Below, piece after piece: positions 1-33,212 of a DNA stretch of 33,212 nt. Within the stretch, counting starts at the first letter, position 1; each line of letters begins with the position of its first letter. The position numbers and the translations under genes were made by a program. Below the pieces are notes generated by a model. The model was not told the origin of the DNA. It ran no database searches and was given only the letters and a program-made list of their open reading frames with translations. The stretch comes from Baffinella frigidus (taxonomy: Eukaryota; Cryptophyceae; Cryptomonadales; Baffinellaceae): NCBI GenBank assembly GCA_026770585.1, contig MU646845.1, positions 149,801 through 183,012 on the forward strand, read 5' to 3'.

Positions 1-52
<52 letters not shown>

Positions 53-75
53 CACATATATAAATATATATATCG
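1..75. repeat. TA microsatellite
   Basis: Nearly pure TA dinucleotide repeat for about 46 bp, then a decayed TA/TATAAA-rich tail. The window begins inside it, so its full length is unknown. Confidence 0.95.
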
Positions 76-135
76 ACAGCGATGGGCTCCGTGCTCAGGA
101 GGGCCCCCTTCACCTTCAACTCTTCCTGTTAGGGA

Positions 136-540
136 TTGTCACATTCATGGTTCAGAGTTAAGGGGTTTTGGGCGCAAGGGTTTGGGGGTTGGGGTTACGG
201 GGTTCGGATTTCTCCCGTTTACGGGGTTCGGATTTCTCCCGTTTACGGGGTTCGGATTTCTCCCGTTTACGGGGTTCGGATTTGGGTTCGGATTTGTCCC
301 GTTCATGGTTCAGAGTGGAGGACTCCAATAAGGAGGCTGCGGGTGTAAGGGCATGGGTTGCGTGCGGGTTTAGGGTGTGTCATGGTCCAGAGTTAAAAGG
401 TTTAGGGTGGGGGTTTGGGGTTGAGGGTTTGTCACATTCATGGTCCAGCGTTAAGGGGTTTGGGGTGTAAGGGTTTGGGGTTTGTGGTTTGGTTTTGGGG
501 TTTAGGTTTAGGTTTTGAAGTTTCGGGGGTCGGGGGTCGG
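136..540 (+). repeat. Degenerate telomere-like G-rich tract with 24-bp minisatellite
   Basis: G-rich strand is on plus, with variants such as AGGGTTTGGGG and GGGTTTAGG. From about 196 to 290 a 24-bp unit (GTTTACGGGGTTCGGATTTC plus TCCC) is repeated about three times. Open frames here (for example 136-348, repeating VYGVRISP) are by-products of the repeat and not genes. Confidence 0.8.
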
Positions 541-575
541 GGTGGTCACATTAAGCTCCCGGACAAGCGCGCACG

Positions 576-1228
576 CGTCACTCTCACCCCCCTCCACCTT
601 CCCGCCTGCAATTGAATCAAGTGGAATCAAATTGATTGAATCAAATTTGATCAAACTTGAGGGATCTCGAGCGTCACTCTCACCCTCCTCCACCTTTCCG
701 CCTGGCCCAGGGTTCAGGGTCCCAACAAATTTGATCAAACTTGAGGGGGTGCCACTCTCACTCCTCTGCACCCTAACTCTGCCATGAATGGTGGAGGGGG
801 GTGAAGCTCGTCACTCTCACCCCCCTCCCCCCACCTTCCCGCCTGCCACTCGATCGGGTTTGAATTTGATCAAATTTGAGGGAGTTCAGCGAATGGATCG
901 AGTTTGAATCTGATCAAATTTGAGGGAGTTGAGCACCCGCTTGGCACTCTCCCCACTCGAGGCTGGAAATGGAACTATTTTAAAACAGGGATGCCTATAT
1001 AAGTGAAGGGGGGGAAAGGACGTGTAGTAATTTCCACACGAATAGGGGCGTTTGGTCACGTAGCTGGGGGAATTCCCCCAGCTACGTGACCAAACCTGCT
1101 CGTGACTGGTACTCAATCTAACAACCCCGCATTTGAAATACTCCCCCGCCTAGCCTCGAGTGGCCCCTCCCCCTCCACCTTGCCGTCTGGCTCCATCGAA
1201 TTTGATCAAACTTGAGGGTGTTTATTTT
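576..1228. repeat. Imperfect tandem repeat, about 100-bp unit
   Basis: The unit holds GTCACTCTCACCC, a CCTCCACCTTCCCGCCTG segment and then AATTTGATCAAACTTGAGGG. It recurs about four to five times with indels. One unit is split by the CCACTCGAG element at 953-1163, and its remainder resumes with the CCTCCACC segment after 1163. No coding signal is seen. Confidence 0.7.
953..1163. mobile_element. MITE, CCACTCGAG-TIR family, copy 1
   Basis: Terminal inverted repeats CCACTCGAGGCT and AGCCTCGAGTGG bound about 211 bp. Centred in it is a perfect 46-bp palindrome (1050-1095, centre GAATTC). It has no coding capacity and lies inside the upstream tandem repeat, so it is an insertion. The copy at 1666-1893 has the same ends and a similar core. 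Confidence 0.8.
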
Positions 1229-1234
1229 ATCTTT

Positions 1235-1332
1235 CCCTCAAGTGCCCATAGGGTGAATATTCACCCTAACTCGCCCAAGGCAGGTCCTAGGGCCCTACCG
1301 TAGGGCGAATGAGCCTACTGGCCACTTGAGGG
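1235..1332. mobile_element. MITE, CCCTTAAGTG-TIR family (family 1), copy 1
   Basis: Ends are CCCTCAAGTG and CACTTGAGGG. The core holds GGCAGGTCCTAGGGCCCTAC and the GTAGGGCGAATGAGCCTACT segment shared by at least eight other copies in the window. About 100 bp, non-coding. Confidence 0.8.
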
Positions 1333-1384
1333 ATACGGGATTTTCAATACGGTAGGCATGTCGGTGACCTGGTGCAATGTTCAG

Positions 1385-1600
1385 TTATGTCCCAGTCTCC
1401 ACTACGAGGAACCGCAGCACCCGACATCCGGTGTAACGTGACCAACAATTGCTGACTTCTGGCGTGTTTCCTAACAAAAAATCCAATAATTGACTTGTTC
1501 AACACGATTCGGCATCGAAACTTACTACACAATTGGTTCATACAACTAATAGTAAAACATGCGGGTAGTAATTTTCGATGCCAAATCGTATCCAACTTGA
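1385..1600. mobile_element. Palindromic MITE-like element with ACTACAC core
   Basis: Inverted arms near 1497-1530 and 1566-1596 (TTCGGCATCGAAA against TTTTCGATGCCAAATCG) surround ACTACACAA...GGGTAGTAA. The left flank (ACGTGACCAACAATTGCTGA) matches one end of the 17028-17270 element, so this is probably two nested elements. Boundaries are approximate. Confidence 0.5.
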
Positions 1601-1665
1601 ATAGTCGTCCGGATGAAACTCCTGCCTCGATCCTTCTCAAGTCGTACCGGGATAGCTCTGCCAGT

Positions 1666-1893
1666 ATCCACTCGAGGCTAGAAATGTGACTATTTTAAAA
1701 GTTTTAACTTTAAAAGTCCTTCATTAAAAATCCACAAAGTGGACCGATGTGTACTAAGTTTCAGACAAATAGGGTCGTTTGGTCACGTATCTGGGGGAAT
1801 TCCCCCAGATACGTGACCGAGCCCGCCAGTGACTGGTACCAATTTCAACAACCCCACATTTAGAATACTTCCTCTTCCAGCCTCGAGTGGATA
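1666..1893. mobile_element. MITE, CCACTCGAG-TIR family, copy 2
   Basis: Ends TATCCACTCGAGGCT and CAGCCTCGAGTGGATA are inverted. A perfect 38-bp palindrome lies at 1781-1818. Core flanks match copy 1 (GACTATTTTAAAA, ACTGGTAC, CAACAACCCCAC). Non-coding. Confidence 0.85.
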
Positions 1894-2079
1894 CTCGAAG
1901 ATGTTCGCATGCGGGAGGAAGTGGTTACCCGGCCACGTAGCATCTTTGGCTTCAGGAATCGGCCCAACGTTGATTCTCACCCGGGAATGACGCCAAAAGT
2001 CAGCAAATCTCCCTCGAAAATCCGGGGGGGGGGGGGGCGACGGTGGCTGCTAAGTGGTCACTCAAATTGGCCCTTCGAA

Positions 2080-2170
2080 GGGGTTGCCAGGGAACTTAAT
2101 GAGAGTTTACTAGGAACTCAAACGGGGTACCAGGGATCTCAACAGGGGTGCCAGGGAACTCAAAGAAGGG
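2080..2170. repeat. Short minisatellite of ACCAGGGAACTCAA units
   Basis: Imperfect units of about 25 bp built on AGGGGTACCAGGGAACTCAA. The same unit recurs at about 2535-2700, so one array was probably split by the elements between them. Confidence 0.6.
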
Positions 2171-2198
2171 GTCAAAAGGGAATGATCATAGCCTCTCC

Positions 2199-2387
2199 TC
2201 ACAGTGGACTACAAAGGGGTTTCGTGAATAATCCATGAGTGGATGATCCGTACAAAGCATTAAGTGGATAATCCATACGACCCTACGGTAGGCAATCCGT
2301 AGGGACACGGGGTTGTTCCTACGGATGTCCTAACCAATTTTGGGTCTCAGAATCGGCCAGATAATCCCTTCGTAGCCCGCTGTGTGG
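2199..2387. mobile_element. MITE, CCACACAGCGGGCTAC-TIR family (family 3), copy 1
   Basis: Left end CACAGTGGACTACAAAGGGG and right end CCCTTCGTAGCCCGCTGTGTGG are inverted. The core carries CCTACGGTAGGCAATCCGTA and a second CCTACGG motif. Related copies lie at 2840-2920 (right half), 12419-12582, 17643-17807 and 25520-25746. Confidence 0.7.
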
Positions 2388-2400
2388 GGAAGGGGTTACC

Positions 2401-2528
2401 TAGCGCTGCCTCAGTTAATCTGAGCTCCTCATTAAATACATTTAGATCGGGACTCCGTTCACACGCTCCAGTACTAAGAGCATCTAAATGTATTTAATGA
2501 GGCGCCCAGATTAACTCAGGCAGAGCTA
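2401..2528. mobile_element. Nested MITE with GGTTACC target duplication
   Basis: TIRs TAGCGCTGCCTCAGTTAATC and its near-complement ending GGCAGAGCTA enclose two long arms built on CATTAAATACATTTAGAT. It is flanked on both sides by GGTTACC (2394-2400 and 2529-2535). The related, uninterrupted sequence at 2915-2945 has a single GGTTACC, followed by the same AGGAAACTCGAAGTAGCC. This fits a 7-bp target-site duplication. Confidence 0.8.
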
Positions 2529-2534
2529 GGTTAC

Positions 2535-2705
2535 CAGGAAACTCGAAGTAGCCTTGAACGCAATAGAACTTTGCTAGGAACTCAACAGGAGTTTACTATG
2601 AACACTATGGGGGATTACTGTGAACTCCATAGGAGTTTCCTATGAGCTCAATAGGGGTTACCAGGGAAGTCAATACAGGTTTACTATCCACTCAATAGGG
2701 GTCCA
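2535..2705. repeat. Minisatellite, GGAACTCAAYAGG units
   Basis: Imperfect units resembling those at 2080-2170, with GTTTACTATGAAC, GGAACTCAACAGGAGTTTAC and GGGTTACCAGGGAAGTCAAT variants. Its first bases (2535-2556) also match the Nudix-fragment end at 2924-2945. Confidence 0.5.
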
Positions 2706-2845
2706 CTTAGCAGCGGCCGAGGTCCTTTTCGCCTTAAAATCAAGGCGAAATTCCAGTTGGGATCCAGGGCAATGGAAATGGTTTAGATAGACTGTATCCG
2801 TGAAGCCCCCGGTGGCTGCTAAGTGGTACCAGGAAGGGACATAGG

Positions 2846-2920
2846 GGGGGTCCTACGGATAAGGTAACGGAAAGGTGGCCCGATTTGGGCCGAAACTTCC
2901 TTCGTAGCCCGCGTTGTGGG
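2846..2920. mobile_element. Family 3 MITE, right half
   Basis: TCCTACGGATAAGGTAACGG, GGCCCGATTTGGGCCGAAAC and TTCGTAGCCCGCGTTGTGGGG match the right half of family 3 (for example 25600-25746, inverted). It truncates the Nudix fragment that follows on the minus strand. Confidence 0.55.
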
Positions 2921-2923
2921 GTT

Positions 2924-3061
2924 ACCAGGAAACTCGAAGTAGCCTCGCGACCGCTTGCGCCGCTGCACCAGCAGAACCTTGCCCTCTCGCTCCACAACAG
3001 CCGCCACTGCAAAAGTGGACGGGTTACTACCAGAACCGTCATCGCAAGTGGCAAAAGTCAA
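2924..3061 (-). pseudogene. Nudix hydrolase N-terminal fragment
   Basis: Minus-strand translation gives FAVAAVVEREGKVLLVQRR followed by KRSRGYFEFPG. This is the start of a Nudix (MutT-like) fold: strand A, the VLLVQRR strand, then the WEFPG-type turn just before the Nudix box. Nudix enzymes hydrolyse nucleoside diphosphates linked to other groups, such as oxidised dNTPs. The catalytic box (GX5EX7REUXEE) is absent because the frame runs straight into a family 3 MITE after FPG. A second, more decayed copy of the upstream half (PSTFA, AAAAVVERAGK) lies tandemly at about 3062-3186. A stub reading GYFEFPGN lies at about 2530-2556. It reads as a duplicated, element-disrupted pseudogene. An unseen upstream exon is possible. 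The family call is firm from the motif run; function is lost. Confidence 0.65.
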
Positions 3062-3210
3062 CGGTTTAGTATCAGGTCCTTCCCCGCTCGCTCCACCACA
3101 GCCGCCGCTGCACCAGTGGCAAAAGTTGACGGGTTGGTATCGGAACCGTCATCAAATATGGCAAAAGTTGACGGTTTAGTACCGGGACTAACAGGACCTT
3201 CCCCTTTCGT
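2973..3210. repeat. Tandem duplication, about 105-bp unit, 2.2 copies
   Basis: Units start near 2973, 3076 and about 3190 (partial). Each holds CGCTCCACMACAGCCGCC, AAAAGTKGACGGGTT and CGGAACCGTCATC-type segments. On the minus strand it duplicates the first part of the Nudix fragment. Confidence 0.75.
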
Positions 3211-3212
3211 TC

Positions 3213-3445
3213 GGGGTCTTAGGGTTGAGGGTTTAGGGTTTAGGGTTGAGGGGTGGGGGGTGGGGGGTGAGGGGTTGAGTACTGGTGGGTGGGGGATGAT
3301 GTTCGAGGGATGAGGGCGGTGCGGTCAGCGGTCGGCGTTTGGGGTTCAGGGTTTAGGAGGTAGGAGGTAGGAGGTAGGGTGTAGGTTGTAGGGTGAAGGG
3401 AGGAGGGTTGAAGAGGCAGGGCATATTGTGTAGGGTGTGGGGTTG
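3213..3445 (+). repeat. Degenerate telomere-like tract
   Basis: GGGTTTAGGGTTGAGGGG, GGAGGTAGGAGGTAGG and related G-rich heptamer/octamer variants with the G-strand on plus. Non-coding. Confidence 0.75.
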
Positions 3446-3484
3446 AGCGTAGCAGGCACTGCGCTCGGAGTTGGCGCTTTGCTT

Positions 3485-3633
3485 ACCACCAACTCTCACA
3501 GCCTGAGCAAATCGTCGAATTTGAGGCCACGTATTTGCATTGGAGGCCGCCGGATTCCGGCGTCCGTGGAGCCATTTTGCCTTGAAATTGGAAATCGAAA
3601 ATCATCGTTGCTCAGCCCGTGAGGGTTGGTGGT
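3485..3633. mobile_element. MITE, ACCACCAACYCTCAC-TIR family, copy 1
   Basis: Ends ACCACCAACTCTCACAGCCT and CCCGTGAGGGTTGGTGGT are inverted over about 35 bp. Internally it has GAGCAAATCGTCGAATTT against AAATCGAAAATCATCG. A second copy is at 18091-18283. The 3' end abuts a family 2 end. Confidence 0.8.
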
Positions 3634-3653
3634 ATGAGCGAGGTACCCCTGTA
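3633..3653. mobile_element. Family 2 MITE, right end only
   Basis: TATGAGCGAGGTACCCCTGT matches the right TIR of family 2. No left end is seen, so this is a truncated relic. Confidence 0.6.
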
Positions 3654-3659
3654 ACGGCC

Positions 3660-4550
3660 CGATGAGGGATCATCCTGGACTAGGTCCCCGCCCCCCATCC
3701 CCTGCCAACCCTACCCCCAGCATCCCGCGGGGGAGAGAGCCATCGCGGTCTAGCTCTGCCTTGCCACGCAGGTTCAATGCGCTCCCTCAGTCGGGTTTGC
3801 AGACTATTCTCAGGTTGACATGCCGGGTGTGCGGTACAAAACCGTCAACGATGAAGCAGGAAAAGAACCTGGGCTCGCCAAATTGTCGGGTTCAAATAGA
3901 CTGAGACAGAGCTAGGCGGTTTTGAGGCTGAGGAGGAGCAGACGGAGGGAGCGGCCTCTCCTCGGAGGCATGGGCAGCGCCGCGCTGCAAGCGCTGTCTA
4001 TGATGACGCAGCGCAGCGGCGGGGCACAACGACGTCACACAACACCCGGACGCGGGCTGAGCGCACAGCGGTGGGCATTCCGTCTCGTGGGTCCAGGTGA
4101 GTGGGTGGGCGGCGCGGGAGGACAGCCTGAAATTGTGGGATCTCACCGATCCGCACTTTCCCTTCTGACTCCGGCTGTTGGTGCAGGGAGCCGTCGTCGA
4201 CGTTCATCAGGGGGCAGACCCCAGTTCGCTGCACCCTGCCAGCGAGGGAACGCGCCCCCGACAGCGACAGAGGCATGAACGCGCTGCAGCTTCCCAGCAG
4301 CATCACCTGATGTCAAGCACCGCCAGCTTCAGCTCCACCCGCCCCCCAAATTGCTGCCACTGATACCAAACTCTGCGGGTATGTGTGGCCTGGGGGGACG
4401 GAAGGGGGGTACCAGCAGGGAGAGGGACAGCGCGCCGGCCGCGGTGTTAACACCCATCGCCGGGTCGTGTAAAGTCGATGTTGACCATCAAGTTCTTCAA
4501 AAGTTGACCGACCACCAAAGCACCATTTGACTAGTATCGCCAATACTCAA
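3660..4550 (+). other. GC-rich unassigned region with possible intron
   Basis: No recognisable protein. All plus-strand frames are short. The notable element is a well-formed candidate intron (4097-4186, listed separately) inside GC-rich sequence, so an unrecognised spliced transcript may run from about 3920 to 4370. I could not choose a reading frame: one frame joins MGSAALQALSMMTQRSGG into an Arg-rich tail ending at a TGA, and another continues to a stop at about 4360. Arginine-rich, low-complexity translations are also what non-coding GC-rich DNA gives. Confidence 0.3.
4097..4186 (+). other. Candidate GT-AG intron, 90 nt
   Basis: Donor CCAG|GTGAGT is a near-perfect U1 match. The acceptor is preceded by a pyrimidine-rich stretch (CTTTCCCTTCTGACTCCGGC) and ends GGTGCAG|GG. 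Both signals are stronger than chance in this sequence, but the flanking exons are not recognised. Confidence 0.35.
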
Positions 4551-4585
4551 CACCAATTTTCGGCCAACAGAACCACCCTTTATCC

Positions 4586-5038
4586 CTGATTTCACCTCAC
4601 ACCCCCACACAATCCCTTTCACCTTGTGGGGTATTCGTGGTTGAAGCTCCTATGCTCCAACCATGGGATACCATGAGCCTCATAGCGGCTGACTTGGGTT
4701 CGGTGTGTGCGTGAGCATGGGAACCAGTTGGTATACCTTCACAAACCCCAAGAGAGCCACCCTTTATCCCCTCTACACGAGCCTCTGCACTGGAGAGCTA
4801 AACGCGATCCGAAGGCAAAAATGCTTTCTCTGCAGATCCTTTCTACGGAAGGGCGTGTCGTTAGGCTATGTTGGGCGAAATTAAAACCTAAAGGACCTAA
4901 AGGACCCTCTTCACGAGCCTCTGCACTGGAGAGCTCAACGCGATCCGAAAGCAAAAATGTTTTTTCTGCAGTCCTTTCTACGGAAGGGCGTGTCGTTGGG
5001 CTATGGTGGGGGCATTTAAAACCTAAAGGACCTAAAGG
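4586..5038 (+). mobile_element. SINE-like dispersed repeat, type B, with duplicated 3' unit
   Basis: Body order: CTCACACCCCCACACAA, TTGTGGGGTATTCGTGGTTG, ATGGGATACCATGAGCCTCA, GGCTGACTTGGGTTCGGTG, CCCTTTATCCCCTC, ACGAGCCTCTGCACTGGAGA, then a tail ending AAACCTAAAGGACCTAAAGG. The last 130 bp (4905-5038) is a second tail unit. Many other copies lie at 20.9-23.4 and 28.2-29.2 kb. Frames in it recur only because the DNA recurs. Confidence 0.7.
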
Positions 5039-5156
5039 CTAATCGGAAATAACTACCGCACTCGGCACCACGGCGCGCCCCCTTTTTATTTAGAGGAGTA
5101 GCCGCTTACTAAGATGAAATCGCCATTCTAGATTCTCTCTTCATCACCCATTAGCC

Positions 5157-5450
5157 TGGTTCAGGGTTCAGGGTTTAGGGTTTAGGGTTTAGGGGTTAGG
5201 GGTTAGGGTTTAGGGTTTAGGGTTTAGGACCTAGTGTTTAGAGTAAGGGTTAAGGGTTTAGGGTTCAGGGTTTAGGGTGCAGGGTGCAGGGTGCAGGGTC
5301 TAGGGTTTGAGGTTCAGGGTGCAGGGTGCAGGGTGCAGGGTCTAGGGTCTAGAGTCTAGGGTTTAGGGTTTAGGGTTTAGGGTTTAGGGTGTAGTGTTTA
5401 GGGTTTAGGGTTCAGGGTCTAGGGTTTAGGCTTGAGGATTTACGGTTTAG
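5157..5450 (+). repeat. Telomere-like TTTAGGG tract
   Basis: Tandem GGTTTAGGGTTTAGGG with TTCAGGG, GTGCAGGG, GTCTAGGG variants; G-strand on plus. Interstitial, since unique DNA lies on both sides. Confidence 0.9.
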
Positions 5451-5509
5451 GACGACAACTTCAACGCAGATTGATCGCAGGGAATCAAGATGACTGCGAC
5501 AGTTTCCCT

Positions 5510-5665
5510 TCGTCTGTCTTATCTGGCAACGGCGTACCTTATCTTGCGGTTATCGGCAAGGTCAAAGTCAATAACCTATATGCATTTTTGGCTTGTCAAC
5601 TTTTGCCAATTTCGAGAGAAAATAATAAAGAGTCGCAGGGTGTAAATTGACAGTAGCCCTCCCGC
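5510..5665 (+). repeat. Dispersed repeat, about 155 bp (pair with 16365-16515)
   Basis: Shares GTCTTATCT, GGCAAGGTCAAAGT, TGCATTT, CAACTTTTGCC, AGGGTGTAAATTGACA and CCTCCCGCG in order with 16365-16515, at roughly 70 percent identity by eye. The overlapping 72-residue frame is not conserved, so I do not call a gene. Confidence 0.55.
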
Positions 5666-5667
5666 GC

Positions 5668-5885
5668 AGTTAGGTCCTTTAGGTTCTCCATAGGCGGACG
5701 CTGGAGGGAGATTGGAAATTTAGTGCCAAACAACTAGCGTCAGCGCGCTGCACATGTCTTACGCGCTGTGCTTCTTGCTGTACCCCGTGTCGGCCGCTCT
5801 TACGAGCTTTTTCCAAATGGATTCTATCTCCACCTCGTACGGACACTGGAACTGGTTCTGCAGGATGGCCCTGCTTCCCTCGAGC
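5668..5885 (-). mobile_element. SINE-like type A tail, minus, interrupted
   Basis: Minus-oriented tail (TAGGTCCTTTAGGTTCTCCA, ATAGGCGGACGCTGG) at 5668-5712. Matching body (GGACACTGGAACTGGTTCTG then GCCCTGCTTCC) resumes at 5841-5885. About 130 bp of unrelated DNA lies between, so the copy appears split by an insertion. Confidence 0.5.
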
Positions 5886-6224
5886 ACTAGGCTCCTAGTG
5901 AGAACGAGCCCCCAGGCGAGGTCTTTTTGGGACTGAAGTTGCCATCTGCAAAGACGAGCTACCCTAAAGTGGATCGGGGTGCAAAAGTCTTTCTTAAGTC
6001 AATCCTGGGCAACTCCAGTCTTTCGTAAGTCAATCCAGGAATAGACTCGATTCTGAGAACCCCGAGATGAATGGATGCTGGTACAAAAAGGTAACATGAG
6101 GATTTTAGTGCAACACACCAGGTTAACTTTCTCGGTCGAGGACTATTGGGGATCTCCCCGCTAGTCTCCTCCAGGGAGGAGAGGGGTCTGTGGGGTCCCT
6201 CCGCCTCCAGGGGCGGGTGAAGTG
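5886..6224. other. Unassigned stretch with short tandem repeat
   Basis: A roughly 35-bp unit (GTCTTTCTTAAGTCAATCC / GTCTTTCGTAAGTCAATCC) occurs twice at 5968-6040. No gene or RNA is recognised in the rest. Confidence 0.4.
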
Positions 6225-6289
6225 AGGTCCTAGGCAGGTCCTAGGGCCCTACGATAGGACGTATGAGCCTACTCGCCACTTAAGGGATA
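6225..6289. mobile_element. Family 1 MITE, right half
   Basis: AGGTCCTAGGCAGGTCCTAG, GACGTATGAGCCTACT and end CGCCACTTAAGGGATA match family 1. The left end is missing. Confidence 0.65.
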
Positions 6290-6299
6290 CCTTCAGTGA

Positions 6300-6870
6300 C
6301 CACGCGCCTCACAACCTGTCCGACCGAGTGTGAGCCTCGGTCGGACAGGTGATGAGCCTCGATGGTTGACTAATGAAGGTAAGTTCTCTCTCGCTTGTGT
6401 GTCGGGCCTTGGCCGGCGCGGCCTCGCCCCTCCTAAGCGGGGTCTCATCTGGTAGCGAAGGTCGTTCCGGGGCTCTGTTCCCCGGAACGATCAACGGATG
6501 GCAGAAAAAACGGCGGGCGGAGCGCTCGCGAAGCGGCACACTGGGGTTGACGAAAAAGACGGGGCCGAAGTTCCTGGCGATGGGGCTCTGCCCGGCGAAG
6601 CCACACACCGTCCCTTTTCGGGTTCAACTTTGACCCCCTCGCACCGGAAGATAGATTGTGTCCCGCTTGCGGGTGGCTCTTGGCCTCTGTGGCATCTCTC
6701 TTTCCAAGCGGAATCGATATCGGGTCTACCCCTCCCTGGGAATCCGTGGGGCAATAAAGACGTGGGTAGACCCCCGAGAAAACTAAAAGAGCCTCTGGTT
6801 TGGAAAACTTTCTAGGTGCGAGGAAATCGCCAAACTCCGAGACCCTGCGAAAAATCCAGCAGCTGCAGGT
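6300..6870. other. GC-rich unassigned region
   Basis: Contains an inverted pair around 6316-6345 (CGACCGAGTGTGAGCCTCGG / CTCGGTCGGACAGG). A segment at about 6390-6445, read on minus, contains GAGACCCCGCTTAGGAGG and recurs on plus at 11141-11185. The longest frame (6498-6815, 105 residues) has no recognisable domain, and competing frames are equally long on the other strand, so no gene is called. Confidence 0.4.
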
Positions 6871-7095
6871 CTAAACCCCAAACCCTAAACCCTAAACCCT
6901 AAACCATCAACCATCAACCATCAACCATCAACCATCAATCATCAACCATCAACCCTAAATAGTTAAACCCTAAATAGTTTGGTCTGCGGCGCCAGTCTAA
7001 ATTGATTTTCCTGCGAAACCCTACACCCTTTGAACCTACACCCTACACCCTACACTCTAAAGCCTGCACCATAAACACTAAACCCTAAACCATGA
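6871..7095 (-). repeat. Telomere-like CCCTAAA tract (C-strand on plus)
   Basis: AACCCTAAACCCTAAACC followed by ACCATCAACCATCAACC variants and, after a short unique gap, CTACACCCTACACCC. The orientation is opposite to the other large interstitial blocks to the left and right. Confidence 0.85.
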
Positions 7096-7097
7096 AG

Positions 7098-7171
7098 TAG
7101 GCCCGTGTCTAGGGCCCTACTGTGGTCCTAGGGGGGATTGGGCAGTTTCTTGTGAGCGAGGTACCCCTGTA
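7098..7171. mobile_element. Family 2 MITE, left-truncated
   Basis: CTAGGGCCCTACTGTGGTCC, then GGGCAGTTTCTTGTGAGCGA and end GGTACCCCTGTA. The left TIR is absent; the left edge is the telomere-like tract. Confidence 0.65.
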
Positions 7172-7410
7172 CTCCCGAACAAGGACGCGCTCCGCGTGAG
7201 GGTGCTAAGGTCGAGCCTCGGCCGGTGCCTGTGTGCTTAAATTTGCACCTGGGGTTTAACTAAACGAGAGATTCAGTCAACGCTCTGGTACGGAATTAAG
7301 AACACCCAAATCCGGTGTGGGTTCTTAAGTTCTGGTTTCTTGTTACCCAGATATCCCTGTTGTCAAAGCAGGAGGTGGCGCCTCCGTCCCTGATCTAGGA
7401 CGACGCCTTC

Positions 7411-7542
7411 TATAGGGGTACCTCGCTCATAAGAAAGCGCCCCCCCCCCCCCGCAGCACCACCATGGGGCCCTCGGCATCGGCCTGCTGTATATGTAGGG
7501 GCCTAGGAGGAGGCGCTTTCTTATGAGCGAGGTAACCCTGTA
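7411..7542. mobile_element. MITE, TACAGGGGTACCTCGC-TIR family (family 2), full copy
   Basis: Ends TATAGGGGTACCTCGCTCAT and ATGAGCGAGGTAACCCTGTA are inverted. A 14-bp C run follows the left arm, and GGGGCCTAGGAGGAGGCGC precedes the right arm. Non-coding. Confidence 0.8.
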
Positions 7543-7611
7543 AGTTGAAGGTGTAGGGTTAGCACTGGGCGTGGCGTCCGCGGGGGTTAGGGCTTGAAGG
7601 TTCTTAGGGTT

Positions 7612-7720
7612 AGGGCGTGTAGGTCCTTAAGGTTTTGATTTCTCCCAACATAGCCCACCAAAACGCTCTTCCGTAAATTCTTCCGTAGAAAGGATCTGCA
7701 GAAAAAGCATTGAAGGACGG
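7612..7720 (-). mobile_element. SINE-like type B tail, minus orientation
   Basis: TAGGTCCTTAAGGTTTTGAT, TTCTCCCAACATAG, CGCTCTTCCGTA, AAGGATCTGCAGAAAAAGC in order: the complement of the type B tail. It is 5'-truncated. Confidence 0.6.
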
Positions 7721-7930
7721 GCCAGAACGGGGGGAGCGCGAGGTTCAATAAATTGTCAAACACGATCGATTCACGCCAGGAGGAGAGGTGGGACAATAAC
7801 GGCGAAATCCTCTTGAATAAAACCAGTAATCAGGACTACCGGTACGCGCAGAAAATTTGAGAGGCCGGCAACAAGGGAATCTAAAGTTACCTATGCCGGC
7901 AAGCTTCAGTCACCTAAAGCAATGATAGCT
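7721..7930. other. Unassigned stretch with CCGGCAAGCTTCAG repeat start
   Basis: No gene is recognised. From 7891 a short unit ATGCCGGCAAGCTTCAGTCA begins. It reappears at 8031-8110 on the far side of the MITE at 7932-8032. Confidence 0.4.
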
Positions 7931-7931
7931 G

Positions 7932-8032
7932 TCCCTTAAGTGGCCAGTAGGCTCATACGCCCTACCGTAGGGCCCTAGGACCTGTCTAGGACCTCTTGGC
8001 ATTCAAATTTAAGTGTCTGGCCACTTAAGGGA
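7932..8032. mobile_element. Family 1 MITE, copy
   Basis: Ends TCCCTTAAGTGGCCAGTAGG and TGGCCACTTAAGGGA. The core is in reverse orientation relative to copy 1 (CCTACCGTAGGGCCCTAGGA). It splits a CCGGCAAGCTT minisatellite. Confidence 0.85.
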
Positions 8033-8135
8033 TGCCGGCAAGCACCAAAGCTTCAGTTACCTACGATTGCCGGCAAGCTTGAGTTACCGATGTACATATG
8101 CCGGCGAGCTTGATCGCTCCCCGTCTTCTGGTCTT

Positions 8136-8390
8136 GGTGCGTTGGCTTTGATGCTTTGGTGTTTTGAGTGGTTGATGTTGGTGCGTTGGTGCGTTGGTGC
8201 GTTGGTACTTTGGTGCTTTGGAGAATAATTTTGGTGCTTGTGCTTAGCTGGCACAGCTGGGACGATTTCGTTGATTACGTGCCATCCCCAAGCAAGGATC
8301 AGTACTGCCATACTCCCGGGTGAGCAGAGGGCTCCGGCCGCTGTGGTTCAAGGAGCCGCTCCCCAGGAGACTCGTCGTCCCAGCTGTGCT
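8136..8390. repeat. Duplicated element with GCACAGCTGGGACGA inverted repeat, copy 1
   Basis: Begins GGTGCGTTGGCTTTGATGCT, contains a GGTGCGTT microsatellite and then an inverted pair GCACAGCTGGGACGA (about 8251) and TCGTCCCAGCTGTGC (ends 8389). Copy 2 is at 8591-8780. Confidence 0.65.
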
Positions 8391-8464
8391 TTGAAGCCAG
8401 TTACCGATGTACCACATCTCAGTTTACGGAGTGTGACCTTCTATTGTGTAACCTGATCTTCGAG

Positions 8465-8490
8465 TACGAAGCTTCGTACGAAGCTTCGTA
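8465..8490. repeat. Perfect 26-bp palindrome
   Basis: Two overlapping TACGAAGCTTCGTA palindromes share TACG..CGTA and form one fully self-complementary 26-mer with no loop. Confidence 0.9.
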
Positions 8491-8494
8491 AGCC

Positions 8495-8587
8495 CTGTAG
8501 GTCTTTGAGGTTCTTCGAGCTCCCAGCATAGGCGGACACTGGGACTTGTTCTGCAGAAAAGCCATGCTTCCTTTCGGATCACAATAG
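8495..8587 (-). mobile_element. SINE-like type A tail, minus orientation
   Basis: GTAGGTCTTTGAGGTTCTTC, GAGCTCCCAGCATAGGCGGA, CTTGTTCTGCAGAAAAGCCA, TGCTTCCTTTCGGATCAC: the complement of the type A tail. Confidence 0.7.
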
Positions 8588-8590
8588 TCA

Positions 8591-8780
8591 GGTGCGTTTG
8601 CTTTGAGCTTTGATGCTTTGGTGTTTTGAGTGGTTGATGTTGGTGCGTTGGTGTGTTGGCGCGTGGGTGCGTTGATGCCCTGCGTTGGTCTTGAGGAATA
8701 CTTTTGGCGCGTGTTCTCATCTGGCACAGCTGGGACGAGCTCGTCGTCTCACATCTCCCCTTGCGTCGTCCCAGCTGTGC
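8591..8780. repeat. Duplicated element with GCACAGCTGGGACGA inverted repeat, copy 2
   Basis: Matches 8136-8390 (TTTGATGCTTTGGTGTTTTG, GTGGTTGATGTTGGTGCG). Here the inverted pair is separated by only about 30 bp, whereas copy 1 has about 110 bp between the arms, so copy 1 appears to carry extra DNA. Confidence 0.65.
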
Positions 8781-8789
8781 ATCCGCCCC

Positions 8790-10050
8790 AATAGCTACGA
8801 TTAAGACGCAAAATCGGTCCCATCATACACACACTTTCGCAACGTTTCACGACTACACAGGCCCCTTTTTCGAGATAAAGAGATAACATTTCGATGTTTT
8901 CTGATTAGCCAATTTTGGCTGTTTGGACAGTGATGTGCCCGTAACCTGAAACCCCATACGCAACCTTCATCATTTTTTGGGTTGCGTCCATCTACGAGAT
9001 GATCCTTTTTGAATTGGCTCGGTCAAGGGGGCATATACACGGCCGTTTCGAATCAAAGGACTTTAAAATTGTACCGGTTACGAAGGAACAACGTTTTACG
9101 GAGCAAAAGCATGCCAGGACGATGCGCGAAATCGCGCGGCTTCAATAGCAACAAAGGACTTGTTGCCCGGTTTGCGTCGCCGTCAATCTCAAAAAGAGTT
9201 TTCCCGCCATCGCTTTGTCACGTCCCCCTGTGTACCACGAGATTCCACTGTTACTTCTTAAGTTAACAGAGGTTCCACTTTTGCTAATTCGAGATTTCGC
9301 AGGGTCGCAGAATGCTGACACGTCACACGTGTGATGTTTTCGCATAAACGGACGCAAAACACGAATTTCAGAGTTTGCATCGAATTTCAGCCTTCTTTTT
9401 CACGTTTGTCGAAATTCTTCCTCAATTTCACCTCAATGGCGCACTTCGCATGCCTCAGGGGTCCTGCCGCGCCCGACATTTGTCCTCGGAATCCACCTGT
9501 ATGGCTTGCCATCCAATTATGACCCTCCTTAAACTTCCTTTTGGCCCGTCTGGCAAGACCCCCGCGGGAGCGCCGCCGGAGGCAATTACCCGTTTACTTT
9601 TTTGGCCAAAATTGGCTACTTTCCTCAGGCCTGCCCGCGTTTCATAATTTGGAACAAAAATCTCAAATTTGGTTTCTTTATTATGTAAAAAAACGAAACG
9701 TTTCAAGAAAACCGCAGCCCTTTTGCTCTCGTTGGCTAGATCTATTTCGGGAACCTACAACAAAGGTGCGCGTGACTCACATGAGTCGTGACCTGAACAA
9801 GATCCTATTTCGGAAACACACGGTCACGGTTGAGTCTAGGACAAATTTGTCAACTTAAGATCACTTTCCCACAAAAACGTTCGGCTCTTAAGTTAACAAA
9901 TTTTGCCCCAGACTCAACTCGAGAGTAAAACAGCTTTTGGGTCACGAGGTCAGATAATTGAAACTTGAAAGCAGGTCCTTTAAAACGTGTCGTGTCCTAC
10001 AAGGTTTTAATTAGGAAGGTTTTCACTTTTCTTGTTCTTCGAATTTTGGC
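8790..10050. other. AT-richer unique region, no gene recognised
   Basis: About 1.2 kb with few repeats. Short frames (longest 105 residues at 9541-9858) have no domain. It lies directly upstream of the 10102 gene and may hold its promoter and a 5' exon: a pyrimidine-rich stretch ending TTTTGGCAG at 10052 could be a splice acceptor that keeps the 10102 frame open. Confidence 0.35.
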
Positions 10051-10101
10051 AGGGAGTCATCCAGTAAAAACAGCTGTTGGGTCCGACTCACGAGACACTT
10101 G

Positions 10102-10908
10102 ATGGCGAAGACACGCTCGCCCTCCAGGCCACCCGCCCTCGACATCCAGGAACTCCGCGAGTCGCCGCCTGCCAGCGAGCAGAAGAGCTGTACGCCCGAG
10201 TGGTTCGCGTTCTGGAAAGCAGAGTGGGAGGAGACTCACTCTGCAATCTGGGATCGGGATTCTTTCCAGCTGAACGAGACTCACTCTACGATCGGGATCT
10301 TCCCGTGCTCTCCGACCATCGCTCGGGACCTTCCTGTGCTTCAGCGATCATCCAGCAGGCTGGTGACATTCCAAGTCAAAAACGCGGAACTCACGGAGGA
10401 GACTCCATCGAATCGGGATTCTCCGCCGCCGATCCGTCGCGACCGGGTGGCGGACCCACCTGGCAGCCCCGACCGGGCGACGAGCCTGCCTGGCAGCCCG
10501 AAGGCTGTTGGGATCCTCCGGAGAGCGATCTCTGACTCCTCTTGCGCGAGAGACCCAGGAGACTGTGACAAGGACGCGCAGCGGATGCGGGAAGAAGAGC
10601 TCACTCTCCTGATGGACCAGCAAATCAACGAGGCGCAACTGCGGTTCGACCATGCGCAAGAGGCCCGCGAGCTGGCCCGCAAGCTCTCGGAGCCACGGCG
10701 ACTGGGGTCAGACGGCGGGGCCGCGCTCTTGCCAACAGCCGTGCTCTCGACAACGGGGCGCGCAGCGCGGACGTCTTCGGCGGGGATGTTTTCCGCGACG
10801 CTCAGCTCGATCTCCTCGGTATTCTCTAAGCTTCCAAGAAAGATGACTAGGGCCTCCTCCAAGCGACGCCTGCGCAACCCTAAACCCTCGACCCCGTTTT
10901 TTGAATAA
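10102..10908 (+). CDS. Hypothetical protein, Ser/Pro/Arg-rich with charged helix
   Basis: Unrecognised 268-residue protein. The ATG at 10102 is the first Met in the frame. The frame is open upstream to about 10053, where a candidate splice acceptor (GGCAG) occurs, so the start could be internal to a longer product. Residues 1-150 look disordered: Pro/Ser/Arg-rich, with a short duplication (ETHSAIWDRDSF / ETHSTIGIF) and PPGSPDRATSLPGSP. Residues 157-197 form a strongly charged, probably helical or coiled-coil segment (REEELTLLMDQQINEAQLR). The tail is basic (RKMTRASSKRRLRNPKP) and reads through a CCCTAAACCCT telomere-like stretch at 10876-10895. The stop TAA overlaps an AATAAA (10904-10909) that could act in polyadenylation. 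A 196-residue frame lies antisense, which is common in GC-rich DNA. No function is assigned. Confidence 0.55.
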   Translation: MAKTRSPSRPPALDIQELRESPPASEQKSCTPEWFAFWKAEWEETHSAIWDRDSFQLNETHSTIGIFPCSPTIARDLPVLQRSSSRLVTFQVKNAELTEETPSNRDSPPPIRRDRVADPPGSPDRATSLPGSPKAVGILRRAISDSSCARDPGDCDKDAQRMREEELTLLMDQQINEAQLRFDHAQEARELARKLSEPRRLGSDGGAALLPTAVLSTTGRAARTSSAGMFSATLSSISSVFSKLPRKMTRASSKRRLRNPKPSTPFFE

Positions 10909-11140
10909 ACAACAAAAACATGAAACACCAACTCATTAACAGCCTCTGAAGCCGAGTCGGCGATAGGAGCGAGCAGACGATTCGTGTTAGATGTTTTAGA
11001 TGGTGTTTTAGATGGTGTTGTACGAGTCTCACGATGGTGGCGGTGTTGGTGTTAATAAAGGAATGGATGATGAACGCAAGAGTCAACGGTGTCCTCTTGC
11101 AGCCTTGCGACTACCAGTGGTTTGACCAGTTAGGGCCGAA

Positions 11141-11185
11141 TGAGACCCCGCTTAGGAGGAGAGAGGCCGCGCCGGCCCAGGCCCA
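11141..11185 (+). repeat. Short repeat shared with 6390-6445
   Basis: GAGACCCCGCTTAGGAGG then GGCCGCGCCGGCC; the same order appears on the minus strand near 6.4 kb. Here it directly precedes a SINE-like type A copy. Confidence 0.55.
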
Positions 11186-11198
11186 ACCGAGGCTCACA

Positions 11199-11281
11199 CT
11201 GAAAGGAAGCATGTTTTTTTTGCAGATAAGTTGCAGTGTCCGCCTATGTTGGGAGCTCGAAGAACCTCCAGGACCTAAAGG
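11199..11281 (+). mobile_element. SINE-like type A tail
   Basis: GAAAGGAAGCATG, TGTCCGCCTATGTTGGGAGC, TCGAAGAACC, GGACCTAAAGG in order. Matches 23345-23435 and 28412-28510. Confidence 0.7.
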
Positions 11282-11315
11282 GCGCTTGCTATGTTGCGCT
11301 GTGCACTCCGGGCTG

Positions 11316-11365
11316 CAGGAGTACCTCGCTCCTAAGAAAGCGCCTCCCCCCCCTGGACCTTCATA
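11316..11365. mobile_element. Family 2 MITE, left end only
   Basis: CAGGAGTACCTCGCTCCTAA then GAAAGCGCCTCCCCCCC. The right half is missing. Confidence 0.55.
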
Positions 11366-11381
11366 AGCCCTAGCCAGGCAA

Positions 11382-11482
11382 CCCTTAAGTGGCGAGGCTG
11401 TCAAAATTGACCGCCAAGAGGTCCTAGGCAGGTCCTATGCCCTACGGTAGGGCGTATGCGCCTGCTCACCACTTCAGGGATA
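11382..11482. mobile_element. Family 1 MITE, copy
   Basis: Ends CCCTTAAGTGGCGAG and CACCACTTCAGGGATA; core GGTCCTAGGCAGGTCCTA, ACGGTAGGGCGTATGCGCCT. Confidence 0.8.
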
Positions 11483-11503
11483 GGCCTGCATAGTGTGGGG
11501 TCC

Positions 11504-11620
11504 TACAGGAGTACCTCGCTCAAGAAAGCGAACCCCCCATAGGACCATGATAGGGCCCTGGGCATAGTCCTACTGTAGGGTCCTAGCGGGTGGCACTTTC
11601 TTGTGAGCGAGGTACAGGGG
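11504..11620. mobile_element. Family 2 MITE, copy
   Basis: TACAGGAGTACCTCGCTCAA on the left and CTTTCTTGTGAGCGAGGTAC on the right. The inner ATAGGGCCCT / CCTACTGTAGGGTCCTAG segment is shared by the family. Confidence 0.75.
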
Positions 11621-11637
11621 TTACTCGAACATGAGGC

Positions 11638-11751
11638 CCACCTCGCTCATAAGAAACCGGCCCCCCCCTAGGACCACCGTAGGGCCCTAGGGGTAGGCCT
11701 ACTGTAGGGTCCTAGGGGGGGGCGGTTTCTTATGAGCGAGGTGCCCCTGTA
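11638..11751. mobile_element. Family 2 MITE, copy
   Basis: CACCTCGCTCATAAGAAACC on the left and TTTCTTATGAGCGAGGTGCC to CCTGTA on the right. The outermost bases on the left are decayed. Confidence 0.75.
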
Positions 11752-11848
11752 TGTGTCTAGAACCACCCTACACGCGGTGTGGGGCCTTATGTTTGAGTGA
11801 CCCTTGTAGCCCCCCCCCCCGTCTCTCCTAACCCTCCGCCATGGCTAA

Positions 11849-12046
11849 CCTTTAGGTCCTTTAGGTTCTTCGAGCTCCCAGCATAGACGGACACCTTTAG
11901 GTCCTTTAGGTTTTAATTTCTCCCAACATATGCCAACGACACGCCGTTCCGTAGAAGGGATCTGCAGAGAAAGCATTTTTGCTTTCGGATCGCGTTTCGC
12001 TCTCCAGTGCAGAGGCTCGTGAAGAGGGGATACAGGGTGGCTCTGC
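11849..12046 (-). mobile_element. SINE-like repeat, minus: type A tail then type B tail
   Basis: 11849-11895 is a type A tail end (CTTTAGGTCCTTTAGGTTCT, CCCAGCATAGACGGACACC). It abuts a longer type B tail: CTTTAGGTCCTTTAGGTTTT, CCCAACATATGCCAACGACA, GGATCTGCAGAGAAAGC, CTCCAGTGCAGAGGCTCGTG. Confidence 0.7.
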
Positions 12047-12188
12047 CCGGAACTTATCCTGCAGAAAGGCCATGCTTCCTTACCGCTGTCGTGTTCTTCT
12101 ATTCAGGAAACCGCGTTTCCAAGCCCCCCCCCCCGCTGCCTTTTTCTTTTATTCAGGAAACCACGTTTCCCCCTTGCTGTCCTTTCTC

Positions 12189-12262
12189 AGACACAGGCTC
12201 GGTGGGGGTGGTGGCGGTGTTGGTAGTCATCAAGGTCTCTCTCTCTTGCGTGTCTATCTCGG
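12189..12262 (+). repeat. Dispersed CAGACACAGSCTCGGTGGGG repeat, copy 1
   Basis: CAGACACAGGCTCGGTGGGG, GGTAGTCATCAAGGTCTCTC, TTGCGTG. Further copies at 12586-12668 and about 23753-23820. About 75 bp, unassigned. Confidence 0.6.
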
Positions 12263-12282
12263 GAGGCGGTGTCAGCACTCAC

Positions 12283-12402
12283 TACAGGGGTACCTCGCTC
12301 ATGAGAAACTCCCACCCCCCCAGGACCACCACAGGGCCCTAGATAGGCCTACTGTAGCGTCCTAGGAGGGAGGCACTTCCTTACAGGCGATGTAACTCTG
12401 TA
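12283..12402. mobile_element. Family 2 MITE, copy with decayed right end
   Basis: TACAGGGGTACCTCGCTCAT on the left. The right end CTTCCTTACAGGCGATGTAA to CTCTGTA is diverged. Confidence 0.75.
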
Positions 12403-12418
12403 CTGTCCTTTCTCTAAG

Positions 12419-12582
12419 CCACACAGGGGGTTAGAAAGGGATTTTCGGCCCGATTCGGACCCCTTTTCCGTTGAATTGTCCGGAGAAACCCCCCTATGTC
12501 CACACGGTATTGCCTACCGTAGTGTCTATGGATTATCCACTGCTGGGTTGTTCAAGAAACCCCCTTGTACGCAGCTGTGTGG
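12419..12582. mobile_element. Family 3 MITE, copy
   Basis: Ends CCACACAGGGGGTTAGAAAG and AAACCCCCTTGTACGCAGCT to GTGTGG. The core has CACGGTATTGCCTACCGTAG and GGATTATCCACT as in 17643-17807 (inverted). Confidence 0.65.
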
Positions 12583-12585
12583 TCC

Positions 12586-12668
12586 TGCTCAGACACAGCC
12601 TCGGTGGGGTTGCATACATGGCGGCCGTGGTGGTAGCAATAAAGGTCTCTCTTGCGTGCCCATCTCCA
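12586..12668 (+). repeat. Dispersed CAGACACAGSCTCGGTGGGG repeat, copy 2
   Basis: CAGACACAGCCTCGGTGGGG, TGCATACATGGCGGCC, AATAAAGGTCTCTCTTGCGT. See 12189-12262. Confidence 0.6.
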
Positions 12669-12681
12669 GAGGGGGCGTCTG

Positions 12682-12682
12682 C

Positions 12683-12725
<43 letters not shown>

Positions 12726-12802
12726 CTCGCCCTCTCTGTCTCTCTGTCTCTCTCTCTCTCTCTTTCTCTCTCTATCCCTCTCTCTCACTCTCTCTCTCTC
12801 CT
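12682..12802. repeat. CT/AG microsatellite, about 120 bp
   Basis: Long run of CT dinucleotides with interspersed GT, TT and CA interruptions. Every frame through it is open (Leu-Ser or Arg-Glu repeats), so frames of about 115 residues here are artefacts. Confidence 0.95.
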
Positions 12803-12837
12803 CACAGTTTCGTGTGAGCCAGGAACCTAGCCATACC

Positions 12838-12943
12838 CCTGCAGCCACTCTTGACAGGAGAACATGTAAAGCCAAAACCCAGGACCACCCAAGCAAGATC
12901 TAAATTTATTAAAAACTCCACAGGGTGGTCGACCAGCCGGCGC
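12838..12943 (-). other. 3' flank / probable 3' UTR of the nine-finger C2H2 gene
   Basis: CCACTCT, GTAAAGCCAAAA, GGACCACCCAAGCAA, ATCTAAAT and CCAGCCGGCGC recur in order at 24665-24758, beside the paralogous gene. Read on minus it carries AATAAA at 12905-12910, a candidate polyadenylation signal. The corresponding six bases in the paralogue read GATAGA. Confidence 0.5.
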
Positions 12944-12962
12944 TCAGGAGGCATGGCCTTTC

Positions 12963-13066
12963 TATCCCTTAAGTGACCAACGGGCGAATAATCGCCCGTG
13001 GAAGCCCTAGGCAGGTCCTAGGGCCCTACGGTAGGGTGTGTGAGCCTACTGGTCACTTAAGGGATA
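12963..13066. mobile_element. Family 1 MITE, in the C2H2 gene's 3' flank
   Basis: Ends TATCCCTTAAGTGACC and GGTCACTTAAGGGATA are inverted; core GGCGAATAATCGCCC and GCAGGTCCTAGGGCCCTACG. The paralogous 3' flank at 24745-24780 lacks it. Confidence 0.9.
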
Positions 13067-13071
13067 GAACT

Positions 13072-13123
13072 AGTTCCGGTGTCTGCCTAAGTTGGGAGCT
13101 CGAAGAACCTGAAGGACCTAAAG
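13072..13123 (+). mobile_element. SINE-like type A tail, partial
   Basis: AGTTCCGGTGTCTGCCTAAG, TTGGGAGCTCGAAGAACC, GAAGGACCTAAAG. With the MITE at 12963-13066 it forms an insertion of about 185 bp between two stretches that are contiguous in the paralogue. Confidence 0.7.
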
Positions 13124-13128
13124 AGCCT

Positions 13129-13986
13129 TCACTCAAAATCGAGCGCGTGCATCGTTCTGCGGTGCGTCGCCAGGTTGCTGGACTGCGAGAAGGCCTTGCC
13201 GCAGGTGGTGCAAGCATAGGGGCGGGCGCCCGAATGGCTGCGCATGTGTTTCGTAAGGTGGCTGTTCACCGAGAAAGCCTTGCCGCAGACCGTGCAGGCG
13301 TAGCGGCGTTCGCCGGTGTGGGTGCGCATGTGTGCCGCCAGGTTGCTGGAGTCCGAGAAGGCCCTGCCGCAGGAGGTGCAGGCGTAGGGGCGGTCGCTGG
13401 AATGGGTGCGCATGTGTTTTGTCAAGCTGCTGGACTGCGAGAAGGCCTTGCCGCAGGTGGTGCAGGCGTAGGGGCGTTCGCCGGAATGGCTGCGCATGTG
13501 TGCCGCCAGGTTGCTCGACACCGCGAAGGCCCTGCCGCAGGAGGTGCAGGGGTAGGGGCGGACGCCAGTATGGGTGCGCATGTGTACCGCCAGGTCGCTT
13601 GACGCCGAGAAGGCCTTGTCGCAGGTGGTGCAGGCGTAGGGGCGGACGCCGATGTGGGTGCGCATGTGCTTCGTCAGGTGGCGGGACTCCGAGAAGGCCT
13701 TGCCGCAGATGGTGCAGACAGAGGGGCGGTCACCAGCATGGGTGCGCATGTGCGTCGCCAGGTTGCCGGACTGCGCGAAGACCCTGCCGCAGGTGGTGCA
13801 GGGGTAGGGGCGGGCGCCGGAATGGGTGCGCATGTCCTTGGTGAAGTCGCCAGCGTGCGGGAAGGCCCTGCCGCAGGTGGTACACTCCAAGTCGAGGTTG
13901 CCCTTCGCCCCCGCTTCCCTCTTACTCGACCCAGCGGAACCCGAACCCCCTCCCTGAGCAGAAGACTCTGCGCGCCGCTCGACCAT
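13129..13986 (-). CDS. C2H2 zinc-finger protein, nine fingers
   Basis: A 285-residue protein, predicted to be a nuclear DNA-binding regulator. Residues 1-33 are Gly/Ser/basic (KREAGAKGN); nine consecutive fingers follow. Eight fit CX2CX12HX3-4H with TGERPY-type linkers (SGARPY, TGERRY, SSDRPY). Finger 1 has Asp in place of the first zinc-binding His (FTKDMRTH), so it may not fold. The last finger ends HRRTMH. Helix tips alternate between an LTK type (fingers 3, 6, 8) and an LA type (2, 4, 5, 7, 9), suggesting growth by two-finger duplication. The ATG at 13986 has G at -3 and +4 and aligns with the paralogue at 25376 (both MV...), which supports it. No intron is needed. Its 3' flank carries element insertions. 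Antisense Ala/Gly-rich frames are shadows. Binding site and targets are unknown. Confidence 0.92.
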   Translation of the reverse strand: MVERRAESSAQGGGSGSAGSSKREAGAKGNLDLECTTCGRAFPHAGDFTKDMRTHSGARPYPCTTCGRVFAQSGNLATHMRTHAGDRPSVCTICGKAFSESRHLTKHMRTHIGVRPYACTTCDKAFSASSDLAVHMRTHTGVRPYPCTSCGRAFAVSSNLAAHMRSHSGERPYACTTCGKAFSQSSSLTKHMRTHSSDRPYACTSCGRAFSDSSNLAAHMRTHTGERRYACTVCGKAFSVNSHLTKHMRSHSGARPYACTTCGKAFSQSSNLATHRRTMHALDFE

Positions 13987-13999
13987 CGCAAGTTGGGGC

Positions 14000-14030
14000 G
14001 TGTCTTGCGCCGTCTGCGGAGCAATTCGAG
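14000..14030 (-). other. Conserved 5' flank of the C2H2 gene
   Basis: GTCTTGCGCCGTCTGCGG is nearly identical to 25396-25413 upstream of the paralogue. Homology then breaks at the SINE-like insertion starting about 14040. The later GTCAAAACAATGCCTCCTCC (14432 and 14948) corresponds to 25424 onward. Confidence 0.55.
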
Positions 14031-14039
14031 CAATTGGTC

Positions 14040-14135
14040 CTTGAGTCCTCTAGGTCCGTTAGGTTCTTCGAGCTCCCAACATAGGCGGACACCGGACCTT
14101 GTTCTGTGGAAAGGCCATGCTTCCTTTCGGAGCTT
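14040..14135 (-). mobile_element. SINE-like type A tail, minus orientation
   Basis: CTCTAGGTCCGTTAGGTTCT, TCGAGCTCCCAACATAGGCG, TTGTTCTGTGGAAAGGCCAT, GCTTCCTTTCGGA. It lies just upstream of the C2H2 gene. Confidence 0.75.
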
Positions 14136-14498
14136 GATTCATGTGACAGTAGCCACCACCTGGTCCCGGAGGTGGATGGGCCGCGCTAGGTACCGCACCG
14201 GGGTGGTTTTGTGTGATGGCACAGTTATGGTAAGGCTAAGATGTTCCTTGAAAGGGGGCTTGAGGGGGGGCTATTTGGGGGGCTGGCATACCTCGATTTG
14301 GTACCGCACCGGCGCTCGCGGAAGAAGTTATCGTGTTCAGTTGCAAAAGGTTCCTAACTGTCGTAGAAATGACGGGATGAAGGAACTGGTAGTTGGTAGA
14401 AATGACGGGATGAAGGAACTGGTAGGTTGGTCACCATCTCGTCAAAACAATGCCTCCTCCTCAAGTGGGAACGCTCTTGTTGACCGTCCAAGGTATAT
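14136..14498. repeat. Unassigned region with 33-bp tandem repeat
   Basis: TAGAAATGACGGGATGAAGG then AACTGGTAG occurs twice in tandem at about 14363-14430. TTGGTACCGCACCGG-type motifs occur near 14190, 14300 and 14615. No gene is seen. Confidence 0.5.
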
Positions 14499-14580
14499 AA
14501 AGGAAGCATGGCCTTTCTACAGGATAAGTTGCGGAATCCGCCTATGGTGGGAGTTCAAAGAACCTAAAGGACCTAAAGGA
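14499..14580 (+). mobile_element. SINE-like type A tail
   Basis: AAAGGAAGCATGGCCTTTCT, ATCCGCCTATGGTGGGAG, AAAGAACCTAAAGGACCTAA. Confidence 0.75.
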
Positions 14581-14657
14581 TCATAGCCCCCCAAATCGCA
14601 AGACGCGCAGGTACCTAGATACCGCACCGGCGCTGAAGGAACTAGCAGGTTGGTCAC

Positions 14658-14779
14658 TACAGGGGTACCTCGCTCATAAGAAACCGCCCTCCCCCCTAGG
14701 ACCACCATAGGACCCTGGGCATGGTCCCACTGTAAGGTCCTAGGGGGGGGCGGTTTCTTCTGAACGCGGTACCCCTGTA
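14658..14779. mobile_element. Family 2 MITE, full copy
   Basis: TACAGGGGTACCTCGCTCAT on the left; CGGTTTCTTCTGAACGCGGT to ACCCCTGTA on the right. CCTAGGACCACCATAGGACC is paired with GGTCCCACTGTAAGGTCC. Confidence 0.85.
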
Positions 14780-14865
14780 TCTTGTCAAAACAATGGTCAC
14801 TTAATTTCGGAACAAGACAGGTTATGTCCCGCTATCTTAGGTTTCCGAAGCCGAAGATAAGGGTG

Positions 14866-14945
14866 TATATGCTATTTTAGGCATACAATGATACTATCGT
14901 ACGCCTCTATATGTGGACAGATTCCGGTATGTTCCGAGATGATCT
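14866..14945. repeat. Direct repeat flanking the 15 kb element, left copy
   Basis: TATGCTATTTTAGGCATACA, ATGTGGACAGATTCCGGTAT, GTTCCGAGATGA. Matches 15892-15972 at about 85 percent by eye. Confidence 0.7.
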
Positions 14946-15038
14946 GGTCAAAACAATGCCTCCTCCACTTTAGGAAGAGTCCACAAAAGGCAACGGTCTT
15001 GCTGACCGTGTTTCAAGGTATGGCATGGCCCCGAACCG

Positions 15039-15857
15039 CTGTCGAGCCAACTCGGCACATATAAGACAGCCAGGACCGGGATTCCGGTCCTGGCTTTTCA
15101 TTTCAGAAGTCCACTTCCTTCAGGATGCAGGTTAGAGTTTTTAAAATCGTGTCCCGTCCTCGCTCGGTAGCGGGATGCCGAGTAGCTCCCTGCGAGGCAC
15201 GGCGAGCACACGGTGGCCCCGAATAGAGTCAAGTAGCTCCCCGCGGGACAAGCAAATTGCAGGACACGCCGGTTGCACCGTGCCCCACACGAGAATGCTA
15301 GAAAGGGCCTATTAAAAAGTGAGTTGTAACGTTTGTGTAGTAACTTTCGTGAGAATGGTCACGTAACTCTGCGAAATTAGCACAGTCACGAGGTTGGAAT
15401 ACCCTATCCTGGTACAAAGGTTCACAGCCCCACATGTAAATAGGTTCCCCCAGCATTTTCGAGTGGCCTTGCGCTCTCTGAGAATGCCACGGCAGTTAAC
15501 ACATCTCAGCACGTTTTGTACGAAGGTTGTACATTCAGTATCGAGCACTTTAGGTCCTTAGTTCGAGCCCTCTCTGGACGCCTTAAGGTTATGGTCCGAC
15601 GTCACAAGTTCAAAAAAAAGTCCCTTCTCTACGAAGGCGGAAACTGATCCAGGATCTACGCCTTTCCAACGAGAAAGCCTGCCGATTTAATTTTGAAACA
15701 CGGCAGCATCTGCCCCGCTTCTCTGCTACCGAGCGAGGACGGGACACGATTTTAAAAACTTTAACCTGAATCCTGAAGGAAATGGACTTTTAAAATGAAA
15801 ATCCAGGACCGGAATCCCGGTCCTGGCTGTCTTATATGTGCCGAGTTGGCTCGACAG
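15039..15857. mobile_element. Long inverted-repeat element, about 819 bp
   Basis: Arms of about 130 bp (15039-15167 and 15722-15857) are near-perfect inverted copies, beginning CTGTCGAGCCAACTCGGCAC and ending with its complement. Each arm contains its own palindrome (CCAGGACCGG..CCGGTCCTGG). A CCACTCGAG-type MITE (15285-15466) is nested in the middle. There is no frame over 80 residues, so it is non-autonomous. Confidence 0.85.
15285..15466. mobile_element. MITE, CCACWCGAG-TIR family, nested copy
   Basis: Left CCACACGAGAATGCTAGAAA with GGGCCTATT; right AAATAGGTTCCCCCAGCATT with TTCGAGTGG. Matches the 24448-24660 element, including the ACATGTAAATAGG end. Confidence 0.8.
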
Positions 15858-15891
15858 GGGAAGGCTTCCAAAGAACAAAACAAAAAAGTGC

Positions 15892-15972
15892 GTATGCTAT
15901 TTCAGGCATAACATGACGCTATCTTACGCCTTTGTATGTGGACAGATTCTGGTATGTTCCGAGATGAGATGG
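15892..15972. repeat. Direct repeat flanking the 15 kb element, right copy
   Basis: TATGCTATTTCAGGCATAAC, TTTGTATGTGGACAGATTCT, GGTATGTTCCGAGATGA. Pairs with 14866-14945. Confidence 0.7.
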
Positions 15973-15998
15973 GTTGACAGGCGCGCGAGTTTCCACCC

Positions 15999-16103
15999 TA
16001 TCCCTTAAGTGGCGAGGGGGTCAAAATTGACCCCCAAGAGGTCCTAGGCAGGTCCTAGGTCCCTGCGGTAGGGCGTATGAGCCTACTCGCCACTTAAGGG
16101 ATA
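15999..16103. mobile_element. Family 1 MITE, full copy
   Basis: TATCCCTTAAGTGGCGAG and CTCGCCACTTAAGGGATA are inverted. GGGGGTCAAAATTGACCCCC is an extra inner palindrome. Confidence 0.9.
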
Positions 16104-16109
16104 CGTGCA

Positions 16110-16360
16110 ACATCTGGCCAAAACAGCGCTTCCGCCTAAGTGTAAGGTCCTGTGGACCTGGCTTTAAGTAGAAAGTCTTCCAGTCCTGGAACCCTTTCCC
16201 AAGACCCAAAGTCAATTCCCGGTACAAATGTTAAAACCGCAAGATCCTACAGTACCGCAAATTCCTTCTTACATCTCAAAAGTGTTTGGTTTTGTACCGG
16301 TTTTGTCCCAGCCTCCTAGGCGTGGCGGCTTTTCTAACGAGCTTCAACTACGGGGGAGGG
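16110..16360. other. Unassigned region
   Basis: Begins with a diverged CATCTGGCCAAAACAGCGC segment like 14942 and 25421. No gene or RNA is recognised. Confidence 0.4.
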
Positions 16361-16364
16361 TTAG

Positions 16365-16515
16365 TTGTCTTATCTAGACAACCGGAAAGCATATCCTGCG
16401 TTTACCGGCAGGGTCAAAGTTAATTATTTTTGTGCATTTCCGGCAACTTTTGCCGATTTCCAGGACAACAATAGAAAGATGCAGGGCGTAAAATGACATT
16501 TAACTCTCCCGCGTA
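16365..16515 (+). repeat. Dispersed repeat, second copy of 5510-5665
   Basis: GTCTTATCT, CGGCAGGGTCAAAGTTAAT, TGCATTTCCGGCAACTTTTG, GCAGGGCGTAAAATGACA in the same order. Decayed, and frames are not conserved. Confidence 0.55.
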
Positions 16516-16706
16516 GAAGGTAGTCCACTGCCAAACAGAACATTTCACCTAAGCCAACTGCCCATCAGAGCCAGAGCCTTGAGTCAATTGGGTGCGCTGG
16601 GATCACCCTCCCCGGCGACTTACTGCCGAGGATCAGCCAATTGTTGACGCAAGGTAAAATATCCTGGCTAGCAGTGTAGTCCCACAATCTTCCAACTCAG
16701 CGAGAT

Positions 16707-16810
16707 TATCCCTTAAGTGGTGGACGGGCGAATATTCGCCCTATCACGCCCTAGGCAGGTCCTAGGGCCCTACCGTAGGGCGTATGCGCCTACTCGCCAC
16801 TTAAGGGATA
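16707..16810. mobile_element. Family 1 MITE, full copy
   Basis: TATCCCTTAAGTGG and CGCCACTTAAGGGATA; inner GGGCGAATATTCGCCC palindrome and the CCCTACCGTAGGGCGTATGC core. Confidence 0.9.
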
Positions 16811-16884
16811 GCGTGAATCGGTGACCCCCCCTCGGTGTACCCTTTTTGGGTTTCCGTGGCAAGGGTCAACCCCCCCTCTCCTCA

Positions 16885-16894
16885 NNNNNNNNNN
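16885..16894. other. Assembly gap, 10 N
   Basis: Ten N immediately before an 18-bp C run. The true length here is unknown, and the adjacent homopolymer is probably the cause. Confidence 0.99.
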
Positions 16895-17027
16895 CCCCCC
16901 CCCCCCCCCCCGAAAGTTGATAGGGCAGAAATCGACGGGACAGAAATGAATCATCGAGAGGGCAGAATTGGATTGGGCAGGAATCAACTTTCAACGGGAG
17001 GATATAGGCCTACCATGGGCAACGTTC

Positions 17028-17270
17028 CCAAAGTTAATCTTTGGATTGTTTCTAAGGAAACACGTCAAAAATCAGCAATGTTTGGTCACGTTACACCGGA
17101 TATCTGGGGCTGGCGTGCCTCGTAGCCTTTTGAGCGGTAGAGCCAACCACTCGGTAGGCTACGGGGCACGTCCCTCCCCGGATTTCCGGGGCACTCCCCT
17201 CCCCGGAAATCTGGGGAGGGACGTGACAAATTGCTGACTTTTGGCGTGTTTCTCGGGCAAGAATCCAAAA
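17028..17270. mobile_element. Inverted-repeat element, CACGTCAAAAATCAGCAA arms
   Basis: Arms ATCTTTGGATTGTTTCTAAG..CACGTCAAAAATCAGCAA and TTGCTGACTTTTGGCGTGTT..CAAGAATCCAAAAATGATC are inverted, about 60 bp each. The middle holds nested pairs (GTAGCCTTTTGAGCGG / TCGGTAGGCTAC and CCCCGGATTTCCGGGG). Related ends lie at about 1430-1480. Confidence 0.7.
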
Positions 17271-17285
17271 ATGATCTTAAGCAAG

Positions 17286-17548
17286 GTACCTCGCAGTGTT
17301 TTAAGCGGCTGGAAATACTGGGCTATTTCTGAGAACCTGGGAACTCGAGATCCCAAGGTTTAAGTTTTAAACTACCATTGCAAACGGTCCTGATTTTTAT
17401 TGCGGATTTCCAGTGCAGTACAATTTGAATTTCGAAAAAAACACTACAGGTCCCAGAAAGCTTCGGATCTCGTGTTTTCAGGTTCTCAGAATCATCCAAG
17501 TATTTCCAGATTGGCTCTAAAAGATTCCAGGTACGAAACCAGGTACCT
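17286..17548. mobile_element. Inverted-repeat element with GGTACC ends
   Basis: Left GGTACCTCGCAGTG, CGGCTGGAAATACT, TTCTGAGAACCTGG; right AGGTTCTCAGAAT, AAGTATTTCCAGATTGGCTC, CCAGGTACC. Arms are diverged. A 66-residue frame inside is not credible. Confidence 0.5.
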
Positions 17549-17642
17549 TAAATCCCTAAAAGTGAGAAATGGCACCAATTCCAAGCCAAATCTGAAATGA
17601 AATCAATTCAGGACCGCGAAGACATTTCCTCGTCTCCTTTTA

Positions 17643-17807
17643 CCACACAGCGGACTACACAGATATTTCTTGAATAACCCACAAGACTCATCCATAGGAC
17701 CGTACGGTAGGCAATACCGTAGGGACATAGGGGGGTTCCTACGGAAAAGCTAACGAAAAGATTGCCGAAATCCGACAAAAAAATCCCGTCGTAGCCCGCT
17801 GTGCGGC
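17643..17807. mobile_element. Family 3 MITE, copy
   Basis: CCACACAGCGGACTACACAG on the left and CCCGTCGTAGCCCGCTGTGC on the right. The core is GACCGTACGGTAGGCAATAC with GGGGGGTTCCTACGGA. Confidence 0.75.
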
Positions 17808-17899
17808 TAACCTTCTAGCTCTATCTCAGACTATTTGGACTCGCCAATTTGGCGATCCCGGGCTGTTTTTCACTCCAAAGTTGACGGGTTTGCCAAGGC

Positions 17900-18088
17900 G
17901 CCACACGAGGGGTGCGATTCGGGCAGGGCTCTCACTAGTTTGGCCCACACTCGACGGACAAGCCCGCTCAACCTGTGTTGCAGAGACCAAGATTTAGCTC
18001 TGGTGATTTCAGGGACCGCGGCCCAGGTACGCGTTCGGGTACGGGTACTCTGTAGGACCCTACGGTATTGCCTACCGTAGGGTCATTC
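17900..18088 (+). repeat. Duplicated segment, copy 1 (pair with 26490-26840)
   Basis: ACGAGGGGTGCGATTCGGGC, AGGGCTCTCACTAGTTTG, CCCACAC, then GGTACGCGTTCGGGTACGGG and a CCTACGGTATTGCCTACCGT palindrome. The second copy has a telomere-like block between the two halves. Confidence 0.55.
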
Positions 18089-18090
18089 CT

Positions 18091-18283
18091 GCCACCAACC
18101 CTCACAGCCTGGGCAAATCGTCGAATTTCGACTTTTGTGCAAAGCAATTTTAAAACCCCAAAACCCCTGCTGCGATCAACATTTGGTTTTTCAAAAAACA
18201 ACCAACGTCGGAATCCAACGGCCTCCAAGGGAAAAATGGCTCCAAAAAGTCATCGATTTGCCCAGGCCGTGAGGGTTGGTGGT
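18091..18283. mobile_element. MITE, ACCACCAACYCTCAC-TIR family, copy 2
   Basis: CCACCAACCCTCACAGCCTG, GGCAAATCGTCGAATTT on the left; CATCGATTTGCCCAGGCC, GTGAGGGTTGGTGG on the right. About 40-bp arms. Confidence 0.85.
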
Positions 18284-18297
18284 ACGCACTACCCTTA

Positions 18298-18480
18298 TCT
18301 CAAATAAACACTTCTAGAAGTCGTTTTCCTAAAGTCAATTCCACTACAACATGATTCTTTACTCTACGCATAATTCCCCTACAAAATAATTATTTACTCT
18401 ACACATATTTTGACATAGGTTGACGGATTTGTAGGGGAATCAACTGTAGGAAAACGACTTCTAGAAGCGTTTATTTGAGA
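18298..18480. mobile_element. MITE with 34-bp TIRs
   Basis: Arms 18298-18331 and 18447-18480 are inverted with one mismatch. They begin TCTCAAATAAACACTTCTAG and contain the palindrome CTTCTAGAAG. About 183 bp, AT-rich inside. It is the only copy seen in the window. Confidence 0.85.
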
Positions 18481-18536
18481 CAAACCCGGATCCGTCGTAC
18501 TGTGTGAAGCTGGGTGATGCCTTCTACGTGTCATCT

Positions 18537-18690
18537 CAAAAGCTAACGCCAGCGAGGTACTTAGAGCCTACGGATTACCTACGGTAGGAGCCCCCCTCCT
18601 ACGACTTTTAAAGACCTTTCTGGTCTAAACGTCGTAGGAGGAGGGGGGGTTCCTACCGTAGGCTAAGGGGTCCGCTGGTGTTGGCTTTTG
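18537..18690. mobile_element. MITE, CAAAAGCYAACRCCAGCG ends
   Basis: Left CAAAAGCTAACGCCAGCG and right CGCTGGTGTTGGCTTTTG, about 150 bp. The inner arms TACCTACGGTAGGAGCC / GGGTTCCTACCGTAGG and CCTACGACTTTTAAAGACC / GGTCTAAACGTCGTAGG make it almost wholly a hairpin. Confidence 0.8.
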
Positions 18691-18826
18691 GCATTCATTA
18701 CGTGGAGGCGCGCAGGCTATTCTTTTTGGAGAAAAGATGCAAGGTGTGACCCGAAACTCTGGGAAACTGGCTTCAAACCGTGAATTTCGGGATTTTGGGA
18801 ACCATCCATTGAATGGTCAGGGCTTG

Positions 18827-19783
18827 GGAGTGCGGACATCGTCTGGGTTTCAGTGTTCAGTGTTCAGTGTTCAGTGTTCAGTGTTCAGTGTTCAGTGTTC
18901 AGTGTTCAGTGTTCAGTGTTTAGGGTTTAGGGTTCAGGGCTGACCCCGTGACGCCAGATGGCCGATCCTCTTCCACCACTTTCCTCCTGATGTCAGGTCC
19001 GTGTGCTCAGAATAGTGTCAGCGCTCCCTGACTTGCCAATGCAATCTGTCGAAGCAGAACAGTTAGGCGCTGCCCCCAGGGGGAAAGAGACCCACCTTGT
19101 GGTGCAAGGTCAGGCAAGAAAGGCAATACGGGGCGGGGGGGCTGCTGACCCTTGCTGGTTGGTGGCGCTCGGACGAATCCCCCCTTTGTTGCGTGGAAGA
19201 ACCTGGTTGTTCGCAGAGAAGCAGATTTAGGTTCTTACTCCCCCGTACGTCACATTTGAGAGAAGGTTGGCGATCAGCACCGTCAAATGACATGATCTCG
19301 AACAAACGATCCAGTCGATCATTTGCACTGGACCAAGGAACACGTCGACCTTCCTTATCCCCATGCCATCTGAAGCCTCTTCTCGCAGATGCGCTACGCG
19401 GGGGCAGGATCTGGGGGCGCACCTTCCCAGGCAAATCCGCCGCACCACCCCGCCCCAACAGCCCCCCCCCGCCATGTAGACGTAGACATCGTCCCCCTGT
19501 ACATGGACCCCCCAACGCGGTGGGAGCGCTGCGGGCGACGCTGGTGGGAGATGTGTTCGAGGCGCTGGGCGAGATGCCCGAAAAGAGGAGAATGAAAACC
19601 ACGGCGGAAAACCTCGCAGGTTGCGGCGTGTGGAGCCTGCGCACTGTTATTAGCGGCGTCTCTGGCGGGGGTTCTGAGAGTCGACAGCGTCTCGTGGCCG
19701 CTTGGTCGGCGTCCTCGCCGCGTTCAACGGCCATGGATTTTTCGCCGAGGAGCCGAAAAGTAAAGCGACTCGTTTGTAAAGCC
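18827..19783 (+). repeat. Segmental duplication copy 1, possible decayed gene
   Basis: Matches 27197-28139 along nearly all its length. Both copies begin GGAGTGCGGACATCG, then a TTCAGTG microsatellite (18849-18917 here), then shared GC-rich sequence to GTAAAGCGACTCGTTTGTAA. On plus, both copies encode a similar stretch (PNAVGALRATLVGDVFEALG, then GSESRQRLVAAWSASSP). An upstream half (WCKVRQERQYGAGG) is in the same frame in this copy but shifted by an indel in the other. A CTCTTCTCGCAG acceptor-like site precedes the second half. The minus strand is open as well. I do not recognise the product, and coding status is unproven. Confidence 0.6.
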
Positions 19784-19799
19784 ACTCCTCTACAGCTAC

Positions 19800-20230
19800 A
19801 TTGTATGGGCGTGGCCTTTCGACGTTGGGGGACATCGCTCCGGCGGCGGAGATCGGATCCCAGCGATTTTTGGCTCGCTGCATGCGTCTCGGTGCGGCGC
19901 GTCGGCTGGCGGCGGTCGGCGCCGCGTGCGCGGCGCGGGCGCCGACGGGCCGCTGGACTCGGGAACGGCTCTTCGCCAAGGGGCAGACCCTTTCAACGAG
20001 CGCCCAAACGCCCCCCCCTCGTGCCAGGCTGCATCCCCTCCCTGCTCCTTGTGCACGTTCTATTGCGTGCACATTCAGCCACGCGTGCATGCGCCGCTGC
20101 TCCCGCGTGTGTCCTTGCGTGCGATCATCTGCCACTTGCCCCTTCGCTCATGTGGCACCTCGTGATAGCGCCCCGTGCTCATGCGCTACTGCTCCCACAC
20201 TCCCCGCGTTGGGACTGATCAATGAGGGTT
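19800..20230. other. GC-rich region, no recognised gene
   Basis: Frames of 86-161 residues are open on both strands with Ala/Arg-rich, low-complexity translations. The plus frame that runs through here from 19097 ends at 20218. No domain is seen. Confidence 0.4.
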
Positions 20231-20369
20231 GAAGGTGTGGGCTGACGCGGTGGGACTGACCCGTGAGGGCTGAACCTCACCACATTTATCTCCTTTCATC
20301 TCTGGTGTCGGCCCTTGTGATCTGAGACTAAACAATTTCGGGCAGATGGGAGGACGCGGCTCCACGCTT

Positions 20370-20680
20370 AGAAGGCTCTGCAGTGTGTGGAGGGTTCTGA
20401 CGCGTGTGGCGGGCTATGACGCGTTGGGGTCAACACTGAAGAGGGTGGATTGGCTCTGATTGTCTCTGACGCATCTGGATTGGCTCTGACGCATTTTTCT
20501 AGCTCTGCCTCACTCGGGTCGACTGACTATTCTCAAGTTGCACTGAACGCTAAACACTAAACACTAAACACTAAACACTAAACACTTAACACTAACTGAA
20601 GCGTGTGGGTAGGCATTGACGCGAATGGGTGAGCTCTAACGCATGTGGATTGGCTCTGACGCGTGTGACCTGCCCCTAAC
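20370..20680 (+). repeat. Imperfect GGCTCTGACGCGTGTGGATT minisatellite
   Basis: GGATTGGCTCTGACGC-type units recur about six to eight times at irregular spacing. Confidence 0.5.
20549..20597 (-). repeat. CTAAACA heptamer microsatellite
   Basis: About six units of CTAAACA, a telomere-repeat-like variant (CCCTAAA changed at two bases). Confidence 0.9.
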
Positions 20681-20757
20681 CCTTAACCCCTACCCCCTCC
20701 CCCCCAACACCTAACACCTAACACCTAACACCTAACCCCTAACCCCCAACCCCCTAA
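20674..20757 (-). repeat. CCTAACA / CCCTAAC repeat tract
   Basis: CCTAACACCTAACACC array flanked by CCCTAACCCTTAACCCC-type sequence. Confidence 0.85.
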
Positions 20758-20923
20758 CGTCACGCGTGAACGCTAATGCGGGTGGGCATTATAATGGGTC
20801 GATGTTTGACAGTGCTAACGCGGTTTTCCGGATTTTCAAAACCCCCGATCTCGACAGGCAAAATCCGATCGACAGGCAAAATTCGTGACTATGAACACCT
20901 CCCCCCACTGTGTAACCTGGAAA

Positions 20924-21648
20924 ACCCCTACACATCCACCTCTCTCACTCCCTCGCTCGCTGACTTCCGCCGTACATTGGGGGAAACCTCTACACGCGTT
21001 TGGTTTGACATCTGTCTCATCTCACACCCCCACACAACCCCCCTCACCTTGTGGGGTATCCGTGGTTGGAGCTTTTATACTTCAGCCATGGGATACCATA
21101 AGCCTCAGAACAAGGCTGACTTGGGTTCGGTGTGTGTGATGAGCGCGCGCCCCATGGGTAGCCTCAAAACACCCCAACAGAGCCACCCTTTATCCCCTCT
21201 TCACGACTCTTTGGTGTCTGGCTGATCTCACCTCACATCCCCCACACAATCCCCACACAACCCCTCTCACCTTGTGGGGTATCCGTGATTGAAGCTCGTA
21301 AACTTCAAACATGGGATACCATGAGCCTCAGAACAAGGCTGACTTGTGGTTCGGTGCGTGGATGAGCGCGCACCCACCTGGGTAGCCTCAAATACCCCAA
21401 GAGAACCAACCCTTTATCCCCTCTTCACGAGCCTCTGCACTGGAGAGCTAAACGCGATCCGAAAGCAAAAGTGCTTTCCCTGCAGTCCTTTCTACGGAAG
21501 GGCGTGTCGTTGGCATATGTTGGGCGAAATTAAAACCTAAAGGACCTAAAGGATAAGCTTCGGAGAAATTAAAACCTCAAGGACCTAAAGGACGGAACGG
21601 CGTGTCGTTGGCATATGTTGGGCGAAATTAAAACCTAAAGGACCTAGT
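20924..21648 (+). mobile_element. SINE-like type B repeats, two tandem copies plus tail fragments
   Basis: Copy 1 (about 20924-21211) has the fullest 5' end (CCCCTACACATCCACCTC, TCACTCCCTCGCTCGCTGAC) but loses its tail after CCTCTTCACGA. Copy 2 (21214-21552) has the body and full tail. Two extra tails (to 21648) each end AAAACCTAAAGGACCTA. Frames such as 21346-21540 are translations of the repeat. Confidence 0.75.
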
Positions 21649-21790
21649 GTCAATAAGTGTGTCAATGTTGGGTTGCTTTACAGAACAATAAGTGTCAATT
21701 AATGTAAAGCAATTCGATCTCCTTTTGGGCACATTGACACTTCGGGGCACATTGTGACCCAGGCTAGGCCATCCACATTTCTCACATCTC
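21649..21790. other. Short unique spacer with inverted GTAAAGCAA / TTGCTTTAC
   Basis: GTCAATGTTGGGTTGCTTTAC and TTAATGTAAAGCAATTCGA form a short inverted pair. Nothing else is recognised. Confidence 0.4.
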
Positions 21791-21794
21791 GCCT

Positions 21795-22120
21795 CTGATG
21801 TCTGGCTGATCTCATCTCACCCCCACACACGATTCCTCTCACCTTGTGAGGTATCCGTGCCTGGAGCTCTTATACTTCAGCCATGGGATACCATGAGCCT
21901 CAGAACAAGGCTGACTTGGGTTCGGTGTGTGTGTGAGAGCGCGTTCCTCTTTGGGACCTTCACACACCCCAACAGAGCCGCCCTGTATCCCCTCTTCACG
22001 AGCCTCTGCACTGGAGAGCTAAACGCGATCCGAAAGCAAAAATGCTTTCTCTGCAGATCCCTTCTACGGAACGACGTGTCGTTGGAATATGTTGGGAGCA
22101 TTTAAAACCTAAAGGACCTA
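21795..22120 (+). mobile_element. SINE-like type B repeat
   Basis: From ATGTCTGGCTGATCTCATC through ATGGGATACCATGAGCCTCA and AACGCGATCCGAAAGC to AAAACCTAAAGGACCTA. Confidence 0.8.
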
Positions 22121-22199
22121 CATTCTGCACCCTTACCAAGACGTGGGAACGTGTGTGCTGCTGTATGACGTTCATTAAAGCTCCATAGGCTCCATAGGA

Positions 22200-22334
22200 T
22201 CCCCTCTTCACGAGCCTCTGCACTGGAGAGCTAAACGCAATCCGAAAGCAAAAATGCTTTCTCTGCAGTCCTTTCTACGGAAGGGCGTGTCGTTGGCATA
22301 TGTTGGGCGAAATTAAAACCTGAAGGACCTAAAG
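22200..22334 (+). mobile_element. SINE-like type B tail unit
   Basis: CCCCTCTTCACGAGCCTCTG to AAAACCTGAAGGACCTAAAG. 5'-truncated. Confidence 0.8.
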
Positions 22335-22458
22335 CCTGGGACGTGCTGCCGCGCAACTGTAGGTGGAGGCGAATCGCTAAGAGTAGCTGTACCTAGGTTG
22401 ACCCTAACGGAGACGAGCCGTTCCCCATGTGTCTTTGCACAACTACATTCTGTACAGC

Positions 22459-22834
22459 CTGGGGAAAATCCCTGCACATCCACCTTTCTCTCTCACTTTG
22501 GCTGGCTTTTAGGGGTCGAGCTGCTTTACAACATTTATATACAACCCACCTCACCTTGTGGGGTATCCGTGGTTGGAGCCCTTACACTTCAACCATGGGA
22601 TACCATGAGCCTCAGAAAGGCTGACTTGGGTTCGGTGCGTGGGCGAGCGCGCGCCCACCTGGGTAGCCTGAAACACCCCAAGAGAACCACCCTGTATCCC
22701 CTCCTCACGAGCCTCTGCACTGGATAGCTAAACGCGATCCGAAGGCAAAAATGCTTTCTCTGCAGATCCTTTCTACGGAAGGGCGTGGCGTTGGCATATG
22801 TTGGGAGCATTTAAAACCTAAAGGACCTCAAGGA
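22459..22834 (+). mobile_element. SINE-like type B repeat
   Basis: Includes the 5' part (GGGGAAAATCCCTGCACATC), body and tail. Near full length, with a deletion in the CTCACACCCCCAC region. Confidence 0.8.
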
Positions 22835-22835
22835 C

Positions 22836-23071
22836 GGGATACCATGAGCCTCATAAAGGCTGACTTGTGGTTCGGTGTGTGGGCGAGCGCGGTCCTCTGG
22901 ATCAACTCAAGCACCCCAAGAGAACCAACCCTTTATCCCCTCTTCACGAGCCTCTGCACTGGAGAGCTCAACGCGATCCGAAAGCAAAAATGCTTTCTCT
23001 GCAGTCCTTTCTACGGAAGGGCGTGTCGTTGGCATATGTTGGGCGAAATTAAAACCTGAAGGACCTAAAGG
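22836..23071 (+). mobile_element. SINE-like type B repeat, 5'-truncated
   Basis: Starts at GGGATACCATGAGCCTCAT, fused head-to-tail to the preceding copy's tail, and ends GAAGGACCTAAAGG. Confidence 0.8.
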
Positions 23072-23073
23072 GA

Positions 23074-23435
23074 GAAACCCCTACACATCCACCTCTCTCA
23101 CTCTCTCGCTCGCTGACTTCCGTACACTGGGGGAAACCTCTACATTTTTCTTGGTTTGACATCTGAGGTATCCGTGGTTGGAGCTCCTATGAGCTGAACG
23201 ATGGGCTACCATTATGGGCCTTCAGCCGACTTGCTTTATCCTGGTGTGTGTGTAAGTACGGGAACTTTTTGTATACCTTCACACACCCGATGAGGATACC
23301 CTTTAGCCGGTTTCTGCCGCGATCCTCTGCACCGGGGGGGCTGAATGTGATCCGAAAGGAAGCATGGCTTTTCTGCAGAACCAGTTCCGGTGTCCGCCTA
23401 TGTTGGGAGCTCGAAGAACCTAAAGGACCTCAAGG
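23074..23435 (+). mobile_element. SINE-like repeat, type A tail, near full length
   Basis: Type B-like 5' end (CCCCTACACATCCACCTC, CTCGCTCGCTGACTTCCGTA) joined to the type A tail (GATCCGAAAGGAAGCATGGC, TTCCGGTGTCCGCCTATGTT, GAACCTAAAGGACC). It shows that types A and B are subfamilies of one element. Confidence 0.8.
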
Positions 23436-23601
23436 ATCTGATCGCAGCCTGGACCTAAAGGACCTGGCCCAGTTGGTTGCGATCCAAGAAACGCGTATCT
23501 TCTCTCTACCGTGCCGCCTCCGGGGTCCCGCCCCGACCCTTTATGTACCTTCCCCGGAGATGGGGTGGTTGGCGCACCTGTCTCCCTTCGTACACAACGT
23601 G

Positions 23602-23722
23602 TACAGGGGTACCTCGCTCATAAAAAAACGCCTCCTCCAAGGACCCTACCGTAGGCCTGTGCCTAGGACCCTGTGGTGGTCCGAGCGGAGTGGGCGCTTT
23701 CTTATGAGCGAGGTACCCCTGA
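23602..23722. mobile_element. Family 2 MITE, full copy
   Basis: TACAGGGGTACCTCGCTCAT on the left and CGCTTTCTTATGAGCGAGGT to ACCCCTGAA on the right. Confidence 0.85.
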
Positions 23723-23752
23723 AGAGTGCGCGTGACCTCTCTACAGGTCCTA

Positions 23753-23820
23753 GTCATTCACAGCCTCGGTGGGGGTGCATACATGGCGCCCATGTTGAAA
23801 GTACTAAAGGTCTCTCACTT
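23753..23820 (+). repeat. Dispersed CACAGCCTCGGTGGGG repeat, copy 3
   Basis: TCACAGCCTCGGTGGGGGTG, CATACATGGCGCCCATG, ACTAAAGGTCTCTCAC. See 12189-12262. Confidence 0.6.
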
Positions 23821-23881
23821 TTATGAGCCGTGTTTCCTTGATTCCCATGGCTCCCATGATCTTTCCTTCTAGAAGGAGATG

Positions 23882-23999
23882 TACAGGGGTACCTAAGAAA
23901 CTGCCTCCCCATAGGACCCTACAGTAGGCCTATGCCTAGCTAGGGCCCTATGGTGGTGCTGGGGGGGGGGTAGTTTCTTATGAGCGAGGTACCCCTGTA
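23882..23999. mobile_element. Family 2 MITE, full copy
   Basis: TACAGGGGTACCTAAGAAAC on the left (CGCTCAT deleted) and TTTCTTATGAGCGAGGTACC to CCTGTA on the right. Confidence 0.85.
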
Positions 24000-24180
24000 C
24001 GAGGTAGGAGTGGTGTTTGAAGTGTCTGTAGATACAAAGCATCGGATTTAATTGAGTTGGAGTTCCATTTCCCACTGCAAGGGAACTCAGACACGATTCC
24101 CCCCTTATCCCTGATTACTGAATTTATTAAAGAGGTTTCGCCGTTATTGCCTAACCCGTGCCGTAACCAGACTATGCTTA

Positions 24181-24282
24181 TACCTTAAATGGCCAGTAGG
24201 CGCATACGCCCTACCGTAGGTCCGTAGGACTTGCCTAGGACCTCTTTGGGGTCAATATTGACCCCCTGGCCACTTAAGGGAC
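24181..24282. mobile_element. Family 1 MITE, full copy
   Basis: TACCTTAAATGGCCAGTAGG and GGCCACTTAAGGGA. Inner GGGGTCAATATTGACCCC palindrome. The right end abuts a family 2 copy directly. Confidence 0.85.
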
Positions 24283-24404
24283 AGGGGTGCCTCGCTCATA
24301 AAAAAACGCCCCCCCCCCCTAGGACCACCACAGGGGCCTAGCTAGGCATAGGCCTACTGTAGGGTCCTGGGGGGGGGGGGGGGGTATGAGCGAGATACCC
24401 CTGT
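24281..24404. mobile_element. Family 2 MITE, full copy with long G run
   Basis: ACAGGGGTGCCTCGCTCATA on the left and GGTATGAGCGAGATACCCCT to GTA on the right. A 16-bp G run (about 24369-24384) replaces the usual CGGTTTCT segment. Confidence 0.8.
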
Positions 24405-24447
24405 ACGCACAGCATCAAAGCATCAACGCATCAAGCGCTGACTCATT

Positions 24448-24660
24448 CCACTCGAGAATGCTAGAGGGGCCTATTTCTATTTAAAACCGAACATAGTCTT
24501 TGCTACACAAATGCTGAAATTTGTACCAGGATGAGATAAAAGTAACCTCGCGCCTGGTATATATTCTGCCAGACACGAGGTTACTTGACCTTATCCTGGT
24601 ACAAATATTTACAACCTTTTTTCACACATGTAAATAGGTCCCTCTAGCGTTCTCGTGTGG
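24448..24660. mobile_element. MITE, CCACTCGAG-TIR family, long palindromic copy
   Basis: CCACTCGAGAATGCTAGAGG with GGCCTATTT, and AAATAGGTCCCTCTAGCGTT with CTCGTGTGG. Inner arms (AAATTTGTACCAGGATGAGA / ACCTTATCCTGGTACAAATA and GTAACCTCG / CGAGGTTAC) make it nearly one hairpin. It sits at the 3' edge of the six-finger gene's conserved flank. Confidence 0.85.
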
Positions 24661-24664
24661 TCCA

Positions 24665-24764
24665 GCCACTCTACGTTTGAGTAAAGCCAAAATACGGGAC
24701 CACCCAAGCAACATCTAAATCTATCAAAAAATACACAGCACTGTTGGGCAGCCGGCGCCCTGAC
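24665..24764 (-). other. 3' flank of the six-finger C2H2 copy
   Basis: Collinear with 12838-12943, minus the element insertion found there. The AATAAA of the other copy reads GATAGA here. Confidence 0.5.
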
Positions 24765-25376
24765 TCAGGATCGAGCGTGTGCATATTTGCGGTGGGTCGA
24801 CAGGTTGCTGGACTGCGAGAAGGCCTTGTCGCAGGTGGTGCAGACGTAGGGGCGGTCGCCGGTATGGGTGCGCATGTGGAGAGTCAGGCTGCCGGACGTC
24901 GCGAAGGCCTTGGGGCATGTGGTGCAGGCGAAGGGGCGGGCGCCGGTGTGGCTGCGGATGTGCCTCGTGAGGTCGCTGGCATCCGAGAAGGCCTTGCCGC
25001 AGGTGCCGCAGGCGTAGGGGCGGTCGCCGGAATGGATGCGGGTGTGAGTCAGGAGGTTGCTCGACGTAGAGAAGGCCTTGCCGCAGGTGGTGCAGGCGTA
25101 GGGGCGGGCGCCAGTATGGCTCCGCATGTGAGTTTTCAGGTGGGTGGACTGCGAGAAGGCCTTGGCACAACGCGTGCAGTTATAGGGGCGTTCCCCAGTA
25201 TGGGTGCGCGTGTGTTATGTGAGGTGACTGGGCGTCGAGAAGGCCTTGCCGCAGGTGGTGCACTCAACGTCCAGCTTGCCCTTCGCCCCACCCCGCCCCT
25301 TCTTGCTCGTCGCAGCAGGGCCCCCACCCCCTCCGTCAGTAGGAGACGCGTCCCGGCCCCGCTTGCTTGCGACCAT
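24765..25376 (-). pseudogene. C2H2 zinc-finger protein, six fingers, in-frame TAA at codon 54
   Basis: Paralogue of the 13129-13986 gene. The start at 25376 is chosen because the N-termini align (MV, Gly/Ser/basic linker, GAKGK against GAKGN, LDVECTTC against LDLECTTC), although an upstream Met exists at 25454. Six fingers with TGERPY/SGDRPY linkers follow in one frame to the stop at 24765; the last is CTTCDKAFSQSSNL..AH. The frame is intact except for TAA (25215-25217) inside finger 1, between HLT and HTRTH, where finger helices usually carry Lys, Gln or Arg. It is three fingers shorter than its paralogue. Everything after the stop is well preserved, so the break is recent, or the TAA is read through or recoded, or translation begins at an internal Met (25127). 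Function would be DNA binding; I treat it as a probable pseudogene. Confidence 0.8.
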
Positions 25377-25395
25377 CGCTTGATCAACTGGCATG

Positions 25396-25480
25396 TCTTG
25401 CGCCCTCTGCGGCCAGCGTCTGGTCAAAACAGCACCTCCTCCACAAAAATGCAAGTTCTCGTTGAACTTGCTTCAAGATA
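25396..25480 (-). other. Conserved 5' flank of the six-finger copy
   Basis: GTCTTGCGCCCTCTGCGG (as at 14000-14017), then GTCAAAACAGCACCTCCTCC (as at 14432 and 14948). It is contiguous here, but split by SINE-like and other DNA upstream of the nine-finger gene. Confidence 0.55.
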
Positions 25481-25519
25481 GTTCCAAATATTTGTTCCGC
25501 GAGATTGTTGACGTCAAGG

Positions 25520-25746
25520 CCACACAGCAGGCTACAAAGAGATTTCTTGAATAACCCGGAATTGGATTATCCATAGACCCTACCCACACAGCGGGCTACG
25601 AAGGGATTTTCGTCCCATTTTGGGCCGAGTTTCCGTTACCTTATCCGTAGGAACCCCCCCTCATGTCCCTACGGACTGCCTGCCGTAGGTTCCTAGGTCT
25701 GATCGCTTAGGGGTTATTCAAAATCCCTTCGAAGTCCGCTGTGTGG
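25520..25746. mobile_element. Family 3 MITE, compound or nested copy
   Basis: Outer ends CCACACAGCAGGCTACAAAG and CCCTTCGAAGTCCGCTGTGT. A second left end, CCCACACAGCGGGCTACGAA, starts near 25582, so one copy is apparently inserted in another. The core has GTAGGAACCCCCCCTCATGT and GCCTGCCGTAGG. Confidence 0.75.
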
Positions 25747-25841
25747 TAGGCACCCCCGCCCGATCACTGATTTTATGGAGTTATCCGACAGATACCTTCG
25801 CCACGCTTTATCGCCAACCACCAGCAACCGGAAGTGAATCA

Positions 25842-25989
25842 GATCTCATGGGGAAACGGTTTTAATCTAGAACTTTTGATTCAACGAAAATTACTACACG
25901 AATGCTTTAATATTACTAGTAAAACTCGTTATGTGTAGTGAATTTCATTGCCAGCAAGTTTTAAATTAAAACCGTTTCCCTGTGAGATC
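25842..25989. mobile_element. MITE, ACTACAC-core palindromic family, copy
   Basis: Ends GATCTCATGGGGAAACGGTT and AACCGTTTCCCTGTGAGATC. Arms continue TTTTAAT; the core is CGAAAATTACTACACGAATG against TGTGTAGTGAATTTCATTGC. Confidence 0.8.
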
Positions 25990-26035
25990 GGGGGGGAGGT
26001 GGTTCATTATTTCCACCAAGAGTCTACTCCGAGAT

Positions 26036-26140
26036 TATCCCTCAAGTGGCCAGTAGGCTCATACGCCCTACCGTAGGGCCCTAGGACCTGCCTAGGACCT
26101 GGCGTGGGTCGTTTAAGACCCCCTGGCCACTTAAGGGGTA
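26036..26140. mobile_element. Family 1 MITE, full copy
   Basis: TATCCCTCAAGTGGCCAG and CTGGCCACTTAAGGGGTA; core CCTACCGTAGGGCCCTAGGA. Confidence 0.9.
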
Positions 26141-26232
26141 TCTTGGCGGAAAAAATGACTCAACTCTGTCCCGATCTGGTTCTCTGCGGGTTGCTGGTGG
26201 AACCACCAGCCCTCCCACGTGGCTCAAATTCA

Positions 26233-26367
26233 TCTCCACAAAAGTATTAATTAATTGCTTTTGGCGCAACGAATTTTACTACACAAACGCTCTACTATTA
26301 CTTTTATGAGCAAATCGTGTAGTAATTTTCGTTGCCGAAAAGCAATTAATTAATACGTGTATGGAGA
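26233..26367. mobile_element. MITE, ACTACAC-core palindromic family, copy
   Basis: Arms CTCCACAAAAGTATTAATTA..GCTTTTGGCGCAACGAATTT and the complement ending ATACGTGTATGGAG. Core ACTACACAAACG / ATCGTGTAGT. Confidence 0.8.
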
Positions 26368-26370
26368 TTA

Positions 26371-26465
26371 AAATAGTGCCCTGGAAGGTCTCCGATTTTA
26401 CCTTGGATCGGAGTCACTTTTGACCCCGATCCAAGGTAAATCGAAAATACCCCAAAGCACTATTT
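26371..26465. mobile_element. Hairpin element, AAATAGTGCC ends
   Basis: AAATAGTGCCCTGGAAGGTC, CGATTTTACCTTGGATCGG on the left; CCGATCCAAGGTAAATCG, CCCAAAGCACTATTT on the right. About 41-bp arms with a 14-bp loop. Confidence 0.75.
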
Positions 26466-26489
26466 GAGCCACCTCCAAGGGCTAGTGGA

Positions 26490-26840
26490 AGGCAACAACC
26501 GAGGGGTGAAGGAGTCGCGGGCAGGGCTCTCACTTGTTTGTCCCACACCCGGCGAACGAGCCCCCATAACCTGGTTCACAGACCATGCTTCAGCGCTTGC
26601 GACTGCACGGACTCCATGCGATTTCGGGGAGTGCTGTGTGGAACCGGGCGATGTTCAGGGTTTAGGTTTTAGGGTTTAGGGTTTAGGGTTTGGGGTGTAG
26701 GGTTTAGGGTGTAGGGTTTAGGGTTTAGGGTTGAGGGTTCAGGCATTCTGCGAGGAGGATTGGGGTCCGGGTACGCGTTCGGGTACGGGTACTCCGTAGC
26801 ACCCTATAGTACTGCCTACCGTAGGGTCCTACGCACTACC
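26490..26840 (+). repeat. Duplicated segment, copy 2 (pair with 17900-18088)
   Basis: ACCGAGGGGTGAAGG, GGGCAGGGCTCTCACTTGTT, CCCACAC, then, after a telomere-like block, GGTACGCGTTCGGGTACGGG. Confidence 0.5.
26652..26743 (+). repeat. Telomere-like TTTAGGG block
   Basis: GGGTTTAGGGTTTAGGGTTT with GTGTAGGG and TTGAGGG variants. It lies between the two halves of a segment that is closer-spaced at 17900-18088. Confidence 0.9.
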
Positions 26841-26955
26841 CGTACCCACACGGTAGGAATGCCCGAGACCGGGTACGCGTTCGGGTACGGGTAGTCCGTA
26901 GCACCCTACGGTACTGCCTACCGTAGGGTCCTACGCACTTCCCGTACCCGAACCT
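26765..26955. mobile_element. Two tandem hairpin elements with CGGGTACGGGTA arms
   Basis: Units about 26776-26852 and 26880-26950. Each starts GGTACGCGTTCGGGTACGGG, has CTACGGTACTGCCTACCGTA (or CTATAGT...) in the middle, and ends with CCCGTACCC. A half copy is at 18025-18088. Confidence 0.75.
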
Positions 26956-26972
26956 GGTTGGAGCTGGATTGC

Positions 26973-27103
26973 ATATGTGGATTTCCAAATAAATAAAAAG
27001 GTTTCAATGAAATCACTACGCGACTGCTTTAATATTACATGTCAAGACCATTATGTGTAGTAAATTTCATTGCCCAAGTTTTTTATTTAAAAACTCTTCC
27101 ACA
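26973..27103. mobile_element. MITE, ACTACAC-core palindromic family, copy
   Basis: TTTCCAAATAAATAAAAAGG, TTTCAATGAAATCACTACGC on the left; GTGTAGTAAATTTCATTGCC, AAGTTTTTTATTTAAAAACT on the right. Confidence 0.65.
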
Positions 27104-27159
27104 TTAGATTCTAAGAGGAGGCTCGCAGGCTGAGATCAGGGCTTGATAAAAAAAAAGTA

Positions 27160-27198
27160 GAGCCTGGTGGGAGTTAAAGAACCTAACAGACCTAACGG
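27160..27198 (+). mobile_element. SINE-like tail remnant
   Basis: GTGGGAGTTAAAGAACCTAA then CAGACCTAACGG. It forms the left edge of the duplicated segment at 27197. Confidence 0.5.
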
Positions 27199-28139
27199 AG
27201 TGCGGACATCGTTCGGGTTTCAGGGTTCAGGGTTCAGGGTGCATGGTTCAGGGTTCAGGGTTCAGGATTCAGGGGTTCAGTGTTCAGTGTTCAGTGTTCA
27301 GTGTTCAGTGTTCAGTGTTCAGGGTTCAGAGTTTACCCCGCCACACCAGGTGGCCGATCCTCTTCCGCCACTTTCCTCCTGTTGTCAGGTCCGCGTGATC
27401 AGAATAGTGTCAGAGCTGCATTGGCCTGCAATCTGTCGAAGAGTTGGGCGCTGTCGCCAGAGGGAAAAAGATCCACCTTGTGGTGCAGGGTCAGGCAAGA
27501 CAGGCAACGAGGGGCGGGGGGGGGGCTGACCCTTGCGGGTCGGTGGCGTTTGGACGAATCCCCCCTTTGTTGCGAAGAAGAACCTGTCTTGGACGCAGAG
27601 AAGCAGATTCAGGATCAGACTCCCCCGCACGTCCGGCGGCACATCGAGAGAAGGGTGGCGATCAGCACTGTAGATGACACGATCTCTGGCAAACGATCCG
27701 GTTGACCATTTGCACCGGACCAAGGAACGCTTCCTCATCTCCTTCTCTCCTCGCAGCAGGATCGGGGGCCGCACCTGCCCTGGAACATCCGCCGCCCCAT
27801 CCCGCCCCCACAGCCCCCCACCACCATTTAGACGTAGACATCGTCTCCCTCTGCAGGGGCCCCCCAACGCGGTGGGAACGCTGCGGGCGACGCTGGCGGC
27901 AGATGTGTTGGAGGCGCTGGGCGAGATGCCCGAAACGAGGAGAGCAAGCACCACGGCGGAGCGCAGCGCAGGTTGCGGCGCGTGGAGCCTGCGCGCTGGC
28001 GTCGGCGGCGTCTCCGGCAGGGGTTCTGAGAGTCGACAGCGTCTCGTGGCCGCTTGGTCGGCGTCCTCGCCGCGTGCAACGGCCATGATTTCCAGGTTTT
28101 CGCAGAGGATCCGATTGTAAAGCGACTCGTTTGTAAAGT
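27197..28139 (+). repeat. Segmental duplication copy 2, possible decayed gene
   Basis: Collinear with 18827-19783. TTCAGGG/TTCAGTG repeats occupy about 27216-27330. The conserved plus-strand frame PNAVGTLRATLAADVLEALG..GSESRQRLVAAWSASSP runs at about 27674-28120; the first half (WCRVRQDRQRGAGG) is in a different frame and stops at 27705. A TTCTCTCCTCGCAG acceptor-like site at about 27756 is shared with copy 1. No recognised domain. Either a spliced gene pair or two pseudogenes. Confidence 0.6.
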
Positions 28140-28208
28140 CACCCCGCTTGCTTTACCGTGGTGTGTCGTGTTTGTCAATTTATTACACCTTGTTTTCCCC
28201 AGGACCTC

Positions 28209-28292
28209 CGATGCTTTCTCTGCAGTCCTTTCTACGGAAGGGCGTGTCGTTGGCATATGTTGGGAGCATTTAGAACCTAAAGGACCTAAAGG
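28209..28292 (+). mobile_element. SINE-like type B tail fragment
   Basis: ATGCTTTCTCTGCAGTCCTT to AGAACCTAAAGGACCTAAAG. Confidence 0.75.
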
Positions 28293-28393
28293 AGCCCTCA
28301 CGTCTCGTCCCACCTGTCCACCTGGCGTACAGCGGTCGTGTTTAACAATTGAGTAAACCTTGTTTTCCCCCTAAAGGACGATCCATATAAAGG

Positions 28394-28723
28394 ATCCTCT
28401 GTACAGGGGAGGGGGGCTTGATGTGATCCGAAAGGAAGCACGGCCTTTCTGCAGAACCAGTTCCGGTGTCCGCCTATGTTGGGAGCTCGAAGAACCTAAA
28501 GGACCTAAAATTTATCCGGGTGTGTGTTAACCAACGCCCGATGAGTATACCCTTAAAGGACCTAACGGACCAAAAGGACCTAAGGAACCCTTTACCGGTT
28601 TCTGCCGCGGTCCTTCTGCACTGGGGGGCCTGATGTGATCCGAAAGGAAGCATGGCCTTTCTGCAGGATACGTTCCGGTGTCCGCCTATGTTGGGAGCTC
28701 GAAGAACCTAAAGGACCTAAAGG
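28394..28723 (+). mobile_element. SINE-like type A tails, two tandem copies
   Basis: Tail units 28394-28510 and about 28599-28723, each with GATGTGATCCGAAAGGAAGC and TGTCCGCCTATGTTGGGAGC. Between them (28549-28590) is a longer ladder of GGACCTAA-type tail units. Confidence 0.75.
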
Positions 28724-28808
28724 ATTGATCGCGGCGATACGCTAGTTTCGGTTAACTTGCTGTGGTTGTTTCTGACGCGTGAATTGTCATTAATTCTGCT
28801 GACTTCCG

Positions 28809-29173
28809 TCCATTGGTCGAAACCTCTACACATCCACCTTTCTCTCTCTCAGCTTTGCTGACTTCCGTACATTGGGGGAAACCTCTACATTTGCTTGGTT
28901 TGACATCTGAGGTATCCGTGGTTGGAGCTCCTATGAGCTTAACGATAGGATACCATGTGGGCCTTCAGCCGACGCGTGGTCCTGGTGTGTGTGTGAGTAT
29001 GGGAACGATGTCGTATACCCTCACATGCCCGATGAGGATACCCTTTAGCCGGTTTCTGCCGCGATCCTCTGTACAGGCTTGATGTGATCCAAAATAAAGC
29101 ATTGCTTTTTTACAGAACTAGTTCCGGTGTCCACCTATGGTGGAGTTAAAAGATGCTAACAGATCTAAAGGAG
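28809..29173 (+). mobile_element. SINE-like repeat, near full length, type A tail
   Basis: From the 5' CATCCACCTTTCTCTCTC and CTGACTTCCGTACATTGGGG through AGGATACCATGTGGGCCTTC to GATGCTAACAGATCTAAAG. More diverged than the 23074 copy. Confidence 0.75.
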
Positions 29174-29212
29174 AAAGAAGCTCCTGGCCCAGTTGAGATC
29201 CGAAGAAACGCG

Positions 29213-29920
29213 TTTGGGGTTTAGAGTTTAGGGTTTAGGGTTTAGGGTTTAGGGTTTAGGGTTTAGGGTTTAGGGTTCAGGGTTGAGGTTTGAAGGTTGA
29301 GGGTTCAGTGTTCGAGGCTTGGGGTTTAGGGTTTATAGTTTAGGGTTTCGGTCTTGGTTTAGGGTTTAGGTCTTGAGGTTTAAGGTTTAGGGTTTAGGGT
29401 TTAGGGTTTGGGGTTTAGGGTTTAGGGTTTAGGGTTTAGGGTTTAGGGTTTAGGGTTTAGGACTTGGGGTTTCGGTTTTAGGTTTAAAGGTTCAGGTTTT
29501 AGAGTTTAGGGTTTCAGGGTTTAGGGTTTGTGGTGTACAGCTTAGGGTTTAGGGATTAGGGATTAGGGATTAGGGTTTAGAGTTGAGGTTTTAGGGTGTA
29601 GGGTGTAGGGTGCAGGGTTTACGGTTCAGGGTTTACGGTTGAGTGTTGAAGGTTCAGGGTTTACGGTTTAGGGTTCAGGGTTTAGGACTTAGGATAAAGG
29701 GTTCAGGGTTTCGGGGTTCAGTGTTCAGGGCTCGGGGTTTAGGGTTTGTGTTTCAGGGTTTAGTGTTTAGGGTTCAGGGTTTAGGGTTTAGGGTTCAGGG
29801 TTTAGGGTTTAGGGTTCAGGGTCTGGTGTTTGGTGTTTAGGGTTTAGGGTCTAGGGTTTGGGGTTTAGGGTTTAGGGTTTAGTGTTTCAGGGTTTAGGGG
29901 TCAGGGTTGGTTTAGTCTTT
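29213..29920 (+). repeat. Large interstitial telomere-like tract, left part
   Basis: Hundreds of bases of TTTAGGG with TTCAGGG, TTGAGGG, GTGTAGGG, GATTAGGG variants, G-strand on plus. Frames such as 29643-29840 (GFRVQGLGFRVQG) only translate the repeat. Confidence 0.95.
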
Positions 29921-30076
29921 TCTGGGGCTACTACCCCAATAGGATCATCCACTCACCCCCCATAGCCTCGTGAGGGGGAGTCTGGGGATAGTACCCCATG
30001 TAGGATCCCGGAGTGACTTCCCCTCACGAGGCTATGGGGGGTGAGTGGATGATCCTATTGGGGTAGTAGCCCCAGA
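29921..30076. mobile_element. 156-bp palindromic element inside telomere-like DNA
   Basis: Arms of about 63 bp (29921-29983 and 30014-30076) are inverted with one mismatch, starting TCTGGGGCTACTACCCCAAT. The loop (about 30 bp) contains a variant of the arm end (TGGGGATAGTACCCCA). Telomere-like repeat continues directly on both sides. Confidence 0.9.
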
Positions 30077-30722
30077 TGTTTAGGGTTTGGTGTTCATAGT
30101 CTGGGGTTTGGGGTTGAGGGTTGAGGGTCGAGGGTTTATTGTTCAGGCTTTGGGGCTGAGGGGTTAAGGTTTGGAACTAAGAGTTTGGGGTTGAGGGTTC
30201 AGGGTTTGGGGTTCAGGGTTTAGTGATTAGGGGATAGGGCTTAGGGTTTAGGGCTTAGGGTTTAGGGTTTAGGGCTTAGGGTTTAGGGTTTAGGGTTGAG
30301 GGTTGAGGGTGGAGGGTAGAGGGTGGAGGGTTGAGGTTTCAGGGTTCAGGGATTAAGGCTTAGGGTTCAAGGATTTAGGGTTTAGGGTTTAGGGTTCCGG
30401 GTTCAGGGTTCAGGGAATAGGGATTAGGGTTCAAGGTTTAGGGTTTAGGGTTCAGGGTTTTGAGTTTAGGGTTCAGGGTTTTGGATTAGGGTTGAGGGTT
30501 GAGGGTTTAGGGTTTAGGGTTTAGGGTTGAGTTTTTTTGTTCAGGGTTCAGGGTTTAGGGTTCAGGGATGAGGGATGAGGGTTCAGAGTTTAGGGTTTAG
30601 GGTTTCGGGTTCAGGGCTTGGGGTTCAGGGTTTAGGGTTTAGGGTTTAAGTTTTAGGATTTCTGATTTCGGGTTCAGGGTTTAGGGTTTAGGATTCAGGG
30701 TTCAGGGTTCAGGGTGTCGGGA
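30077..30722 (+). repeat. Large interstitial telomere-like tract, right part
   Basis: Continuation of 29213-29920 with more GGGTTGAGGGTTGAGGGT and GGGTTCAGGGTTCAGGG variants. Confidence 0.95.
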
Positions 30723-31140
30723 ACAGGTTGTGGGGTAAGGTTGTACTCCTTTACTTGACCGGAGCGAACCGAGCCTGCATAGGCGGTCAAGTTGCAACAA
30801 CGACGAGAGATGGTTGGGGAGCCTCACGCAAATTAACTGAATTGGGCAGGTTATGTACCGAAAGGGTAGCTTATTTAGGTCCTGCTAGAAGCAGGACCTA
30901 CATGGAGGTGTGCGCCAGACTTCTGACGTGAAGTCTTTTGATAGTCTCGGTTTTCTGATGGTACAAATCTGGGGTTGGTCACATGGCTCACAGCAAAGGC
31001 TGAAGATCTCTCACTTGACTTCATCACGCCATCCCGCCACCCTCCGGATTCCAGTCGCGCACAGCGAAGGTTAGGATTACTGATTACTGATCCTTTGAGG
31101 ATTTGTTTTAGGAGGTCCTTTAGGTCAGAGAGCGTTTTTT
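30723..31140. other. Unique region upstream of the TRAF-like gene
   Basis: No confident gene; the 67-residue frame at 30728-30931 has no known motif. It includes a perfect stem-loop at 30876-30900 (10-bp stem, TAGGTCCTGC, loop TAGAA) and a remnant of the GGTCCTTTAGGTC repeat tail near 31113. Confidence 0.4.
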
Positions 31141-31211
31141 TTAGCGTTTGACCAGCCCGACGTTCTTAAAGCTCCATAACTGAGTGAGTCCCCGATCACC
31201 AAGTGTCAGGG

Positions 31212-32937
31212 ATGCGGATCGATCCCACATGGCTGGAGGACGGCAAGGACATGGCCCAGTGCCCTGTGTGCAGAATGGTTCTGGATGAGCCGACCGTTGG
31301 CTGTCCCGAGGGACACGCGTTCTGTCGCAGTTGTTACGTGCAATCCCTCTCCAGAAGAAAGCACTGTCCCATGTGTAACCACACCACAAACGCGAGCAAG
31401 CTGGTGAGGTGCCGCCCGCTCGAGGACCTCATCGGTCAGCTGCGGGTGCGCTGCAAGCACGGGCTCGAGGATGGCATCGAACCGGAAGCTCAGCGCAAGC
31501 TAGAGCCGCTGGGGTCGATGGGCACGGCCGACTTGCGCAAGGAGCTCGAACAACGCGGCATGAGCTGCAAAGGCCGCAGGGGCAGGCTGGTTGCGCGCCT
31601 GAAGGAGCACCGGCAACACCATACCCTGGATTGTGAGTGGAGGGTGGATTGTGAGTGGATGGGGAAGGTGTGCGATCTCCCCAGACACCTCGCAGAGAGC
31701 TGCAGGTACGAGCCTGTCGATTGCCCCAACTCAGTAACGGGCTGCACGGAGTCAGTGCTGCGCAAGGACGCAGCCCGCCACGCGTCGGAGACATGCGCGT
31801 ACCGCAAGAGAAGCTGCGAGCACTGCAGCGCCCTCTTTCCGGCGCGCGACCTGCCGGAGCACAAGGGCTGCTGCCCGGAGGCGCACATCGAGTGCCCGAA
31901 CGCGGGATGCGGCGAAACAGTGCCGAGACGCAGTATGCCGGATCATCGGGGGGGGTGCGGGCGAGAGGAGGTAACCCTAAACCTTAACCCTAAACCCTCA
32001 ACCCTAAAACCTAAACCCTAAACCCTAAAACCTAAACCCTAAACCCTAAACCCTCAACCCTAAACCCTCAACCCTAAACTCGAGACCCCAAAGCCTAAAC
32101 CCTTAACCCTAAACCAACTCCAAACCATAAACTCCAAACCTTACACCTTAAACCTCAAACCTTAAACCCTAAACCCTGAACCAGGTGGAGTGTCCGTGCC
32201 CTGGGTGCGAGGAGCGGATGGCGCGGTCGGAGGTGGAGGAGCATGTGGAGGCGTCAGGGGCGGTGCATCTGCGGCGCGCTTGGAGGAGGGTGGCCGAGAT
32301 GGAGAGCACGATCGCTCAAGCGGAACACGCGACCGTGGAGCATGCAGGAGCGATCGTAAAGCACGCAGACATGATGAAGGCGCAGGAAGAGTTGCTCCTT
32401 CGTTGCGATATCCAGATCGCTGCGCTGAAACATGAGGTTGCTGGGCTGATTGCCAAGCAGGGGCAGGATCTCGCAACGATGACCGCCGGGCTTAGCGCGT
32501 GGAGCAGGGTGGCGGAAACGGAGGAGACGGTGATGGAGCAAGACGACACGATCGAGGAGCAGAGCAGAGTTATTGAAGGGCTGCAGAGGGCCCTTCAAGC
32601 GCTCACGCACGTGTTCACATGGAGCACCGACACCTCGTGGAGTGTCAAAACGTCTGGATCGTTTACATTCACGGACGGGGTGCGTGGGCACTGTCGGACC
32701 GGCAAACCAGCGGGGGCAGCAGCTGGGGTGGTCAAGAGATGGATGGGCTTCCAACTCGAGGAGGGGCCTGCTGGCTGCACCATGCACTTCAAGTGCTCCA
32801 TCCTGGACAAGAACGACACGGTTCTCCGCGTCGTCGGCCTCCCGGAGTGGGGGGACTTCCAGAAGCCTCCCGACAAAATCCCTGAGACGGGGTGGGGAGC
32901 GATCTTCAAGCTGACGGAAACAGACAAGGCGGGCGCG
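31212..32937 (+). CDS. RING / SAP / TRAF zinc-finger / MATH-like protein, 3' partial
   Basis: Candidate E3 ubiquitin ligase or TRAF-like adaptor. Exon 1 is 31212-31970 (253 codons), exon 2 is 32185-32937 (251 codons), both phase 0; the gene continues past the window. The ATG at 31212 is the first Met after an in-frame TGA at 31185. Residues 17-55 form a C3HC4 RING (CPVC, GCPEGHAFCRSC, CPMC). Residues about 103-133 resemble a SAP motif (DLRKELEQRGMSCKGRRG). Residues 141-275 hold TRAF-type Cys/His fingers; one is split by the intron, with H245/C249 in exon 1 and C256-C261-H273 in exon 2, which confirms the splice. Residues about 285-393 are a likely coiled coil, and 395-504 a MATH-like domain (FTWSTDTSWSV, MHFKCSILDKNDTVLRVV). 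SAP motifs usually bind nucleic acid, so a nuclear role is possible. The substrate is unknown. Antisense frames are shadows. Confidence 0.88.
31971..32184 (+). other. Intron 1 of the TRAF-like gene, made of CCCTAAA-type repeat
   Basis: Donor GAG|GTAACC and acceptor GAACCAG|GTGG, 214 nt, phase 0. The whole interior is AACCCTAAACCCTAAAACC-type repeat with CCCTCAA and ACTCCAAACC variants. Without splicing, the exon 1 frame stops at 32021. With splicing, a zinc finger is completed across the junction. AGGT occurs at both edges. Confidence 0.85.

Positions 32938-33212: not shown

Follow-up and report, generated by a model that had tools for sequence, protein, structure and literature searches.

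The locus studied here raises the question of how telomere-type repeat comes to lie inside a protein-coding gene, at a point where the two flanking reading frames fit together without it. The origin of new introns has long been in question, and recent gains are of particular value when the donor can be recognised. We analyzed a stretch of 33,212 nucleotides, called the window below (C533:149801-183012), from the assembly of the cryptophyte Baffinella frigidus (382,457,362 bases, 1364 contigs). Segment 31971-32184 is, in our judgement, probably a recent spliceosomal intron that was made by insertion of (CCCTAAA)n at a coding AG|GT site, an event repeated in the genome.

The protein-defined junction and the segment that interrupts it

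The host gene and the arrays in it comprise the following features, all on the + strand:
31212..31970: upstream coding exon with a RING finger, a SAP domain and zf-TRAF fingers (Pfam; homologue; splice alignment)
31860..32244: zf-TRAF finger, protein residues 217-273, complete only without 31971-32184 (Pfam, both versions)
31969..31972: AGGT at the 5' edge of the intron; AGGT is also present at 32183-32186
31971..32184: putative telomere-like intron, 214 bp, phase 0, GTAACCC...GAACCAG
32185..32937: second coding exon with the end of the zf-TRAF finger, a coiled-coil-like stretch and a conserved C-terminal domain
32938..33212, to the window end: probable second telomere-like intron, donor GCG|GTGAAAACCCTC

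The upstream exon comprises 253 codons and ends GAG GAG|; the homologue P0001 starts MRIDP at the same residue as this exon. The C-terminal domain of the second exon reads VFTWSTD...CTMHFKCSILDK...DKAGA. The splice junction falls after residue 253, and the ends of the intron are exact (GGCGAGAGGAG|GTAACCCTAAACC...CCCTGAACCAG|GTGGAGTGTCCG), with a GT donor and an AG acceptor at the protein-defined junction 31971/32184, as in spliceosomal GT-AG introns. If the segment is retained, stops arise inside it in all three frames; its removal restores the reading frame exactly.

A preliminary description of this DNA had claimed that the junction is fixed by the protein, the zf-TRAF finger being complete only without 31971-32184. 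This is borne out by homologues, by Pfam and by splice alignment. At the junction, 54 of the 60 homologues are contiguous (the others are P0016, P0027, P0030, P0037, P0057 and P0060). With the segment removed, the best zf-TRAF match covers the whole Pfam model at residues 217-273 and the protein scores 50.3 bits; if it is kept, an earlier finger (162-217) becomes the best match, at a protein score of 45.9 bits. Used separately in a splice aligner, P0001, P0014 and P0002 each returned 31971-32184 in phase 0; two extra introns appeared with P0014 and one with P0002, none of them common to two queries. The segment had also been described as a phase 0 intron that ends GAACCAG and is repeat throughout, and this holds as well: under the looser repeat threshold, every one of the 214 bases counts as telomere-like. 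The repeat is a degenerate form of CCCTAAA and reaches to a few bases from both splice sites. Judged by these marks, 31971-32184 looks like a complete spliceosomal intron, which would be spliced from the transcript.

Paralogues were compared at the same site. The family loci were the best 30 of 116 matches to P0014, of which 25 were aligned after omission of 5 duplicates (L046, L047, L049, L053 and L055; L055 was reused, joined to L083, for C215). Nineteen of the family loci span the site; 18 are empty, and the window gene alone carries the intron there. Since the intron is private to one of 19 loci, gain is the simpler reading, with absence as the likely ancestral state and a one-step insertion as the presumed event. 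The empty sites read GAGGAG|GT in 16 of 18 cases, indicating that the AG|GT site existed beforehand. Where one of the 60 homologues is assigned to a named organism, that organism is Baffinella frigidus, and the deposited proteins P0020, P0043, P0056 and P0057 match loci in the window's own assembly at 100%.

The second array of the gene sets in at another conserved site, GCG|GTGAAAACCC; most full-length homologues continue there as KAGA|VRADGSIKL. Past the window end, the genome reads N, owing to a gap or to withheld sequence. A 64-bp telomere-like intron occupies this second conserved site in L041. The paralogue L043 matches L041 at 93% identity over 1262 bp and contains two copies of the stretch, neither with the intron. 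Inspection by eye showed that five of the 60 database homologues (P0001, P0018, P0019, P0047 and P0054) end in translated CCCTAAA repeat, which suggests the same phenomenon in relatives. As a separate observation, P0023 and the locus L035 (C330) differ by one residue in the first 176 amino acids and are then about 80% alike, exactly from the telomere-like intron, which looks as if recombination had occurred within the repeat. The best matching place for P0023 is C330 (98%, then 85%), but C330 measures 406,541 bp and the contig of P0023 444,573 bp, so they are different contigs; the protein's own locus was not found.

Recurrence, orientation and splice-site content

Telomere-like repeat is abundant in this genome. 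The exact 21-mer CCCTAAAx3 gave 53,120 matches in the assembly (overlapping ones counted) versus 27 for the reversed control, and the repeat makes up 17% of the 13.6 kb readable within one 60-kb sample. In the window, 9.4% of the sequence is telomere-like at the stricter threshold versus 0.3% after shuffling, and 13.3% at the looser threshold versus 2.5%. It is a tandem telomere-type repeat inside a chromosome, which is the feature of an interstitial telomeric sequence. Of 20 scaffold ends examined, 11 were readable, and one of these ended in such an array, in degenerate form, which leaves the repeat as a candidate for the organism's own telomere.

Several other observations were made by eye in the window. 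An extended, almost perfect inverted repeat, GGGGCTACTACCCCAATAGGATCATCCACTCACCCCCCATAGCCTCGTGAGGGG with its reverse, lies at 29919-30080 within a telomere-like array and resembles a small hairpin element inserted into the repeat. Reading frames of tandem C2H2-like zinc fingers, with a unit of 84 bp, are located at 13129-14049 (-) and 24765-25214 (-). Two long and apparently related reading frames, perhaps copies of one dispersed repeat, are located at 19063-19992 (-) and 27385-28152 (-). An IMG/VR scan with protein P0006 found no relative, and a scan with the pattern (CCCTAAA)3CCC matched 17 contigs. Their arrays, viewed by eye without gene models, had no intron look and were set aside. In these viral contigs (L001-L017), the TAAACCC arrays are short, and several lie just 5' of an ATG.

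For a wider survey, 42 introns with ends fixed by protein alignment were compiled: the TRAF family contributed 15, and six kinesin loci contributed 27. These six loci were taken from 45 kinesin matches because they had several exons or exons lying close together, a choice made ahead of any look at their repeat content. Introns with at least 75% telomere-like sequence were classed as telomere-like. This class holds 12 of the 42 introns, or 11 of 41 without the window's intron, and 6 of the 27 in kinesin loci. The preliminary description had named uniqueness in the genome as a point against its reading; the intron is not unique, as 11 more telomere-like introns are present at eight other loci (L035, L036, L041, L056, C215, L077, L081 and L082).

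The telomere-like introns range from 64 to 1705 bp. The longest splits the codon before the P-loop GSGKT of a kinesin; its removal gives YGPTGSGKTYTM, and its placement was identical with all 16 of 16 queries, including P0065, which bears the name of a Guillardia theta MMETSP transcript. At C215, a 552-bp telomere-like intron is removed in the deposited gene model T484DRAFT_1799676 (P0016), and the last exon is identical. Seven introns were viewed over all or nearly all of their length (those of the window, L035, L041, L056, C215 and L082, and the second of L077) and are essentially repeat alone. Five introns are only partly telomere-like (0.27-0.48 C-sense), and further ones fall below that.

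The set of 42 was defined as follows. From the TRAF rows, we dropped L034 2668-2844, L038 133-1469 and L042 1177-1504 (2/6 queries each), L043 2278-2762 (3/6), and L052 1882-2052 (4/6), the last because the deposited protein reads through. L052 1351-1439 (4/6) was swapped for C215 985-1058, and L035 2260-2564 (2/6) and 2260-2591 (3/6) for 2260-2543. Single-alignment proposals in L043, L052 and L054 were left unused. Kinesin rows were considered if supported by at least 3 of 16 queries. Among these, L077 2225-2407 (11/16, 0.71 telomere-like) was swapped for 2225-2356 (5/16, same donor, 0.98), and L081 1564-1759 and 1646-2023 (3/16 each) and L082 2039-2300 (5/16) were dropped. Two members of the set are composite or better read otherwise: L036 2133-2651 includes an 80-bp G-sense block and a second array, and L082 2048-2300 is better read as a GC-AG intron at 2059-2293.

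The repeat in these introns is strongly biased in orientation. Over all 42, 6366 telomere-like bases are C-sense (CCCTAAA on the sense strand) versus 312 G-sense, and in the introns of the kinesin loci the numbers are 4415 versus 212; in the kinesin exons, 36 of 5179 bases are telomere-like. Both GT and AG are absent from a perfect CCCTAAA unit. The interior of the window's intron (31976-32181) has no GT and two AG, compared with 31 GT and 27 AG on the opposite strand of the segment. With introns of at least 10% G-sense repeat omitted (which takes one intron from each class and leaves 11 telomere-like ones and 29 others), the density of GT per 100 bp is 0.58 in telomere-like introns versus 5.33 in the others, and that of AG is 2.09 versus 5.24. 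On the opposite strand of the same 11 telomere-like introns, GT and AG reach 13.6 and 10.2 per 100 bp. Together, the C-sense bias and the splice-site counts indicate that orientation matters, as expected if only the splice-site-poor strand is tolerated.

Edges of the repeat and its mode of arrival

The preliminary description had taken AGGT at both edges of the intron as a sign of duplication upon insertion. The sequence is present, but we rejected it as proof, since ordinary introns share as much: 0-7 nt of junction sequence is shared in the 30 other introns versus 0-5 nt in the 12 telomere-like ones. The latter have no constant shared end.

Longer duplications were found elsewhere. In kinesin L082, 235 bp of repeat at 2059-2293 are flanked by the 10-nt GGCACGAGCC, duplicated at both ends. 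This segment was read as a GC-AG intron, whose removal leaves protein sequence across the junction; the GT-only aligner had placed the intron differently. In the family member L036, G-sense repeat at 2133-2212 is flanked by a 23-nt duplication, with CAGCAG|GTTC at both ends. Since short shared ends are ordinary here, only these 10- and 23-nt cases count as footprints. Among 80 arrays (162 kb), flank repeats of at least 9 nt were found at 7 versus 0.8 with mispaired flanks, and those of at least 15 nt at one versus 0.4. Repeats of this longer class do not exceed the mispaired level, so that the excess is due to the middle lengths. Moreover, two of the seven arrays, both in L081, involve one exon piece, and one, in L061, lies within a longer duplication.

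Two further arrangements of repeated coding sequence were seen. In L036, an exon piece of about 40 bp (GACTGTTGGATGGGCTT...) occurs three times (2680-2720, 2930-2970 and 3220-3262). After each copy come GTAT and a filler that differs from copy to copy; telomere-like units open the filler behind the first copy and that behind the third. In L061, a coding-like stretch of about 50 bp ending AAG|GTCCGCC lies on both sides of a telomere-like array (860-910 and 1010-1070).

A target duplication of fixed length was not found: it measures 0-5 nt in the 12 introns as first called and 10 and 23 nt in the clear cases. Such varying length fits end joining better than a transposase, and the repeat may have been joined into the gene in this way.

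Among the alternatives, the one that survives best holds that the intron predates the repeat, which expanded in an ordinary intron or replaced it. A repeat so abundant in the genome would be expected to invade older introns also, and partly telomere-like introns are found, e.g., L036 1085-1508 (0.48 C-sense) and L081 3901-4520 (0.39). We nevertheless consider this history unlikely for the window's intron, given that its site is empty in 18 of 19 family loci and that the repeat extends nearly to both splice sites. The presence of an intron in L041 versus its absence in the paralogue L043 points the same way, as does the duplicated target sequence directly beside the repeat in L082 and L036.

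Somewhat less probable still is that a mobile, introner-like element with telomere-like sequence was moved by a transposase and made the intron. Introners are known to yield many introns at once, and the short shared ends observed here (0-5 nt) resemble the direct repeats of 3-5 nt at intron boundaries in Amoebophrya, as given in the available part of PMC7789003. The varying duplication length, the range of intron lengths from 64 to 1705 bp, and the composition of the seven introns seen nearly or wholly in full, essentially repeat alone, all argue against such an element.

It is very improbable that the segment is an unspliced, gene-breaking insertion and the gene a pseudogene. Stops do occur in every frame when the segment is retained, and the homologues ending in translated repeat (5/60) are what a prediction reading into the repeat would give, spliced or not; yet the reading frame continues open on either side without a shift, GT and AG stand exactly at the ends, and at another locus a comparable segment is removed in a public gene model. 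An assembly artefact, in which the assembler misplaced repeat, would be in keeping with the high abundance of the repeat and with the N past the window end. It can be practically dismissed, as repeat introns recur at nine loci, each between stretches of coding sequence, and the frame is exactly restored once the insert is taken out.

Insertion at AG|GT, the reading that we prefer, would proceed as follows. Telomere-type (CCCTAAA)n DNA, possibly supplied by a telomere or telomerase, would be inserted into coding sequence at an AG|GT site, and splicing would remove the insert and restore the protein. An insert in CCCTAAA sense would contain few internal splice sites and could be spliced at its edges, using a GT and an AG that were already there or arose by duplication. 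In the reverse orientation, every perfect unit would offer both a GT and an AG.

Known systems and the meaning of the finding

Interstitial telomeric sequences of primates and rodents have been attributed to one-step insertion at repaired double-strand breaks, the target being left without change or with a deletion, an addition or a duplication; among 25 primate and 130 rodent cases, duplication was found in 4 and 6, respectively (available part of Nergadze et al. 2007, PMC2246262). The likeness to the present case is telomere-type repeat inside chromosomes; as far as that part of the article extends, whole introns are described only here. A dense chromosomal spread of telomere-like heptamers is also shared with Eimeria, with its bands of TTTAGGG repeat, and with Plasmodium knowlesi, with its interspersed telomere-like repeats; introns made from the repeat are not described in the accessible part of that article (PMC9131526).

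The closest intron source appears to be introners, described in Amoebophrya, with Micromonas and Aureococcus cited in the same article (PMC7789003, available part). There as here, repetitive DNA gives rise to many introns with usable splice sites and with direct repeats at the boundaries. Introners, as that part presents them, have inverted repeats and form element families, whereas the introns here have a telomere-like tandem body and vary in length and in their duplications. Direct repeats at intron borders were read as insertion footprints by Rogers and Bendich (2025; PMC11782384, accessible part). The same argument from duplicated ends is used here, but the short shared ends are no longer than in ordinary introns. 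Among the matches listed in a literature search, seen as title and abstract start, none described introns made of telomeric repeat; most subscription papers lay outside this scope, which makes it weak evidence.

The preliminary description had suggested that telomeric-repeat DNA, for example from break repair, can become an intron in this genome. Its first part appears to hold, given the recurrence of such introns and the empty paralogous sites; the insertion may have taken place at repaired double-strand breaks. We give even chances to the broader proposal that telomeric repeat, added or captured in break repair, is a major continuing source of introns here and that the heptamer, with a C-rich strand free of GT and AG, serves as an almost ready-made intron body, so that orientation decides tolerance. 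If true, orientation-dependent tolerance of insertions would account for the sense-strand bias, and the GT- and AG-free strand provides a simple, testable reason why telomeric repeat could be tolerated inside genes. The findings indicate an unusual route of intron gain. The donor is easily recognised and the gain is apparently recent and recurrent, so that gain, target duplication and sense-strand bias can be counted genome-wide.
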